Origin: Gracilimonas mengyeensis
Lineage (GTDB): Bacteria > Bacteroidota > Rhodothermia > Balneolales > Balneolaceae
NCBI RefSeq assembly: GCF_900182705.1
Contig: NZ_FXTP01000019.1
Location: 1 to 64,000, forward strand
DNA: 64,000 nt
Reading direction: 5' to 3'
This document shows positions 1-64,000 of this stretch, piece after piece. The notes under the pieces were generated by a model that saw nothing but the letters and a program-made list of their open reading frames with translations, was not told where the DNA came from and did no database searches. The number at the start of each line of letters is the position of its first letter. Position 1 is the stretch's first letter. A program made the position numbers and the translations under genes.

Positions 1-35
1 AGGTCTTCACCCGCAAGCTGACCCTGATTAAGTAA
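1..35 (+). other. Possible 3' end of an upstream gene
   Basis: Two forward frames stay open from the window edge and stop at 29-31 or 33-35, just before a strong terminator. The frame ending at 33-35 reads VFTRKLTLIK. Too little is present to identify the product or to choose the frame. Confidence 0.3.
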
Positions 36-68
36 ATCCATTCCCACAAACCAAAAAGAACCTGCACA

Positions 69-96
69 GCCGCCGGCACCCCCGGCGGCTTTTTTT
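69..96 (+). terminator. Rho-independent terminator of the upstream gene
   Basis: An 8-bp GC-only stem (GCCGCCGG paired with CCGGCGGC) with a 5-nt loop is followed directly by seven T. It isolates the gene that ends at the window edge from the hybrid sensor gene that follows. Confidence 0.85.
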
Positions 97-238
97 ATGT
101 CTGATGAATTCATCACATTAGGAAAATCTTATTTTAAAAAAGATTTAAATGTGGTTATTTCAATCTGTTAGGTGGTACTAATAGTTGATATAAAAATATA
201 CGTTGGATTAAAAAATAGTGGGATAAAAAAGGCTAATC

Positions 239-3200
239 ATGGATTTTAATAAGATTGGTGTACTTAGTCTGTTCATATCAATAGTTATTAGTTCGTGGGT
301 ATATGGACAGCAAAAATCAGAGGTTTGGTTCAGAAATTTCGGTCTGGAAGATGGATTGCCTGCCAAGAAAGTTAATGACATAAAACAAGGTTCCGATGGT
401 TTTTTGTGGCTGGCTACCCTAAATGGTTTAGTGCGTTATGACGGTTATGAGTTTAAATCTTTTCGTATTCCCTCTGATAATGGCTTTCCAGTGGGTAATT
501 TTACAGATCGTTTATTGGATGATGAGAATGGAAAGATTTGGGTTGGGTATTATTACAGCAACTACATTGGCTATTATGATACAGAAGAGCATCATTTTGG
601 CTACATAGATTTGGCTGAAAAGCTTAAGCTGGATCAAGAGGCAAGGGCAGTACGTTTATTGGGGACAGATGCCCAACAGAATGTATGGGTTTCTTATTAC
701 CTGAATCTGGAATCGGCTATCATCCTGAAAATTGGTAGCAAAGATTCATCTATTTATCCTTATACGCAGAAGCAGGATTCTGTATTCCCGGTGTCGGATA
801 TTTATGGGGATTATATCCCTCCAAAAAGCTTGCATGTAGCAGAAGACAGTTCCTTATGGATGGGAGCCAACCGAGGCATATTGCACATCACCCCAAAAGA
901 CAGCCTGATTATATTTAATAGCGATGACGAGGATTTGGCAGATCCATATGTGTATAATCTTTTGGAAATGGGAGACGAATTCTGGTTAGCTACCGACAAA
1001 GGATTGATGACATTTGATAAAAACGGCCAACAGTTTAGGCGCATAGAAGCACCTGAACATTTGCAAGAGACTGAGATCATTCATCTTTATAAAGATGAAA
1101 ACGGACTTATATGGATTACCACTGATGAAAGGACCTATCAATATGCGGAGGGTATCTTTAATCGCGTGGAAAGTGAAGAGCTGGAGGCCTTGAACAGTCC
1201 TTCCATGTTGCCACAGGTTGAAGACGAGCGTTATCTATGGTTTATCAATAAGCGGGTGTACGATGCTGGGGTACCCATGACGAATGGTATCACCAGATAC
1301 GACAAGGGATCTGATGTCTATGAAGTCTTCAATTCCAATGAGATAGAAGGATTAGGGAATATCCAATATATCAGCCGGTTGTTTCTGGATCGTAGTGGAT
1401 CATTATGGATTGGAAACTTTTATACCGGATTGTCGCAGTATCCTCCCTATTTTAAAAAATTTGAGACCCATTTTACAGACCCAAATTTTCAGGATTTGGT
1501 TGGCAATTCATTTTATTATCAAGCTGAAACCACGGCAGAGGGACATTATATAGTGGGTACGGGAAATGGGAAGATACTTGTCAGAAATGTTAATACCGGA
1601 GAGGAAAAGATATGGGCAGAGTTGGATCCTCCGGCCTTTGCAGATGGACGAAATCTTGTGTCTGATTTTCTTGCCTTAAAATCCGGAGTGTTGTTGGTTG
1701 CTACTCAAATGACCGGCCTGAAGAGAATCACCTACGATCCCGAGACCCTGGATATACAGGAAATTAAAACCTGGAGTATGGATGAAGTTGGGGTGGGGCG
1801 GTTGAGTAACCTGGTGTATGATGATAAGGGAAATTTATGGGTTACGGGCTTAGGAATAGCGAAGGTTGACTTGGAGGCCAATAGTTTTGAAGCATTTCAT
1901 ACTGTTTCGGAATATGATCCGAGGTATGATTTTGGGGATATTCTGGAAAAAGACAGTGAAGGTAAGTTGTGGTCGTACGGGTTTAATCAAAATGCGATCA
2001 AGCGGTTTGACCCGGTTACCAAAGAGTTGAAGGTGTTTAATTTTCAGGGAACCGTTCCTGAGAAACTAATCATGAATTCTGTGAACAATCATCACGAAAC
2101 ATGGGAGGGAAGACACCTGGTAGTGGCCAATGACTACATCTATGAGCTGAATGAAGAAGCCGGCCGCTTTGAGTTATTTATGGAGAATGAGCTTCCCGAA
2201 CCTATAGATATCGAGCAAACCAAATCCGGTAAAATTATTGTGCTCACGTTCAGCCATGGTTTGTTTGTGATAAACATAGAAACCAAAGAAATCATCAAGC
2301 GCATAAAGCCTGAGGATGGTTTTGCGAGCGGGATAAACAGCGACCTGATGATAGATAAGGCGGGTAATTATTGGCTGCTTAATGCATTGGGTTTATCACG
2401 ATATAATCCTGAAACCGGGGGAATTACCAATTATTATACCGATCAGGGGCTTTTGCCCAGTGAGTCTGAAATCAATTATCATTTTTTGACGAGTGACTCA
2501 ACCACTTATTTTCCAATTTGGATAGGGAACACCGGGGTGGTGTCTTTTAATCCCAATCAGTTACCAACCAACAGCTACAGTCATAGCCCTGTTTTTACCC
2601 AGGTGAGTGCTCAAGACGAACTGCTTGCTGCCTCTGGTGAGGTCGATATTCATCATACCAAAAACAATGTAACGCTTACTTACAGTAACCTGGCTTTTCA
2701 GTATCCTGAGAAATCAGAATATCGGTATGCGATTAATGATGGGGAATGGAGTAACTGGGAGGCATCAAATCAGGCTCGGTTGGCGCAACTCTCACCGGGA
2801 AGCTACACGTTCAAAGTTGAAGCCCGCAATGCCGACCGGATACAGGCCAGTGATGCCGCCATCTATCGTTTTACTATCACACCACCCTGGTATCAAAGTA
2901 CGATAGCTTATTGGTTATATGTCCTTTTTGGGATGAGCGGTTTGATAGCCGCGACTGTTTGGTATTCGAATTTCAGAACCCGGCAAGAGGCCATCAGAAT
3001 GCAGGCTGAACAAGCCGAAGAATTGGCTAAACTGGACCGCATAAAAACGAATTTGCTGACCAATATTTCCCATGAATTGCGTACGCCTCTAACTTTAATC
3101 AATGGATCTATAGAGCAACTAAAAAGCCAGACTGATACTCTTGGCGATGGCTGGCAGCGACGTCTCAATGTTGCCCGCCGAAACGGGGATCGCTTACAGC

Positions 3201-4567
3201 AACTGGTTGAGCAGGTGCTGGATTTGACCCGCCTGGACGCTCAAAAAATGGAATTAGAGCCCAGCAACATAGAGCTGACTTCTCTTCTTTACCGAGTAAC
3301 GGAGTCTTTTGGGAGTATGGCTGAGAGTAAAAATTTGACCATAAAAACCCAGCTTCCTGAACAAGAGTTATGGTTTCAGGCGGATGCCGATAAACTGGAG
3401 AAAATTATTGTAAACTTGCTTTCGAATGCGATTAAGTTCACCCCTAAGGAAGGAACGGTGGAGCTTATCTTAACTAACTACAGGGATGAGCTTAAGATTG
3501 AAATACGGGATACCGGCCGGGGCATAAATAAAGAACAACTTCCTCATATTTTTGATCGGTTTCATTCCACAGCAGATCAAATTGAATATGGAGGAAAGGG
3601 TATTGGTGTTGGACTGGCGATAACCAAAGAATTTGTACAGCAACATGATGGTACGATCTCCGTGGAAAGTCAGCTGGGTAAATGGACGGTTTTTGCGGTG
3701 TTGTTCCCCAAAAAAGACTATGGAAATCAGCTTAAAGTAAGCCCAGATGAGGAAGAGGTTACAGCAGAGACTTTTAAAGAAGAATTTTCTCTGCCAAAAA
3801 TCGAATTGAACGGTGAGCATGAATTTACAGTGTTGTTGGTGGAAGACAATACCGACATGCGCAGCTATATTACCGATCTGCTAAGTACTGAAAATAATTT
3901 GAAGGTAAAGGTTGAAACAGCCGAGAATGGTCTGTCGGGCAAAAAGAAGTTACCGCTTGTTAAACCGGATATTATCATCTCTGATGTCATGATGCCGGAA
4001 ATGGATGGCTTTACTTTTGCAGAAGAAGTGAGGAACATGTCAGATTTTAAATTAACGCCTATTATTTTGCTTTCGGCCCGAGCAGAAGTGGAAGACCGTG
4101 TGAGAGGATATGAAATCGGGGTGAGTGATTATTTGGCAAAACCTTTTAATGCGCAGGAGCTTAAGGCACGCGTTAAAAACCTGCTGCATCTCAGATCCGA
4201 ACGGGAGAAATATCAACAAGAGAATGGGGTGGCAGAGGAGTCGGAAAATATCCCATTAACCTTACAACAGAAATTGCAGGCTTATGTAGAAGACCGGCTG
4301 TCCGATTCCAATATCACCGTTGAGGAGCTGAGCGATCATGTGAATATGAGTCGCCGGCAGTTATACCGTAAGCTAAAAGCCGATACGGGTTATACACCGG
4401 CTGAGTTTATACGGGAAATCAGAATGTACAAAGCGAGGCTAATGCTGGAGGATCATAAAAAAATGACGGTTAGCGAAGTGGGGTATGCAGTAGGATTTAG
4501 GACTCCTTCCTATTTTAGCAAATTATTTAAGGAACGCTTTGGACGGTCACCCTCAGAATACAACTAA
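239..4567 (+). CDS. Hybrid two-component system sensor/AraC-type regulator (HTCS)
   Basis: This 1442-residue one-protein signalling system is of the kind that senses oligosaccharides in the periplasm and activates polysaccharide-utilization genes. A signal peptide (about 1-23) is followed by beta-propeller repeats of the two-component regulator type (repeated W[LI]x[ST] and GLxxY motifs, about 30-780), a Y_Y_Y domain (about 800-870) and a membrane helix near 885-910. The histidine kinase follows, with the H box NISHELRTP and phospho-acceptor His945, and the N box near 1059-1068. A receiver domain has Asp1249 in SDVMMPEMDG, and an AraC-type helix-turn-helix occupies about 1340-1442. All catalytic motifs look intact. 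It lies upstream of the SusC/SusD genes, which suggests it controls them. The inducing sugar cannot be read from sequence. No strong ribosome binding site precedes the ATG. Confidence 0.95.
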   Translation: MDFNKIGVLSLFISIVISSWVYGQQKSEVWFRNFGLEDGLPAKKVNDIKQGSDGFLWLATLNGLVRYDGYEFKSFRIPSDNGFPVGNFTDRLLDDENGKIWVGYYYSNYIGYYDTEEHHFGYIDLAEKLKLDQEARAVRLLGTDAQQNVWVSYYLNLESAIILKIGSKDSSIYPYTQKQDSVFPVSDIYGDYIPPKSLHVAEDSSLWMGANRGILHITPKDSLIIFNSDDEDLADPYVYNLLEMGDEFWLATDKGLMTFDKNGQQFRRIEAPEHLQETEIIHLYKDENGLIWITTDERTYQYAEGIFNRVESEELEALNSPSMLPQVEDERYLWFINKRVYDAGVPMTNGITRYDKGSDVYEVFNSNEIEGLGNIQYISRLFLDRSGSLWIGNFYTGLSQYPPYFKKFETHFTDPNFQDLVGNSFYYQAETTAEGHYIVGTGNGKILVRNVNTGEEKIWAELDPPAFADGRNLVSDFLALKSGVLLVATQMTGLKRITYDPETLDIQEIKTWSMDEVGVGRLSNLVYDDKGNLWVTGLGIAKVDLEANSFEAFHTVSEYDPRYDFGDILEKDSEGKLWSYGFNQNAIKRFDPVTKELKVFNFQGTVPEKLIMNSVNNHHETWEGRHLVVANDYIYELNEEAGRFELFMENELPEPIDIEQTKSGKIIVLTFSHGLFVINIETKEIIKRIKPEDGFASGINSDLMIDKAGNYWLLNALGLSRYNPETGGITNYYTDQGLLPSESEINYHFLTSDSTTYFPIWIGNTGVVSFNPNQLPTNSYSHSPVFTQVSAQDELLAASGEVDIHHTKNNVTLTYSNLAFQYPEKSEYRYAINDGEWSNWEASNQARLAQLSPGSYTFKVEARNADRIQASDAAIYRFTITPPWYQSTIAYWLYVLFGMSGLIAATVWYSNFRTRQEAIRMQAEQAEELAKLDRIKTNLLTNISHELRTPLTLINGSIEQLKSQTDTLGDGWQRRLNVARRNGDRLQQLVEQVLDLTRLDAQKMELEPSNIELTSLLYRVTESFGSMAESKNLTIKTQLPEQELWFQADADKLEKIIVNLLSNAIKFTPKEGTVELILTNYRDELKIEIRDTGRGINKEQLPHIFDRFHSTADQIEYGGKGIGVGLAITKEFVQQHDGTISVESQLGKWTVFAVLFPKKDYGNQLKVSPDEEEVTAETFKEEFSLPKIELNGEHEFTVLLVEDNTDMRSYITDLLSTENNLKVKVETAENGLSGKKKLPLVKPDIIISDVMMPEMDGFTFAEEVRNMSDFKLTPIILLSARAEVEDRVRGYEIGVSDYLAKPFNAQELKARVKNLLHLRSEREKYQQENGVAEESENIPLTLQQKLQAYVEDRLSDSNITVEELSDHVNMSRRQLYRKLKADTGYTPAEFIREIRMYKARLMLEDHKKMTVSEVGYAVGFRTPSYFSKLFKERFGRSPSEYN

Positions 4568-4717
4568 GAATTTTATTCTATGGCACATTTGTTTTAGCAT
4601 AGAAAACAGCCTGTAGAGCATATATGGGCTTTTTTGGGCACAAAAGTTATAGTTTTTGGCACATTCATTCACTGTATGCTTTGTCATCTTAACAGTGAAT
4701 TAAAACACAATTATAGT

Positions 4718-5128
4718 ATGATGAGTGAATGGCTTGAGGTATGGGTAAATGAATTGAATAATGGCCAAAACATATATAGGGATAGTGAGCTTAAGATCTT
4801 ATTGATAATTATCGATCAGCATCTTTCTAATCCTAAGCTCACCGTGGAAATGTTGGCCGGATTATTAGAAATGAGCAGGAGGCAACTGTATAGAAACAGT
4901 GAAAGGTTGCTGGATATTCCACCCGGAAAATTGATTAAAGAAGCTCGTTTGCGAAAAGCCAGATGGCTAATTCGAAAAGGACGTTGTAAAACTACCGGAC
5001 AGGTACTTAATGAAATCGGATTGGGTACCGCAAGGTATTTCGAACAGGAATTCAAAAACCGGTTTGAGGTGTATCCTGAAAATTTATTAACGCAAAATAA
5101 CCAGCTGGCACAGGTTCAGGCACTTTAA
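4718..5128 (+). CDS. Small stand-alone AraC-type DNA-binding protein
   Basis: The product is about 136 residues and consists almost only of an AraC/XylS-type double helix-turn-helix. It shares MSRRQLYR and the following KARW/L pattern with the C-terminal domain of the hybrid sensor just upstream, so it probably arose by partial duplication of that gene. The frame stays open upstream to a TTG at 4634, but I prefer ATG 4718 because the extra 28 residues look like translated leader. The conserved GF of the second helix-turn-helix is replaced by GL, and the spacing differs, so DNA binding may be altered. No sensing domain is present. It could be a small co-regulator or a decaying duplicate. Confidence 0.6.
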   Translation: MMSEWLEVWVNELNNGQNIYRDSELKILLIIIDQHLSNPKLTVEMLAGLLEMSRRQLYRNSERLLDIPPGKLIKEARLRKARWLIRKGRCKTTGQVLNEIGLGTARYFEQEFKNRFEVYPENLLTQNNQLAQVQAL

Positions 5129-6184
5129 TAACTACTTACGAAATTAGTTTGATTGGCAAGCTTTTGAAAAAATTCCAAAAGGTGAGCTAACGCGGGGTGC
5201 AAACTATTCATCAAGTTAAGAGAGCTGCTTATGGGATTGACCAAAAATGGCTGCTGCAATTACATCCGGATACACAAGGTTTTGGGTGGGTACAGATGGT
5301 CCGGTATTGAATTGCATAGCGAACGGGGTAATCTCAAGGCGATGATGCAGGCATTCTGTCGGGAGCAATTTTAGTGCTCCCGGCACGGATGTCTCTATCT
5401 AATCAATTAATTACATGCAGTTATAACCTTCTTAAAAATGGACTTTTAATGCCAGCTTAGTGTTAAAAATATTTGGCGGGGAAAGTGTACTGATAAATAA
5501 AGCTTCTGCTATGCCCTGCACCGTTAAGGCAGCATCGGATGTTACGGTTAATGCCCTCTAAAAAGCACCAGAATTTTAAAACCAGTTTGTTCAAGGCCGT
5601 GTAGTTAAATCTGTTAGCGTGCTAAAGGTTAGGAATGATATCCGCAGTTAGCTAGACAAAAGTGATAGTTATAGGCTAAAAAAAGGCAGGGCGCATAATA
5701 TGAAAGAGTATGATGAATGAAGGTGTAGATTTTGTAAGACTCAGGAAGGTCAAGTTCGTCCCGTAGGTGGTTCTATTGTACGGTTACAAGCATTTAGTTA
5801 CAGAGGACAAAAGGTGATGACTTGCCAAAAATGCCGCCAAAAAATGAAACTGAAAGATAGGAGTAAACCATCTGAAACAGATGGAGGGAATGGAAGTTCA
5901 TATCACAAGAAATTGGATGAGTTAGCGAGATTTTGAAAAACATGAGTAAAGAATAATAAAGGCTTTTTGAATAATCTATTTTCCTTGAAGTTGATTGTGG
6001 ATAATGCTTGGCTATAAGTGGTCTAAGCTTTGGTCCCCATTTTAGTCCGCCAGACAGGGCCTTCCAGTTAGGATATTTCCTTTTTAAAATATTTGATTTT
6101 TCGTTTATGCTGATATTCGATAAGTTTTAAAAAGCATCCTTAATAAAATCTTACTAATTATATTTTTTCGATAATGAGAGCCTG
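5129..6184. other. About 1 kb without an intact gene
   Basis: The stretch contains only short open frames apart from the interrupted zinc-ribbon gene at 5700-5936. One 47-codon frame from an ATG near 5230 resembles nothing I know. The base composition and broken frames suggest eroded coding DNA between the AraC-type gene and the sigma factor. Confidence 0.5.
5700..5936 (+). pseudogene. Small zinc-ribbon protein gene interrupted by an in-frame TGA
   Basis: From ATG 5700 the frame reads MKEYDE, then TGA at 5718-5720, then runs open for 71 codons to a TGA at 5934-5936. The open part carries two CxxC pairs (CRFC and CQKC, about 34 residues apart), the layout of a four-cysteine zinc ribbon, followed by a lysine-rich tail. 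A TGG to TGA change would explain the stop, since tryptophan just before the first CxxC is common in zinc ribbons. No ribosome binding site or alternative ATG lies between the stop and the first CxxC. The family is not recognised. A sequencing error at one base would make it an intact 78-residue gene. Confidence 0.45.
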
Positions 6185-6838
6185 ATGGATTCAAAGAAAG
6201 CTTTAAAACATGCCTGGGAAAACTTCGTGGGGGGAGATGAAGCTTCTTTTGAAACCGTCTACAAAGGCTATTACGGCTCTTTGTTTGCATATGGCATTAA
6301 GCTGAACAACCAATCGGAGATCGTAAAAGATTGTATTCACGATTTGTTTAAGAATATCTGGGAGCGAAGAAAGGAGCTGGAGCATATTCATTCCCCAAAT
6401 GTGTATTTGTTTGTGTCTTTACGCCGAAAAATCCTGAAAAGGGTTAAAGCGGAACGGGAGAAACGGGGCGATTTTAGTGAAACAGATGGAAGCGTTTTTA
6501 CGGAGTTCTCGAAAGAGGATTTCATTATTCGGGATGAGATCAGGCGAGAGCAGAGAGAGCAATTAGAGCATGCTTTAAATCAATTATCCAACCGCCAAAG
6601 AGAGGTTATATATCTGCATTTCTACAACGGGATGAGCTACGGCGAGATTGAGCAAATACTATCCATCAACCGGCAGTCGGTGCGTAACCATGTATTTGGT
6701 GCCATGCAAACCTTACGCTCTTTATTGGATCAGCATTTTATGAAACTGGTTATTTCTTTGCTGCTTACGCTTACGTTTCTCAATGGCTCTTCGTTTTTTT
6801 TTTTTTTGGATAGATTTATCCTCCCATGTATAAATTAA
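6185..6838 (+). CDS. ECF-type RNA polymerase sigma-70 factor (FecI/RpoE-like)
   Basis: This alternative sigma factor is predicted to transcribe the transport genes that follow when released by the FecR-type protein encoded at 7709-8782. Region 2 is recognisable at about 25-95 (DCIHDLFKNIWERRKEL) and region 4 at about 125-185 (LSNRQREVIYLHFYNGMSYGEI, with the helix-turn-helix ending SINRQSVRNHVFGAM; key residues only). The C-terminus is odd: after the helix-turn-helix comes a hydrophobic stretch (MKLVISLLLTLTFL) and then four Phe encoded by a run of 14 T at 6794-6807. A membrane-associated tail is possible. The last residues depend on the exact T count. The usual close spacing to fecR is replaced by 870 bp of repeats. 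Confidence 0.9.
   Translation: MDSKKALKHAWENFVGGDEASFETVYKGYYGSLFAYGIKLNNQSEIVKDCIHDLFKNIWERRKELEHIHSPNVYLFVSLRRKILKRVKAEREKRGDFSETDGSVFTEFSKEDFIIRDEIRREQREQLEHALNQLSNRQREVIYLHFYNGMSYGEIEQILSINRQSVRNHVFGAMQTLRSLLDQHFMKLVISLLLTLTFLNGSSFFFFLDRFILPCIN
6794..6807 (+). repeat. Homopolymer run of 14 T inside the sigma factor gene
   Basis: The run lies in the last 50 bases of the ECF sigma gene. Loss of one T would replace the final residues with WIDLSSHV, and loss of two would stop translation directly after the Phe codons. It could be a slippage site or an assembly uncertainty. Confidence 0.8.
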
Positions 6839-6925
6839 TGTGAGTTCGTGATTAAGTTAATTACTATGGCCTGAAGTCTGGCATTATTATCGTTGAAGTG
6901 GAGATAATATTTGGAACTCATTTGA

Positions 6926-7125
6926 ATCTTTTAAGCCTTTAGCGAGGCGATGATGCATCAAGGGAATAACTCTTCGCCGAGCAATGACTTTTCCAAGGGG
7001 TAAGACTTCATCAAAAAAAGTTGAAGCGGTGGAAGCCTATCGACGTACGTAAAGCAACTCCATGAGTCTGGAGACTCACACTGCTTGTACTTTTCAGTCA
7101 CCGCTTCGCTAAAGGCTTAAAAGAT
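6926..7125. repeat. 200-bp element bounded by a perfect 20-bp inverted repeat
   Basis: The left arm (6926-6945, ATCTTTTAAGCCTTTAGCGA) and the right arm (7106-7125) are exact reverse complements. Pairing continues for four more bases with one G-T. The interior has no open frame of note. This looks like a miniature inverted-repeat element or a large foldback structure. No target-site duplication was evident. Confidence 0.7.
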
Positions 7126-7253
7126 CACTTAGGGGGCTATTCCATCAGGGACAGGCAATTCTGTCTGACCTACATACACCTAAAAATTCGGGGTAAACTG
7201 TACAATCCGTTCCATCCGCGTTTTAATTAGGTTTGGACAAAAACATCATAGTC

Positions 7254-7279
7254 CGTTCCAACGCGGAGCGTATGGAACG
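7254..7279. repeat. GTTCCAACGC palindrome, copy 1
   Basis: The arms CGTTCCA-ACGC and GCGT-A-TGGAACG surround GGA. A near-identical copy lies at 7547-7572, and a partial arm is present near 7209. Palindromes of this type are dispersed intergenic repeats in many genomes. Confidence 0.6.
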
Positions 7280-7546
7280 AGGCGAAGGAGGATTATTCAA
7301 TGAGATTCTGTTATCCCGGACGGAGCCCACTACGCTATGCTTGTCCGGGGCTATTTTCTGTTGTATCTGCCGGGACTAACGTAGGACGGATAGATTTATC
7401 CGTATATGTGTGTGAATCAGCAAGACGGACTCTTCCGTCCCGGTCGGACAAGTCTGCCCGACCTACGGACATTAAAAAATCCGGGCTGATCTTCTCAATC
7501 CATGTTATCCACGTCCTAATTCTTATTGGTCAATGGCATCATATTC

Positions 7547-7572
7547 CGTTCCAACGCAGAGCGTGTGGAACG
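7547..7572. repeat. GTTCCAACGC palindrome, copy 2
   Basis: This copy has the same arms as the one at 7254-7279, with loop AGA and GCGTGTGGAACG as the right arm. Both copies continue with GAGG. Confidence 0.6.
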
Positions 7573-7708
7573 AGGGGTAGCCACTACTTTTGGAGACTCA
7601 TTAGGCCATAGGAAAAATTTTTTTAAACAAATATGAGTACGCTGGCTGTTTTCCGCACTCTCCTTATTCACAGAAGCAAAAAAACATAAAACCAACCAAT
7701 ATTATTCT

Positions 7709-8782
7709 GTGAGTAAAAAAGAAATAACGGTTCAGGATTTAGTAAATGACGCCTCCTTCCGCCGGATGGTAATTGGTACGGCCAGTGAGCAGGATATCAG
7801 AAAGTGGAATCGCTGGATGGAATCAAGTGATAAGAACCGGCAGCTGGCCCAGAAAGCAATGGCTGAAATTGCCGGTTTCCAGTTTGCGGCCCCATCCCTT
7901 CCTGATGTTGATGAAGAATGGAAAAAGCTTTCCCGCGATACCATCCAAAGAAAAGAAAAAACTAACCGGGGCACATCTAAACCAGGATCTTTCTGGAAAT
8001 GGACATTCAGAGTGGCTTCCGTAGTTCTTTTAGCAGCTATCACCGGAATCGCTTTTTATATCTATCAGAGTGCGCCAGAGCCCATTGCTTCTTTTGAACA
8101 AATTATTGAAAAACAGAGTGTGCAAACCGGAGCGGATGAACACAAGATTGTACGCTTCAATAACGGGGCCAGGATGTTCCTGAACAGCAATTCAAAAATC
8201 ACTTACTCCATTAATCAGCACACTGATAAGGCCATAGAAGTAGTGGTTGAAGGCGAGGTGTTTTTTGATTCGGGCGAAAAGATGAGCTCCGATGCTTCTG
8301 TATTTAAAGTGAATACTCCGGATGGAGTGATCAGGGATATCGGAACCCGGTTCCTGGTTACTGTTTTAAGGGATCGCTCAAGAGTGGTGCTGGAAGATGG
8401 AAGCGTGGAAGTGAATATGGGCGATCAACAGCCGGGTGATCAGGTGGTTTCCATGATGCCGGGAGAATTGCTGGAGTTCAATGAATCGGAAGTGGTAAGC
8501 AAGCAACAGGTAAACTCTTCTTTTTATACCTCGTGGGCCACCGGAGTAATGGAATTTGATGAAACCACCATCCGTGAGTTTGTGACTTATGTGCAGCAGC
8601 GTTTTGATGTAGAGGTTCAAATTGTGGATGAGGAAGTAATGGATATCAAACTGACGGGGGGCATCTATTTCCGGTCTTTGGAAGAGTTGGTGCGTGCGGT
8701 TTCAGACATAGCCAATATCCCCATTTATCAATCTGCGGATAGAAAAACCGTGTACATCGGAGATCACGCTGCCAAAAATTAA
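7709..8782 (+). CDS. FecR-type anti-sigma factor
   Basis: The 357-residue inner-membrane protein is predicted to hold the upstream ECF sigma factor at its cytoplasmic N-terminus and receive a signal from the SusC-type receptor in the periplasm. The N-terminal 95 residues are cytoplasmic, one membrane helix lies at about 100-120 (ASVVLLAAITGIAFYIY), and the periplasmic part contains the FecR domain (about 130-235, with the RFNNGARMFLNSNS and GEVFFD motifs). A C-terminal DUF4974-like domain (about 275-345) resembles an STN fold. The start codon is GTG, since no in-frame ATG lies upstream and the FecR-like N-terminus begins here. Only 26 bp separate it from the SusC gene, so the two are probably cotranscribed. 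Confidence 0.92.
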   Translation: MSKKEITVQDLVNDASFRRMVIGTASEQDIRKWNRWMESSDKNRQLAQKAMAEIAGFQFAAPSLPDVDEEWKKLSRDTIQRKEKTNRGTSKPGSFWKWTFRVASVVLLAAITGIAFYIYQSAPEPIASFEQIIEKQSVQTGADEHKIVRFNNGARMFLNSNSKITYSINQHTDKAIEVVVEGEVFFDSGEKMSSDASVFKVNTPDGVIRDIGTRFLVTVLRDRSRVVLEDGSVEVNMGDQQPGDQVVSMMPGELLEFNESEVVSKQQVNSSFYTSWATGVMEFDETTIREFVTYVQQRFDVEVQIVDEEVMDIKLTGGIYFRSLEELVRAVSDIANIPIYQSADRKTVYIGDHAAKN

Positions 8783-8808
8783 TCAATCAATAACAATAGA
8801 TACTATTA

Positions 8809-11800
8809 ATGAATAAAGTTGGAGTGTTCATGAAATGGTCAATGCATGATTTTATTAAGATTGGGCTTACGGCTTACATCTGCTTTTTTGCCAGTACAGT
8901 TGAGGCTCAGTCTGTAGGAACCCTGCATGCCACAAGCGTGCAGGATAAACAAGCCAAACAGTTGATTATAGAAGAGGGCATGGCGCTGGAGATTGCCTTG
9001 CAACAGCTGGAACAGTTTGCCAATGTGGTATTTCTGTACCGCAGCGAGGTGGTAGAAGGAAAGAGGATCTTGAGTCAAAAAACGCTGCCTAGAAATGTTT
9101 CGAAGGCTCTGCAGATTTTACTTGAGGATTATAAACTGCGCTTTAAGTACATCAACCCAAAATCGTATGGCATTTTTGCTCCCGGGAATAATGTTATTTC
9201 TCCGCCGGTATCTTCAGTAGAGCGGGTGCAGGGTACGGTGGTAGATGCCAGCAACAACGAAACGCTGCCAGCAGTTAATATCCGAATTAAAGGCACTAAC
9301 AGCGGTACCACCACCAATGCAGACGGGGAATTTGGCCTGGATGTGCCTTCCCTGCAAGATACGCTCGTTTTTTCTTTTATAGGCTTTCAAACCAAAGAAG
9401 AGCCCCTGGAAGGGCGAACCAACCTGACGGTGCGCATGCAGCCCCGGGTGGTTACAGGTGATGAATTAGTAATTGTGGGATACGGAAGCCAAAAACGCTC
9501 CAACCTAACCGGTTCTATCTCTTCTGTGGATGTGCAAAGCGTGGAAAGCAAAAACACCGTCCGCCTTGACCAAGCCCTTCAGGGACTTTCGTCCGGCGTG
9601 CAGGTTTCAGGTGGCTTTGCGCCCGGTTCCAGCCCAACTATTCACATTCGCGGAGTGGGTTCTATTGGAAACAGCGATCCGTTATGGATTGTGGACGGGG
9701 TGAAACTGGAAGGCGGTCCCGGCAACTTTTTCGACTCGGATGATGTGGAATCCATCGAGGTGTTAAAAGGGGCAACGGCGGCTTCTATTTACGGAGCTGA
9801 GGCGGCACATGGCGTGATCCTGGTGAATACCAAAAGGGGAGACGGGGATCTGCAGGTTAGCTTCAAAAGTTCTATCTCCCGGAAAGCGCCGCTGGATTTA
9901 CCGAACCTGCTGAACAGCGAGCAGTTTGTGCAATACAAAAGAGAATCGCGGCTAAATGCGGGGCAGAATCCGGAACCGGCCTGGGATAACTATCAGCATG
10001 ATACCGACTGGATTGATGCCTACTATGACGGAAGCGGTATCCTGCAATCCAATGATCTTTCGATTTCCAACGGCGGAGATAATTACAATTTTTACCTGTC
10101 TTTAGGATATGATAACGAAGACGGCATCCTTATTGACAACAACTACAAGCGGTATGGCATCCGGTTGAATTCGGATTTTGATATCTCGGAGTCGCTGAAA
10201 ATCGGCGAGAGCTTGCTCTATTCGAAAGTAGAAGAGAACCCGATTGATAATTTTAACGAAAGCTTTTCTGGAGGCATCCCGTATCGTTCTATCCCCATTA
10301 TGCCCATCAGGGATGAATCGAACCCATTTGGCGGCTGGGGACAAGCTCCGGCGTATTTCCAGGGACCAAACCCGGTGGCTACGCAGCGGCAGCAACATCA
10401 AAAACAAACCTACGACCGGCTTACCGGCAACATTTATCTGCAGGCCACGCCATTGCAAGGGTTAACGCTGAAATCGACTTTTGGCTATAACCATATGTCA
10501 AACACCGGGCAAGCCTTCCAGGAGGCTTTTGATTACGGTGCCTTTGCCAACCCCATCAATTCACTCACTTATAACCAGGCTACCAGCAATTCGCTCACTT
10601 TAAACCTGGTGGGTACCTACGAAAAAGACATCTCCCAGCATAACGTGAAAGTGATGGCTGGATACGAGGCCTCACAATCAAAAACCCGTCATTTTAATAT
10701 CACCGGAACGGATCTACCGGTGGATGTGGGCTGGAGCATGAACCTGGCTACCGGCACATTCAATACTACGGATCGACAAAATATTTATGAAAGCCGCCTG
10801 CTGTCTCAGTTTGGCCGGTTCAACTACAATTACAAAGAGAAGTATTTCTTTGAAGCCAATGTGCGTCGGGATGCCTCGGCTCCCAAATTTGGTCCGGAAA
10901 ATCTTTGGGGCGTATTTCCCTCATTTGCAGTGGCATGGAGAATTTCGGATGAGCAATTTTTCGAAAGCGTTCCGGTGGTATCAGACCTGAAAATCCGTGC
11001 GAGTACCGGTAAACTCGGCTCCGACAACATTGCCAACTTCATTTATGATAAAACCTACACTTCCCAATTTGCCAGCTATGCCTTTGATGCAGCCGGGCAG
11101 GACCGGGTATCCGGGTTTTACCTGAGTAAATTTCCCAACGAAGAAGTGAAATGGGAAGAAATTGTACAACATAATATTGGCTTGGATGCCGAATTTTTGG
11201 AAGGCCAGTACAACCTGAACGTTGATTACTACATCAAAGATACCAAGGATCTGCTGTACGGCGTTCCCATCCCGCCTTCTGTTGGAATCGCCGTTCACAA
11301 CCAATACCCGGTCAATCCGCAGGTCAATATTGGCTCCATGCGCAATTCCGGTATCGATATAGAAATGGGCGCAAATTATGCCTTCAACGACTTCAGCCTT
11401 GGCTTAAAAGGCAACGCATCGCATATGCAAAATGAGGTGAAAGCCCTTAACGAAGACGAATACATTATTGGAGGAGCCGGCGGCGGACAAATCGGGGGTA
11501 TGACCCGAACCCAGGTCGGAAAACCAATTTCCAGTTTTTACGGCTTTATCGTAGATCGTGTGCTGGATACCGAACAAGAGGTATATGCCATCAACTCCTG
11601 GGCACCGGACGGCATTTATCAGGCAGCTGGGACGGCCCCTGGCGATTTGATGTACAAAGACATCAGCGGACCCAATGGTGTGCCGGACGGACAAATTACC
11701 GAACACGACCGAACCTTTATTGGCAATCCCTGGCCCAAATGGCAGTATGGACTTACAGTGAATCTCAATTACAAGGCTATGTTTGATTTGTCCCTGTTTT

Positions 11801-12228
11801 TCCAGGGCGTGTATGATGTGGATGTCTTTAATGCCGAGAAAGCCTACTCCCGTAACTTTTTTGGAGATAACAACACCACGACCAAAATTGCCGAAGCCTG
11901 GACGCCGGAAAATCACACCAATCATCCAAGAAACATTGCCAGCGATCCGAACGGGAATTTCAGTAATCCATCCACCTACTTTGTGGAAGATGGCTCATAC
12001 CTAAAGCTCAGAAACGTACAACTGGGCTACAATCTGCCGTCTTCATTACTCAGCCAGTTAAACCTGAGGAAAGTTCGCTTGTATCTGACCGCCAGCAACA
12101 TATTAACTATCACCGGGTATTCGGGGATGGACCCGGAAGTGGCAGGCTCCAACATCAGCCGCGGCGTAGATTACGGGCAATATCCGCAAACATTTACCAT
12201 GGGAGGTGGCGTAGATGTACAGTTTTAG
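8809..12228 (+). CDS. SusC/RagA-type TonB-dependent outer-membrane transporter with STN domain
   Basis: The 1139-residue protein is predicted to import an oligosaccharide across the outer membrane, powered by TonB, with SusD as lid. After the signal sequence (cleavage near VEAQS) comes an STN signalling domain (about 45-118), a carboxypeptidase-like regulatory domain (about 139-222, PAVNIRIKGTNSGTTTNADG), the TonB-box region DELVIVGYG (about 219), the plug (about 230-340) and a beta barrel to the C-terminus (ending VDVQF). The STN domain fits control through FecR and the ECF sigma factor. The stop overlaps the open frame of the SusD gene by 14 bases. An internal ATG at 8830 is a possible alternative start. 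Confidence 0.96.
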   Translation: MNKVGVFMKWSMHDFIKIGLTAYICFFASTVEAQSVGTLHATSVQDKQAKQLIIEEGMALEIALQQLEQFANVVFLYRSEVVEGKRILSQKTLPRNVSKALQILLEDYKLRFKYINPKSYGIFAPGNNVISPPVSSVERVQGTVVDASNNETLPAVNIRIKGTNSGTTTNADGEFGLDVPSLQDTLVFSFIGFQTKEEPLEGRTNLTVRMQPRVVTGDELVIVGYGSQKRSNLTGSISSVDVQSVESKNTVRLDQALQGLSSGVQVSGGFAPGSSPTIHIRGVGSIGNSDPLWIVDGVKLEGGPGNFFDSDDVESIEVLKGATAASIYGAEAAHGVILVNTKRGDGDLQVSFKSSISRKAPLDLPNLLNSEQFVQYKRESRLNAGQNPEPAWDNYQHDTDWIDAYYDGSGILQSNDLSISNGGDNYNFYLSLGYDNEDGILIDNNYKRYGIRLNSDFDISESLKIGESLLYSKVEENPIDNFNESFSGGIPYRSIPIMPIRDESNPFGGWGQAPAYFQGPNPVATQRQQHQKQTYDRLTGNIYLQATPLQGLTLKSTFGYNHMSNTGQAFQEAFDYGAFANPINSLTYNQATSNSLTLNLVGTYEKDISQHNVKVMAGYEASQSKTRHFNITGTDLPVDVGWSMNLATGTFNTTDRQNIYESRLLSQFGRFNYNYKEKYFFEANVRRDASAPKFGPENLWGVFPSFAVAWRISDEQFFESVPVVSDLKIRASTGKLGSDNIANFIYDKTYTSQFASYAFDAAGQDRVSGFYLSKFPNEEVKWEEIVQHNIGLDAEFLEGQYNLNVDYYIKDTKDLLYGVPIPPSVGIAVHNQYPVNPQVNIGSMRNSGIDIEMGANYAFNDFSLGLKGNASHMQNEVKALNEDEYIIGGAGGGQIGGMTRTQVGKPISSFYGFIVDRVLDTEQEVYAINSWAPDGIYQAAGTAPGDLMYKDISGPNGVPDGQITEHDRTFIGNPWPKWQYGLTVNLNYKAMFDLSLFFQGVYDVDVFNAEKAYSRNFFGDNNTTTKIAEAWTPENHTNHPRNIASDPNGNFSNPSTYFVEDGSYLKLRNVQLGYNLPSSLLSQLNLRKVRLYLTASNILTITGYSGMDPEVAGSNISRGVDYGQYPQTFTMGGGVDVQF

Positions 12229-12268
12229 AAAAAACACACCGAATCAGGAAAGAACAATCACACTACTC

Positions 12269-13816
12269 ATGTCTAAACCATTATTGATTTTATTGTTGAT
12301 AGCAGGAGTGATAGCTGGTTGCTCCGGGGATAACTTTCTGGATGTCTCGAATGAAAACGAGCTTTCATCCGACAACTACTATACCCGTATTGATCATTTT
12401 GATATGTCGCTAAACGGCGTGTATTCCGCTACCAAAAGCCTGGATCTGTTTGGACAGACTTTCTACGTGGAAACCCTGCTGGCATTGCCGCATACATCGG
12501 ATTATTGGAATGCCCAAAGCCGCAACGAAGTAACCTCAGGTGATGCCAATGTGCTGATTGCCTGGAGGGGCTGGTACCGGGTGGTTTCCCGTGCAAACGA
12601 TATCATCGAAAGTGCACCCGAATTTCTGGAAGAACAACAACCCAACCAGGCTATACAGGATGAATTGGACCTGATATTGGGGCAGGCGCATTTCCTCCGG
12701 GGCTTCGCATATTTCCATATGGTACGGTTATGGGGAGAAGATACCTTTGCGGATGACAGCACAAAGCTTGCGGTGCCGCTCATTCTTGAAATCCCCTCTA
12801 CCCGCGATGATATGATGAAACCGCGTGCCAGCGTAGGGCAGGTGTATAACCAGGTAATTGCGGACTTCAAAAAAGCAGAGGAACTGTTGCCGGATGCCTG
12901 GTTTGGCGCGGATGTAGCCCGGGTAGATAAATATGCTGCCAAAGGATTTTTAGGGAAAGCCTATTTGTACATGGAAGAATACAGCCTGGCAAGAGGTTAT
13001 TTCGAGGAATTAATCAATAATCCGAATTTAAGCCTGCTGCCTTATAACGAATACAAGGATCTGTTCCATGGCCAGTATGAATTCAGCACTGAATCCGTAT
13101 TTGAACTGAACTACAGCATTGATATGGAGCAAAATATCTGGGAAAATGGTCTGGGTTCAGGCATTGCACTGTCCCTGGCACCTCCCGGACGTGGCTGGAG
13201 CAATGTGACTCCCCACGGCGTAAATGTATTCCGTTTAGGTGATGATCCCCGGGCAGAGATTGCCCTGTACGACCCGGAAGATTCGGTGGCTACCTCGGAT
13301 GGCGACATGGAGCCGGCCGGCGAAAGTGAGTTCAATTATACCGGGCACAGCTTCAAAAAATACGTTCCCCAATCTTATTCGGTGTATTCCACCAACCGAA
13401 ACTCCGGTATAAATTATTTAGTGATGCGTATGGCGGATGTGTACCTGATGTATGCGGAGACTATGAACGAACTCGGCAATGATAACACCGCGCTGGAATA
13501 CGTGAATAAAGTCCGCCGCAGAGCCTATGGTTTTAATCCTGAAACTCCTGAGCCATCCGTTGATTTTAGCGGATTGGGAGGAAGCCAGTTGCAAGACTCC
13601 CTGCGGGAAGAACGCTTCAGAGAATTGTTTGCGGAAGGGCACCGGTGGTACGATATCGTGCGCTGGGATATTGTGGAAGAAGAGGTCACCAAATACAACG
13701 ATTACCGCGTAACCCAGGGCCCCATCATCTATCACGAATGGGACAAATACTATCCCATCCCGCTTCAGGAAGTAAATACCAATCAGCAGATTGTACCAAG
13801 CAATGGGTACGAGTAA
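12269..13816 (+). CDS. SusD/RagB-type glycan-binding outer-membrane lipoprotein
   Basis: This is the surface lipoprotein that captures glycan over the SusC pore. ATG 12269 is chosen because it starts a classic lipoprotein signal (MSKPLLILLLIAGVIAGC) with AGGAAAG 17 bases upstream. The frame is open back to an ATG at 12215 inside the SusC gene, but that would put 18 polar residues before the signal. The 515-residue mature-plus-signal length and the SusD features fit the family: an N-terminal helical repeat with HFLRGFAYFHMVRLWG, and C-terminal EERFRELFAEGHRWYDIVRW. Like most SusD proteins it is sugar-specific, but its ligand cannot be deduced. Confidence 0.95.
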   Translation: MSKPLLILLLIAGVIAGCSGDNFLDVSNENELSSDNYYTRIDHFDMSLNGVYSATKSLDLFGQTFYVETLLALPHTSDYWNAQSRNEVTSGDANVLIAWRGWYRVVSRANDIIESAPEFLEEQQPNQAIQDELDLILGQAHFLRGFAYFHMVRLWGEDTFADDSTKLAVPLILEIPSTRDDMMKPRASVGQVYNQVIADFKKAEELLPDAWFGADVARVDKYAAKGFLGKAYLYMEEYSLARGYFEELINNPNLSLLPYNEYKDLFHGQYEFSTESVFELNYSIDMEQNIWENGLGSGIALSLAPPGRGWSNVTPHGVNVFRLGDDPRAEIALYDPEDSVATSDGDMEPAGESEFNYTGHSFKKYVPQSYSVYSTNRNSGINYLVMRMADVYLMYAETMNELGNDNTALEYVNKVRRRAYGFNPETPEPSVDFSGLGGSQLQDSLREERFRELFAEGHRWYDIVRWDIVEEEVTKYNDYRVTQGPIIYHEWDKYYPIPLQEVNTNQQIVPSNGYE

Positions 13817-13853
13817 AAAACAAAAAACCTACAGGTTTCGAATTATACATAAG

Positions 13854-15062
13854 ATGCAGAAAATTACTTTTTATATGTCATTGCTTTTACTGCTACTATT
13901 GTGGGCTTGTTCAGGCGATCCAACCGGACCCGGTTCCGGTAAAAACGGGATCCCTGAAGTTGAAAAAACAAACACGACCAAAGTGTATATGCACTACATG
14001 CCGTGGTTTGAAAGTAAACCTTTTTCCGGCTATTGGGGAACGCATTGGACTATGGCCAATCGGAATCCGGACAACATCCTGCAAAACGGTCAGCGTGAAA
14101 TCGCCTCGCATTATTACCCGCTGATTGGCCCCTATGATTCGCAAGACCCGGCCGTTATTGAGTATCACCTGTTGCTGATGAAATACGCAGGCATTGACGG
14201 GGTGTTGGTGGATTGGTACGGCACGCACCGGCTTAATGATTACTTCACCAACCTGGCAAACAGCAATGCTTTTATTGAAAGAACCGGTGAGGTGGGATTG
14301 GATTTTGGCATTGTGTATGAAGAATTCACCGCAGGAAATGTAGGCCGGCAGCAGTCTCAATCTGATATAGAAGCGGCTCAGAAAGATATCGGGTACATAG
14401 AATCCAAATATTTTAGTTCCGATAACTACATCAACGTAGAGGGAAATCCTCTGCTGTTAACCTTTGGGCCAAGGCATTTTACCAGCGAGTCTGACTGGAA
14501 TGAGGTGTTATCTGCTTTTGAAAAAGACCCGGTTTTTATGCCACTATGGGGCCATGAAAACCTGGTGGGAGAAGGTGCAGACGGGACTTTTTCATGGGTT
14601 GATTTCAATGAATCCCTCAGCGAACTGGCCTCATTTTACAGCAATGGTCCCGAAGGCGAATTTCAAATAGGATCGGCCTACCCCGGTTTTCACGATTATT
14701 ATGTGGAAGGAGACTGGGGCAACAGCTATGGCTACGTAGATCTGGAAGATGGGCAAACGCTGCGGAATACGCTTCAAAAAGCAGAAGAGCATAGTGTGGA
14801 TTACCTGCAATTGGTGACTTGGAACGACTTTGGCGAAGGGACCATGATTGAACCCACGGTGGAGTTTGAGTTCCTATTCCTGGAGATCATACAAGAATAT
14901 ACGGGAGTTGCCTACGGACGAGCCGAGCTGGAGCTGGTGTACGAATACTATCAAGCCAGAAAAGAATTTGGAGAAGATAAACCCGAAGAAATAGCCCTCA
15001 TTTTTGATGCGCTGGTAACACTTGAGACGGAAAAAGCAGCACGCCTTTTGGGTGAACTTTGA
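13854..15062 (+). CDS. GH71/GH99-like glycoside hydrolase lipoprotein
   Basis: A predicted surface or periplasmic lipoprotein (402 residues from ATG 13854; signal with LLLLLLWAC). The frame is open to an ATG at 13791 inside the SusD gene, but the later start gives a proper lipoprotein signal. The YMHYMPWFES, YWGTHW, MKYAGIDGVLVDWYG and WNDFGEGTMIEP motifs place it in the GH71/GH99-like group, a TIM-barrel hydrolase set acting on alpha-linked glycans (GH71, alpha-1,3-glucanase; GH99, endo-alpha-mannosidase). In the catalytic loop, Asp325 takes the place of the first Glu of the GH99 NEWHE motif while Glu328 is kept, which is closer to GH71 (WNDxGE). It is likely an endo-acting enzyme feeding the SusC/SusD pair. 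Substrate is undetermined. Confidence 0.85.
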   Translation: MQKITFYMSLLLLLLLWACSGDPTGPGSGKNGIPEVEKTNTTKVYMHYMPWFESKPFSGYWGTHWTMANRNPDNILQNGQREIASHYYPLIGPYDSQDPAVIEYHLLLMKYAGIDGVLVDWYGTHRLNDYFTNLANSNAFIERTGEVGLDFGIVYEEFTAGNVGRQQSQSDIEAAQKDIGYIESKYFSSDNYINVEGNPLLLTFGPRHFTSESDWNEVLSAFEKDPVFMPLWGHENLVGEGADGTFSWVDFNESLSELASFYSNGPEGEFQIGSAYPGFHDYYVEGDWGNSYGYVDLEDGQTLRNTLQKAEEHSVDYLQLVTWNDFGEGTMIEPTVEFEFLFLEIIQEYTGVAYGRAELELVYEYYQARKEFGEDKPEEIALIFDALVTLETEKAARLLGEL

Positions 15063-15124
15063 CCAACAGCATAGAAAATGATCAACCAAAAAATGTCACT
15101 AATAAAAAGTACAACTAACCCAAA

Positions 15125-16390
15125 ATGAATAAAGCTATGGAAAAACAAAGAAGATCTTTCAACAAAATGTTACTGGTGTTTACGGCCATACTTTCTGTTG
15201 GTTTGTTTGCAGCATGCGGTACCGATTCCGGTGGCGGAGGAGAAGAGGAGTTGATTCCGAATCAGGAAGGATTGTATGTGTATGGATCCAATACTATTGC
15301 AGCAAATGTTAACGACCTGACCGCCAAGATGAATGCCGCTACCCTTGATGCCGGTCAGGGAGCCGGTGTGGAAAATATGACGGATGTGTATGGTAAGTTC
15401 ATGTACATCGGGGCAAACAGCACCATTGAGTTTACCTATGTGGAGCAGGAAGAAGGAACGACTTACGGAGCGCCCGGCGGCGGATCGGTGGACAGTGCCT
15501 CAGTGGTCGGTAATGTGCCGGTTGCGGATGAAGTGATTCACGGAACCCTTACGGCCGATTCCGATCCTATTGAAGTTACGGAAGAAGGCCTGTACTACAC
15601 CTACGTTGATGCCCGCGACCGCGAGAATATGCTGTTTATTTTGATGCCCGTTAAACCCGAAATAATTGGTGATGCCACACCGGGACAATGGGCAGAAGGA
15701 ACGGCTATTACAGAAACACATGTCTCAGTAGATTCAGCCGTGTATGAAATCAATGATGTGGAACTGAATGGAGCGGCAGGCTACCGGTACCGTTTCAATA
15801 ACGGGTGGCACGCCTACCAGGGCCCCGAAGTGGTTACACTTTCAAGCCTTGGTGTAGAAGATTACGCTACCGCCTGGGCCGACAGCACGGGCAATTACGA
15901 TATTGGCTATTTCCTCGATAACATTCCGAATCACCTTACAGGATTGTTTACCGTTAAGCTAAAGTTTAATGCCAGCAGCGGAGAATGGAGCGAAACCAAG
16001 GTGAAAACCGGCGATTCTTTCAACGATTATTCCGATACCGAAATCGGCTGGTTTGGAAATGCGTATTTGGTGGATGGATCAGAACCTTCCGGGCAATGGG
16101 AAAGCGTACATATGGTGAAAACCCCGGAGCAATCCGATCTGTTGTATAACTGGAACTGGACAGTGGAGTTGATTGAAGGCCGGTCGTTTGTACTTCGTGA
16201 TCCCGATGGAACCATCTGGATTACCTACGGTGGTGCGGCTAAAACCGGCTCTGCTTTTGATAATGAAGACATCGTGAAAGAAGACGGGCAAGACAATTAT
16301 TATGTGAACACCCCCGGTACCTATAATGTCACCTTCACCATAGATTCAGAAACGGAAGGGCGCATCTTAACCATAGAACCTGCTGAATAA
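15125..16390 (+). CDS. SusE/SusF-like surface lipoprotein
   Basis: The 421-residue protein starts with a lipoprotein signal (lipobox FAAC, lipidated Cys31) and a Gly/Glu-rich tether (DSGGGGEEE), typical of surface-exposed lipoproteins in this group. The rest looks like tandem beta-sandwich modules, including GLYVYGSNTIAANV near the start and TPGTYNVTFTIDSETEGRIL at the end, as in SusE/SusF-type glycan-binding proteins. Its place after SusC, SusD and a hydrolase supports a glycan-binding role. The specific fold assignment is by pattern, not by a search, and other carbohydrate-binding lipoproteins are possible. A terminator follows, closing the operon. Confidence 0.7.
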   Translation: MNKAMEKQRRSFNKMLLVFTAILSVGLFAACGTDSGGGGEEELIPNQEGLYVYGSNTIAANVNDLTAKMNAATLDAGQGAGVENMTDVYGKFMYIGANSTIEFTYVEQEEGTTYGAPGGGSVDSASVVGNVPVADEVIHGTLTADSDPIEVTEEGLYYTYVDARDRENMLFILMPVKPEIIGDATPGQWAEGTAITETHVSVDSAVYEINDVELNGAAGYRYRFNNGWHAYQGPEVVTLSSLGVEDYATAWADSTGNYDIGYFLDNIPNHLTGLFTVKLKFNASSGEWSETKVKTGDSFNDYSDTEIGWFGNAYLVDGSEPSGQWESVHMVKTPEQSDLLYNWNWTVELIEGRSFVLRDPDGTIWITYGGAAKTGSAFDNEDIVKEDGQDNYYVNTPGTYNVTFTIDSETEGRILTIEPAE

Positions 16391-16412
16391 TAGTAGCTTG
16401 ATACCTCGGAAG

Positions 16413-16453
16413 CACTGTAGCAAATCAATCCTGATTTGTTGCAGTGTTTTTTT
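16413..16453 (+). terminator. Rho-independent terminator of the SusC/SusD operon
   Basis: A 15-bp stem with two G-T pairs (CACTGTAGCAAATCA with TGATTTGTTGCAGTG), loop ATCC, is followed by seven T. It lies 22 bases after the SusE-like gene. Confidence 0.9.
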
Positions 16454-16917
16454 GCTCTAAAGTAATGATAGGCTAAATGTAAGCTTCATATATGTTGGTT
16501 CAGAAGAGGGATTAAATATCTGATTTGAAAGCCCTCTTCTCTACATTAATTACTCCTACCATCATTTTCTATTGCTTGGGCCTTAGAAAAAAGAGCGTTA
16601 AGAAGAAGACGAAATGGAGCGTTAATAAATAAATCGTTCCGCACGGTTGTTTGGTGACAGGCAAGCCCGGTTGTGGAGCATTGATTTATTTTAGCGGAAG
16701 GCAGGATTCTTTAGCGCTTTTTTCGCCCGCTTTGAACTTTTGTTACTTTTGGTTCAAGCCAAAAGTAAGAGCATGTAAAGGGCTTTTTAAAGGAAGTAAA
16801 AATATGATTTTATATATCCGGCTTTAGAATTGATTTTAGGTATTAATAGAGCATCACCATTAGCCCAAAACTTCACCTTCTGCCCAATTTCAACCCAATA
16901 ATTATCTGCTAAAAAAC
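16454..16917. other. Intergenic region with a strong hairpin
   Basis: No gene was found. The perfect hairpin TTACTTTTGG/CCAAAAGTAA with loop TTCAAG lies at 16743-16768, inside a stretch (about 16690-16790) that has the look of a dispersed intergenic repeat. A looser AATAAATAAATC/GATTTATTTT inverted pair brackets about 16624-16695. The promoter of the GH97 gene should lie in the last 100 bases, but no clear consensus was seen. Confidence 0.5.
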
Positions 16918-18945
16918 ATGGCTCTTTCCTTCTTCAATAAACGTACAAAGCGTATCTCAAAAAAGATGCTTTACCTCATCATACCCCTTCTTTTTATAAG
17001 CTGCTCCAACACGGATATCAACGAACCATTCACCAGCCCGGATGAGAAAATTACAGTGGAAGTGAACCGAACCAACGAGGGAGGACTGACGTATTCGGCG
17101 GCTTACCAGGAAACCGAGATTATTAAGCCATCCGCGTTGGGGATAGAGTTTATGGATAGCACGGTGTATGCGGGCGATATTGAGATCTTACATTTTGAGA
17201 AATCATCCACGGATGAAACCTGGGAGCAGCCATGGGGGGAAAAGCGGTTGATTAGAAATCACTACAACGAATACAAACTTGAAACGGTTGCCGGCGGACA
17301 TCAGCTAAACATATACTTCCGGCTTTTTAATGATGGTGTGGCTTTCCGTTATGAAATCCCTGAGCAGGAGAACCTGGATTCGCTGAACATCAAAAAAGAA
17401 AAAACAGAATTTATTTTTGCGGATAATTACCCGGCTTGGTGGATTCCCGCCTACATGCCCGACCGGTATGAGTATCTCTACAAAAAATCCCCGATTAATG
17501 AACTGGAAGTAGTACATACGCCGCTCACGCTCGAACTAAACGATTCACTGTATGTATCGATCCATGAAGCGGCCCTAACCGACTATGCCAGCATGGTGTT
17601 GCGGCAGTCCGGGACGAATACCTTGCATGGAGAGTTGGTGCCGTGGTCGGATGGTATTGCGGTGAAAGGATCGGCACCGGTTACCTCCTCATGGCGAACC
17701 ATTCACATTACCCAAACACCGGGTGAGCTGCTTACCTCGTCTATGATTTTGAACCTGAACGAGCCTAATAAACTGGAAGATACATCCTGGATTAAGCCCG
17801 GCAAATACATTGGTATTTGGTGGGGCATGCATATCGACAAATACACCTGGGGTTCTGGTGAACGCCACGGGGCCACGACCGAAATCACCAAAAAATACAT
17901 CGACTTTGCCGCTGAGCACGGTTTTGATGGGGTGCTGGTTGAGGGCTGGAATATCGGTTGGGATGGAGATTGGGTAAACAATCTGGACGCTTTCAACTTC
18001 ACTCAACCTTATCCAGATTTTGATATTGAAGCCCTCACCGAATATGCCCGGGAAAAGGGTGTTGGACTGATTGGACATCATGAGACTTCGGCGGGCGTTA
18101 CCAATTACGAAAATCAACTGGAAGACGCCTTTCAGTTTTATGAAGATCTGGGCATCAGTCGCGTGAAAACTGGCTATGTGGGGCCAAAATTGGATGGCAA
18201 AGAATGGCATCACGGTCAGTTTGGGGTTCGCCATTACCGCAAAGTGGTGGAGACTGCCGCCAAACATCACGTTATGGTTAATGCCCATGAACCGATCAAG
18301 GATACCGGGATACGGCGCACTTATCCCAACATGATGACGAGAGAGGGCGCCCGCGGGATGGAGTTCAACGCCTGGTCGGCCGATGGCGGGAACCCGCCGG
18401 AACATACCACCATTTTGCCTTTTACCCGGCTGGTAGGCGGCCCGATGGATTTCACGCCCGGCGTGTTTGAACTGGAGATTCCCTCTAAACCCAACAACAG
18501 AGTGAATACCACGCTGGCCAAACAGTTGGCGTTGTATGTGGTTATTTACAGTCCGTTGCACATGGCCTCGGACTTACCGGAGAATTACGAAGGCGAACCG
18601 GCTTTTCAGTTTATTAAAGATGTGCCTACTGACTGGGAAGACACCAAAGTATTGCAATCCAAAATTGGGGATCATATCACCGTGGTTCGGAAAGACCGCA
18701 ACAGCGAAGATTGGTACCTGGGCAGCATCACCGATGAAAACAGCCGGACTTTTGAAATTGATTTGAGCTTTTTGGAAAAAGGCGTTACTTATAAAGCTGA
18801 AATGTATCAAGATGGCGAAGAGGCTAACTATCAATCCAATCCTGCAGCTATTAAGATTGCCTCCAAAGAAGTAACGGCAGAAGATACGCTAACTATTGAT
18901 TTAGCCCCGGGTGGAGGGATGGCCGTGAGATTTGAGAGGCTTTAA
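16918..18945 (+). CDS. GH97 family alpha-glucosidase (SusB-like, inverting type)
   Basis: The 675-residue lipoprotein (signal ending LLFISC, Cys29) is predicted to release glucose from the ends of alpha-glucans in the periplasm. An N-terminal beta-sandwich (about 30-290) is followed by the catalytic barrel (about 295-590) and a C-terminal sheet domain. Catalytic residues match the inverting SusB type by motif and spacing: Glu389 in HHETSAGVTNYE, Glu458 in VNAHEP and Glu482 in GARGMEFNAW lie 69 and 24 residues apart, as do Glu439, Glu508 and Glu532 of SusB. Retaining GH97 members use an Asp nucleophile instead. The gene has its own promoter region downstream of a terminator, so it is a separate unit of the locus. 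An internal ATG (Met17) could also be used. Confidence 0.95.
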   Translation: MALSFFNKRTKRISKKMLYLIIPLLFISCSNTDINEPFTSPDEKITVEVNRTNEGGLTYSAAYQETEIIKPSALGIEFMDSTVYAGDIEILHFEKSSTDETWEQPWGEKRLIRNHYNEYKLETVAGGHQLNIYFRLFNDGVAFRYEIPEQENLDSLNIKKEKTEFIFADNYPAWWIPAYMPDRYEYLYKKSPINELEVVHTPLTLELNDSLYVSIHEAALTDYASMVLRQSGTNTLHGELVPWSDGIAVKGSAPVTSSWRTIHITQTPGELLTSSMILNLNEPNKLEDTSWIKPGKYIGIWWGMHIDKYTWGSGERHGATTEITKKYIDFAAEHGFDGVLVEGWNIGWDGDWVNNLDAFNFTQPYPDFDIEALTEYAREKGVGLIGHHETSAGVTNYENQLEDAFQFYEDLGISRVKTGYVGPKLDGKEWHHGQFGVRHYRKVVETAAKHHVMVNAHEPIKDTGIRRTYPNMMTREGARGMEFNAWSADGGNPPEHTTILPFTRLVGGPMDFTPGVFELEIPSKPNNRVNTTLAKQLALYVVIYSPLHMASDLPENYEGEPAFQFIKDVPTDWEDTKVLQSKIGDHITVVRKDRNSEDWYLGSITDENSRTFEIDLSFLEKGVTYKAEMYQDGEEANYQSNPAAIKIASKEVTAEDTLTIDLAPGGGMAVRFERL

Positions 18946-19053
18946 TTGGAAAGACTGTTTTTGCTCTCGTTACCAGTCCTTCAGTCTGTGTGAAAAGCAA
19001 TTCATCAATGCGATTCAGTTAAATATTTTTGAAAAATATGTTTCCATTGCTCA

Positions 19054-19085
19054 AACCTCCAGGGATTTTAAAATCCCTGGAGGTT
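19054..19085. terminator. Perfect 32-base palindrome, probable bidirectional terminator
   Basis: The halves AACCTCCAGGGATTTT and AAAATCCCTGGAGGTT are exact complements with no unpaired loop in the written sequence. It lies about 110 bases after the GH97 gene. The T-run after it is short, so it may instead be a dispersed palindromic repeat. Confidence 0.55.
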
Positions 19086-19392
19086 TATCCTAATTAGTAG
19101 CCATCTGCTTCTAATTATTTGATTTTTAATACAGGCTGTATCGCGAGTAATTAAGGGAGGAGTGGGTACATGGTGCAAAGGAATGGTATATTTTTTCACT
19201 CGCATAAACCATGAAAACGTTACGAAGTGGCAGGCAAGTCAGAGACTTGCAAGGTTCGGGTATTGAGCCATGTCAGCTATTCATTACTTTTACTTTTAAG
19301 TCTCAGACTTAAAAGATCTTGTATCAAATCAAGTGGTTGGGGGTAAAGTTGTACCATAGTTATACCATAGTAGACCACATTTTCCCATAACT

Positions 19393-19424
19393 AAAAAAAG
19401 CCCGATTCATTAAAACCGGGCTTA
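19393..19424 (-). terminator. Terminator of tRNA-Val
   Basis: Read on the minus strand, the stem AAGCCCG/CGGGCTT ends in seven T, starting 16 bases after the tRNA 3' end. Confidence 0.85.
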
Positions 19425-19439
19425 TAGCGTATGTAAGCG

Positions 19440-19514
19440 TGCGTCCTACTGGACTCGAACCAGTGACCCCCGCCCTGTCAAGGCGGTGCTCTAAACCAAC
19501 TGAGCTAAGGACGC
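19440..19514 (-). tRNA. tRNA-Val (anticodon GAC)
   Basis: The 75-base cloverleaf folds without mismatch in the acceptor (GCGTCCT/AGGACGC), anticodon (CCGCC/GGCGG) and T stems (ACTGG/CCAGT). The anticodon loop TTGACAG carries GAC, which reads valine GUC and GUU. The T loop is TTCGAGT, the discriminator is A, and CCA is not encoded. Confidence 0.97.
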
Positions 19515-19634
19515 ATTTTGGATACCAAAAATTGGAGAGTCCCAAATATACTCAGCTTTGGGGGAGTAAAACAATGATTTATTACGAAAAAGTAGGGCGG
19601 GCTGATTTGCCCGACCATTGGCGCCATTAGAATA

Positions 19635-19995
19635 GAACACGGATGACGCGGATTGGGCGGATGCTCGCGGATAATGTTTTGGGATACCATTTGAAACGCA
19701 TGTGCCCAATTTTCGGGAAACACCTTTTCTTATCATACATTGGGGCGAAAATTCTTTTTTCCCCATGGGTAATCTTTTACCGATATGTAGCCCTACGGGA
19801 CATAATTATGATTCGAAGGATCATAATAGCGTTCCGTAGGAACGATTGGTGGGTAGAAAAAAAACCGCATTAGCGACAATTTTCGCCCGAGTGGTTGGAT
19901 GGAATGGATAATTTTCGAAAATTGGGCACAAATATTTTGAATAGGTCTCTATTCATTATCTGATATTTTCCGCCAGATCAGCGTTATCCGTGTTC
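19635..19995. repeat. Foldback element with three nested inverted repeats
   Basis: The outer arms (19635-19660 and 19970-19995) match in 22 of 26 positions as inverted copies of GAACACGGATGACGCGGATT plus GGGCGG. A second perfect pair of 15 bases (TGTGCCCAATTTTCG) lies at 19701-19715 and 19916-19930. A third perfect pair of 11 bases (GGGCGAAAATT) lies at 19743-19753 and 19878-19888. The core holds further short hairpins (ATTATGAT/ATCATAAT and CGTTCC/GGAACG). No transposase is present. It looks like layered insertion of miniature elements. Confidence 0.65.
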
Positions 19996-20141
19996 CATGC
20001 AGTTGTAACCAATGCGATTAAATTCATCTCAACATCACTATCTATCGCCCTGCAGCTCAAAAATCACAAGCATCGCTGTTAAAACCTGTACGAATGTAAT
20101 TTTTGCAAACAAATCATCTCACAATTGTTTGTGCAAACCCT

Positions 20142-20149
20142 TATCTTTG
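20142..20149 (+). promoter_or_regulatory. Candidate Bacteroidota-type -7 promoter element for nusB
   Basis: TATCTTTG matches the TAnnTTTG element of the primary sigma factor of the Bacteroidota and lies 26 bases before the nusB ATG. A TTG at the ideal -33 spacing is not evident. The flanking TTTGCAAACAAAT and ATTGTTTGTGCAAA form an imperfect dyad (20102-20137) that could be an operator. Confidence 0.4.
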
Positions 20150-20174
20150 GCGCTCACTAAATTAGTTATTTGGC

Positions 20175-20642
20175 ATGATTAACCGCAGAAAAGTAAGAGA
20201 AACCGTACTGCAAGCGTTGTACGCTCACCAGCTTGGCGAATATACCCCTAGTCAGGTGGTTGATACCATCATCAAGAAAGAAGACTTTAGCAAAGAAAAA
20301 GAATTGAGGCGTTTTGCAGAACGATTGTTCTTCCGTACCCTGGAGCATGAAGAAGAGCTGGATGAAATCACCTCAAAACATATCCGAAACTGGGATATTC
20401 AGCGGTTAGCTTTAATTGACCGGTTGGTGCTTAGAATTGCTATCTGTGAGTTGCTTTATTTTGAAGAGATTCCCACCAAGGTAAGTATTAACGAGGCCAT
20501 CGAAATTGCCAAACGATATTCTACGGCCAAATCCGGGCGCTTCATTAATGGTATTTTAGATGCGGCACTCACCGATCTGGACGAACAGGGGCGCATCAAC
20601 AAAAAAGGACGCGGACTCATCCAAAAAACCCTTGGTAATTAA
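20175..20642 (+). CDS. nusB: Transcription antitermination factor NusB
   Basis: The 155-residue all-helical protein binds boxA RNA with NusE (S10) in ribosomal RNA antitermination. It has the family start INRRKVRETVLQALYAHQ and the C-terminal block EIPTKVSINEAIEIAKRYST followed by FINGILDAA, and the length is normal. Its stop overlaps the next start by one base (TAATG), so the phosphatase gene is translationally coupled. Confidence 0.95.
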   Translation: MINRRKVRETVLQALYAHQLGEYTPSQVVDTIIKKEDFSKEKELRRFAERLFFRTLEHEEELDEITSKHIRNWDIQRLALIDRLVLRIAICELLYFEEIPTKVSINEAIEIAKRYSTAKSGRFINGILDAALTDLDEQGRINKKGRGLIQKTLGN

Positions 20643-21322
20643 TGCCCAAACCTGACCAGCATATTATTGCAATTGGCGATATTCACGGCTGTGCTAAATC
20701 TGCCGCTGCGATGCTTCACCGGCTGGATGATAAATATCAGGATGACCCGATTTACGTTTTTATGGGCGATTATACCGATCGCGGCCCAAACGCTCCCAAA
20801 GTGATAGACCGGCTGATTGCATTTGATGATAATCACGAGTGCATATTCCTGCGGGGCAATCACGACCAGATGCTGCTTGAAGCTTATGAAGATAATAAGT
20901 GGGATCTATGGTTGGGTAATGGCGGTGATAGTACCTTAGAGCAGTATGAATCAACGCCCCAAGACTTTGACTTGCCGGAAGAACACTACCAGTTTTTTAA
21001 GAACACCGAACTGTATTGGCAGACTGAAGATTACTTTTTTGTGCACGGTGGCATCTCTCCGGATTTAACTGTGGAGGAAAACTTGCAGAGCGATTACGAA
21101 CGAAGCCAGTTTTTATGGCAGCGCGATCATGTGTATAGCCGGAAAAACCGATGGGAGAAAACTGTTGTATTTGCACACACTCCGGTTAAAGAGCCTATTG
21201 TAGATGACAATATGATTGGCATTGATACCGGATGCGTGTACAAGCACCGAGGCTTTGGAATATTAACGGCCGTGGTACTTCCGGATGAAGAATTTATAGA
21301 ACAAGAATGTTTAGACTTTTAA
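20642..21322 (+). CDS. Calcineurin-like Ser/Thr protein phosphatase family protein
   Basis: The 226-residue cytoplasmic metallophosphatase has the full PPP-type set: GDIHG near 12-16, GDYTDRG near 42-48, RGNHD near 77-81, then HGG and FAHTP further on, which bind a two-metal centre. Close relatives include bacterial phosphoprotein phosphatases and diadenosine tetraphosphatases, and sequence alone does not decide between protein and dinucleotide substrates. It is in an operon with nusB and probably ychF (19-base gap). Confidence 0.88.
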   Translation: MPKPDQHIIAIGDIHGCAKSAAAMLHRLDDKYQDDPIYVFMGDYTDRGPNAPKVIDRLIAFDDNHECIFLRGNHDQMLLEAYEDNKWDLWLGNGGDSTLEQYESTPQDFDLPEEHYQFFKNTELYWQTEDYFFVHGGISPDLTVEENLQSDYERSQFLWQRDHVYSRKNRWEKTVVFAHTPVKEPIVDDNMIGIDTGCVYKHRGFGILTAVVLPDEEFIEQECLDF

Positions 21323-21341
21323 TCCCTAATCCATCTAATAA

Positions 21342-22436
21342 ATGAGTTTACGATGTGGAATTGTAGGTTTGCCAAATGTAGGTAAATCTACCTTATTTAA
21401 TGCTTTGAGCAACGCCGGTGCCGAATCGGCCAACTTTCCTTTTTGTACTATCGATCCCAATGTGGGCATGGTGCCGGTTCCCGATGAGCGCCTGCATAAG
21501 CTGGCCGAATTGGCTGAATCCAAGAACGTGCTTCCCGCAAGCATCGAGTTTGTGGATATTGCCGGATTGGTTAAAGGAGCTTCTGAAGGAAAAGGGAAGG
21601 GGAATGCCTTTCTCTCTCACATCCGTGAAGTAGACCTGATTCTGCACGTGGTACGTTGTTTTGATAATGATGACATCATCCACGTGGAAGGAAATGTAGA
21701 TCCAGAACGGGATATTCGCATCATCGAAGAAGAGCTCATCCTGAAGGATTTGGAAAGCGTAGAAAAAAGGGTGGAGAAATTGAAGAAAGAAGCCAAAGGC
21801 GGCGACAAGAAGATCGGGGCACAGCTGGAAATCGTTCAACGTCTGGCCGATCACCTCGGCGACGGTAATTCTGCCCGTACTTTTGAGGTTTCCAAAGATG
21901 ACAAAGAAGCCTACCGGGACTTGTTTCTGCTGTCTGACAAACAGGTGTTGTATGCCTGCAATGTAGGTGAAGATGATTTAGACAGCGGCAATGAGTACGT
22001 TGATACCGTAAAGGAAATTGCATCAGAACACGACGATGAAGTGGTGATGTTCTGCGCCAAGATTGAAGCGGAAATCGCCGAGCTGGATGAAGATGAAAAA
22101 GAGATGTTCCTCGAAGAGCTGGGCGTGGAAAGTGCCGGTTTGGATCGACTTATTAAAGGAGCCTTCAAAGAGCTTGGCCTGATTACCTACTTTACCGCAG
22201 GACCTAAAGAAGCCCGTGCATGGACCATCAAGAAGGGAACCAAAGCCCCTCAGGCTGCCGGAGTAATCCACACCGATTTTGAGAAAGGATTTATCCGCGC
22301 CGAGACCATTGCTTATAGTGATTATGAAGAACTTGGCTCAGAAAAAGCGGCCCGCGACGCCGGTAAGATGCGTCAGGAAGGCAAGGAGTATGTGGTGAAA
22401 GACGGCGATGTGTTGCTTTTCCGCTTTAATGTTTGA
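21342..22436 (+). CDS. ychF: Ribosome-binding ATPase YchF (Obg-like, EngD)
   Basis: The 364-residue Obg-family P-loop protein has GLPNVGKSTLFNAL near residues 8-21, DIAGLVKGASEGKGKGNAFL in switch II, and a C-terminal TGS domain (about 280-364, with TYFTAGPKEARAWTIKKGTK and ending LLFRFNV). YchF proteins hydrolyse ATP rather than GTP and associate with ribosomes, with links to oxidative stress. The length is canonical. Confidence 0.97.
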   Translation: MSLRCGIVGLPNVGKSTLFNALSNAGAESANFPFCTIDPNVGMVPVPDERLHKLAELAESKNVLPASIEFVDIAGLVKGASEGKGKGNAFLSHIREVDLILHVVRCFDNDDIIHVEGNVDPERDIRIIEEELILKDLESVEKRVEKLKKEAKGGDKKIGAQLEIVQRLADHLGDGNSARTFEVSKDDKEAYRDLFLLSDKQVLYACNVGEDDLDSGNEYVDTVKEIASEHDDEVVMFCAKIEAEIAELDEDEKEMFLEELGVESAGLDRLIKGAFKELGLITYFTAGPKEARAWTIKKGTKAPQAAGVIHTDFEKGFIRAETIAYSDYEELGSEKAARDAGKMRQEGKEYVVKDGDVLLFRFNV

Positions 22437-22475
22437 TTTGAATATCGAATATTGAACAAGGACTATTGAATGTCG

Positions 22476-22518
22476 AAGTGAATGTGAGAGCTATTTATAA
22501 AGTTCTCACATTCACTTT
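22476..22518 (+). terminator. Hairpin terminator after ychF
   Basis: Perfect 14-base arms (AAGTGAATGTGAGA and TCTCACATTCACTT) with a 14-base loop lie 40 bases after the ychF stop. The T-run is short. Confidence 0.6.
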
Positions 22519-22905
22519 AAGATACTTTTCTCAGGGTAAATGTACATCAAACTATTCACGTCGAATTTTTGAGAATAATACTGCACACTTATCATTCTCA
22601 AACAGAAAAGATGTACTGTGATGTAAAAAAAGTCTCTCCTTGGCCTGTCCCGTACCGATATGTCGGGGAGGAGAGATCAACCAATTCAAGTTGTTCTTGA
22701 ATTGGTTGTGAGAGGTGTTTGTGTTAAAGCAAAAGATTAGTTAGTTCCACTCTCATCCCTAAGAATACGTGCTGGTTGATGCTTATACCAGTCCTATAAC
22801 TTAGGCACCTGCTTTTAGATACTAATTAAACGTGAGTTCGATATACAACTCGTCATTGCCCCGAAATTTTGGGGTAACTGAAGGAAGCTTCTAATTTTGG
22901 AAGTA
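22519..22905. other. Intergenic hairpins and a repeat copy
   Basis: No gene was found. A perfect hairpin (AACCAATTCAAG/CTTGAATTGGTT, loop TTGTT) lies at 22679-22707, and TCTCTCC/GGAGAGA pairs around 22633-22677. The segment 22823-22860 is a partial copy of the GTGAGTTCG...CGTCATTGC repeat that is complete at 59364-59576. The segment lies at the 3' ends of two convergent genes. Confidence 0.55.
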
Positions 22906-24342
22906 TCACTCTTTCATTTCTACCGGCTGCTCCTGATTATTTAAAAACTCGGTGAACCGTTCTGGCAATTCAAACGGAGGGTTCAAGGGGACGGGATCAA
23001 ACCGGGGAGCAACTTCCCTGTCCGGTCTATGGGGGCGTTCTTCGGGATTCCATGCAAAGCCTTCCAGCTGTCGGTCGGCTAATCCGTCAAATTCTTCAAA
23101 GAAATAGCCATTGTTTTTACCGGCAAGAACCCGCTGTAAATCTCCGTTTGAAAAATACATCGTAGTGTGGGGAGAACTATACTGCACAGCTCCATCAGGC
23201 TCATCATTTTCATTTTTGGTGTGATAGAGTACCTGGCTGTTAGGGTAGATGCGGATTTTGGAAATATTGCCATCTGTGAAATCAGCCACTAAGGTATCTC
23301 CTTTAATTTGATGCAGACGTCCGGTTGCACTGTCTTCCTGTACGGCAATAGTTTTGTGGCAAGCAAGGAGCTGTTCCACCTCGCTACTATCCATCTGAAC
23401 AGAAATGTAAGGACCTGTAAGTTGAATATTTTTATGCCATGCTTTAGGGTTGGAGATGAGTTGAAAAACTTCTGTTTCAGAGTCGTATTTCAGCGTGTCC
23501 GAAATGGAAGAGAATTTTTGGGACCACACTCGCACATTTTGATATCCAAAGATTGTATTCGTGGAATCTTCTTCTTGTAAAAGTAACTCTGCCGCATTGA
23601 TGTGAGTGGTGTCGGTGGTATCGGCACTGATGCGGCGCATGTAGCCATTCCCGTCAACGTATCGCCTTCCGGTGGAGTCGGCTTCGAGGTAATCACCGGT
23701 AAGAATACCATTGTTGGAACTGTCGGCTACAAAGATGTTACTGTACAGCTGCAGAAATTGGTTTTTTCGGTTTACAAACAGGCTGTCGCCTTCGGCATAT
23801 TGGGCCGAATCAGCTACTTGTACTTGCCCGCGAAACACCGCGCTGTCCTGGTTTTGAAAATAGGTACCACCCTGGGCGATTAAAGTACCGTCTTGATCTT
23901 CCATACGGATACCTTTGTTAAAAATGGCGACTTTGGTCAGAAAATTGTAATCCACTTCATCCCCAAATAAAGTGGTGCTGTCTTGTAAGATGACCACCCG
24001 GCCTCGTAAAAGGCTTAGGTCTCGGTTATTGTAATAATAGAGGGTATCGGCCCAGATCATTTCATCGCCGGTATCAATCTGGATATTTCCAAAAGCCCTC
24101 ACTTCACCCCGGTTAATAAATTGCCAGGCGCTGTCGCAAACCATTTCAACATTTCCGGTAGAAAGCCGGGCATCGTACAACTTTCGAACCATTTCCCCAT
24201 CCATAGTTACGCCCTGGGCCTCGCGAAAGCGCTCAATGTTGATAACATCCTGGGCTGAGGAAAAAAGTGGCAGCATACCCAAAAAAATTAAAACGGGGAG
24301 GACAAGAGAAATTGAAGGTGTATGAGATTTTAAAAAGTGCAT
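22906..24342 (-). CDS. OstA/LptA-like periplasmic protein
   Basis: The 478-residue protein has a signal peptide (ending PLFSSAQD) and repeated short beta-strand units such as GNVEMVCDSAWQFINRGEVRAFGN (motifs around DSA and GNI), typical of OstA-like beta-jellyroll proteins that form the lipopolysaccharide bridge with LptC and LptD. It is longer than LptA of Escherichia coli, as is usual in the Bacteroidota, and the last 60 residues are proline- and charge-rich. It follows the LptC gene on the minus strand with a 54-base gap, so the two likely form a unit for outer-membrane assembly. Confidence 0.8.
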   Translation of the reverse strand: MHFLKSHTPSISLVLPVLIFLGMLPLFSSAQDVINIERFREAQGVTMDGEMVRKLYDARLSTGNVEMVCDSAWQFINRGEVRAFGNIQIDTGDEMIWADTLYYYNNRDLSLLRGRVVILQDSTTLFGDEVDYNFLTKVAIFNKGIRMEDQDGTLIAQGGTYFQNQDSAVFRGQVQVADSAQYAEGDSLFVNRKNQFLQLYSNIFVADSSNNGILTGDYLEADSTGRRYVDGNGYMRRISADTTDTTHINAAELLLQEEDSTNTIFGYQNVRVWSQKFSSISDTLKYDSETEVFQLISNPKAWHKNIQLTGPYISVQMDSSEVEQLLACHKTIAVQEDSATGRLHQIKGDTLVADFTDGNISKIRIYPNSQVLYHTKNENDEPDGAVQYSSPHTTMYFSNGDLQRVLAGKNNGYFFEEFDGLADRQLEGFAWNPEERPHRPDREVAPRFDPVPLNPPFELPERFTEFLNNQEQPVEMKE

Positions 24343-24396
24343 ACTGCCAATATACGAATCAGGCGGAGGAGTTTAACAGAAGAGGAGAAATTGGAA

Positions 24397-24960
24397 TTAT
24401 TCAATGACTGCACGGCCGCCTCCTTCATTTAAGGTATAGTTGGTGAGCTGAGTATTACCAAAAAAACCTTCTGCGGCTATACTGTCCGCATCAGTTATAA
24501 AAATCACAAAGTCAGAAGTGCGTACACGGTCACTTTTGCGTTCCCATTGCAGGGATTCAGAGCGGAGCTCTTTGCCTTCCGGAGCTTTTACATTCACATT
24601 ACCATACAGTTCAAAGAGCGCTTCTTCGGGATAATGCATGGCCGAGTCGGCGTTTACAAAGGTATCTGCTTCGCCTTCTTCATTGTAAATTTCAATGTAA
24701 ACCGGGCCGCTTATTTTAGTAACGCTACGTTGTTCGTTTTTAATGGTAACGGCGCGGCTGCCAGTGAGAATGAGTTTTAACTGGCCCTGTTCAAGAAACT
24801 CCATTTCCACATCCCAGCTTTCGGTTGTGGAGAGGAGGGAATCGCTTAAAGCCTCTGCGACCTGTTGGTTTTCGTATTCTGAAAGTTCACTGCAACCAGA
24901 AAAAATCAGACTCCCGGTAAAAACCAGTAGCAAGCAAAACCTTAAACTAAAGTGTACCAA
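24397..24960 (-). CDS. lptC: LptC-like lipopolysaccharide export lipoprotein
   Basis: The protein is predicted to dock on the inner-membrane LptBFG complex and pass lipopolysaccharide to the OstA/LptA-like bridge. I set the start at the TTG at 24960-24958: it gives a clean lipoprotein signal (VHFSLRFCLLLVF, then IFSGC), is preceded by GGAG nine bases upstream, and overlaps upp by only 14 bases. The longer frame to 25026 would add 22 polar residues lying wholly inside upp. The body (187 residues) is a run of beta strands with the LptC-like ADSAMHYPEEALFELYGNV block. Confidence 0.8.
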   Translation of the reverse strand: MVHFSLRFCLLLVFTGSLIFSGCSELSEYENQQVAEALSDSLLSTTESWDVEMEFLEQGQLKLILTGSRAVTIKNEQRSVTKISGPVYIEIYNEEGEADTFVNADSAMHYPEEALFELYGNVNVKAPEGKELRSESLQWERKSDRVRTSDFVIFITDADSIAAEGFFGNTQLTNYTLNEGGGRAVIE

Positions 24961-25573
24961 AGTAGCGGTCTCCGGCGTCACCGAGTCCTGGTACGATAAA
25001 GGCATTGTCGTTGAGGTTTTCATCAATAGCAGCTGTGATTATGGGTACATCGGGGTGATCTTCCAGAATGCGGTTGATTCCTTCAGGAGCACATATCAGG
25101 GTGACAAACCGAATATTGTTAGCACCATTTTCTTTTAGAAACTTGAGCGCGTGAGAACCACTTCCGCCGGTAGCCAGCATAGGGTCTACCACCAGAGTGT
25201 AAGCGTCTTCCAGTCCGCCGGGAAAATTATGGTAGTAATTTACCGGCTCGTGTGTTTCTTCATCCCTGTAAACGCCGATATGTCCCACTTTAGCATCCGG
25301 CATAAAACTGATAATTCCGTCAACCAAACTGAGTCCGGCCCGCAAGATGGGGATTACAAAAACCTCAGCGGCCGGCTTGAAGCCTGTAGTGGTTTTGATG
25401 GGAGTGTCCACGTCGTACTCCTTCAGGGGCAAATGATCCAGGGCATGATAGGCGAGGATGGTGCCGATATTGCCCATTGCTCGCCTGAAGGCGGCGGTTT
25501 CGGTGTTTTTATCTCTGAGTACACTCAGGTAGCGCTTTACTACGGGATGATCAATTTCTAAAACGTTTTCCAT
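24947..25573 (-). CDS. upp: Uracil phosphoribosyltransferase
   Basis: The enzyme makes UMP from uracil and phosphoribosyl pyrophosphate in pyrimidine salvage. The 208-residue length is normal, and the phosphoribosyl-binding loop VVDPMLATGGSGSHAL (about 127-142) and the C-terminal GDAGDRYFGTL uracil-binding segment are intact. It lies between the symporter gene (9-base gap) and lptC (14-base overlap), which suggests a four-gene minus-strand unit. Confidence 0.97.
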   Translation of the reverse strand: MENVLEIDHPVVKRYLSVLRDKNTETAAFRRAMGNIGTILAYHALDHLPLKEYDVDTPIKTTTGFKPAAEVFVIPILRAGLSLVDGIISFMPDAKVGHIGVYRDEETHEPVNYYHNFPGGLEDAYTLVVDPMLATGGSGSHALKFLKENGANNIRFVTLICAPEGINRILEDHPDVPIITAAIDENLNDNAFIVPGLGDAGDRYFGTL

Positions 25574-25582
25574 GTCTATAGT

Positions 25583-27214
25583 TTATTTACCGGCTTCAAC
25601 TTCTTCCATTTTATTGAAATAGGTTTTACTTGCCACCGCAACCGATCCGGATAAGGCAAATAGGGCGATAATATTGGGGAAGGTCATCAACCCAAGTGCG
25701 ATATCGCCAATGGCCCATACCGTAGCCAGCGGGAAAATAGCCCCCAGAAAGTGCATGCCCAGGTACACCAGTTTGTAGTAGATAATGGAACCGTCACCGG
25801 CCAGGTACTGTATGGCCCGGTCCCCATAATAGCTCCAGCTAATGGCCGTGGATATCCCAAACAGGAGCACACAGAAAGTTACAATATATTCTCCAAAGGG
25901 GAAGATAGGAGAGAGTCCTTTCTCGAAAGCTATAGAAGTAAGTGATGCCCCGTTTTCTATGATACTGGTGTAGACCGTTGCCACCACATTTCCATCGGCA
26001 TCGGTAAAGGTGCCGGTCATGATATTCAGCGTACCGGTAAAGGTTTCGCTTTCATCCTGGTTCAGATAAAAAACACCGGTTTCGTAATCATTACGGAGTA
26101 CGGTTCCATTTACGGGTAATCCGTCTTCAATAATAAGGGTATTGCTGTCGTCTACAATTTCTACCGTGTTGTCACGATTGGTAGGGTCGTATACCATCTC
26201 GTGACGTTCTTGCCATACGCCGGTGGCTACAATTACCAGCCCGGTCATCGTACAAACCACGATGGTATCAATAAAAGGTTCAAGCAGCGCAACAACCCCT
26301 TCGCGTACGGGTTCTTCTGTTTTAGCTGCACCGTGAGCGATGGGAGCCGAACCCTGTCCGGCTTCATTCGAAAATAATCCGCGTTTAATGCCCCAAACCA
26401 GTGTGGTTAAGAAAACTCCGGAACCTACACCAAATAAGCCGGCTTCAGGTGTAAATGCAGATACAAAAATAGTTTTAAAAGCAGGGATAACATCACCGGC
26501 ATTAATAAAAAGAATCACCAGTGCGCCAAGTACATAAATGATAGCCATCAGGGGCATAAGTCGGGCGGTAACTTGTCCAATACGTTTGATACCTCCCACA
26601 ATCACCACGCCCACAAAAGCAGCAGTAAAAAGGCCGGAAGCCCAGCTTGGAATTTGAAAAGTGCTGTACATGGTATCAGCAACGGTGTTGGCTTGCACGG
26701 CATTACCGGTTAGGAAAGAACAGATCACGGCCATAGCTGCAAAAAATACGGCCAGCCATTTCCAGTTAGGGCCAAGGCCTCGCTCAATGTAATACATGGG
26801 GCCACCGGACACCGAGCCATCCTGATTTTTTATGCGATACTTAACTGCCAGGGTACATTCGGTGTATTTAATAGCCATACCAAAAAAGGCGGTTACCCAC
26901 ATCCAGAAAAGAGCACCGGGTCCACCAAAGTGGATGGCGATAGCCACCCCGGCAATATTACCGATACCTACAGTAGCTGATAAAGCTGTGGTAAGAGCCT
27001 GGAAGTGATTTACATCCCCGGTATCATCAGGATTATCATACACGCCCATTACGGATTTTACCCCGTGAGAAAACCTGCGTAATTGCACAAAACCAAGTCG
27101 TAAGGTGATAAAAATCCCAAATCCGAGCAGTACCGCTACCATTATGGGGAACTGTTCGGGAAATGACCAGACCAGGTTGTTCATCCAGTCCACAGCTTGT
27201 TCAAATAATTCCAT
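25583..27214 (-). CDS. Alanine/glycine:sodium symporter (AGCS family)
   Basis: The inner-membrane amino-acid importer has about 11 hydrophobic helices and family motifs such as TALSATVGIGNIAGVA, GGPMYYIERGLG, and FSNEAGQGSAPIAH. At 543 residues it is longer than usual (about 450-500). The excess is a polar, Asp/Asn/Thr-rich segment at about 335-425 between two membrane helices, probably outside the cytoplasm. The nearby nucleotide salvage and envelope genes give no clue to substrate. Alanine is the family default. Confidence 0.92.
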   Translation of the reverse strand: MELFEQAVDWMNNLVWSFPEQFPIMVAVLLGFGIFITLRLGFVQLRRFSHGVKSVMGVYDNPDDTGDVNHFQALTTALSATVGIGNIAGVAIAIHFGGPGALFWMWVTAFFGMAIKYTECTLAVKYRIKNQDGSVSGGPMYYIERGLGPNWKWLAVFFAAMAVICSFLTGNAVQANTVADTMYSTFQIPSWASGLFTAAFVGVVIVGGIKRIGQVTARLMPLMAIIYVLGALVILFINAGDVIPAFKTIFVSAFTPEAGLFGVGSGVFLTTLVWGIKRGLFSNEAGQGSAPIAHGAAKTEEPVREGVVALLEPFIDTIVVCTMTGLVIVATGVWQERHEMVYDPTNRDNTVEIVDDSNTLIIEDGLPVNGTVLRNDYETGVFYLNQDESETFTGTLNIMTGTFTDADGNVVATVYTSIIENGASLTSIAFEKGLSPIFPFGEYIVTFCVLLFGISTAISWSYYGDRAIQYLAGDGSIIYYKLVYLGMHFLGAIFPLATVWAIGDIALGLMTFPNIIALFALSGSVAVASKTYFNKMEEVEAGK

Positions 27215-27383
27215 GTATGCGTTTTTTTAAGGTTTGATAAATTTTAAACGGGCAAGCAGAAAGTAAAAAACATTTGGGAATATTGAAGAAAACATTCTTT
27301 CAAAGTTGTAAACGGCAGTATTTGTCTAAATAAATAAAGTGTTAGTGGTGATGAATTAAATATAATTCCCTCTTCTTTGATTT

Positions 27384-28499
27384 TTAGATCTCTTGAATAC
27401 CCAGGAGTTGGAGCTCTGCAAACTGGTCCAGTACCTCTTTTCGGATTTTGAGTTGAGGATACTCATAGCGGTAGGGCATCTCATTTCTAAGATTCTGGAA
27501 TAGCACTTTTTTATCCGGACGGTCAGAGAGGTCTCTGAGTGCTGCATCGTATTCTTTCATGGGATGAAAGCGAGCCAACAGTTTCTTAAGGTCGTAGTTT
27601 AAATAGTCTTCCAGGTCAATAATTTGGTTGTCATTATTTTCCTGACTTTTGGATGGCTCGAGATTAAAGTACTCAGCCAGGCGGTCACAAACCATCTTAG
27701 TGGCGTTAATTTTAGATTGCTCAGAATATCCGGCAATGTGAGGGGTGGCCAGGAATGCATGTTTGGCTATTTCGGTATTGAAATCAGGTTCCTCTTCCCA
27801 CACATCCAGTATATAGCCTTGTACACGTTCTTCCACGTAAGCTTTCATCAGCTCCAACTCATCAATTACGCCTCCACGGGCTGCATTGATAATCAACTGA
27901 TATTGCCGTCCCGCTAATTTTTCTTCATTCAGCCAATGATAGGTCGCAAATTCTCCTTTCCGATTCAGAGGTACATGGAAGGTGAGGATCTCGCAGGCAA
28001 GTACTTCGTCAATTGTTGCCGAGGTAAAACCAGGGTCTCTACGTTCTCGGGGAGGATCGTAGGCAACGCAATCTATACCAAATTTTTCCAGAAGCGAAAC
28101 TACCGCAGAACCTGCCTTACCTACTCCAATTACTCCCACTTTGCCGGGAATTTCTTTAAGCTGCTGTTCTTCTCTCCAAAACAACAAAGCCGTGATTACA
28201 TACTCAGCTACGGCGCGGGCATTGCACCCATTGGCATCCGAAAAACGGATACCATTTTGTTGCAGATATTCTTCATCAATGTGGTCGGTGCCTGAGGAGC
28301 CGGTTCCTATAAACCTGAGTTGTTGCGGAGGCTGAGGCAAAGTATTAGCATTGATCTGGGTGACCGTGCGAACCAGCAGGGCGTCCGTATCATTTAAATC
28401 CGGGATTCCATTTGAAGGATCGTATAAGTTGAGTTTGGTTTCGGGAGGTACAAGTTCTTTAATTTTGTACAGATTCTGATCGGCTGAAATGTGTATCAA
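27384..28499 (-). CDS. pdxB: Erythronate-4-phosphate dehydrogenase
   Basis: This NAD-dependent D-2-hydroxyacid dehydrogenase catalyses the second step of the DXP-independent branch of pyridoxal phosphate synthesis. The N-terminal catalytic half has TGSSGTDHID, the Rossmann fold has GVIGVGKAGSAVV (about 119-131), and NAARGGVID and TPHIAGYS carry the catalytic Arg and His. The C-terminal extension typical of PdxB (dimerization domain, about 285-371) is present, giving 371 residues. It is transcribed away from the nucleoside phosphorylase gene. Confidence 0.93.
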   Translation of the reverse strand: MIHISADQNLYKIKELVPPETKLNLYDPSNGIPDLNDTDALLVRTVTQINANTLPQPPQQLRFIGTGSSGTDHIDEEYLQQNGIRFSDANGCNARAVAEYVITALLFWREEQQLKEIPGKVGVIGVGKAGSAVVSLLEKFGIDCVAYDPPRERRDPGFTSATIDEVLACEILTFHVPLNRKGEFATYHWLNEEKLAGRQYQLIINAARGGVIDELELMKAYVEERVQGYILDVWEEEPDFNTEIAKHAFLATPHIAGYSEQSKINATKMVCDRLAEYFNLEPSKSQENNDNQIIDLEDYLNYDLKKLLARFHPMKEYDAALRDLSDRPDKKVLFQNLRNEMPYRYEYPQLKIRKEVLDQFAELQLLGIQEI

Positions 28500-28550
28500 A
28501 AAGTGTGAATTGAGTGAGAAATAATGCTGTTTTTAGGCTATACTTGCCCT

Positions 28551-29903
28551 ATGGATTCAAAATACAATATAGTATCGATTATACGCAAAAAACGAGATGG
28601 ACAAACTCTGGAAAAAGAGGAAATTCAGCATCTCATAAACCAATACACTGCCGATGAAATCCCCGATTACCAGCTGAGTGCCTTTCTGATGGCAGCTTTT
28701 CTGAATGGCTTGAATGATGAAGAGTCAGCGGCCCTGACGGAAGCCATGCTTAACTCAGGTACCATCGTGGATCTTTCTGAAATTACCGGCAAGAAAGTGG
28801 ACAAGCATTCCACCGGTGGAGTGGGAGATAAGCTATCGCTTATTTTGGCGCCCATAGTTGCTTCTGCGGGGATTCCTGTGCCCATGATTTCCGGTAGGGG
28901 ACTCGGACATACCGGCGGTACTTTGGACAAGCTGGAATCTATCCCGGGGTTTCAGGTGGACATGGATTTGGCCCGATACAAAGAAATTATTGGTAAACAC
29001 GATTTGGTGCTGGCCGGACAAACCGCCGAAATAGCTCCCGCTGACAAGAGATTGTATGCCCTTCGGGATGTAACGGCCACAGTGGAGTCCATCCCACTGA
29101 TCGCAGGAAGTATCATGAGTAAAAAGCTGGCTGAAGGAATTGATGCATTGGTTCTGGATGTGAAAGCTGGCTCCGGTGCTTTTATGAAAACCACCGAAGA
29201 TGCCATCAAGCTGGGAGAGGCTCTGGTAGGGATTGGTACACAATTTGAGAAGGAAACCATTGCCTATGTGACCAATATGAACCAGCCGTTGGGTTACAAG
29301 ATCGGAAACTGGCTGGAAGTGGAAGAATGTATAGACGCCATGCACGGTAACGGTCCGGACGATATCATGGAAATTACCCACTTGCTTTCCGGGACGATGA
29401 TTTACCTGGGTGGCAAAGCTGATACGGTTAAGGAAGGGATTGAGATTAGCAAGCGCCAGATTGAAAATGGCGAAGCTTTCCAGAAATGGCTGGATATTGT
29501 AGAAGAGCAAGGCGGTGATACCGAAGTGATCAAATCACCGGAAAAATATCCCAAAGCAGAGTACGAGTTTGAAATCAAATCAAATGACGAAGGCTACCTG
29601 ACAGCGATGGATTCCTTTGAAATTGGAATGGCTTCGGTAGAGCTTGGGGCAGGCCGAAGAAAGAAGGAGGATGAGGTAGATCCACAAGCCGGAATCATCC
29701 TGCACAAGAAAATTGGAGATAAAATTGACAACGGTGAAACAATTATGACTGGTTATACGAACAAGCCCCAAACAATAGAAGCTGCAAGCGCTAAGTTATA
29801 TGCTGCAGTAACTATTGCGGGTACTAAACCCGAACCGGTGCATTTGGTGAGTCATATCATTGACCAAAAAGGCAGCAGGAGCTTTGATCTTGATTCTGCT
29901 TGA
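28551..29903 (+). CDS. Pyrimidine-nucleoside/thymidine phosphorylase
   Basis: The 450-residue enzyme cleaves pyrimidine nucleosides with phosphate to free base and (deoxy)ribose-1-phosphate. It has the glycosyltransferase family 4 helical N-terminal domain, the KHSTGGVGDK phosphate loop (about 80-89) and GRGLGHTGGTLDKLESIPGF. ATG 28551 (MDSKYNIVSIIRKKRDG) matches the family start, and the ATG at 28524 would add nine unusual residues. The specificity (thymidine only or also uridine) is not decided here. Confidence 0.93.
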   Translation: MDSKYNIVSIIRKKRDGQTLEKEEIQHLINQYTADEIPDYQLSAFLMAAFLNGLNDEESAALTEAMLNSGTIVDLSEITGKKVDKHSTGGVGDKLSLILAPIVASAGIPVPMISGRGLGHTGGTLDKLESIPGFQVDMDLARYKEIIGKHDLVLAGQTAEIAPADKRLYALRDVTATVESIPLIAGSIMSKKLAEGIDALVLDVKAGSGAFMKTTEDAIKLGEALVGIGTQFEKETIAYVTNMNQPLGYKIGNWLEVEECIDAMHGNGPDDIMEITHLLSGTMIYLGGKADTVKEGIEISKRQIENGEAFQKWLDIVEEQGGDTEVIKSPEKYPKAEYEFEIKSNDEGYLTAMDSFEIGMASVELGAGRRKKEDEVDPQAGIILHKKIGDKIDNGETIMTGYTNKPQTIEAASAKLYAAVTIAGTKPEPVHLVSHIIDQKGSRSFDLDSA

Positions 29904-29970
29904 AATACACTAAGAATCGGTTAATTTAGTTTGTAGTATCAACAGGGCATTTAAAAAAAAGGAACCTATT

Positions 29971-30723
29971 ATGTTTAAACGATTTATACGTGCTATAAAG
30001 TCTATGTTCGGCGGTTTGGTAAGCTCAATGGAGGATCCAAAGTTGATCCTGGAGCAGAATATCCGGGACATGAATGACCAAATTCCCCAGATGAACGAAA
30101 ACATAGCTACGGTGAAAGCCAACAAGCTGATGCTTGAAAAAGAGCTGAAGCGAAATGAAAAAGCTATTCAGGATCTGACGGCAAAAGTGAAGTCAGCCAT
30201 CCAGGCTAACCGTGACGATATCGCCGAAGGCTATGCACTCCAGCTGGAGAAAGCCAAAGAGAATTTCGAGCACACCAAGGAGCAACTTGCTTTTGCTGAC
30301 AGAGCCTACGAAAAGGCTATCAAGGTGAAGAAAGTGTTCATGAAAGAGAAAGACCGCAAGATTCAGGAAGCCAAAGAAGCCTTACGTGCCAGTGAGCGTT
30401 CTGAATGGCAGGCCAAAATTGCGGATACGCTGGAACAGTTTGAAGTGGGCGGTGTAGATCAGACTCATGATGAGATGATTACCCGGTTAAATGAACGCTC
30501 GGCTAAAAACGAAGCCCGTATGGAAATTGCACTAGACAGCATCGATACAGAGACCATGGAAATTGAAGCTAATGCTGAAAAAATCCGTGCAAAATCGTTG
30601 GTTGAGCAGTTTAAAATGGAGATGGGAGAGAACAGCGGCTCTATCAATATAGATGAAGAAGCACCCGCCAAAGAAAAAGACTCCTCCAAAACCATTGGAA
30701 ATAAAGAAAAAAGCAGTTCATAG
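29971..30723 (+). CDS. pspA: PspA/IM30 family membrane-remodelling protein
   Basis: This 250-residue coiled-coil protein belongs to the bacterial ESCRT-III superfamily that coats and repairs the inner membrane under stress. The start MFKRFIRAIKSMFGGLVSSMEDPKLILEQ has the amphipathic first helix and the conserved EDP motif. Long helices follow to about 205, with a low-complexity tail ending KTIGNKEKSSS. The classic PspBC sensors and PspF are absent. Two more coiled-coil genes follow closely (9-base gap, then a 4-base overlap), forming an operon, and an AAA ATPase lies 3.6 kb downstream. Confidence 0.92.
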   Translation: MFKRFIRAIKSMFGGLVSSMEDPKLILEQNIRDMNDQIPQMNENIATVKANKLMLEKELKRNEKAIQDLTAKVKSAIQANRDDIAEGYALQLEKAKENFEHTKEQLAFADRAYEKAIKVKKVFMKEKDRKIQEAKEALRASERSEWQAKIADTLEQFEVGGVDQTHDEMITRLNERSAKNEARMEIALDSIDTETMEIEANAEKIRAKSLVEQFKMEMGENSGSINIDEEAPAKEKDSSKTIGNKEKSSS

Positions 30724-30732
30724 GAGCACACC

Positions 30733-31197
30733 ATGAGCAGCAAAAGTGAAAAAGAACGCGAACGCCTCAAAGAGGAATACAAAGATCACTACCGGCGCAT
30801 AAAAGAAGCCAAGGAAAAGCTTCGCCGAGCCGAGCAGAAAGGCAAGATTTCGCAGGCCGTGCAAAATATGAATGCGGATAACTTGCTTGAGTCAGTCGAT
30901 GAATTCCTTGGTAAGGTCCGGGAAAAGGTTACACATGTAGAGGCACGCCTCGATGTTGCAATGGATAACCTTGAAGATGAAGATACCGCTGCCGGCCAAA
31001 AAGTTAAGCAAGAGGAGCTCGATGAAGAACTGAAAAAGCAACGGGCGAAGCAAACTCTGAAGCAGGTTAAGGCTGAAATGGGCATGCTCTACAGCGAGAT
31101 TGAAAAGCATGCTGAAGAAATCCATACCGAGAAAACCATAGGCAGTAAAAAGCCCGGTTCTGATAAACAAGACCCTTCAACAGAAGAAAATTCATGA
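30733..31197 (+). CDS. Coiled-coil protein related to the C-terminal half of PspA
   Basis: The 154-residue, highly charged helical protein has no membrane segment. Its residues from about 62 on (VEARLDVAMDNLEDEDTAAG, then QTLKQVKAEMG and EKTIGSKKPGS) line up with PspA of the preceding gene (NEARMEIALDSIDTE, then SLVEQFKMEMG and SKTIGNKEKSS), in the same order. It therefore looks like a paralogue that kept only the later helices of PspA. It could co-assemble with or cap the PspA polymer. The family is not otherwise recognised. It overlaps the next gene by four bases (ATGA). Confidence 0.8.
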   Translation: MSSKSEKERERLKEEYKDHYRRIKEAKEKLRRAEQKGKISQAVQNMNADNLLESVDEFLGKVREKVTHVEARLDVAMDNLEDEDTAAGQKVKQEELDEELKKQRAKQTLKQVKAEMGMLYSEIEKHAEEIHTEKTIGSKKPGSDKQDPSTEENS

Positions 31198-32078
31198 ACG
31201 AAGAACTCAACATCAATTACACGCGCGAAGCCTTCATGAATCCCATTAACCTGGGAGTACTGTTGGTAGCTACACTGACAGCCTTTTTCATGACCGGCAT
31301 GGGTGATGTATCCAGCTTGCTGCTTACCACCGTTTTTGGCGTTGAGTTAATGTACCTGGGGATCGTACCCAAACTTCCCCGTTTCCGGAAAAAACTGGAG
31401 CTGAAGAAAATTAAAGAGCGTCATGCGGCTAATAATGAGAAGGAACTTTTCCAGTCGTTGGATAATAAATCCCAGAAACGATTCTTGGTTTTAAAACACC
31501 TTGCCAAGCTGGTGCAGGAAAATTTTGAAAAATTACCTTACAGTTCGCAGGGTTTGCTGGATAACATTGGGAAGAAAATTGATGAGCTGCTCAGCAATTA
31601 TTTGACGTTACTGGACTTAATCAAGCGCTACGAAGTCTACCTCAATACTTCGCTGGAAAGTAACCTGAAAGAAGAGGTGAAGCGGCAGATTGAGGAAATT
31701 AGAACACTGGAATCTGAAAAACTGAAGCGCACAAAAGCCCGGCGCGTTGCTATCATGCAGAAGCGATTAAAGAAATTCAGCGTAGCCAAAGAAAAATATT
31801 TGGTGTGTGAAACGCACCTGGAAACTATTGAAGATGCCGTACGCTACATTTACGAGCAATCTATGACCATGAGCAACCCCGAAGAAATAGGGTTCCAGCT
31901 GGATAACTTGCTAAATGAAGTGGAAGAAACTTCGCAATTGATTGACGACTTAGATCAGGATATTTTACCGGAGTACACCGCCGAGTGGGAAACCGAACTG
32001 GATTTTGATTCCATATTGGATGATCTCTCGGACGATGTAAAATCGGAAATCAAACCTGCCAATAAAGTCAAAGAATAA
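31194..32078 (+). CDS. Membrane-anchored coiled-coil protein of the PspA operon
   Basis: The 294-residue protein has two closely spaced hydrophobic segments (about 19-33, INLGVLLVATLTAFF, and about 40-58, SSLLLTTVFGVELMYLGIV) and then a long cytoplasmic helical region (about 65-270) ending in an acidic tail. It resembles a membrane adaptor for a coiled-coil scaffold. Given its neighbours, it is a plausible anchor for PspA-type polymers. No known family was recognised. The enoyl-CoA hydratase start follows the stop with no gap. Confidence 0.75.
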   Translation: MNEELNINYTREAFMNPINLGVLLVATLTAFFMTGMGDVSSLLLTTVFGVELMYLGIVPKLPRFRKKLELKKIKERHAANNEKELFQSLDNKSQKRFLVLKHLAKLVQENFEKLPYSSQGLLDNIGKKIDELLSNYLTLLDLIKRYEVYLNTSLESNLKEEVKRQIEEIRTLESEKLKRTKARRVAIMQKRLKKFSVAKEKYLVCETHLETIEDAVRYIYEQSMTMSNPEEIGFQLDNLLNEVEETSQLIDDLDQDILPEYTAEWETELDFDSILDDLSDDVKSEIKPANKVKE

Positions 32079-32861
32079 ATGATTAAGCAAGATTTCGAAA
32101 CGCTGCTACTCGCAATCGACGATGACGGCATTTGTACGCTTACCATTAACCGTCCTGAAAAACTAAATGCACTCAATAATTTGGTTTTAGAGGAGCTGGA
32201 CGAAGCCTTTGATGCCATTAACGAAGAATATAAAATCAGGGCGGTGGTGATTACCGGGGCTGGCGAAAAAGCTTTTGTTGCCGGAGCTGATATCAAGGAG
32301 TTAAGCACACTCGATCCTGCTTCAGGAGAAAAAGTATCTAAAAAAGGGCAGGATATCTTTCAGAAAATAGAAGATATGACCATACCGGTGATTGCGGCCG
32401 TGAACGGCTATGCTTTAGGTGGAGGTTGTGAACTCGCACTTGGGTGTCATTTACGCATTGCTTCAACAAATGCTGCTATGGGACTTCCAGAGGTATCGCT
32501 TGGGTTGATCCCGGGATACGGAGGCACACAACGTCTTACCCAGGCTGTAGGGAAAGCCAAAGCCCTGGAATGCATCATGACCGGACGACAAATTAAAGCC
32601 GATGAAGCATTTGAAATCGGTTTGGTAAACCAGGTTGTGGATGGTAATCCGGTGGAAGAAGCTAAGGCCATGCTTCAAAAAATATTAAAACAGGGTCCGG
32701 TAGCTATAAAAAATGCCATTCTCGCTGTAAATGAGGCAGGAACTGAAGACGGCTTTGAAACAGAAGCTAAATTATTTGGAGAATTGTGCGGTACCGCCGA
32801 TTTTAAGGAAGGAACGACGGCTTTCCTTGAAAAACGAAAGCCCAACTTTTCTGGTAAATAA
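32079..32861 (+). CDS. Enoyl-CoA hydratase/isomerase (crotonase family)
   Basis: The 260-residue crotonase hydrates 2-enoyl-CoA esters, for example in fatty-acid or amino-acid breakdown. The oxyanion-hole motifs AGADIKEL (about 68-75) and GGGCELALGCHLRIAS (about 108-123), and the catalytic Glu of LPEVSLGLIPGYGGTQRL (about 130-147), are all present. It starts one base after the membrane coiled-coil gene, so it shares its message, although no functional link to PspA is known. Confidence 0.92.
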   Translation: MIKQDFETLLLAIDDDGICTLTINRPEKLNALNNLVLEELDEAFDAINEEYKIRAVVITGAGEKAFVAGADIKELSTLDPASGEKVSKKGQDIFQKIEDMTIPVIAAVNGYALGGGCELALGCHLRIASTNAAMGLPEVSLGLIPGYGGTQRLTQAVGKAKALECIMTGRQIKADEAFEIGLVNQVVDGNPVEEAKAMLQKILKQGPVAIKNAILAVNEAGTEDGFETEAKLFGELCGTADFKEGTTAFLEKRKPNFSGK

Positions 32862-32943
32862 GAACAAATTTATTCTGAATGAAAGACGAGCCTCCTTCGG
32901 GTAGTTTTACGTATCAAATTTGCAGCGCTAAAAAGAGAAAGCC

Positions 32944-34221
32944 ATGATAGAACTTTCTCTCATTGTGTTAACCATTGTACTTAGTGGGTTTTTCTCCGGT
33001 TCCGAGATCGCTTTTGTGACAGCTAACAAGCTGAAGCTGGAAGTGGCTTCCCGCAAGAATAATTTTCTTGCCAATTCTATAGAGTTCTTCACCCGCAAAC
33101 CGGAAACTTTCCTAACCACCACCTTGGTAGGCAACAACATCGTAAATGTGCTGTACGCCACCTTTATGGCCATTTTTCTGGTTGAGCCTATTCAACATTA
33201 TGGTGAACTTTGGTTCGATGTGGTTCCTACCGAATTACAAGTATTGGTAGTTCAAACTATCATCGCCTCGGTAGTCATTATGATTTTCGGAGAGATTTTA
33301 CCTAAAGCCATTTTCAGAGCGCTGGCAGACAGTATGATTTCGGTCATATCCATTCCGCTACGCATTGCTTATTACGTATTCCGGCCACTTATCGAAATTT
33401 CAAAAGGCTCTTCTAATGTCCTAATACGGTGGTTTGTGAAAGATGCCGAAGTGGTGGAGAGTTATTACCGCCGGCAGGATGTCGAAATGATCTTCAAAGA
33501 ACTGAGGGATAGCGGTGGTAGTGAGGATATCGACGAAGACGATTCCGAAATTCTGCACAACGTGCTGGAGCTTTCCAGCAAACGGGTAAAAGACTCGATG
33601 ATTCCACGTATCGAGATCCAGGCGGTGGAGAAAGATGCCCCCATTCCCGAAGTGCTGGATATGTTCGTTCAAACGGGCCACTCTAAACTCCCCGTATATC
33701 GTGATTCCATTGATGATGTGATCGGGGTGGTGTTTGCTCACGACTTTTTCCACGAACCAAAATCTGTAAATGAGATTGTTCGCCCGGTTAAACTGGTCCC
33801 ATCCAGTAAAAAATCTAAAGATCTGTTGACGGAGTTTCGTCAGTCTAACATGTCGGTGGCCATTGTACTGGATGAATACGGCGGTACGGCCGGTATGGTC
33901 ACTATCGAAGACCTGCTGGAGGAAGTGGTGGGAGACATTCAGGACGAATACGATGTGGAAGATGAGATCATGAAAAAACTCTCGGAAAATACTTATGTGG
34001 TCAGCGGCAATGTGGAAATTGAAGAGCTCATGGAAAGATTTGAAGAAATTGAACTTCCACTGGAACCTTCTGAATATGATACCGTAGCAGGCTTCATAAT
34101 CAATCATTTAGGGCGTATACCGAAAGTAAATGAAGAAGTGGTGATTGAGGGCAAAAAATTCATTATAAGTAAAGCCACTCCAAGCCGCATTGAAACGGTG
34201 AAGCTCATAATTATTGAATAA
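32944..34221 (+). CDS. CNNM/HlyC-CorC family membrane protein with CBS domains
   Basis: The 425-residue protein has a DUF21 (CNNM transmembrane) domain (about 1-190, with FSGSEIAFV near 18-26 and GEILPKA near 118-124), a CBS pair (about 205-330, SMIPRIEIQAV and DEYGGTAGMVTIEDLLEEVVG) and a C-terminal CorC_HlyC domain (about 345-425). The family is linked to magnesium and divalent-cation efflux. It lies between the PspA-type operon and the AAA gene, all on the plus strand. Confidence 0.93.
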   Translation: MIELSLIVLTIVLSGFFSGSEIAFVTANKLKLEVASRKNNFLANSIEFFTRKPETFLTTTLVGNNIVNVLYATFMAIFLVEPIQHYGELWFDVVPTELQVLVVQTIIASVVIMIFGEILPKAIFRALADSMISVISIPLRIAYYVFRPLIEISKGSSNVLIRWFVKDAEVVESYYRRQDVEMIFKELRDSGGSEDIDEDDSEILHNVLELSSKRVKDSMIPRIEIQAVEKDAPIPEVLDMFVQTGHSKLPVYRDSIDDVIGVVFAHDFFHEPKSVNEIVRPVKLVPSSKKSKDLLTEFRQSNMSVAIVLDEYGGTAGMVTIEDLLEEVVGDIQDEYDVEDEIMKKLSENTYVVSGNVEIEELMERFEEIELPLEPSEYDTVAGFIINHLGRIPKVNEEVVIEGKKFIISKATPSRIETVKLIIIE

Positions 34222-34341
34222 GCATTCAGCTGTCAGACTTCAACTTACAGTTTTATTCCTATGAACTGAAAGCTGATAGCTAAAATATGACAGCTTAGTA
34301 ATTATAGCAGAAGATTTACATCCATATCAAAGTTAAAAACC

Positions 34342-36054
34342 ATGTTCGATCACTATCCCAAATGGTCCCAGGAATTTGCCAGAAAGTATCTCAGCCGTAC
34401 CATCAACCAGTTTATTTTGCATGGAAACGTCCATGATCTGGTTCCGCTCAAAGAAGAGAATGGTACCAAGTTCAACCGCCTGAAATCATTTTTGGCGGAT
34501 GAGTTTTTCGGAGCCCGTGATTTCGTGATTTTTTATGATCGGGCTTCCGGTATCTATTTTCGGGATAAGGAATCGCAGGCAGATTTTAACCAAGCCATTG
34601 CCGGTCGTGATAGCCTGGTAGGGACCGAATATGCTCAGAAGATGCCTAAGGACCCTGTGCGTGTGATGTCGCTGCTGGAGCAGTATTTCCGCCTGCGGCT
34701 GGATCAAAAGAAAAGCGTGGGACTTATCATTGATTATGCGGAAACGATTGTGCCCATGAGCGATGCGGCCTCTATTGGCAACGAAGACCGTACGTCACTG
34801 GTGTATCTTTCCCGCTGGGCTCACGACCCAATGTTTTTGGCTTCTGATTTTACTACGGTGCTCATCACTGAAAACCTGGCTGACCTGAACAAGACGCTGG
34901 TGCAAAATCCCTATACCACCGATATCAAAATTAATATTCCAGGTGAAAACGATCGCTTGAAGTTTATCCAGTTTGAAACGGAGAAGGATAGCTGGGAAGA
35001 TTTATCGGAAGTAAAGCCAGAGATTGTGGCCCAGCAGACCGCGGGTTTGAATTTGGTAAATATCCGAAGTGTACTGTCTAATGCCCGCGAGAACAAAGAG
35101 AAAATCACTTTTGAAGGACTTTCTGAAGCTAAGAAGGAGCTGATTGAAGCCGAGGCCTATGGACTGCTGGAATTCGTGGAAACGCACTACACGCTGGATA
35201 ATGTAGCCGGACACAAGCAAGTGAAGTCACACCTGCGTCAGGCGGTTAAGGCATTGAAAGCCGGCCGGCAGGATGTAATGCCCATGGGCTATTTGGTATG
35301 CGGTCCAGTGGGAACCGGGAAGACCTTTTTGGTGACCTGCTTTGCCAGTGAGGTTGGAATTCCGATGGTAAAACTCAAAAACTTCCGAAGCCAATGGCAG
35401 GGCGTTACCGAGGGTAATCTCGAGAAAATACTTTCCCTGCTTAAAGCCATGGCACCTGTAGCCGTGATGATCGACGAAGCCGATGCCTACCTTGGCGATC
35501 GCGATGCCAGCGGTGACAGTGGCGTTTCTAGCCGGGTATTCTCGCAAATAGCTACTTTTATGAGTGACACGGCTAACCGTGGACGCATTGTCTGGTTCCT
35601 CATGACCGCCCGCCCCGATTTAATGCCGGTGGATTTGAAGCGTCAGGGTCGTGCTGAAGAGCACCTTGCATTATTTCCTCCCCACACCGAAGAAGAACGG
35701 GTGGAATTATTTGAAGCTATGGCCAAGAAAACCGGCCTGACTTTATCCGAAGAATACATCCCAAAATTGATAGAGAAAGGCGAGAAAACCTTTTCCGGCG
35801 CCGATATGGAAGCGGCTCTGACACGAGCCAAATTCCGGGCTGCTTCGGCCAACGAAGAGGCTGTCACACCGGAAATCCTGGATGCGGCCCTGGCTGATTT
35901 TCTGCCGCCTACTTATCCTGAAGAGGTAGAATTGCAGACACTAAGTGCGGTAATCGAATGTACTTCTAAGGAATTATTGCCTGAACGCTATCGGGATATG
36001 GACCGGGATGATATCCTATCTACCATTGAGGAACTGAAATTCCGGGTAGGATAA
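34342..36054 (+). CDS. AAA ATPase with degenerate N-terminal AAA-like half
   Basis: The C-terminal half is an active AAA module: Walker A GPVGTGKT at 321-328, Walker B AVMIDEADAY near 374-383, a sensor segment MTARPD and the RQGRAEEHL region. Residues 1-270 resemble a second AAA core that lacks a P-loop but keeps Walker B-like and sensor-like strands (SVGLIIDYAETIVP and FTTVLITENLADL). This two-part architecture, with HGNVHDLV near the start, is similar to Ycf46-like ATPases. At 570 residues it could be a remodelling motor. Its proximity to a PspA-type polymer gene invites comparison with Vps4 and ESCRT-III, but that is inference. Confidence 0.88.
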   Translation: MFDHYPKWSQEFARKYLSRTINQFILHGNVHDLVPLKEENGTKFNRLKSFLADEFFGARDFVIFYDRASGIYFRDKESQADFNQAIAGRDSLVGTEYAQKMPKDPVRVMSLLEQYFRLRLDQKKSVGLIIDYAETIVPMSDAASIGNEDRTSLVYLSRWAHDPMFLASDFTTVLITENLADLNKTLVQNPYTTDIKINIPGENDRLKFIQFETEKDSWEDLSEVKPEIVAQQTAGLNLVNIRSVLSNARENKEKITFEGLSEAKKELIEAEAYGLLEFVETHYTLDNVAGHKQVKSHLRQAVKALKAGRQDVMPMGYLVCGPVGTGKTFLVTCFASEVGIPMVKLKNFRSQWQGVTEGNLEKILSLLKAMAPVAVMIDEADAYLGDRDASGDSGVSSRVFSQIATFMSDTANRGRIVWFLMTARPDLMPVDLKRQGRAEEHLALFPPHTEEERVELFEAMAKKTGLTLSEEYIPKLIEKGEKTFSGADMEAALTRAKFRAASANEEAVTPEILDAALADFLPPTYPEEVELQTLSAVIECTSKELLPERYRDMDRDDILSTIEELKFRVG

Positions 36055-36129
36055 ATCATTGTTTCTTAGTTTGTTGAGCCGCCTGAAATACCTGGCTTTT
36101 ATTAATGTTTCTGTCATCAGAAAATTATG

Positions 36130-36186
36130 AGCCTGTATTGGTTGTGTAGCCGATAATTCTATATACAGGCTTTAAAGCCGATAATT
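36130..36186. promoter_or_regulatory. Candidate operator of the SatD/DUF3307 operon
   Basis: The direct repeat AGCCGATAATT occurs at 36148-36158 and 36176-36186 (28 bases apart). The first copy sits in the loop of a perfect inverted repeat, AGCCTGTAT at 36130-36138 and ATACAGGCT at 36163-36171. A further TATCGGATAA lies near 36192-36203. SatD has a helix-turn-helix, so autoregulation is plausible. Confidence 0.45.
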
Positions 36187-36218
36187 GTTTATATCGGATA
36201 AAAAGCCTATAATAAGGC

Positions 36219-36836
36219 ATGACCAGCGTAATCACCGGAGATATCATCAATTCCCGAAATACGGAAGCCGAAAAGTGGCTAAAGCCGTTGAAAGAGGCTT
36301 TGGATGAAATTGGTTCACCCCCAAAAAGTTGGGAAATTTACCGGGGAGATAGTTTCCAAGCTGAAATTTTAAATCCCCTGGATGCCCTGCAGCATTCCAT
36401 AGCCATAAAAGCTGCAGTAAAGCAAGTAAAGGGCGTTGATGTACGGATGTGTATAGGGATCGGTAAAAAGGAATTTGATGCCGCAACCATTAACGAATCA
36501 AACGGGGAGGCTTTTATACGCTCGGGGGAAGGCTACGAACAGCTATCATCCCAGAAGCAGAACCTGATGGTGAAAACAGCAGATGAAGCCTTTGATGAAG
36601 AGATAAACCTATACCTGAGGCTGCTACTGGTGGCAATGGATAACTGGACGCCGAAATCAGCAGAATACGTACGGCTGAATTTTACCGGGGATTTGAAGCA
36701 AGAAGAAATAGCTAAGAAGCTGGGCATTACGCAATCGTCAGTAAGTGAGAGGCACAAGCGGGCGTACTTGGAGGAAGTTCGGGCGGTGATAAATCGCTAT
36801 CGCAAAAAAACAGAAGCATTAGGTTATGAGAGATGA
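36219..36836 (+). CDS. SatD family protein with C-terminal helix-turn-helix
   Basis: The 205-residue protein begins with the SatD signature MTSVITGDIINSR and has the GDSFQAEI and GIGKKEFDAATINESNGEAF-type blocks, where residues resemble a nucleotide cyclase-like fold. A sigma-region-4-like helix-turn-helix follows (about 163-195, KQEEIAKKLGITQSSVSER). SatD was first named in the sat operon of Streptococcus mutans, and its biochemical role is unknown. It overlaps the DUF3307 gene by four bases (ATGA), so the two are coupled. The repeat-rich leader suggests feedback control. Confidence 0.85.
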   Translation: MTSVITGDIINSRNTEAEKWLKPLKEALDEIGSPPKSWEIYRGDSFQAEILNPLDALQHSIAIKAAVKQVKGVDVRMCIGIGKKEFDAATINESNGEAFIRSGEGYEQLSSQKQNLMVKTADEAFDEEINLYLRLLLVAMDNWTPKSAEYVRLNFTGDLKQEEIAKKLGITQSSVSERHKRAYLEEVRAVINRYRKKTEALGYER

Positions 36837-37594
36837 TTATACTGCTAAAACTTTTATTAGCCCATCTGATTGGGGACTTCGGTCTGCAGTTCAAGAAATG
36901 GGTAGATCATAAACGAAAATACCGGCTGAAGTCGGGCTATTTGTATCTGCATGTGGCCATCCATGCTGTAGCTACTTTGTTGTTGCTATGGCCTGAAATT
37001 AGCAGAAATCTGCTATACCTGTGGATTCCGGCCATTGTCCTGGTAACTCATTTTATGATTGATGCAGGAAAGCTTATGCTAAGGAAAAGCAGCTCCAAAA
37101 ATGCATCAAGCTGGGATACCGCAAGAGAACAAATCCTCTTTTTTGCAGATCAGTTTTTACACGTTTTGGTCATATTCGGTATTTGGTTTTGGGTTGATGG
37201 GGGAGCAATGGTTCAAATTTCAGGTATTGTCAGTCAGCAAAACCTTTTACTTCTGCTTTGCCTCTTTTTCCTCACCCAACCGGCGGCTATCATCATAAAG
37301 ATTCTGATTGCAGGGTGGCTTCCAAAAAACGAAAGCAAGGAAAAGAAAACACTGGCCAATGCCGGCCGCTACATAGGCATTCTGGAACGTTTGTTTGTAT
37401 TTGGCTTTGTGGTAAGCGGAAATTGGTCGGGCATTGGTTTTTTGCTGGCCGCCAAGTCGGTATTCCGGTTTGGAGATTTGAAGGAAAAAGAGGGCATCAA
37501 ACTTACCGAGTACATTTTGATTGGCACGTTGCTGAGTTTTGGCCTCGCTATGCTGGTAAGTATTCTCTACTTAAAAGTGCGGATCTCCCTTTGA
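36833..37594 (+). CDS. DUF3307 integral membrane protein
   Basis: The 253-residue protein has about seven hydrophobic segments and the family start LLLAHLIGDFGLQFKKWVD, with a conserved HLIGD/HxxxH pattern that includes HVAIHAVATLLLL (about 40-52) and THFMIDAGKLML. The function is unknown. The tight coupling to SatD implies that the two act together, possibly as a sensor and membrane effector. Confidence 0.85.
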   Translation: MIILLKLLLAHLIGDFGLQFKKWVDHKRKYRLKSGYLYLHVAIHAVATLLLLWPEISRNLLYLWIPAIVLVTHFMIDAGKLMLRKSSSKNASSWDTAREQILFFADQFLHVLVIFGIWFWVDGGAMVQISGIVSQQNLLLLLCLFFLTQPAAIIIKILIAGWLPKNESKEKKTLANAGRYIGILERLFVFGFVVSGNWSGIGFLLAAKSVFRFGDLKEKEGIKLTEYILIGTLLSFGLAMLVSILYLKVRISL

Positions 37595-37608
37595 TTCCAA
37601 AATTCCCC

Positions 37609-38703
37609 TTAGTCCCCAAAACTGATCCCAACACCGCGTGCTGTTTGTACTAAAAAACTCTGCGGGTCTACCTGATTGTAGATGGAGGTGGCTTCTTTCA
37701 AAGGCACCGAAGTAATTTCGTTATCCACATAGGCCACCATCTCGCCAAACTTGGAAGCCATAGCCATTTCCATGGCTTTTACACCGAATTGGGTAGCCAA
37801 TACACGATCGTAAGCTATAGGCTTGCCGCCTCGCTGCAGGTGTCCCAGCACCATTTCACGTATATCATGTTTAAAACCAGCGGCTTTAAGCTGCTCAGAA
37901 AGCTGATAAGCCACGCCGCCCAGCCGAACATTTTGGTAGCCGGTCTCATCGCTTTTACGGGATACAACCGTGCCGTCTTTAGGTTTTGCTCCTTCAGCAA
38001 TTACAATATTGGCAAAGCCTTTGCCGGCTGTATATCGCTGGTTTAAGCGTTTAACCAGTTTATCAATATCATACGGAATTTCTGGAATCAGGCATACTTC
38101 TGCTCCACCGGCAACAGCGGCGTGCAGGGCAATCCAGCCGGCATTACGCCCCATTACTTCCATAATCATCAGCCGGTGGTGAGACTCGGCGGTAGTGACC
38201 AGTTTATCTACTCCATCGGTGGCAATTTCTACGGCTGTTTGGAAGCCAAAGGTGTAATCGGTAGAGGAGAGGTCGTTATCTATGGTTTTGGGCACGCCAA
38301 TCATATTGAGGCCTTTCTCATACAAGGCCTGACTTATGCGCTGGGAACCATCACCTCCAATATTAATAACCGCTTCAAAACCCTCTTTTTTTAAGAAATC
38401 AATCATTTCGTCCGAACGGTCCTCGGTGGTCCAGCTTCCGTCATCGTTTTGCACCGGCCAGGTAAAAGGGCCACCCTTGGTTGTGGTTTGCAGAATGGTA
38501 CCTCCTTTCACATGAATACCACTAACGGTTCTATTTGTGAGGGGGATAATTTCTTTAGGCTCTCTCAGCACACCATTAAAGGCCTCAATGCTTCCAAAAA
38601 CCTGCCAGTCATTTTCTTGTTCGGCTCTTTTTACAATGGCTCGTATAACAGCATTCAATCCCGGGCAATCTCCTCCGCCGGTCAATACAAGTAATTTCTT
38701 CAT
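37609..38703 (-). CDS. pfkA: 6-phosphofructokinase
   Basis: The 364-residue enzyme phosphorylates fructose-6-phosphate in glycolysis. Active-site motifs are present: GGDCPGLNAVIR (10-21), GGDGS (116-120), PKTIDND (138-144) and the effector/substrate segments MEVMGRNAGW and GHLQRGG. Gly119 (equivalent to Gly104 of Escherichia coli PfkA) suggests ATP use, but Lys139 stands where ATP enzymes usually have Gly124 and where pyrophosphate enzymes have Lys. This mixed Gly/Lys pattern is known in some actinobacterial ATP enzymes. It converges on the DUF3307 gene with only 14 bases between stops. Confidence 0.93.
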   Translation of the reverse strand: MKKLLVLTGGGDCPGLNAVIRAIVKRAEQENDWQVFGSIEAFNGVLREPKEIIPLTNRTVSGIHVKGGTILQTTTKGGPFTWPVQNDDGSWTTEDRSDEMIDFLKKEGFEAVINIGGDGSQRISQALYEKGLNMIGVPKTIDNDLSSTDYTFGFQTAVEIATDGVDKLVTTAESHHRLMIMEVMGRNAGWIALHAAVAGGAEVCLIPEIPYDIDKLVKRLNQRYTAGKGFANIVIAEGAKPKDGTVVSRKSDETGYQNVRLGGVAYQLSEQLKAAGFKHDIREMVLGHLQRGGKPIAYDRVLATQFGVKAMEMAMASKFGEMVAYVDNEITSVPLKEATSIYNQVDPQSFLVQTARGVGISFGD

Positions 38704-38834
38704 AATGAGAATTAATAAAAGGTTAGATGCTTACTTACATTCTATACTAAAATAGTCTTTATCGGGGATTTTTATCTATTTAATTCAAAATATGTATCAT
38801 CCACCACGCAACCTGAACTATAAAACCACCGATC

Positions 38835-39596
38835 ATGAAGAAACTTCTATTACTGTTTATTGCCATAACTTTTACTCTTTCCGGAGTAGCCGTTGCCCAG
38901 AGCGGTCAATTCAATGCGCTTTTATTTACTAAAACAGATGGTTGGCACCATGAATCTATTAATGAAGGTGTAGATGCCATCCGAGAGTTGGGCGAGCGAC
39001 ACATGTTCCATGTGAACTGGCAGGAGATGACCGGAGTGTTCACAGACGAAGGTTTATCAAATTACGATGTTATTATCTTCTTAAACACAACAGGGGATGT
39101 ACTTAATGAAGATCAGCAAGCGGCAGTGGAGCGTTTTATCCAGTCGGGTAAGGGCTTTGTAGGGATACATTCGGCTTCAGATACAGAATACGAGTGGGAG
39201 TGGTATACTCAGCTGGTAGGTCGCATGTTTAAGACGCATCCAAAGATTGAAACGGCGGAGATCACGGTAAGGGAGAACAACTTCCCCGGGCTGGAACGCT
39301 ATCCGAAATCCCGGTGGTGGACTGACGAATGGTATGAATTTGGGGAAGAAAAAGCGGATGGCTTAAACTATCTGATCACAGTAGACGAGGATACCTACGA
39401 TGTGACGGACGACTGGGGGCAGGGCAGGGCAAAAGGCATGGGGGATTTTCACCCCGTAGCTTGGTACCACGAGTTTGACGGAGGGCGTTCTTTCTACACA
39501 GCGATGGGACATATGCCGGAAAACTATCGGGATGATTTATTCCTGGAGCACATTTGGGGTGGTATCCTCTGGGCGGCAACCGGCAAAGGGCTTTAA
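38835..39596 (+). CDS. ThuA-like domain secreted protein
   Basis: The 253-residue protein has a signal peptide (MKKLLLLFIAITFTLSGVAVAQS) and a ThuA-type glutamine-amidotransferase-like fold: KTDGWHHESINEGVDAI, YDVIIFLNTTGD, GFVGIHSASDTEYEW and AWYHEFDGGRSFYTAMGH (all in order). ThuA-like proteins are linked to sugar or disaccharide metabolism, but the reaction is poorly defined. It stands alone between the phosphofructokinase and an SDR gene. Confidence 0.88.
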   Translation: MKKLLLLFIAITFTLSGVAVAQSGQFNALLFTKTDGWHHESINEGVDAIRELGERHMFHVNWQEMTGVFTDEGLSNYDVIIFLNTTGDVLNEDQQAAVERFIQSGKGFVGIHSASDTEYEWEWYTQLVGRMFKTHPKIETAEITVRENNFPGLERYPKSRWWTDEWYEFGEEKADGLNYLITVDEDTYDVTDDWGQGRAKGMGDFHPVAWYHEFDGGRSFYTAMGHMPENYRDDLFLEHIWGGILWAATGKGL

Positions 39597-39688
39597 GGCT
39601 AACAACTTCTTCCAAATATTGAAACGATTTAGGTGCCGGTTGCATTACTTTACTAAATGATAAATCAAATAAATATTACACTTAGATC

Positions 39689-40333
39689 ATGAAAGTATTA
39701 GTAATTGGCGCAAACGGACAAATTGGCCAACGATTGGTGAAAAAGCTGAAAGATGCCGGGCACAATCCTAAAGCCATGATCCGAAAAGAAGAGCAGAAAT
39801 CGAAGTTTGAGGAAGAGGGAATTGAAACGGTTTTAGGTGACCTGGAAGAAGATTTTTCCCATGCTTACGAAGGTGTGGATGCGGTAGTATTTACGGCAGG
39901 TTCTGGCGCTCAAACCCCTAAATCCCAAACGAAAGTCATTGATCAAAACGGAGCCATTAAGGCCGTTAATGAAGCTGGTAAGGCCGGCACTGAGCGTTTT
40001 ATAATGGTTAGTGCTTTGTTGGCAAATCGTAGCACAGAGCTATGGTCTGAGCCCATGCAGCATTATTATGAGGCTAAATCTACAGCAGATGAACATCTGC
40101 GAAAATCAGGATTAGACTACACGGTACTGATGCCCGGCCGCCTTACAAATGATGAAGGAACCGGAAAGATAGAATTAAGTGAAGAAATTGAAGTAGATGA
40201 TCGTACGATTACCCGCGATGATGTGGCATCCGTTATCGTTGCTATCCTGGATGAAGAATCTACTTTTGGGAAAGACTTAGAGCTGCTTCAAGGCGAAAAT
40301 TCTATCGAAGAAGCCATTAATAGCATAAATTAG
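39689..40333 (+). CDS. NAD(P)-binding atypical SDR oxidoreductase
   Basis: The 214-residue protein has the glycine-rich start LVIGANGQIGQRLVKKL (about 4-20) and the GVDAVVFTAGSGAQT segment, as in atypical SDR (NmrA/YhfK-like) proteins that bind NAD(P). The catalytic Tyr-x-x-x-Lys is represented by YYEAKSTADEHL near 128-139. The substrate is unknown. ATG 39689 is 29 bases after an A/T-rich leader. Confidence 0.85.
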   Translation: MKVLVIGANGQIGQRLVKKLKDAGHNPKAMIRKEEQKSKFEEEGIETVLGDLEEDFSHAYEGVDAVVFTAGSGAQTPKSQTKVIDQNGAIKAVNEAGKAGTERFIMVSALLANRSTELWSEPMQHYYEAKSTADEHLRKSGLDYTVLMPGRLTNDEGTGKIELSEEIEVDDRTITRDDVASVIVAILDEESTFGKDLELLQGENSIEEAINSIN

Positions 40334-40415
40334 TTTAACATGGAACAATTTCTCTGCTGATTTGTTTGGATACCTGTAACACGTAGAATAATACAAACTA
40401 AAAAGGACAGAGATC

Positions 40416-41048
40416 ATGAGTGACGTTAAAACTGCGATCATATATTACAGTTCAACAGGCGTAAATTATCAACTGGCTCAGTGGGCTGCCGAAAGTGCAA
40501 AGGAAAACGGTTCAGAGGTGCGCCTACGAAAAGTAGAGGAGTTGGCCCCGGAACAGGCAATAGAACAGAATCCTGCATGGAAAGAACATTATGAAGCTAC
40601 AAAAGATGTAGAAACTGCTTCCATGGATGATTTGGAATGGGCCGATACTATTGTATTCAGTGCTCCAACCAGATATGGTAATGTTCCTGCACAGTTAAAA
40701 CAGTTTCTGGATTCAACAGGACCGCTATGGCAACAGGGAAAGCTGGTGAATAAAGTAGTAACCGGTATGACAAGTGCCATTAACCCGCATGGTGGACAAG
40801 AGGAAACCCTGCTATCATTATACACAACCATGCATCACTGGGGTTCCATTGTAGTATCTCCGGGATATACGGATGATGCCGTTTATGCAGCCGGAGGCAA
40901 TCCTTATGGTACTTCAGTAGCTGCCGACATGGAAGGCAATATGAATGTGGAAGATACAGATATCATAAAACAGGCCGTACACCATCAGGTTAAGCGTGCG
41001 GTAGGTATTGCTGAAAGTATAGTGGCAAGCGATGCTGTATCCGTATAA
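40416..41048 (+). CDS. wrbA: WrbA-type NAD(P)H:quinone oxidoreductase (flavodoxin-like)
   Basis: The 210-residue FMN-dependent enzyme reduces quinones by two electrons. FMN loops are YYSSTGVNYQLAQ (about 10-22), SAPTRYGNVPAQLKQFLDST (about 82-101) and the MTSAINPHGGQEETLLSL segment. The helical insert is family-typical. A good ribosome binding site (AAAGGACAGAG) precedes the ATG. It converges on the azurin gene. Confidence 0.9.
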   Translation: MSDVKTAIIYYSSTGVNYQLAQWAAESAKENGSEVRLRKVEELAPEQAIEQNPAWKEHYEATKDVETASMDDLEWADTIVFSAPTRYGNVPAQLKQFLDSTGPLWQQGKLVNKVVTGMTSAINPHGGQEETLLSLYTTMHHWGSIVVSPGYTDDAVYAAGGNPYGTSVAADMEGNMNVEDTDIIKQAVHHQVKRAVGIAESIVASDAVSV

Positions 41049-41140
41049 TGGCTTAAGCAGATTGCTTTAAAAGCTATCGAGAGATGGATTATTTTTAGCT
41101 TACACTCTAATAAACCCCAATCCATCACCGAAAAAAACGC

Positions 41141-41177
41141 AATAAAAAACCCCGGATGGTGTCAACAATCCGGGGTT
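41141..41177 (-). terminator. Terminator of the azurin gene, shared with wrbA
   Basis: A perfect 10-bp stem (AACCCCGGAT/ATCCGGGGTT) with a 10-base loop is followed, on the minus strand, by TTTTTATT. It lies between two convergent genes and may act on both strands. Confidence 0.88.
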
Positions 41178-41228
41178 ATTAGGGGTACAAATATAGTAGT
41201 TTAGTTTAGGTATGCTATGAGTTAACTA

Positions 41229-41669
41229 CTATTCTACGATAAACTTTCCTTTCATCATGGCATAGTGGCCAGGGAAACTGCAAATGAAGTCGTATGTTCC
41301 AGCTTCAGGTGCGGTAAATTCTATAGTTGTTTCCTGTCCGCCGCCAATTAATTTAGTATGTGTGATTACATTCTCAGAATCTTCTGGGATGTACTCATTT
41401 CCTGCAAATTTTGAAGCTGCAGCACCAAATTTGTTAATGTCAGTGCCTTGGGTTAGCAATACCCAGTTGTGGCCCATAGCTGCTTTTGGCAGTTTGCCCA
41501 CATGCTTCAGTGTCAAAACCACGGTTTGACCCGCTTCAACTTTAATTTCGTCTAAGTTAAACTGCATTTTATCATTGCCTTCGATCGTTATTTCAACGGT
41601 ATCTTGGGCAAATGCAGCGCTGCTCAATGCCAGCGTAAAAATTGTCAAAATGGATAATAGGAATCTCAT
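41229..41669 (-). CDS. azu: Azurin, blue copper electron carrier
   Basis: The 146-residue periplasmic cupredoxin has a signal peptide (ending SAAFAQD) and all expected copper ligands: His of MGHNWVL, then Cys, His and Met of DFICSFPGHYAMMKG. It would shuttle electrons between periplasmic redox partners, possibly in respiration. It is monocistronic, with the terminator close to the stop. Confidence 0.95.
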   Translation of the reverse strand: MRFLLSILTIFTLALSSAAFAQDTVEITIEGNDKMQFNLDEIKVEAGQTVVLTLKHVGKLPKAAMGHNWVLLTQGTDINKFGAAASKFAGNEYIPEDSENVITHTKLIGGGQETTIEFTAPEAGTYDFICSFPGHYAMMKGKFIVE

Positions 41670-41907
41670 AGTATTGATGATTTTTGATTTTTATTTATCT
41701 GCGAACCGACCTCGATAATTTCGGATACGCATGTCTTATTTTGCACTTCCAAAATCAGGGTTCATTGTGAACATTTTGTGAAGAACCCGGAGTTTTTTTC
41801 TTCATAAACCAAAAAGTAGCATGAAACACACTCAGCCAAAAAAAATCCGGAAAAGGAAATTCAAAATGATATTTTGAAGCGTCAATATTAATCCAAGGAG
41901 CAGAATT

Positions 41908-42894
41908 ATGGATATGGTACGATGGGGCGTTTTAAGCACCGCAAATATTGGAACAGAACATGTAATACCTGGCATGCAAAAAGGAAAATTGTGCTCAGTA
42001 GAAGCCATTGCCTCCCGGAGTAAAGAGAAGGCCGAAAGGGTGGCAGCTCAGTTGGATATTGAAAAAGCCTATGGTTCCTACGAACAGTTACTGGCCGATG
42101 CTAATATCGATGCTATTTACATTCCATTACCCAACCATATGCATGTAGAGTGGACGATAGAAGCTCTGGAAGCCGGCAAGCATGTTTTATGTGAGAAACC
42201 CATCAGCATGAACAGAGAGGAGGCGGAAAAGCTGGCAAGGTCCGTTGAGGATTTTCCAGACCTGAAAGTGATGGAAGCATTCATGTATCGTTTTCATCCC
42301 CAGTGGGATCAGGTAAAACAATGGTTAAAGGAAGAAAAGGTGGGGCGGATTACTAGTATTGATTCCATTTTTACCTACTTCAACAACAACCCGGATAATA
42401 TCAGAAATAAAGCGGAGATAGGCGGGGGAGGTATGCTCGATATTGGTTGTTACTGCTTATCTGCCTCCCGTTATATTTTGCATGATGAGCCGGTACAAGT
42501 TTTTGCTGAAATGGACTTTGATCCCGAGTTTGAAACGGATCGCTTGGCCACCGGGGTACTTACTTTTCCCGGCTGCAGTGCTACTTTCACCTGTTCAACC
42601 CAGAGTAGTCCTACACAAAAACTTACCATTTTGGGTACCGAGGGAATTATCGAAATGGATATTCCCTTTAATCCTTTGCTGGCAACCACCACTGTATATT
42701 TGAAAAAAGATGGAGAAATAGTGGAAAAGAAAGAGTTTAGTGCGGACCACTACACCCTGCAAGGCGATGCATTTTCCAAAGCCATACTGGATGACACCGA
42801 AGTGCCAACACCATTGGAAGATGCGCTTGCTAACATGAAGGTGATTGATGCCTTATTTGAAAGTGCAAAAAGGCAGGCCGTAATAAAGCTGTGA
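41908..42894 (+). CDS. Gfo/Idh/MocA family NAD(P)-dependent oxidoreductase
   Basis: The 328-residue enzyme has the Rossmann N-terminus (RWGVLSTANIGTEHVIPGM, with the G-x-G region altered to STANIG), the EKPISMN dinucleotide motif near 95-101, and MEAFMYRFHPQWDQV in the C-terminal sheet domain, as in dehydrogenases related to D-xylose dehydrogenase and dimeric dihydrodiol dehydrogenase. A ribosome binding site (AAGGAG) lies 8 bases before the ATG. The substrate is probably a sugar or derivative, but this is not shown. Confidence 0.9.
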   Translation: MDMVRWGVLSTANIGTEHVIPGMQKGKLCSVEAIASRSKEKAERVAAQLDIEKAYGSYEQLLADANIDAIYIPLPNHMHVEWTIEALEAGKHVLCEKPISMNREEAEKLARSVEDFPDLKVMEAFMYRFHPQWDQVKQWLKEEKVGRITSIDSIFTYFNNNPDNIRNKAEIGGGGMLDIGCYCLSASRYILHDEPVQVFAEMDFDPEFETDRLATGVLTFPGCSATFTCSTQSSPTQKLTILGTEGIIEMDIPFNPLLATTTVYLKKDGEIVEKKEFSADHYTLQGDAFSKAILDDTEVPTPLEDALANMKVIDALFESAKRQAVIKL

Positions 42895-42941
42895 GGAAAA
42901 GAGTAACAGATAATGGCCTGTTCTGTGCCTTTTATAGTCGG

Positions 42942-43199
42942 TTACACTTTCAAATCTATATTCTTGCCAACTTTTTTATTCCCTGATTTTGGCTGTCTGA
43001 GCCCTGATTTCACCTTTTCTACTTTGTATTCAGAGAGGGTATCAGGATTGATAGTAACCTCATCGTCAATTTCAAAAGGCTTCTCGGGCTGTTCCTGGTT
43101 TTCTTTACGCTCCTTTTTCTCTCGCTCCTTGGTCTCCTCCTTGTATTTGAGGAGCTCGGGCAATTTTCGAAGTCGTGATATTTTTGGAACAAGTGACAT
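42942..43199 (-). CDS. Small charged protein downstream of fliA
   Basis: The 85-residue protein is strongly charged, with KEREKKERKENQE near 25-37, and lacks membrane segments. The family is not recognised. It is the last gene on the minus strand after the FlhB-FliA block, 142 bases after fliA, and an AGG lies before the ATG. Because the opposite strand has no better gene, it is kept as a probable flagellar-cluster accessory protein. Confidence 0.55.
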   Translation of the reverse strand: MSLVPKISRLRKLPELLKYKEETKEREKKERKENQEQPEKPFEIDDEVTINPDTLSEYKVEKVKSGLRQPKSGNKKVGKNIDLKV

Positions 43200-43341
43200 A
43201 ATGAAATACCTATATATAATTTAGATACTTCATTATCGGTTCAACAACCGAAGTTATTAAGTTAGAATCATAAAGAAGTTTGTAGAGCCTCCCTGATAGG
43301 CTATAAACCTGATATTTGTTTATGATGAAAGCATGTACCTG

Positions 43342-44109
43342 TCAAGAAAACATAACCTGATCTTTAGACAACTCAGATTTTAGCTTGATCAGCAGCTTTC
43401 CGACGATCTGAGAAATACGTGCTTCAGTTAACTCCAGAAGCAGTGCGATTTCACTCATCGTCATATCCTCATAATAATATAGCATCAGGATCAGACGCTC
43501 GCGTTCTTTCAACTCTCCAATTTTCTTTTGAAGGGCTTCAGTACGCTCCTTTTTTTCCAGGTTGAGATCGGGTGTTTCACTATCCGGATCTTCATGGAAA
43601 TCGTAGTGTGAACTGGCCCCGGAATCGTCGTAGGCCGGACTGTCCAGCGATAACACATTCCGCTGCTGTACATTGGAGAGCAGCTTATGATAGTCGTCAA
43701 TATCCATATCCAGTTCCTCGGCAATTTCTTCATCCGAAGGTTCGCGGCCTAAAATCTGGCTTTTCTGATCGATTACATTTTGGACTTCCCCATAGTTCTT
43801 GCGCTGTTTGCGGGGCAGCTGGTCTATGCTGCGCAGGTAATCCACGATACTTCCGCGAATGCGGTAATACGCAAAGGTATTGAACTGTATGTTGCGTTCG
43901 TGATCGTAGGAATCCATGGCTTGCAACAGCCCGTAAATGCCCGCGCTTTCAAGGTCCTCACGTTGAGTGAGGGGCTGATCGGGGCGGCTTATTTTCCCTA
44001 TGATGCTGCGGATAAGCGGCATCGACTTACTGATAATTGAATTTCGTAAACCCGGAGCCGGATTTTTGCAATACAGCTCCATGAGTTCTTGTAGTGATTT
44101 GTTGCCCAT
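43342..44109 (-). CDS. fliA: RNA polymerase sigma-28 factor for flagellar genes
   Basis: The 255-residue sigma factor recognises promoters near TAAAGTTT-N11-GCCGATAA. Region 2 spans about 30-95 (SAGIYGLLQAMDSYDHERNI, FNTFAYYRIRGSIVDYLRS), region 3 about 110-160, and region 4 about 200-250 (LKERERLILMLYYYEDMTMS and the helix-turn-helix LLELTEARISQI). Region 2 shows the FliA/WhiG pattern. It ends the minus-strand block that starts with flhB. A matching promoter occurs at 62041-62067 in this window. Confidence 0.95.
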   Translation of the reverse strand: MGNKSLQELMELYCKNPAPGLRNSIISKSMPLIRSIIGKISRPDQPLTQREDLESAGIYGLLQAMDSYDHERNIQFNTFAYYRIRGSIVDYLRSIDQLPRKQRKNYGEVQNVIDQKSQILGREPSDEEIAEELDMDIDDYHKLLSNVQQRNVLSLDSPAYDDSGASSHYDFHEDPDSETPDLNLEKKERTEALQKKIGELKERERLILMLYYYEDMTMSEIALLLELTEARISQIVGKLLIKLKSELSKDQVMFS

Positions 44110-44110
44110 A

Positions 44111-44347
44111 TTAGTGTTCCCCTTTAGCTTTAGTGTTACCTCCGCCTGAGCCTGAGCTTGACATGGTCATATTTTCAGAATGGTTTTCCTTCACCACATT
44201 TAATAAAAAGATGGTGATATATATGACCGCAAACAGGCTCATGAAGACAATCATACTTCTGTACAAAGCTATGTCGATATTGGCTCCGGAGAGCATCAAC
44301 AGCATAAACAGGATTAGAGAAATAACGGAAATAAGTCTTATTAACAT
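44111..44347 (-). CDS. Small two-helix membrane protein between flhG and fliA
   Basis: The 78-residue protein has two hydrophobic helices (about 3-20 and 29-50) and a polar Ser/Gly-rich tail (SSSGSGGGNTKAKGEH). One base separates its stop from the fliA start codon and 16 bases separate it from the flhG stop, so it is in the same operon. The family is not recognised. A role in flagellar regulation or placement is suggested only by position. Confidence 0.7.
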   Translation of the reverse strand: MLIRLISVISLILFMLLMLSGANIDIALYRSMIVFMSLFAVIYITIFLLNVVKENHSENMTMSSSGSGGGNTKAKGEH

Positions 44348-44363
44348 GGTGTTCTCCTATTAT

Positions 44364-45161
44364 TTAGAGTACAGGTTTTAGTTGAGATTGCTCATGATTT
44401 GCCGCAAGGGCAATGAGGTTGTTCGCAATGAACTCAAGTTCTTGCAGAACTTCGCTTTCGGCCTCGCTTTCAATGAGTGTTGTTTGTTGTATAACCGCAT
44501 CTTTCACGCTTTTGCTGGCCGGTATAAATCCCAGATAATGGCTTTTCTTTTGCAAAAAGTATGATAGAATAGTGTTGAAGCGGTTAAGCGTGCTTTCTGC
44601 GGTTGCTTCGTCGTCCGCAAAATTGATGATGCTGGCAAAGCGATACTCCGGGTCAATATTGTACACGTATTTGCACAACCGGTACACATCCGAGATAGCG
44701 GCGGGTTCGTCCACTAAAATCAGGGTGCCAATGTCGGCGGTATCCAGGGCCCATAAGGCCATTTCACCGGCACCTGCGGGAGTATCAATTACCACAAAGT
44801 CATGATATTCTTTAAGAAAATGGACCACTTGGTCGAGCGCATCCATAATAAGTTCCGAGCTCAGATTGGCTTGTGCGGGTTCATTGGCGGCCGTCACCAG
44901 GCTGATGCCGGAAGCATCCTGTGGAAGTTCCTCCAATACACACTGTCCGTTTATCCAGTCGGTCACGGTAGCTCTTACCGGTTCGTTCATCAGGGTTGCA
45001 CAATTAGCCAGGCCGAGGTCAACATCCAGCAGGGCGGTCTTATAGCCCATTTTGCTAAGCATAGCTGCCGTATTGATGCTGGCCATACTTTTTCCAACAC
45101 CGCCTTTTCCGCTAATTACCGTATATACAAAAGGTTTATTCATGTTCTGTTGCGTAATCAT
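44364..45161 (-). CDS. flhG: Flagellar number regulator FlhG (FleN/MinD-like ATPase)
   Basis: The ParA/MinD-type ATPase controls flagellar number and works against FlhF. It has the deviant Walker A SGKGGVGKSMASINTA, the DVDLGLAN Walker A' segment and FVVIDTPAGAG. ATG 45161 is chosen: AGGAAA lies 11 bases upstream and the flhF stop is 5 bases upstream, giving 265 residues. The longer open frame to 45200 starts inside flhF. A C-terminal amphipathic helix of the MinD type is not obvious. Confidence 0.92.
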   Translation of the reverse strand: MITQQNMNKPFVYTVISGKGGVGKSMASINTAAMLSKMGYKTALLDVDLGLANCATLMNEPVRATVTDWINGQCVLEELPQDASGISLVTAANEPAQANLSSELIMDALDQVVHFLKEYHDFVVIDTPAGAGEMALWALDTADIGTLILVDEPAAISDVYRLCKYVYNIDPEYRFASIINFADDEATAESTLNRFNTILSYFLQKKSHYLGFIPASKSVKDAVIQQTTLIESEAESEVLQELEFIANNLIALAANHEQSQLKPVL

Positions 45162-45166
45162 AAGTG

Positions 45167-46738
45167 TCAATTTTCCTGTAATATTTTTTGTGCGAACCAC
45201 TGTGGATTAAATTCACCCAGGCTGTTGGGTATACTTTCGCCACGGCTGGTGTAGCGGGCGTTTCCTCCCATTTCTTGTAAGAATGGAATGATCGGACCCC
45301 ATTGGGAAACCTCATCCAAATGGGTGATAGCCACATAGTCTGGCTGCAGCGGGTGGTGTGTGGCCGAAGAGTTTCTGAAATAGAATCGGTTCAACGCAGC
45401 ATTTACCACATAGTGTACTTCAAAAGGCGTAAGTGGCGTCAGCATCTGCCGGATTTTCCAAAAGTCCCGGAAGGCATTGTCTTGTTCCACATTTATCGAA
45501 GGCGTATCAATGAATACATGATCAAATTCTTCCCATGCTGCCATATAATCATTTACATCTTTGCCGTTCTTAATCTCAAAATAGGGCAGCTCATGATCCT
45601 CGCAGAAAGGCTTAAGAATGGTATAGTAAGCACCGTTTTCTTTTTTGTTTTGGGGATGCACGGATGCTACCGCAATTTTCTTGTCTTCCATCAGGTCGGG
45701 GTGCTGACTGAGTTTCATAATCAGGCTTGTCTTTCCGGAACCGGAGGGACCCACAAACATCATGTACTTCTGGGGCTCGTCGAAATCGTTTTTACCCAAA
45801 GCCTGGCGGATAATAGCTGCCAGCTTATTCATAAACTGTTCGGGTTGATCGTAGGGATCGATGCCCTTTTCAATGATCTGGCCAAACCAGCCGGCAATTA
45901 CGCTGGTGGTAATACCGGTATGAACCAACTGCTGAAAAGCAGGGTGGGAGGCATAATCCAGGTTTGCCGATATCAGGGCCGAATCGAGCAGGGCTTCAAG
46001 TTTATCAAAGCGTTTGTGCAAGGCTTTGACTTCCCTCTCATCATTTCGTGCAGGTAACACTGTAGTAGCCTGTCGGAATGTTTTTCGCGAGGAGTTTTCA
46101 CTTTGTTTGAAATGGGTGATGAATTTTCCATCAGCACCTTTGGGGTTGTCTTTTTGTTTTCCATTGTCAAAAACACTTTTAATAACGGGCTTCGGCTTTT
46201 TATGATCTTCTCCATCAGCCTTGCCGTTAGTTTTTGGTGGGGTTGGCGCATTGCGTACCGCTGAGCGGCTGTAGGTGGTTGCACCAGCCGCTGTTCCATT
46301 GCCATTACTCTTTGGAGCGGCATCGAAGGCTGTTCCATTATCTTGCTGGCGAAAGGAGGTACCATTGCCATTTGTACGTGCTTCAAAATGCTGTGCAAAA
46401 TCTTTCTTCTCGATTTGCTTGGCATACTGGCGCAATTTGTTGAGCTTCTCTTCACCGCCTGAGGCTTTTTTAGGAGCCTGCGCAGCGGCAGATCGTTCAA
46501 ACTTTACGCCTGCATTATCTTGTTGTTGAGCCGGAGGTTGTTTTGAGGCAGAGGCTTGTTGGCCAGACGAGGGTTTATCGCCTGATTTATTCTTTTCATC
46601 AGAAAAGATGGTGATTTTAGCCTTGCCGTTTTCATTTCCTTCGGCCGCTTCAATTACCAAAAAGTCATCGCCATACATTTGCTGGGCGCTCTTTTTGGCT
46701 GCTTCAATCGTTTTTCCAAAAATATTCTTGAGTATCAT
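45167..46738 (-). CDS. flhF: Flagellar placement protein FlhF (divergent SRP-type GTPase)
   Basis: The 523-residue protein has the FlhF start (NIFGKTIEAAKKSAQQMYG), a long Gln/Asn/Ser/Lys-rich linker (about 55-215) and a helical N domain leading to a GTPase-like domain from about 318. The P-loop GPSGSGKTSL is intact, but the other motifs deviate: no DTYR-like G2, IDTPSIN in place of DTAG(R) at G3 and ITHLDE in place of TKLDE at G4. It follows flhA with a 4-base overlap, as in the standard FlhA-FlhF-FlhG order. GTP hydrolysis may be impaired or different. Confidence 0.9.
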   Translation of the reverse strand: MILKNIFGKTIEAAKKSAQQMYGDDFLVIEAAEGNENGKAKITIFSDEKNKSGDKPSSGQQASASKQPPAQQQDNAGVKFERSAAAQAPKKASGGEEKLNKLRQYAKQIEKKDFAQHFEARTNGNGTSFRQQDNGTAFDAAPKSNGNGTAAGATTYSRSAVRNAPTPPKTNGKADGEDHKKPKPVIKSVFDNGKQKDNPKGADGKFITHFKQSENSSRKTFRQATTVLPARNDEREVKALHKRFDKLEALLDSALISANLDYASHPAFQQLVHTGITTSVIAGWFGQIIEKGIDPYDQPEQFMNKLAAIIRQALGKNDFDEPQKYMMFVGPSGSGKTSLIMKLSQHPDLMEDKKIAVASVHPQNKKENGAYYTILKPFCEDHELPYFEIKNGKDVNDYMAAWEEFDHVFIDTPSINVEQDNAFRDFWKIRQMLTPLTPFEVHYVVNAALNRFYFRNSSATHHPLQPDYVAITHLDEVSQWGPIIPFLQEMGGNARYTSRGESIPNSLGEFNPQWFAQKILQEN

Positions 46739-48885
46739 GCGGTTACGAATTCTTCAGATTGTTGAGCTGGTTGTTCAAAAGGTTCTTTAGGTGCGTCAAT
46801 CTTTTCGGATTGTTCAATGCGTAAACGGTCAAAGGTTTTGAACTGAACATCCTGGGTGATGTCGTTGTATGACAGCACATTTATATCTGGCAAGATTGGT
46901 GCCAGAAATTCGAAAAGGGTGAACCGAAGGACTGGTGAGGTCAATAAAATCGGATCAAATCCTTGTCGAATCATTTGATCAAAAATGGTAGAGGCGTTCT
47001 TGTAAATTGCTTCTACGGTGTCTGGAGTAAGCCCAAGGGTGTTGCTGTTCAGCATGCCTTGCTGGGCCTGAGAAAGCAGGTGTGATTCCAGATTTGAATC
47101 CATCATCACCACTACTACTTCGTTGTTCTCATTTACAAATTGTTTGGTAATGGTTTCCGATAAAGCAGCCCGGCAGTACTCGTTAAGTACATCGGTATTA
47201 GTGGTTTGGCCGCAATAATCGGCTAAGGTCTCGAGGATCGTATTCAGATCTTTAACCGGGATACGCTCACGCAGCAATCGCTTCAATACTTTTTGTATTT
47301 CGCCAATTTTCATACCGTCCGGGATCAGTTCTTCAACCAGGGCAGGCGACTGCTCTTTAATATTGTCAATAAGCTTTTTCACCATCTGGCGGTCCACCAG
47401 TTTGTGGGCATTTTTCTTCAGAACTTCCATCAGGTGAGTGGTAATTACCGCTCCGGCTTCGATTACAGAAAGACCATATTTTTCCGCTTGTGACTTATTT
47501 TTTCCGCTTACCCAAATAGCATCCATTCCAAATGTTGGATCTTTGGTTTCAATACCCTGGATGTCGGGCTTGAAGTCGGAAGGCAGCAGGGTAAGATGGT
47601 AGCCGGGGAGTAATTCTCCATCGCCTTGTTGGATACCTCGCATTTTAATGGTGTAGTGGTTGGCATCCAGTTGTACGTTATCGCGGATACGGATAGAAGG
47701 AATGATGATGCCCAGCTCTGACGCCATTTGTTTGCGGAGGGAAGTCATTCGCTCAAGCAAGTCTCCGCCCTGGTCGGTTTCAACCATTGGGATCAGACTG
47801 TAGCCAATTTCCAGCTCCAGCGTATCTACCAACAGGTAGTTTTCAACAGGATCATCTCCTTTGCCGGAAAGCGCCTTGGTTTCTTCGGCTTCCACTTCAT
47901 CCTGTTCTTTCTGTTCAGTTTGCAAGCCATTGTAGGCCATGTAAAGCAGCAAGCCTGCAATCAGCCAGAAAGGAATCAGGGGAAGACCGGGGAGGGTTCC
48001 CAACACAAAAATGAAGGCGGCACCAATAACAATGGTTTTAGGATTACCGAGCAACTGGGAAACCAGTTCCTGGCTAAGGTTACCTTCACTGGCCGCACGG
48101 GATACAATCATACCGGCTGCAGTAGAAATCAGCAGGGCAGGGATTTGGGATACCAGACCGTCACCAATAGTTAACAAGGTATATTTACTCGCCGCTTCGC
48201 CGATTGGCATGCCGAGCTGCATAGTACCAATAATAAGTCCGCCAATAATGTTGATGAAAGTAATCAGAAGGCCGGCAATAACATCACCACGTACAAACTT
48301 ACTGGCACCGTCCATGGCTCCATAGAAGTCGGCTTCGCGGGCAATTTCTTCCCTTTTCTTTTTGGCTTCCTGATCGGTGAGCAGGCCGGCACTCAGGTCG
48401 GCATCGATAGACATCTGCTTCCCGGGCATCGCATCCAGGGTAAAACGGGCGGCTACCTCGGCAATACGGGTAGAACCTTTGGTAATTACCACAAAGTTGA
48501 TAATCACCAATACAGCAAAGATGATAATCCCGATAACAAAGTTACCCTGTACTATAAACCCGCCAAAGGTTTCAATAATCGACCCGGCATAACCCTCACT
48601 TAAGATGAGACGGGTAGTACCCACGTTCAAAGCCAGCCTGAATAAAGTCAGGATAAGCAACATTCCGGGGAATACTGCAAACTGCAATGGTTTTAGTGCA
48701 TAGAAAGCTACCAGCAGTACAATAAGTGATAAAGAAATATTGATTGCCAGGAAAAAATCCATCAACGCCGTAGGGAACGGAATAATCATGATCAGCAGGA
48801 TCATGACGATACTGGAGGAAATAAGTACGTCCGTCTGGAAAAATGTTCCTTTTAATTTGTTGGTATCAAGTCCGCCAAAAGCCAT
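46735..48885 (-). CDS. flhA: Flagellar export gate protein FlhA
   Basis: The 716-residue export-gate subunit has about eight membrane helices in its first 330 residues, the cytoplasmic FHIPEP loop MPGKQMSIDADLSAG with DFYGAMDGASKFVRGDVIAG, and a large cytoplasmic C-terminal domain that docks export chaperones. It starts 5 bases after flhB and overlaps flhF by 4 bases (ATGA). The length is normal. Confidence 0.97.
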   Translation of the reverse strand: MAFGGLDTNKLKGTFFQTDVLISSSIVMILLIMIIPFPTALMDFFLAINISLSLIVLLVAFYALKPLQFAVFPGMLLILTLFRLALNVGTTRLILSEGYAGSIIETFGGFIVQGNFVIGIIIFAVLVIINFVVITKGSTRIAEVAARFTLDAMPGKQMSIDADLSAGLLTDQEAKKKREEIAREADFYGAMDGASKFVRGDVIAGLLITFINIIGGLIIGTMQLGMPIGEAASKYTLLTIGDGLVSQIPALLISTAAGMIVSRAASEGNLSQELVSQLLGNPKTIVIGAAFIFVLGTLPGLPLIPFWLIAGLLLYMAYNGLQTEQKEQDEVEAEETKALSGKGDDPVENYLLVDTLELEIGYSLIPMVETDQGGDLLERMTSLRKQMASELGIIIPSIRIRDNVQLDANHYTIKMRGIQQGDGELLPGYHLTLLPSDFKPDIQGIETKDPTFGMDAIWVSGKNKSQAEKYGLSVIEAGAVITTHLMEVLKKNAHKLVDRQMVKKLIDNIKEQSPALVEELIPDGMKIGEIQKVLKRLLRERIPVKDLNTILETLADYCGQTTNTDVLNEYCRAALSETITKQFVNENNEVVVVMMDSNLESHLLSQAQQGMLNSNTLGLTPDTVEAIYKNASTIFDQMIRQGFDPILLTSPVLRFTLFEFLAPILPDINVLSYNDITQDVQFKTFDRLRIEQSEKIDAPKEPFEQPAQQSEEFVTA

Positions 48886-48890
48886 TAAAC

Positions 48891-49967
48891 TTATATTTTG
48901 TGTTTGTTTTTAAGTTTGTAAACATACGCCAGGATCTCTGCTACGGCCCTGAATTGGTCTTCAGGGATAAATTCGTCTTCTTCTGCGGTAGCAAAAAGAG
49001 CACGGGCTACAGGTTTATTCTCTACAATAGGTATGCCATAATTTTTTGCGAGCTCTTTTATTCGAAGAGCTTTCAGTCTTTTTCCCTTTGCCATCACAAT
49101 AGGAGCACCATTTGTTTCGGGATCATATCGAATGGCTACGGCGTAGTGCGTAGGGTTGGCTACTACCACATCGGAATTTAATACCGCGTGGTCCAGACGT
49201 TTTTTCTGGCGAAGCTTCATCCCAAACTGACGACGCTGTCCTTTTACATGAGGATCACCTTCCATCTGCTTGTATTCGTCCTTCACTTCCTGCTTAGTCA
49301 TGCGAAGGTCTTTATGATGCTGAAATCGCTGGTAGATAGCATCGGCAATAGAAAGTACTAGCAGAGCGGCCAGAATTCGGGTTACAAACATGAGTACATA
49401 GGATCCGGTCTCGCTCATACTATAGTCAAGAGGGGAGATCATGAAAGAGACAAATTTGTCTATATCATTCTTAACGGTATAGTATCCGATTAAGACGACG
49501 ATAAAGAGTTTGATAAACCCTTTTACCAGTTCAACCAGCCCTTTGGTGGAAAAAATATTTTTTATACCGCTGGCCGGATTCATTTTGCTGGCTTTCGGAG
49601 CCATGGCCTTGACGGCAAATACGCCGCCGGTTTGAGCCAGGTTGACGATTAAAGTCACGATGACCAGTATGAGCAGTATAGGCCCAATCATTCCAATTCC
49701 TGCAAATAATGCATCATGGAGAAAGCCTATTGCATCTTCTTTATCAGTGAACCCGCCACCAGCGTCATGAAAGAAGGATTCGAATAATTTGGTAACATTA
49801 TCCGCTACCGATTCACTCATAGCTATAAACATAAGTATAGCCGTAATGAGCACCGCCACTGACGATACTTCCTTGCTGATACTTACATTCCCTTCCTTGC
49901 GCGCTTCATCCAGCTTGCGCTGCGTGGGTTCTTCTGTTTTTTCTTGATCTGAACTTTGGTCTGCCAT
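48891..49967 (-). CDS. flhB: Flagellar export switch protein FlhB
   Basis: The 358-residue protein has four membrane segments in its first 220 residues and a cytoplasmic domain with the self-cleaving NPTH site in VVVANPTHYAVAIRYD (about 268-283), which switches substrate from rod/hook to filament proteins. The lysine/glutamate-rich start (SSDQEKTEEPTQRKLDEARK) is typical. It is the first gene of the minus-strand flagellar block. Confidence 0.97.
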   Translation of the reverse strand: MADQSSDQEKTEEPTQRKLDEARKEGNVSISKEVSSVAVLITAILMFIAMSESVADNVTKLFESFFHDAGGGFTDKEDAIGFLHDALFAGIGMIGPILLILVIVTLIVNLAQTGGVFAVKAMAPKASKMNPASGIKNIFSTKGLVELVKGFIKLFIVVLIGYYTVKNDIDKFVSFMISPLDYSMSETGSYVLMFVTRILAALLVLSIADAIYQRFQHHKDLRMTKQEVKDEYKQMEGDPHVKGQRRQFGMKLRQKKRLDHAVLNSDVVVANPTHYAVAIRYDPETNGAPIVMAKGKRLKALRIKELAKNYGIPIVENKPVARALFATAEEDEFIPEDQFRAVAEILAYVYKLKNKHKI

Positions 49968-50153
49968 GCCAGGCTATATTCAAAAACGATACCATATATA
50001 GTGGAGTGCTTCCCAGCCGCTAAATAATGAGGTGACCGTAGTCTGCTTGGACAAAAAATCCATCCATGCGGAAAACATTTCCCCAAAACAGTGAAAATTT
50101 TCGGAGGAGGGAGGAAAAATTTTTTCAAGAAATATTTTTTATCCGATTGGTGA

Positions 50154-50384
50154 TTGATAGGTCAGAAACTCGGCATAAAAGGGCATATAGATACTTTAGA
50201 GGACATTCAGGTAAATAAATTAGAAGATCCATCAAGACAGAAAAAGCCCCGGAATTCCTCAAAAAAACGGAGGTCAGTGTACAATGGCATAAAAGTTGAA
50301 CTATTCGGTCGTGAAAAGAAGGGAAAGCCGTTCCACGGTGTGAATCCCCAAAATTATAAACCACTATCAGTTTTTTATGATTGA
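50154..50384 (+). CDS. Possible small basic protein upstream of flgF
   Basis: The 76-codon frame begins at TTG 50154 directly after a stop and overlaps the flgF start by 8 bases. The product is polar and basic, with the patch RQKKPRNSSKKRR and a C-terminal half VELFGREKKGKPFHGVNP that does not look random. A GTG at 50277 with GGAGG just upstream could start a 35-residue version. No family is recognised. It may instead be leader sequence; the case rests on the overlap with flgF. Confidence 0.35.
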   Translation: MIGQKLGIKGHIDTLEDIQVNKLEDPSRQKKPRNSSKKRRSVYNGIKVELFGREKKGKPFHGVNPQNYKPLSVFYD

Positions 50385-51114
50385 CCGAATATATGCTCAT
50401 ATGCAGGCCATGCAGGTGTTATCCAAATCGCAGGAAGCGACAGCAGATAATCTGGCAAACATCAATACCCCTGGTTTCAAAGGGAATAAGATGTTTTACC
50501 GCATGTTTAAAGAAAATATTGACGGCCGCGAAGTAATTAAAAGCGTGCCTATGCAACGTATCAACCTGAACCAGGGCGTGCTGGAGCCTACCGGTAATGA
50601 GTTTGACCTGGGTATTAACGGCGACGGATTTTTTATGGTAGAACAAGACGGGCAGAATATGCTGACCCGCGATGGCCGCTTTCACTTAGACCCGGATGGC
50701 TTTTTAGTGAACGGAAGTGGTGCCAAAGTGATGGGCAACTCCGGTGAGATTGATCTTTCGGACTACTTTATGGCACAGGGCGACGGCGAGATGCCTAAGC
50801 TGGAAATTGCCAAAGACGGCACCATCAGCCTGAATGACCGCCCGATTGACAAGCTGCGTATGGTAAATGTAGAAGATTCCAGCCAGCTGCAGCGCAAGGG
50901 CAGTGCCTACTTTACCGTGGAAGACGAGAGCATGCTTACGGATGATAATACCGGCACCATTATGCAAGGATATTTTGAAAAAGGAAATGTAGAGCCTCTG
51001 GCTGAGATGGTTGATATGATGCAGAACACGAAAATGTTCGAATCTCAGCAACGCGCTCTGAAAACCTCTGACGAGTTATTGTCACGGGTTAGCACACAAC
51101 TCGGAAAATATTAA
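50377..51114 (+). CDS. flgF: Flagellar proximal rod protein FlgF
   Basis: This 245-residue rod protein has the N-terminal rod-family block QATADNLANINTPGFKG (with EATADNLANI near 20-29) and the C-terminal motif EMVDMMQNTKMFESQQRALKT. The central domain has NEFDLGINGDGFFMV. It is the first assured gene of the plus-strand rod/ring/hook-junction operon, ahead of flgG by 22 bases. Confidence 0.95.
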   Translation: MIDRIYAHMQAMQVLSKSQEATADNLANINTPGFKGNKMFYRMFKENIDGREVIKSVPMQRINLNQGVLEPTGNEFDLGINGDGFFMVEQDGQNMLTRDGRFHLDPDGFLVNGSGAKVMGNSGEIDLSDYFMAQGDGEMPKLEIAKDGTISLNDRPIDKLRMVNVEDSSQLQRKGSAYFTVEDESMLTDDNTGTIMQGYFEKGNVEPLAEMVDMMQNTKMFESQQRALKTSDELLSRVSTQLGKY

Positions 51115-51136
51115 TCAACAGTAAAACCCTATACAC

Positions 51137-51931
51137 ATGTTTAGAGCACTAAGTACAGCTGCACTCGGTATGAGTGCCCAACAACGATCGGTAGATAACA
51201 TTGCCAATAACCTGGCCAACGTTGGAACCACCGGTTTCAAGAGAAGCACGATTGCTTTTCAGGATCTTTTTTATGAAAACATTGCCTCTTCAAAAATAGG
51301 GGGCTCCGTAGATAACAACTCCGGTACCGGTCCTGCTTTGCAAATCGGACACGGATCACGTGCCGTGGCAACCATTCGAAACTTTATGCAGGGTTCCGTT
51401 ACAGAAACAGGGAATGCCCTGGATGTAGCTATTACAGGTTCCGGTTTCTTCCAGGTTGAAATGCCGGACGGAAGCATTGCCTATACCCGTGATGGTAACT
51501 TTAGCCAGGATGCCACCGGTATGCTGGTGAATAACTCCGGATTGCCTCTGGCCAGCCAGATCGAAATCCCCAGTGATGCCGCTGCTATCGAAATTGGACA
51601 AGATGGAACCGTCACAGCCCTGATGGCTGGTGATAACAGTCAGGTGGAACTCGGACAAATTGAATTGGCAAAATTTGCCAACGCCGGTGGTTTGGAAGCC
51701 GTGGGGGACAACCTGTTCCGCGAAACCGAAGCTTCCGGTATGCCTTTTTATGCGGCACCCGGATCAGAAGGCTTTGGAGCCGTACGCCAGGGTTTCCTTG
51801 AGCAATCCAACGTAGATATTGTAAATGAGATGGTACGACTGATTGAAGCGCAGCGTGCCTACGAAACAAACTCGAAGATGGTACAGACCGCTGAAGATAT
51901 GATGTCTGTAACCAACTCCATTAAACGATAA
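51137..51931 (+). CDS. flgG: Flagellar distal rod protein FlgG
   Basis: The 264-residue distal rod protein starts with ALSTAALGMSAQQRSVDNIA and NNLANVGTTGFKRS and ends with the conserved SNVDIVNEMVRLIEAQRAYE and NSKMVQTAEDMM blocks. Its length matches the family. It follows flgF and precedes flgA by 11 bases. Confidence 0.96.
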   Translation: MFRALSTAALGMSAQQRSVDNIANNLANVGTTGFKRSTIAFQDLFYENIASSKIGGSVDNNSGTGPALQIGHGSRAVATIRNFMQGSVTETGNALDVAITGSGFFQVEMPDGSIAYTRDGNFSQDATGMLVNNSGLPLASQIEIPSDAAAIEIGQDGTVTALMAGDNSQVELGQIELAKFANAGGLEAVGDNLFRETEASGMPFYAAPGSEGFGAVRQGFLEQSNVDIVNEMVRLIEAQRAYETNSKMVQTAEDMMSVTNSIKR

Positions 51932-51942
51932 GCTTTGATAAA

Positions 51943-52650
51943 ATGACGAGTAGTAGCTTTCTCTTCATAGTAGTCATGTTAGTCCTCCCGGTCCAACCGG
52001 TAACGGCCACTGAGCCTGCCGGGGCCGAGGAGGTTATTGTGGACATGGCCCTTGAAGCAGTACAAGCTAAATTTGCTGATCAAAGCTTCCGTTTCCAGCT
52101 ATCGCCAAGGTGGATACCCCGTTCAGTACGGGAAATATCGCCGGCGCAAATTCAAATGGTTCAACCGGTAGGGCCTATCCAAAAATACACCAGCTTTGAG
52201 GTGGTGTATCAGGCAGGAGGTCAGCCGGATAAAACCGAGATACAGCTGGAAGTGGTTGCTGAGCAAAAATTACCTGTCTTAAGTCAAAGGGTCGTTGCTG
52301 GTCAGGCGATAAAAGCCGAGGATCTCAGCTGGGCCTGGATTCAAATTACCCTGGGCCGCGAACAGCCGGTATCTGACATGGATCAGCTACTGGGAAAAAC
52401 CTTACGTCGAACACTTAATCCCGGTCAGTACATCAATCCGGATTATTTAAGTGCCGGCTATGTGGTTGAAGCAGGCGGTACCGTAAACCTGGTTTATCAG
52501 CAAAATGGACTGCAAATAATGTTGGCATGCGAAGCCAGACAGGATGGAGCCCTGAACGACGAAATTCAAATTTACTGCAAAGAAACACGAAATAAATATC
52601 TGGGCAAGATTACAGGCCCTGGAGAAGCAGCATGGTTAAGAACGCATTAA
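51943..52650 (+). CDS. flgA: P-ring assembly chaperone FlgA
   Basis: The 235-residue periplasmic protein has a signal peptide (ending PVTATEP) and a C-terminal SAF-type domain (about 100-235) with LPVLSQRVVAGQAIKAEDLS and LRRTLNPGQYINPDYLS. FlgA helps assemble FlgI into the P ring. It overlaps flgH by 19 bases, which indicates coupling. Confidence 0.88.
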   Translation: MTSSSFLFIVVMLVLPVQPVTATEPAGAEEVIVDMALEAVQAKFADQSFRFQLSPRWIPRSVREISPAQIQMVQPVGPIQKYTSFEVVYQAGGQPDKTEIQLEVVAEQKLPVLSQRVVAGQAIKAEDLSWAWIQITLGREQPVSDMDQLLGKTLRRTLNPGQYINPDYLSAGYVVEAGGTVNLVYQQNGLQIMLACEARQDGALNDEIQIYCKETRNKYLGKITGPGEAAWLRTH

Positions 52651-53264
52651 ACAATTTATATCTAACAATACCACTTCTTATAGCAGCCATCATAATGCCT
52701 GCCCTAACAGCCGCACAATCATCACTGTATACCGATGTAAAAGCCAAGCAGATAGGAGATGTGATCACCGTGATACTGCGTGAAAGCACCTCTGGTAGCT
52801 CTACCTCAGATACCCAATTATCTACATCTGCCAATGGCGGAACGGAGGGCGCAGTAGCCAGTAATTTTCTTCCCTTCGAACCTACTTTTGGAGCTGAAGC
52901 TAATGTTAATTACGGTTCTGATCAGCGAAACCTTGCCAACCAGCGCCAGCTTTTGGAGGGTTTCATTAGTGTGCAGGTGAAAGAGGTAACTCCCAGCGGA
53001 GACTTGCTTGTGGAAGGCAACCGCCTGACCGAGGTTAACGGTGAAGTTCACGAGATGAGTTTGAGCGGTATTGTACGGCAGAACGATGTTAACAGCCAGA
53101 ATCAGGTGTTATCCTATCGTATTGCTAACGCCAATATCAGCTATCAGAAAAAGGGTGGGATAAATCCCAAAACTAAAGACCGTGGATTGCTCAAAAAAGC
53201 AGTGTTAGGCGCTGTTTCCCTGGGAATGGGAGCGGCCATCCTGCTAAGACAATTGGGTAATTAA
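52632..53264 (+). CDS. flgH: Flagellar L-ring protein FlgH without a lipobox
   Basis: The 210-residue outer-membrane ring protein has the family segment QIGDVITVILRESTSGSSTS near 40-59 and the later LLVEGNRLTEVNGE and LSGIVRQNDVNSQNQVLSYR blocks. Classical FlgH is a lipoprotein, but here the signal peptide ends TAAQSSLY and the protein contains no cysteine, so it cannot be lipidated. A hydrophobic C-terminal segment (AVLGAVSLGMGAAIL) may instead provide membrane contact. It lies between flgA and flgI as usual. Confidence 0.93.
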   Translation: MVKNALNNLYLTIPLLIAAIIMPALTAAQSSLYTDVKAKQIGDVITVILRESTSGSSTSDTQLSTSANGGTEGAVASNFLPFEPTFGAEANVNYGSDQRNLANQRQLLEGFISVQVKEVTPSGDLLVEGNRLTEVNGEVHEMSLSGIVRQNDVNSQNQVLSYRIANANISYQKKGGINPKTKDRGLLKKAVLGAVSLGMGAAILLRQLGN

Positions 53265-53276
53265 GAAGCTTTTGAA

Positions 53277-54440
53277 ATGGACATGAATCTATCAATACAC
53301 ATAAAAATGAACTGGAAACTAATACTGGCTTTTCTTGCTACTCTGCTTTTTGCCATGTCTGTAATGTCACCGGTAGCACAGGCTCAAACCAAACTATCCA
53401 ATTTGGTGGAGCTGGAAGACATGCAACGTAAAGAACTGATTGGATACGGCCTGGTTACCGGTCTGGATCGTACGGGCGACCGTTCTATGGGTACCCGCGG
53501 TTCGGCTTTTACGGTACAATCCGTGGCCAATATGTTAGAGAATTTTGGGATAACGGTAGATGCCGAACGCCTTCGCACCCGTAACGTAGCGGCAGTGATG
53601 GTTACAGCCTCCATCAGTCCCTATCATGCACCAGGAAGTGTAATTGATGTGACGGTATCGTCTTTGGGAGATGCACGAAGCTTACAGGGCGGGGTATTAC
53701 TACAAACGCCTATGTTTGATCCTGATAACGAAGAAGTATTTGTAAAAGCCCAGGGGCCGCTGATTGTTGGCGGAGCTACGGCCGAGATTACCGGAGCACG
53801 TGTAAGCCAAAACCAAACCCTGACGGCTACTATCCCCGGGGGAGGCATAGTTGAGAAGAATGAAGAATTTGAAATGGATACCCAGAAGCCACTCGGCCTG
53901 GTACTTCGCGACCCCAACTTTACCAATGCAAGAAATATCGTAGAAACCATCAACCAGACTTTTGACGAAGAACTGGCCTCGATGCACCATTCCGGGCTGG
54001 TTCGCGTGGAGTGGCCCGAAGCCTTCCAAGATCGTGGAAATATGAATGTTTTTACCAGCATCATCCTGGACCAGGAAATTGTAGTAGAAACCCCGGCAAG
54101 GGTAGTGATCAACGAGCGTACCGGGACTATTGTAGCCGGCGGTGATGTGATTATTGACGATGCCATGATTTCTCATGGAAATCTGCAGCTGAGGACTCAA
54201 ATCAGTCCGTATGTGAGTCAGCCTCCGGCCTTTAGCGGTGGCGAAACACAGGTGCTGGACGTTCCGGAAGCGGAACTAAGTGAAGAGCTGGCTCAGACTT
54301 TTGTACTGGAGCCACAAACCACGGTTCAGCAACTATCGGCATCACTGAATGCGCTGGGCATGACGCCACGGGACATCATTTCGATTTTCCAGGCACTGGA
54401 CAAATCCGGCGTTCTGCGGGCTAAGTTGATTGTAATGTAA
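53277..54440 (+). CDS. flgI: Flagellar P-ring protein FlgI
   Basis: The 387-residue periplasmic ring protein has a signal peptide (ending PVAQAQT) and the family blocks RKELIGYGLVTGLDRTGD, FTVQSVANMLENFGI and RNVAAVMVTASI. The C-terminal region with LVRVEWPEAF and the final ALDKSGVLRAKLIVM are intact. It needs FlgA for assembly, and its gene is in the same operon. An in-frame ATG at residue 11 is also possible. Confidence 0.96.
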   Translation: MDMNLSIHIKMNWKLILAFLATLLFAMSVMSPVAQAQTKLSNLVELEDMQRKELIGYGLVTGLDRTGDRSMGTRGSAFTVQSVANMLENFGITVDAERLRTRNVAAVMVTASISPYHAPGSVIDVTVSSLGDARSLQGGVLLQTPMFDPDNEEVFVKAQGPLIVGGATAEITGARVSQNQTLTATIPGGGIVEKNEEFEMDTQKPLGLVLRDPNFTNARNIVETINQTFDEELASMHHSGLVRVEWPEAFQDRGNMNVFTSIILDQEIVVETPARVVINERTGTIVAGGDVIIDDAMISHGNLQLRTQISPYVSQPPAFSGGETQVLDVPEAELSEELAQTFVLEPQTTVQQLSASLNALGMTPRDIISIFQALDKSGVLRAKLIVM

Positions 54441-54522
54441 ACGTTTTAAAACCGGCTTTATGGAGTTTGAGTATCCATCAAACCAGGAAATTTTAGAGAA
54501 GTATTAAACAAGGATAGTACCC

Positions 54523-54834
54523 ATGAATATTGATGATTCATTTTTGCAAATCGCCCGCCGGCAGGTGAGCGATCAAAACAGCCAGCAAATTAAAAAAGAG
54601 CAGGCAGCCAACGATTTTGAAGAAATATTTGCCAAGCACCTCGTAAAAGAGATGACTAAAGATTCATTTAAGATGTCCGATAATAGCGGCGTAATGGGAA
54701 GTGCAAATAACCTGTACCGCGAACATATAACTGACGCTTTGGCGAAGGAGCTCGCTGAACAACGGAAATTGGGCATGGCTGATTTGGTAACCAAATACTG
54801 GAATCAGTCAAAAGCGTCATCGAACAACCATTAA
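54523..54834 (+). CDS. flgJ: Short FlgJ-like rod-binding protein
   Basis: The 103-residue protein matches the N-terminal rod-binding half of FlgJ (ANDFEEIFAKHLVKEM near 30-45, then YREHITDALAKELAEQ near 66-81). The muramidase half found in proteobacterial FlgJ is absent, so a separate enzyme must open the cell wall. It is in the rod/ring operon. Confidence 0.85.
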   Translation: MNIDDSFLQIARRQVSDQNSQQIKKEQAANDFEEIFAKHLVKEMTKDSFKMSDNSGVMGSANNLYREHITDALAKELAEQRKLGMADLVTKYWNQSKASSNNH

Positions 54835-54852
54835 ACAAACCACACTCTACCA

Positions 54853-55374
54853 ATGGAACATACAGATAACAGCATTATGCCATTACAGGTGCTATCTGAG
54901 ACGATAGTATCACTAGACAAATGCTCAAATAAGCTCATCAAGGTAATGGAAGAACAAATTGATGCCATTATCGCATCAAACCCTTCCAGGATTGAAGCCC
55001 TTTCCGATATTCACTCAGAGCTTACGCTTGAGTACAAACAACAAGAAAAAGCCTTTATCAGGGAACTTTCAGAGTTACTGGAAGCTGAAAATTTAGGCAA
55101 GGAACAGCCACGCATGCGCCTGATGGACCTCAAAAACCATTATCCTGAGTATGCATCAGAAATTGACGGCTGGCATACATTGCTTACAAAAAACACCCAG
55201 TTGCTGCAAAACAAGCACAAGCAAATTATTCAGTTGCTTGAGTTTGCCATGGAGCAAAATGCACGCCTGATGCATTCCATGTACAGCGAGCACAGCACCA
55301 AGAATTCAAGATACAGTGCCAATGGCAACCGGTCTCCAATATCTACCGGTGTTGCCGTAAATCAAGAGGTATAA
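54853..55374 (+). CDS. FlgN-like export chaperone
   Basis: The 173-residue helical protein has no membrane segment. Its position directly before flgK and flgL, the cargo genes of FlgN, and its coiled-coil content (LDKCSNKLIKVMEEQIDAI, then LTKNTQLLQNKHKQIIQLL) support a FlgN role. Sequence similarity in this family is weak, so the assignment rests largely on context. Confidence 0.7.
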   Translation: MEHTDNSIMPLQVLSETIVSLDKCSNKLIKVMEEQIDAIIASNPSRIEALSDIHSELTLEYKQQEKAFIRELSELLEAENLGKEQPRMRLMDLKNHYPEYASEIDGWHTLLTKNTQLLQNKHKQIIQLLEFAMEQNARLMHSMYSEHSTKNSRYSANGNRSPISTGVAVNQEV

Positions 55375-55380
55375 AATATT

Positions 55381-56739
55381 ATGCGTTCACTTTTAGAAAT
55401 TTCAAAAACCGGATTAAGGACGGCTGAACGTTCACTTTCGGTCACTTCCAACAACATCATTAATGCGGATACGCCGGGTTATTCGCGCCAGCGGGTTGAG
55501 AAATCTCCCCTAGGGATGCAGATGACCGGTTACCATTCCGGACTGGGTGTGGAAATTACCGGCTATACACGCCTTCGTAACGAAATGAACGACGTGCTGA
55601 TGAACCAAAAGCAGCAGGATATGTCGTTCATGGAAAACAAGTCGAAGGTGTTTGAGCAGCTGGAAACCTTCCTGGCTACGGATTCAGGAAATGACCTGGA
55701 TCTTAATATCAGTAACCTGCTGGATAGTTTCTCCGAACTGTCGTCGGATCCTCAGGATATGAGTGTGAGACACAGCCTGATAACCAACGCCCAGCAGCTT
55801 ACTCAAAAGTTTCATGACATTGACCGGAACCTGGAACGTACCAGTGAGTTGACCCGTGAATCGGCCATCAAAACCACTGATTCCATCAATGGAATTCTAA
55901 AAGAAATCTATTCCCTGAACCAATCGATTGAACAGGGGCAAGCAGCTGGCCAACCTGATAATACCAGCCTGGATATTCGCGTAGCCAAGCTGGAAGAACT
56001 TTCCAAGCTAACAGGTTTCGAAAGTCAATTTACCGATAATGGTTCTGTTGAAATCCGTATTGGCGGCGTAAGTGTTTTGGATTCAGAAAAGGCTCAAACG
56101 CTAACTCCCGAAATTGATGCCGTTAACCGTGAGTTCAGAGTTCGTCTCGGCAGCGGTAAAACCGTAAATGTAGATTCCGGGAAGCTGGGTGCAGAAATAG
56201 AAATGTACCAGACTGAAATTCCGGAATTGAAGCAGAAAGTGGATGATTTGGCCGCTACGATGGTGAATGAATTCAACAGCCTGCATGCCACCGGTTTTGG
56301 ATTGAATGACAACACCAACCGAAACTTCTTTGACCCAACCGGTACTACTGCGGCAGACATAAAAGTGAACCAGGTACTTATTGATGATCCCGCACATGTG
56401 GCTGCTTCTGTTAGTGATACAGAGGCTGGCAACGGTTCAGTGGCTGCTTCTATTGCAGAATTGAGAAACGAGAAACTAATTGACGGCCGGAAGCTGGTGG
56501 ATTACACCGTAGGCCTGATAAGTTCTCCCGGCGCTGAGCTAAACAGCTTAAATGCACAAGTGGAAGCCCGCGACTCAGAACTGCAAATGTTGAAAATTCA
56601 GCAGGAACGAGAAGCCGGCGTAAACATTGACGAAGAGCTGAGCTTGATGATACAGTATCAGAATGCGTATCAGGGAGCAGCCCGCGTAATGGCATCGGCA
56701 CAAGATATGTACGACACACTATTAGGAATAATGAGGTAA
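55381..56739 (+). CDS. flgK: Hook-filament junction protein FlgK
   Basis: The 452-residue junction protein starts with the rod/hook motif RTAERSLSVTSNNIINADTP and ends with the conserved VNIDEELSLMIQYQNAYQGA and ARVMASAQDMYDTLL blocks. It is followed after 4 bases by flgL. The central region is somewhat shorter than in enteric FlgK. Confidence 0.95.
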   Translation: MRSLLEISKTGLRTAERSLSVTSNNIINADTPGYSRQRVEKSPLGMQMTGYHSGLGVEITGYTRLRNEMNDVLMNQKQQDMSFMENKSKVFEQLETFLATDSGNDLDLNISNLLDSFSELSSDPQDMSVRHSLITNAQQLTQKFHDIDRNLERTSELTRESAIKTTDSINGILKEIYSLNQSIEQGQAAGQPDNTSLDIRVAKLEELSKLTGFESQFTDNGSVEIRIGGVSVLDSEKAQTLTPEIDAVNREFRVRLGSGKTVNVDSGKLGAEIEMYQTEIPELKQKVDDLAATMVNEFNSLHATGFGLNDNTNRNFFDPTGTTAADIKVNQVLIDDPAHVAASVSDTEAGNGSVAASIAELRNEKLIDGRKLVDYTVGLISSPGAELNSLNAQVEARDSELQMLKIQQEREAGVNIDEELSLMIQYQNAYQGAARVMASAQDMYDTLLGIMR

Positions 56740-56743
56740 AACC

Positions 56744-57631
56744 ATGAGAGTTACACAGAAACTGCTTTTTGGCAATTTTATGCGTGATGTTAATAAGAAC
56801 CGCAGCGAAGCTGGAAGGATCCAGTCAGACCTTTCCAGTGGCCGCTCGGTTCGGGTGGCATCCCAGGCACCGGTTCCATTCCAGCGGTCCCGCATCCTGG
56901 AAGAAAACATCCGTAAGGAAGAACAATATCAGAGCAATTTGGACAGTGGCTTGCGGCAGGGAAGACTGGCGCAGGATACCCTCGACAAAATGATTGATAG
57001 CCTGATTGAGATTAAGGAAACAACGGTAAAAGGTGCCTCAGATTCCTATGGAGAAGAAAACCGGGTGAGTATGGCCGACCAGGTAAAAGGGATTAAAGTA
57101 ACCCTTGCCAATGCCCTGAACCTGACCTATGGCGACCGATATCTCTTTGCCGGTACTAACAGTGATCAGGCACCTTTTGAAGTTGACGGTGCCGGAAATG
57201 TTACCAATAATAGTAATGCTAACCCGCCGGTAATTAAAGCTGGGGACGGTGTATCTATCAAGTTTAGTGTTACAGGCCAAGAACTGACCACAACGCCTGC
57301 CGGCGATATGTTTACGATATTGGGTGATATTGAACAGGCCCTGATTAACAATGACGGTGCTGCCCTTAACCAGTTGCTCACCGACGTACAGGATGTTATT
57401 GAACATGTAACGGATAAGACTTCCCAATTAGGGAATAATATCAATCGTATGGAGTACATGTTTGAGCAGTACGAATCTTCTAAAATTTCACAGGAAGCGG
57501 ATATCAGTGGTTTGGTGGATACGGATTATGCCCAGGCTTTTTCCGACATGCAGCGTAACCAGGTAGCTTATGAATCAGCTATGGCTGTTCATACCACAAT
57601 GTTTAGTAACACCTTGCTGGATTACTTGTAA
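56744..57631 (+). CDS. flgL: Hook-filament junction protein FlgL
   Basis: The 295-residue flagellin-like protein joins the hook and filament. N-terminal flagellin helices (RVTQKLLFGNFMRDVNKNRS, GRIQSDLSSGR) and C-terminal helices (LGNNINRMEYMFEQYESSKI, MAVHTTMFSNTLLDYL) frame a small variable core. No flagellin gene follows in this window. Confidence 0.93.
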   Translation: MRVTQKLLFGNFMRDVNKNRSEAGRIQSDLSSGRSVRVASQAPVPFQRSRILEENIRKEEQYQSNLDSGLRQGRLAQDTLDKMIDSLIEIKETTVKGASDSYGEENRVSMADQVKGIKVTLANALNLTYGDRYLFAGTNSDQAPFEVDGAGNVTNNSNANPPVIKAGDGVSIKFSVTGQELTTTPAGDMFTILGDIEQALINNDGAALNQLLTDVQDVIEHVTDKTSQLGNNINRMEYMFEQYESSKISQEADISGLVDTDYAQAFSDMQRNQVAYESAMAVHTTMFSNTLLDYL

Positions 57632-57706
57632 TCTCCAGGTTTACTATTGGACAGGTAGCAGAAGTATCAGTCTGAGCCTGTGTTTTCCAAAAAATAATTT
57701 CAATTA

Positions 57707-59062
57707 ATGAATATGACAGATCAAGCCATCGCCACTTCGGAAACAGAAGTAAGTAATAAAGTGATACCCTGGGCAGAGCTGGTACTTTTTATCTCCGATA
57801 TGAAGTATCTGAACATGAACCGGGTACGTAACCTTTCCGATATCTTTCATAAGGTGTCTGTATTGGCACCGGCCGGAACTCCTGAGGAACTTCCGGAAGA
57901 TGTACAATGGAAACAGTATCACCCCGAATCATCTCGTGCAGAAATCTGGAATAACCAGCTAAAGACCACTGACAAAGAGTGGGTACTGTTTATTGAAGAT
58001 GATGAAGAGATAAAATTTACGGATTTTCCACAGCCTGAAGTACTGAACGAGAAGTTATGGGCACCCGCGCTCATCAACCGGGAAGAAGGCGAGCGAGTGA
58101 ACCAATTTTATCAGATTCGTTTGGTATATAATACCGGCGAAGCGGTTTTTCAGGGAAGAAACCTGCCGGATTGTACCCATTATATCACCAGTAACGGTAT
58201 TGAGCTTTTAAATACGCCGGTACAATTAGACCGGTCGTCACAACTGTTTGAGAACGTAGATCCAAACGTAGAGTTCTCCATAGCCAGCTATGCGCCTCAA
58301 ACCTATTTGGTTGAAGGCCACCGGTATTTTAAAGAAGGCAAGTACAACTATGCAGCCGCCCAATATCGTCAGCTGTTGAAGGCCAAAAAGCTGCTGCCTT
58401 TCGATCGACTGGCAGCTGTAAACGGTTTGGCCAGCTGCATGGCTGAGCGCTTTAAATGGGCCAATGCCTTGAGCCTGACGGAGCAATCGCTGCAGGCAGA
58501 ATCACTACAGAATATCCCGAACTTGATCGAGTATCGAATTTATCAGCTTAAGCAGCAGTGGGATAAAGCTTTTGAGGCTCTCAGCCGGTATCACGAGTCG
58601 CTGGAACTGCACACCCGGTCCAGCTTTGATGTGAAGCTGAGCGAAGAAGAAACCTTGATTAACCTGGCAGACCTGGCTTTGAAGTCGGATCAGCGGGAAC
58701 GTGCCTCTGAATATCTGAATGAATTTTTCAAGATTAAGAATGGGGATGTAGATCCGTCGTTTGTGAAAAAACTCCTGGTGCTTTGCATTGATTTGCATGA
58801 CAAAAGTAAATCAGAGTTCTACTTTACTCGTTTGTTTGAAGGCCGGTATCCGGATCAGCTTGATCAGGAAGGCAAAGAGGATTTAAACGACTTCATGTCG
58901 CTTTTTATGAAAAATGAGTGGTATGAGTTCGTCTACAATATCTATAACGAATTATTCGATGAACACCCCGATGAAGACGAATTCAGACGCCGGCTGATTG
59001 TTGTTTCCATGAAAACAAACCGGCTGGAACAAGCTCGAAGGCTTGCTGCCAAAGTAGCATAA
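57707..59062 (+). CDS. Glycosyltransferase-like protein with TPR repeats
   Basis: The 451-residue soluble protein has an N-terminal part resembling a family 2 glycosyltransferase: ELVLFISDMKYLN with ASP-rich FIEDDEEIKFTD near 97-108, a DxD-like position. A TPR region follows (about 205-440, GHRYFKEGKYNYAAAQYRQL and later helical pairs). Such two-part proteins are often encoded beside flagellar genes and modify flagellin or other surface proteins. The DxD is acidic but not canonical, so activity is uncertain. It follows flgL by 75 bases and ends at a terminator. Confidence 0.65.
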   Translation: MNMTDQAIATSETEVSNKVIPWAELVLFISDMKYLNMNRVRNLSDIFHKVSVLAPAGTPEELPEDVQWKQYHPESSRAEIWNNQLKTTDKEWVLFIEDDEEIKFTDFPQPEVLNEKLWAPALINREEGERVNQFYQIRLVYNTGEAVFQGRNLPDCTHYITSNGIELLNTPVQLDRSSQLFENVDPNVEFSIASYAPQTYLVEGHRYFKEGKYNYAAAQYRQLLKAKKLLPFDRLAAVNGLASCMAERFKWANALSLTEQSLQAESLQNIPNLIEYRIYQLKQQWDKAFEALSRYHESLELHTRSSFDVKLSEEETLINLADLALKSDQRERASEYLNEFFKIKNGDVDPSFVKKLLVLCIDLHDKSKSEFYFTRLFEGRYPDQLDQEGKEDLNDFMSLFMKNEWYEFVYNIYNELFDEHPDEDEFRRRLIVVSMKTNRLEQARRLAAKVA

Positions 59063-59104
59063 ACGTCTTCATTTGTTTTAGAACTTCATGTATGGTTGGT
59101 GAGG

Positions 59105-59149
59105 AAAAAAGTCCATAACCCGCGTGTTAAACGTAGGTTATGGCTTTTT
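59105..59149. terminator. Bidirectional terminator after the TPR protein gene
   Basis: A stem CCATAACC/GGTTATGG, with CGT/ACG pairing in the inner part, is flanked by AAAAAAG on one side and CTTTTT on the other. Confidence 0.85.
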
Positions 59150-59363
59150 GGAATGATAAAATGCTAGCGCTAAATCCAATTTTTAAATCAGCTTAACAAT
59201 AGCTATTATTCCGGCGCTGGTATTTGTCAAAATGATCGTTTTATAGAAAGTTTACAGACAAAGAGAGTGCTTTTGCTGTTTCTGTTTAACAACGGAGACC
59301 CCAAAAGAATAGTGAGCGTTGTGGGTTATTGAAGTTGCCCTCGCGTTCACTTTACTCTTTTTT

Positions 59364-59576
59364 TAATTAATATGAGTTCGAGATAAAAACCCGTCATTGC
59401 GAGGTATTCAGCGACCGAAAGGGAGCAAATACCGTGGCAATCTCCTGGATAATGCCTCTGAGCGTTATTAGGGAGATCGCTTCGTCGGTAGACATAATAT
59501 CTTATGTACGCTAATGGGCTCCTCGCGATGACCAGCCTATTTTTGTATCATTCTTATCTCGAACTCACGTTAATTA
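59364..59576. repeat. 213-bp miniature inverted-repeat element
   Basis: The terminal 23-base arms (59364-59386 and 59554-59576) differ at only two positions when inverted. They contain TGAGTTCGAGATAA. A second inner pair holds GTCATTGCGAGG and its inverted near-copy. Partial copies of the same end occur at 6831-6866 and 22823-22860. Confidence 0.75.
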
Positions 59577-59625
59577 GAAATCTGGTAACCTTGCCTTTCT
59601 CTCCAAAGATACCTCAATTAATTAT

Positions 59626-59674
59626 CAGCACTCAGCACTCAGCACTCAGCACTCAGCACTCAGCACTCAGCACT
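59626..59674. repeat. Tandem heptamer array, 7 x CAGCACT
   Basis: Seven perfect copies of CAGCACT run without interruption for 49 bases. The array lies at the 3' end of the sigma-54 activator gene (minus strand), 4 bases beyond its stop. Confidence 0.95.
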
Positions 59675-59677
59675 CAA

Positions 59678-61102
59678 TTACTCTTCTTTCAGCTTGTTGC
59701 GGATGGTCCGGTCGGAGATACCCAAAAGCTTTGCTGCTTCTTTTTGATTTCCCTGGGTATGATCCAGTGCTTTTTTGATCAGCTTGAGCTCCATTTCCTC
59801 AATTGACATTAGAGGCAGGTCGGCATTATTTAGCACTTCTTCACTGAGGTTTTCATCCACATTGGAAAACATGGCATTGTCGATATGCTCGGTGGTTATT
59901 TCGTCGGCATCCTGGGCCAGTATCACCCCGCGGTGAATCTGGTTGTTCAGCTCGCGGACATTACCACGCCAGTCGCGGCTAACCAGTGATTCCATGAGCT
60001 CTTCCGAAATCTCTTTGCGCTCCATGTTGTAGCGTTTGCTATAGTAGTCGGCAAAATAATTGGCCAGCAGTGGGATGTCACTCTTACGATGACGAAGGGG
60101 GGGGATTTCTACCGGAAATACATTTAAACGGTAGTAAAGATCTTCACGGAATTGGTTTTCCGCTATTGCTTTTGAGATGTTACGGTTAGAGGTAGCCAGG
60201 ATCCGTACATCCGCTTTAATAGGCTTTTGACTACCTACGCGGTAGAATTCATTTTCCTGCAGCACGCGAAGCAATTTGGCCTGCACATTTATTTCAATTT
60301 CTGTGATCTCATCCAGCAATAAGGTTCCGCCCTGGGCCGCGTCAAAAGCTCCCTCACGGTCAGAGATGGCTCCGGTGAATGCGCCCTTCATGTGCCCAAA
60401 CAGGGTGCTTTCAACCAATTCTGACGGAAGGTTTGCACAGTTTATTTTGATGTAAGGTCCTTCCGAGCGATTACTGTATTTATGAATCTCATGAGCAAAA
60501 ACCTCTTTTCCGGTTCCGCTTTCTCCCTGTATCAAAACAGGGGCCATATTCTTGGCAATTTGTGGCACGATGCGCATCAGTTTCTTTATCTGGGGATCAT
60601 TCCCGATAAACTCTGAACCCGGTTCGCCACTGGCATCTTTAACGGGACTTACTTTATTATCTTTGGCAGAGGAAGCTTTCTTGGCAGCTTTAGCGTCAGC
60701 CGGGGCTTCGGCTTTACGGGAGGGCGTGGTGATGTTGGCATCTTCATCAAAATAGCGGTTTACCCGGTACAGGATTTCTTTGCCTTTAAACGGTTTGGTA
60801 ATGTAGTCAAACGCTCCCTTGTGCAAAGCCCGGACTGCGTGGTTGATATTCCCAAAGCCCGTAATCATGATGACGCCAATTTCAGGGTACTGCTCTTTTA
60901 CATGCTTCAGCACTTCATCCCCGGTCATCTCGTTCATTTTAACATCGGTAATCACCAGATCAACTGGCTTGTCTTTGAGAGACTCCATGGCTTTAGCGGG
61001 ATTATCAAAAGCAGAAACATTAAAGCCTTCGGAATCAAGAATCTCTTTCATGAAATCCAACAACAACTCGTCGTCGTCAACAACTAATATCGATCTCTTC
61101 AT
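59678..61102 (-). CDS. Sigma-54-dependent NtrC-type response regulator
   Basis: The 474-residue activator has a receiver domain (about 1-120, with DDDELL and the phospho-acceptor Asp in LVITDVKMNE), a linker of Ala/Lys/Pro, and the AAA domain (about 170-400) with Walker A GESGTGKE, the GAFTGA sigma-54 contact loop and GGTLLLDEITEI. A Fis-type helix-turn-helix (about 435-474, QKEAAKLLGISDRTIRNKL) completes it. Within a flagellar cluster it probably plays the role of FleR or FlrC, and drives mid-stage flagellar genes. No sensor kinase gene lies nearby. Confidence 0.95.
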   Translation of the reverse strand: MKRSILVVDDDELLLDFMKEILDSEGFNVSAFDNPAKAMESLKDKPVDLVITDVKMNEMTGDEVLKHVKEQYPEIGVIMITGFGNINHAVRALHKGAFDYITKPFKGKEILYRVNRYFDEDANITTPSRKAEAPADAKAAKKASSAKDNKVSPVKDASGEPGSEFIGNDPQIKKLMRIVPQIAKNMAPVLIQGESGTGKEVFAHEIHKYSNRSEGPYIKINCANLPSELVESTLFGHMKGAFTGAISDREGAFDAAQGGTLLLDEITEIEINVQAKLLRVLQENEFYRVGSQKPIKADVRILATSNRNISKAIAENQFREDLYYRLNVFPVEIPPLRHRKSDIPLLANYFADYYSKRYNMERKEISEELMESLVSRDWRGNVRELNNQIHRGVILAQDADEITTEHIDNAMFSNVDENLSEEVLNNADLPLMSIEEMELKLIKKALDHTQGNQKEAAKLLGISDRTIRNKLKEE

Positions 61103-61172
61103 ACATATTTTGATCAGTGTTTAAGCCTGCCTGCACGTACCGCAAATGGAGTGAGAGGGGCATGGATATGAC

Positions 61173-61205
61173 GTAAATAAAAAAAGAGAGTTAAGAACTC
61201 TCTTT
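61173..61205 (-). terminator. Terminator of the FliT/FlgM-like operon
   Basis: The stem AAAGAGAGTT/AACTCTCTTT with a 3-base loop ends, on the minus strand, in a T-rich run. It lies about 40 bases beyond the FlgM-like stop, and before the sigma-54 activator gene. Confidence 0.88.
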
Positions 61206-61246
61206 AAGTTATATAAAAATATATCCACAAAGAACAAAATGGAAGA

Positions 61247-61606
61247 CTATTTCTCAATAATATTTTGAGCTATTTTGCCCCAAACATCAGAATCGTTAAG
61301 CATTTTACCGATCTCAGTTTGAGCAGCAGCTTCGGGGGATTGTTCTTTAGCGGCTTCGTATTCCTGCAACTTGGCTTTGTAACCTTTCAGCTTATCAAAA
61401 GAAGACTGATTCAGTTTCTCGAGTTCAATTTTTGCAAACAACTCTTCGCTTTTCTTAGCATTAGAAGGGTTGGTCAACGAAACCTTATCGGATGTTTCCC
61501 TGGCTTTGCCAATGGCTTCAGCCTGGTTGCTGCGTTCGGTACTATCAGATGCAGCAGTGCCATTTACGTGGCCGTTAATGTGGTTGTTTAGCTTGTTGAT
61601 GTCCAT
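61247..61606 (-). CDS. FlgM-like anti-sigma-28 candidate
   Basis: The 119-residue protein starts MDINKLNNHINGH and contains DKVSLTNPSNAKKSEELF near 43-60, an arrangement like that of FlgM (short N-terminal tail, a VxLS-type motif and C-terminal helices). The ATG at 61606 has AAAGGGA seven bases upstream. The open frame to a TTG at 61636 overlaps the preceding gene and is not used. The helical C-terminal part is longer than in enteric FlgM (about 97 residues). The sigma-28 promoter upstream and the FliT-like neighbour favour this assignment, but a search is required to confirm it. Confidence 0.6.
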   Translation of the reverse strand: MDINKLNNHINGHVNGTAASDSTERSNQAEAIGKARETSDKVSLTNPSNAKKSEELFAKIELEKLNQSSFDKLKGYKAKLQEYEAAKEQSPEAAAQTEIGKMLNDSDVWGKIAQNIIEK

Positions 61607-61632
61607 GTCGTTATCCCTTTGTGATTTCAGAT

Positions 61633-61992
61633 TCAAAAGTATGAAATGTTAGGATTCTTTGAAATATTGTATTGATCCTCTGCTTCGCGATGCTTTGTTG
61701 CCATTGCCAGCTTCTCTTGTTGAAGGTGTAACAACTGTTTCGCTTTCTTCTGAATATTCTCGTTTAGTCGTGTGAATAAATCAAACTTATGATTTAGTTC
61801 ATCTAACTCATTCTTCTCGAAAGAGGAGGCAGGATACTGGTTCTCGTATTCAGTTAGTTTTTGAACATAAATACCTTTCAAGTTCAATTCATTTTCTATA
61901 ACTGAAAACGATGGTTCCTCATTATCCAATTCCTCCAAAATCTTATTGCTGCTGTTATTAATTTTGCTAATTAATGTGTGAATTGGGCTCAT
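61633..61992 (-). CDS. FliT-like chaperone candidate
   Basis: The 119-residue helical protein (charged coiled coil, with NHKFDLFTRLNENIQKKAKQ) has no membrane segment. Its position between fliD and the FlgM-like gene is that of FliT, the chaperone of FliD, and the size fits. Sequence conservation in the FliT group is low, so the call is mostly contextual. It is the first gene after the sigma-28 promoter match. Confidence 0.6.
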   Translation of the reverse strand: MSPIHTLISKINNSSNKILEELDNEEPSFSVIENELNLKGIYVQKLTEYENQYPASSFEKNELDELNHKFDLFTRLNENIQKKAKQLLHLQQEKLAMATKHREAEDQYNISKNPNISYF

Positions 61993-62040
61993 TAGGATTT
62001 ACTTCCTCGCTGGTGTTAAATTCACCGGTCTCTATCAGCT

Positions 62041-62067
62041 TTATCGGCTGAGTGGTTAAATACTTAA
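62041..62067 (-). promoter_or_regulatory. Sigma-28 (FliA) promoter match
   Basis: On the minus strand the sequence is TTAAGTAT, 11 bases, then GCCGATAA. The -10 element matches the consensus GCCGATAA exactly, and the -35 element matches TAAAGTTT at six of eight positions with the exact consensus spacing. It lies 48 bases before the FliT-like start codon. Confidence 0.85.
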
Positions 62068-62094
62068 ATTGGAATTTTTTAATAAACCGGGGGA

Positions 62095-63498
62095 TTAGTA
62101 ACCCTGGTTCATTCGGAAATTCATTACAGATTGAAACTGCTGTTCTCCATTTGCAATAATCTGTTGCAGCTTGTTAAACTGCTCGCGCTGACGCTCTTCG
62201 TAATCTTGTAAATAGCGTTCTTCTGACGCTATACGGCGATCCAGGCGGTCTATCTTTTGATCAATGCCATTTTCAACTGCAGAAAGCATCCCACCTGATT
62301 TGGTGTACGATTCTGCCATAGTCTTCATTTGGCCAACTGCTGAAGTTTCGGAATTAAACAAAGCTGCTATTTCGTCTGGACGCTCGTTCAGCGCCTCCAT
62401 CAGCTTATCTTCATCGTCAATCTTCATCGCTCCGTTGTTCTCGAAAGTAATCCCGAAGTCAGAAAAACTATCGATCGTACCTGCGGCAGCACCGCCATCG
62501 GGTTGAATACCCGCGAGTCGCATGTTCACCATCAGGTTGCGTATAGACCGGACTCCCTGCAGGGGACCTTTATTTCCGGTTTCTCCGTCAATAAAAGTAC
62601 GGCTGCGAATAACCCGGTTCATTTCGTTATAGGTATCAATAAATTCCTGGATGTTGCCTTTAGAGGCTTCCAGATCCTTTTGTACCGACATAGTTGCGTT
62701 TGAGTTCCCGCCTTTTAATAAGGTGAAATCCAAGCCTTCAATAGCGTCATCTACGGTATTACTGCTGCGTTCAAAAGTAACGCCGTCAACGGTAAAGCGG
62801 GCATCAAGTTCTGTTTCAGGAGTCAAACGGGTAAGTCCGCTGCTTATTTCTGCCAATACACCGGTGGCGCCACTAATTTCAATCTTGTTGGCTGTTCCGG
62901 TTTCAAAACTGGCCAGTGAAAGCTGTACATCCGTACCATTAGTAGAGAAAACGCTGGCCTGTGCTTCATTCTCAAAAGCAACTTTAAAGGCTTCGGCGAA
63001 GGAATCCATAATTTCTTCGTTGGTCTTATCGACCATGGTGCCTGTGCCGTCGTCTTTCTGAGTGTCAACGGTAATGGTTTCGGTTTTACCGCCGATGGTA
63101 ATATCTATGCTGCCATTGCCAAAAGCAGCCAAATCGGTATTTGCGCCCGTTACCACTTGAGATAACTGAGTATCCCGTTTGGCAATGCGTTCTACGTCGA
63201 TATTGAAGTTGGAAGTACGATCAATACCGGAAGCGGAGTTCACCCGAACCACATCCTCATCCGAAGAAGAGGTAGTGAGTTCCTGAAACATTTTATTGGC
63301 CGGATTCTGAAATTCATCCAGCTTAGAGATAAAAGAAGAAATAGACTTAGTTACATCTCCCAAAGCCTTCTTTTGTTCGGATTGAGTTTCTTTTTGAAGC
63401 TCAAGCCGATATTTGGTTTGGCTTTCAAGCTCAACAAGTTGAACCACAAATTGCTCGTATGGGTTGCTTTGTCTGAATAAGCTTTGAATGGTACTCAT
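62095..63498 (-). CDS. fliD: Flagellar filament cap protein FliD
   Basis: The 467-residue cap protein has the FliD N-terminal helical block (SLFRQSNPYEQFVVQLVELE), TTSSSDEDVVRVNSASGIDR, and the C-terminal helical segment GIDQKIDRLDRRIASEERYL followed by EERQREQFNKLQQIIA. The middle domain is shorter than in enteric FliD. It lies 24 bases after fliS and 102 bases before the FliT-like gene. Confidence 0.93.
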   Translation of the reverse strand: MSTIQSLFRQSNPYEQFVVQLVELESQTKYRLELQKETQSEQKKALGDVTKSISSFISKLDEFQNPANKMFQELTTSSSDEDVVRVNSASGIDRTSNFNIDVERIAKRDTQLSQVVTGANTDLAAFGNGSIDITIGGKTETITVDTQKDDGTGTMVDKTNEEIMDSFAEAFKVAFENEAQASVFSTNGTDVQLSLASFETGTANKIEISGATGVLAEISSGLTRLTPETELDARFTVDGVTFERSSNTVDDAIEGLDFTLLKGGNSNATMSVQKDLEASKGNIQEFIDTYNEMNRVIRSRTFIDGETGNKGPLQGVRSIRNLMVNMRLAGIQPDGGAAAGTIDSFSDFGITFENNGAMKIDDEDKLMEALNERPDEIAALFNSETSAVGQMKTMAESYTKSGGMLSAVENGIDQKIDRLDRRIASEERYLQDYEERQREQFNKLQQIIANGEQQFQSVMNFRMNQGY

Positions 63499-63522
63499 AG
63501 CGGTTGTGAACTAAATTAGTAG

Positions 63523-63843
63523 TTAGTTAGGGGCGTTTTCAGAAGGAGCACGGTTAGATACTTCCTCCCAGGTATCACGAATGGGTTCTAAAAGCTCTCT
63601 GAATTCTTCGAACTTTTTCTGGCGAGCCAATTCCTGGCAATAGCGATATAATTCAAAAAGCTGATCGGCCGGCTCAAAATCGAAATTAAGACCTTTAATC
63701 AGTGTTGAAAGAATATCACGCATTTTTTCGCTGTCTTCGCGATAAGAAGCCTGAATGGCAAGATCATACAGTTTTACCACCAGTTTGAGCGGTGGTACAT
63801 TCATAACTGATTGTTTCTGATATGCCAGTTGTGGATTCTCCAT
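63523..63843 (-). CDS. fliS: Flagellin export chaperone FliS
   Basis: The 106-residue helical protein has the family start NPQLAYQKQSVMNVPPLKLV and VKLYDLAIQAS, then a four-helix arrangement. FliS holds flagellin in the cytoplasm before export. It starts the minus-strand FliS-FliD block. The remaining 157 bases to the window end show no gene. Confidence 0.9.
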   Translation of the reverse strand: MENPQLAYQKQSVMNVPPLKLVVKLYDLAIQASYREDSEKMRDILSTLIKGLNFDFEPADQLFELYRYCQELARQKKFEEFRELLEPIRDTWEEVSNRAPSENAPN

Positions 63844-64000
63844 AGTTTGAAAATTACGTTAATACATTTTTTACTGGTGCATGATTACGGAGTCAGCCGA
63901 CTTTTGCACGCAGCAGTTTTTAATTCAAGCACCACTTGCGGGCAATATGATAGTCGACAACTCACATAATCTGCAGATCATCATACACCCCGGCAGGTGC

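Follow-up and report, generated by a model that had tools for sequence, protein, structure and literature searches.

The pspA locus

The window, that is, the whole 64,000-nucleotide stretch of Gracilimonas mengyeensis DNA that was analysed, carries a pspA gene followed by two genes, here called O2 and O3. All three open reading frames had been described in a sequence-only reading of the window, and all three were found where that reading placed them. The gap between pspA and O2 is 9 bases, and O2 and O3 overlap by 4 bp. A gene for a tandem AAA+ ATPase lies 2.3 kb downstream of O3 on the same strand as pspA-O2-O3. The features of the locus are as follows, in window coordinates.

29971..30723, + strand: pspA, ESCRT-III-like PspA/IM30 protein, 250 aa, divergent (PF04012, 69.1 bits)
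30688..30702, + strand: KTIGN tail motif of PspA (sequence pattern, kept in relatives)
30733..31197, + strand: O2, 154-aa partial PspA paralogue, alpha3-alpha4-alpha5 plus a disordered tail (BLASTP, hhalign, AlphaFold2)
31132..31146, + strand: KTIGS tail motif of O2 (sequence pattern, in 109/110 O2 tails, not de-duplicated)
31194..32078, + strand: O3, putative membrane anchor of 294 aa, with a pair of hydrophobic helices close to its N-terminus and a long helical part (conservation, AlphaFold2)
32079..32861, + strand: enoyl-CoA hydratase gene (ECH), conserved neighbour whose start directly follows the O3 stop codon (PF00378)
32944..34221, + strand: gene for a CNNM/CorC (GldE-like) membrane protein, conserved neighbour between O3 and the ATPase (PF01595, PF03471)
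34342..36054, + strand: tandem AAA+ ATPase, 570 aa, proposed polymer remodeller (PF00004, 83.8 bits at residues 318-442)
35302..35325, + strand: Walker A (GPVGTGKT) of the ATPase, codons 321-328 (invariant alignment columns)

The CNNM/CorC protein scored 233 bits against TIGR03520, which is below the cut-off of 376. The window PspA is the sole PF04012 match in its genome, with a score well above the family cut-off of 33.9 bits. Against TIGR02977, the equivalog model for classical PspA, it reached 27.7 bits where the cut-off is 242.95. Judged by these profile scores, it is a divergent PspA.

The sequence-only reading had taken PspC to be absent and had proposed that O3 replaces the absent PspB and PspC. 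That premise was wrong. Two PspC-domain proteins are encoded elsewhere in the genome (PF04024, E 1.2e-24 and 6.4e-21), so O3 is not a simple stand-in for absent PspB/PspC, and the replacement is unsupported in the form in which it was put.

O2 is related to the C-terminal part of PspA

O2 had been proposed to be a truncated paralogue of the C-terminal part of PspA, and BLASTP, hhalign and AlphaFold2 all bore this out. A single BLASTP comparison of O2 with PspA gave 32% identity over 130 columns (E 4e-13). Profile-profile alignment using hhalign, which could have shown O2 to be unrelated to PspA, gave the opposite result, with a probability of 98.3% and an E of 1.9e-14 over PspA residues 125-222; the tail lies outside the alignment. 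These residues comprise, by our own assignment in the PspA/Vipp1 nomenclature, the end of alpha3, alpha4 and alpha5. Control profile comparisons returned 4.3% for O3 with PspA and 0.15% for O2 with O3. O2 was also used as a query against 57 genomes. The matches listed at E<=0.01 were either O2 or the pspA that directly precedes it, with one marginal exception (G030, E 0.007), and the upstream pspA was the second match in most O2-bearing genomes. Because of the O3 controls and the genome-wide search, the similarity of O2 to PspA is considered to exceed that of coiled-coil composition.

The AlphaFold2 model of O2 (mean pLDDT 76, pTM 0.28) has helices at residues 3-45, 48-81 and 87-132. Residues 135-154 are disordered (pLDDT under 50), and the KTIG motif occupies 134-137. 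With three helices only, and an alignment that starts near PspA residue 125, O2 is predicted to be without alpha0-alpha2 and without the hairpin. The alpha1-alpha2/3 hairpin is described as a hallmark of the PspA/IM30 family (PMC8281802).

Several searches with O2 were negative. The window O2 had no match to PF04012 at E<=1, and the O2 of G022 scored 19.6 bits, under the cut-off. No PspA chain was among the matches of a PDB profile search. When the O2 model was compared with PDB structures, no chain matched at E<=10, a result that is neutral on the link with PspA. O2 profiles were then compared across PspA proteins. Their medians were 39 and 70 bits on the PspA of the class Rhodothermia, scores to which the tail may contribute a part, versus 0.1 and -2.5 bits on the canonical PspA of other Bacteroidota; scores on the PspA of other phyla ran up to 67 bits. 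The higher scores on class PspA would fit a partial tandem duplication.

O3 and the tandem AAA+ ATPase

The hydrophobic helices of O3 were read from the sequence and from the AlphaFold2 model, which is all-helical and has predicted membrane helices at residues 17-32 and 38-60. The sequence-only reading gave O3 two membrane helices, a long coiled coil and a four-base overlap with O2; the sequence and the model bear out two hydrophobic helices, a long helical part and the overlap. O3 was rejected as a PspA relative by the profile comparison (4.3%), and no Pfam family, Snf7 included, exceeded its cut-off. Foldseek with the O3 model found nothing at E<=0.001, the top rows being BAR-PH domains at E 0.009 and above. 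VIA-align returned mixed helical proteins at Z 8-10, many of them BAR-like. For CdvB2 the Z was 8.1, which falls short of what is trusted for helical bundles.

The C-terminal half of the ATPase contains both Walker A and Walker B. Its closest relatives in the PDB are AAA domains of the Cdc48/p97 type, and from its sequence it looks active. The N-terminal half is without a Walker A. Its profile matches at E<=1 (60 PDB sequences) were all AAA ATPases, with weak scores (best E 0.002), and it is probably a dead AAA domain. An MIT domain was searched for in the ATPase with Pfam at E<=0.001, and none was found. Ycf46 was considered as a family name for this protein and not adopted. Matches in G016 and G024 at 29-31% identity were set aside as other AAA proteins. 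The sequence-only reading overlooked both the ATPase downstream and the weight of the tail motif common to PspA and O2.

Conservation and gene linkage

The set of 57 genomes includes the window genome, and O2 was counted only where it is a separate gene. O2 was present in 44 genomes, O3 in 52, a PF04012 match in 53 and the ATPase in 43. O2 occurred in 43/43 ATPase-bearing genomes versus 1/14 genomes where the ATPase was not found. The one exception is G016, a 71%-complete genome whose contig stops short of the ATPase position. Nine genomes have PspA without O2; the ATPase is present in 0/9 of these, and eight of them (family f3) retain O3. The remaining 4/57 genomes have none of PspA, O2, O3 and the ATPase.

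The order thymidine phosphorylase (TP)-pspA-O2-O3-ECH-CNNM-AAA+ was found in 28/40 Balneolales loci. The other 12 consist of eight ATPase-less f3 loci, G012 with a broken remnant, G039 and G047 with the ATPase on another contig, and G016 with its contig end. Across 145 genomes of the class Rhodothermia the ATPase was found in 135 and O3 in 140. The O2 search gave 141/145 genomes, a figure that includes PspA cross-matches and is not an O2 count. PspA and O3 stand together in 55 class loci outside Balneolales, with O2 between them in most and absent in families f6 and f18. In the class outside Balneolales, PspA, O2 or O3 was found within about 8 kb in 0/20 ATPase neighbourhoods. The genes pspA, O2 and O3 are together through most of the class, and the three-gene order, which might have been unique to the window genome, is conserved.

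Among 394 genomes of the phylum the ATPase was found in 97, comprising 96 of the class plus G375, and a PF04012 match in 163. ATPase relatives beyond the class were taken from a scan of genome contigs. Of the best 80 of 224 matches, 49 lie outside Rhodothermia, in Acidobacteria, Planctomycetota, Gemmatimonadetes, Deltaproteobacteria, Binatia, Eisenbacteria, Riflebacteria, Myxococcota and one Chlorobiales; the Chlorobiales contig is the same as that in G375.

Up to 9 kb on each side was examined at the 49 loci outside the class (best 80 of 224). A relative of O3 was present at 38/49 and a relative of PspA at 39/49, both at 33, either or both at 44 and neither at 5, of which several sit on short contigs. 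At about 20 of these loci from the best 80 of 224 the ATPase starts directly at or after the O3 end (ORF starts uncurated), and in the Myxococcota loci of the same sample O3 and pspA lie 4-9 kb upstream of the ATPase. The O2 profile found nothing at the loci outside the class from the best 80 of 224, and O2 was found only within the class. Genetic linkage of the ATPase with PspA and O3 extends over several phyla.

A tail motif common to PspA and O2

The window PspA ends in SSKTIGNKEKSSS, and O2 carries EKTIGSKK. The pair EKTIGSK and SKTIGNK near the ends of the two proteins, pointed out in the sequence-only reading, is real. The last 45 residues of PspA, and the O2 tails, were examined for a strict motif, K[TS][ILVM]G, and a broad motif, [KR][TSEDQ][ILVM]G, the latter widened after sequences from other phyla were seen. 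Rows were left out for L198 and L200 (PspA end masked or frame-broken), for exact duplicate PspA and for loci without PspA on the contig. L090, L133, L138 and L142 were also left out, as the ATPase was not found in these incomplete genomes; all four carry the motif.

The motif was present in PspA or O2 in 142/142 distinct ATPase-bearing cases. PspA itself carries the broad motif in 131/142 of these, and in the remaining 11 O2 bears two copies. Shuffled PspA tails gave an expectation of 5.5 of 142. The strict motif was found in the PspA of 112/142 cases overall, 19/37 outside the class and 31/31 loci of ATPase-bearing Balneolales genomes. The broad motif was found in PspA at 41/52 other class loci, on 22/22 further class contigs and on 37/37 contigs outside the class. 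In PspA proteins with very different bodies, position 2 can be T, S, E, D or Q, while the basic residue, the aliphatic residue and the glycine are constant. The L203 PspA (12040-12798) ends in KEIGPSEKIGP. Among O2 tails 109/110 have the motif (not de-duplicated), 28 of these twice, and the lone O2 without it, at L072, has its frame cut by a stop codon.

In the ATPase-less Balneolales genomes the PspA tails had neither the strict (0/9) nor the broad motif (0/9). Nineteen canonical PspA proteins, 18 from genomes without such an ATPase and one a paralogue in G106, gave no strict and 3 broad matches; by our reading of the sequences these three fall inside alpha5. G106 has both the ATPase and a tagged PspA, and it is the canonical paralogue in this genome that is without the motif. 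In the four left-out cases, which lie in G016 (L090), G134, G152 and G161, the motif is present and the ATPase was not found. These genomes are 71-92% complete in 220-430 contigs, and the missing ATPase is probably an assembly gap.

Families f6 and f18 have a tagged PspA and no O2. Because they retain the ATPase and the PspA motif in this state, O2 is judged from sequence to be dispensable. Loss of the PspA motif was compared with the presence of two copies in O2, giving 11/11 versus 14/71 (Fisher; kinship ignored, unresolved loci included), and the 11 cases of PspA motif loss with a doubled O2 motif fall in about one clade.

The genome was also scanned with a KTIG DNA pattern, which gave 93 matches versus 108 in the reversed control. 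Among 30 of the 93 loci the in-frame translation is K[TS]IG at 24, and at several of these the open frame is short, with a stop nearby. A wider KTIG regulon was rejected, as there was no enrichment and no second client was apparent among these 30 of 93 loci, whose frames are putative.

Loss of the ATPase and of the motif

A quick tree was made from 104 PspA cores with the tails excluded. This tree has two changes of the ATPase and four of the PspA motif, and motif loss occurs at both ATPase losses. Since there are only two independent ATPase-loss pairs (sign test, p 0.5), the co-loss is a pattern and not a significant test. O2 was lost at both ATPase losses and O3 at one.

One loss is represented by G012, in which an eroded ATPase fragment, the last 65 codons with a stop codon, remains where the gene used to be, O2 and O3 are gone, and the PspA tail is short and untagged. 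Its congener G030 has kept the ATPase, O2, O3 and the motif. In the f3 clade the tail is altered, not deleted. Several of the eight PspA proteins have KTVH, KTH or xTVH replacing KTIG or KTVG, and because such remnants persist, drift or a new partner is possible in f3.

A proposed mechanism and its alternatives

We give about an even chance to the reading that the locus encodes a bacterial ESCRT-III/Vps4-like membrane-remodelling module in which KxIG tails dock the ATPase. PspA would polymerise on the membrane, and O2 would join the polymer by laying its alpha5 over the tip of the hairpin in a PspA subunit. Because the alpha5 donor part is present in O2 without a hairpin or alpha0, O2 could bind a PspA hairpin yet offer none. 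It may thus end or space the polymer, acting as an end-cap or as a tail carrier bound to the side, and would bring in one or two further tails. O3 would tether either the assembly or the ATPase to the membrane. Recruitment of the ATPase would fall to the disordered PspA and O2 tails, and its putatively dead N-terminal AAA half is a possible docking platform. By analogy with Vps4, the ATPase would then pull PspA subunits out and restructure or dissolve the polymer. The downstream AAA+ ATPase and the common tail motif point to energy-driven polymer turnover and not only to a passive cap.

A broader form of this proposal covers several phyla. It holds that the system is an MIT-free analogue of ESCRT-III/Vps4, in which a tandem AAA+ protein with a dead N-terminal half reads a PspA tail of the form K-x-[ILMV]-G, and that O2 of Rhodothermia, which is without the hairpin, is a dedicated tail donor or polymer end and, in one lineage where PspA has lost the tag, its sole bearer. 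We advance this form more tentatively, at somewhat less than an even chance.

The tails could instead dock some other factor, such as a protease adaptor, a phospho-peptide reader or a chaperone, that is kept and lost together with the ATPase, and the ATPase could act on O3 or another client. We regard this as unlikely, if still worth serious attention. The independent losses of the ATPase number only two, and O2 went in both of them and O3 in one. Moreover, O3 ends at or near the ATPase start in many loci outside the class (best 80 of 224), so O3 may be the main partner of the ATPase. However, eight f3 genomes retain O3 after the loss of both ATPase and motif, which makes O3 an unlikely partner of the motif, and a strict phospho-threonine reader is disfavoured by the T/S/E/D/Q variation at position 2. 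The sequence-only reading had O2 capping or regulating the PspA polymer and O3 anchoring it to the membrane, which would make the ATPase a mere genomic neighbour. An O2 without alpha0-alpha2 could donate only alpha5, as a cap might, and in class genomes with the ATPase elsewhere pspA, O2 and O3 are together all the same. The presence of O2 nevertheless follows that of the ATPase (43/43 genomes versus 1/14, this one being the incomplete G016), the company of ATPase, O3 and PspA extends to other phyla, at whose loci (best 80 of 224) the O2 profile finds nothing, and PspA and O2 have the tail motif in common. We therefore consider a cap with a bystander ATPase improbable.

PspA, O3 and the ATPase might also form a membrane-domain scaffold that organises or repairs the membrane around an ABC importer of the NitT/TauT type. 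Genes like those for ABC-transporter ATPases or permeases, NMT1 or OmpA were seen by eye in some loci of Acidobacteria, Planctomycetota, Myxococcota, Eisenbacteria and Deltaproteobacteria, one Myxococcota protein is NMT1 by Pfam, and such operons are described in Ravi 2024 (PMC11237479). The seven block genes in Balneolales include no such transporter genes, and we hold this explanation to be very unlikely.

Comparison with known systems

The genes pspA, O2 and O3 are probably those of a neighbourhood already in print under CBH24266.1, presumably a Salinibacter protein. One main-text sentence of Ravi 2024 mentions this Bacteroidetes neighbourhood, made up of PspA, Snf7 and a PspA-like coiled-coil gene (PMC11237479). 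The same main text describes PspA with a TM-bearing Snf7 homologue and a protein of two AAA+ domains whose N-terminal one is inactive (OGG56892.1, AEY64321.1), sometimes with ABC transporter, PBP and OmpA genes, and suggests an ATP-dependent remodelling like that of Snf7/Vps4 (PMC11237479). The window ATPase resembles this partner in having two AAA+ domains, the N-terminal one without Walker A, and in lying near pspA. We infer that the TM-bearing Snf7 homologue corresponds to O3. Since it is mentioned in that text, the gene association of pspA, O2, O3 and the ATPase is not new. The arrangement of three genes proposed in the sequence-only reading is accordingly real, conserved and in print for the Bacteroidetes example; what it left out is the ATPase. 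The tail motif, its loss with the ATPase and an O2 of alpha3-alpha5 were not found in the literature passages covered, PMC11237479 included.

Because the tail motif is short and conserved and follows one specific ATPase, the question can be tested directly with peptides and with purified proteins from cultivated genera. The tags on PspA and O2, which track the ATPase gene, suggest a bacterial counterpart of the ESCRT-III/Vps4 machine. The KxIG motif is unlike the MIM motifs. The locus resembles pspABC and clgR-pspAMN in that PspA has membrane partners, and differs from pspABC in that pspB and pspC are not beside pspA. The likeness to ESCRT-III/Vps4/CdvC of archaea and eukaryotes lies in a polymer protein of the superfamily linked to a gene for a classic AAA ATPase, and in short C-terminal tail motifs of the polymer protein proposed to recruit the ATPase, a binding that is putative here. 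Unlike ESCRT-III/Vps4, the polymer would be built from the PspA branch and not the Snf7 branch, and where Vps4 has MIT as its docking domain, which was not found here, the ATPase has a degenerate AAA-like half in its place.

Other genes in the window and its genome

In the window, the tandem AAA+ ATPase gene is directly followed by a gene for a SatD-family protein, a neighbor found in 1/40 Balneolales loci. Two PspC-domain genes were located elsewhere in the same genome (G000), and neither adjoins pspA.

Window 36219-36836: SatD-family protein, sigma-70 region 4-like end
G000:C8:8223-8393 (L277): PspC-domain gene
G000:C1:186286-186462 (L278): PspC-domain gene

Variation in PspA, O3 and the ATPase

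Genome G106 encodes both a canonical PspA (L169, G106:C4:3889858-3890544) and a divergent PspA (L125), and only the divergent protein carries the C-terminal tail motif K-x-[ILMV]-G. In G012, an eroded C-terminal remnant of the ATPase containing a stop codon (L087:4846-5040) lies immediately 3' of the CNNM gene, and the adjoining PspA has a short tail without the motif.

G135 has a tandem pair of genes resembling that for O3, the putative membrane anchor (L134:3028-3888 and 3939-4802). In a complete Balneolaceae chromosome (CP030887.1, apparently G068), O3 is split into two frames (L268:5959-6845); pspA, the partial PspA paralogue O2 and the ATPase appear intact there.

Neighboring genes in other phyla

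In some loci from other phyla, the stretch that holds the ATPase, PspA and O3 also contains look-alikes of NitT/TauT-type ABC-transporter ATPases and permeases, or NMT1-like and OmpA-like protein genes (loci L215, L217, L218, L202, L208, L211, L219 and L227). The NMT1 assignment in L227 is a Pfam match; the other genes of this set were named by appearance.

In several Acidobacteria and Planctomycetota loci and a Chlorobiales locus, the ATPase gene is immediately followed by a gene for a coiled-coil-like protein of 200-236 amino acids, which in most cases lies ahead of pspA.

Examples of the coiled-coil-like gene
L199:10142-10771
L211:10722-11375
L202:6243-6908
L219:10697-11299
L197:10842-11552

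Pfam gave nothing over the cut-off for the two proteins examined or for the L197 protein. In these loci, the coiled-coil-like protein may fill the part of O2.
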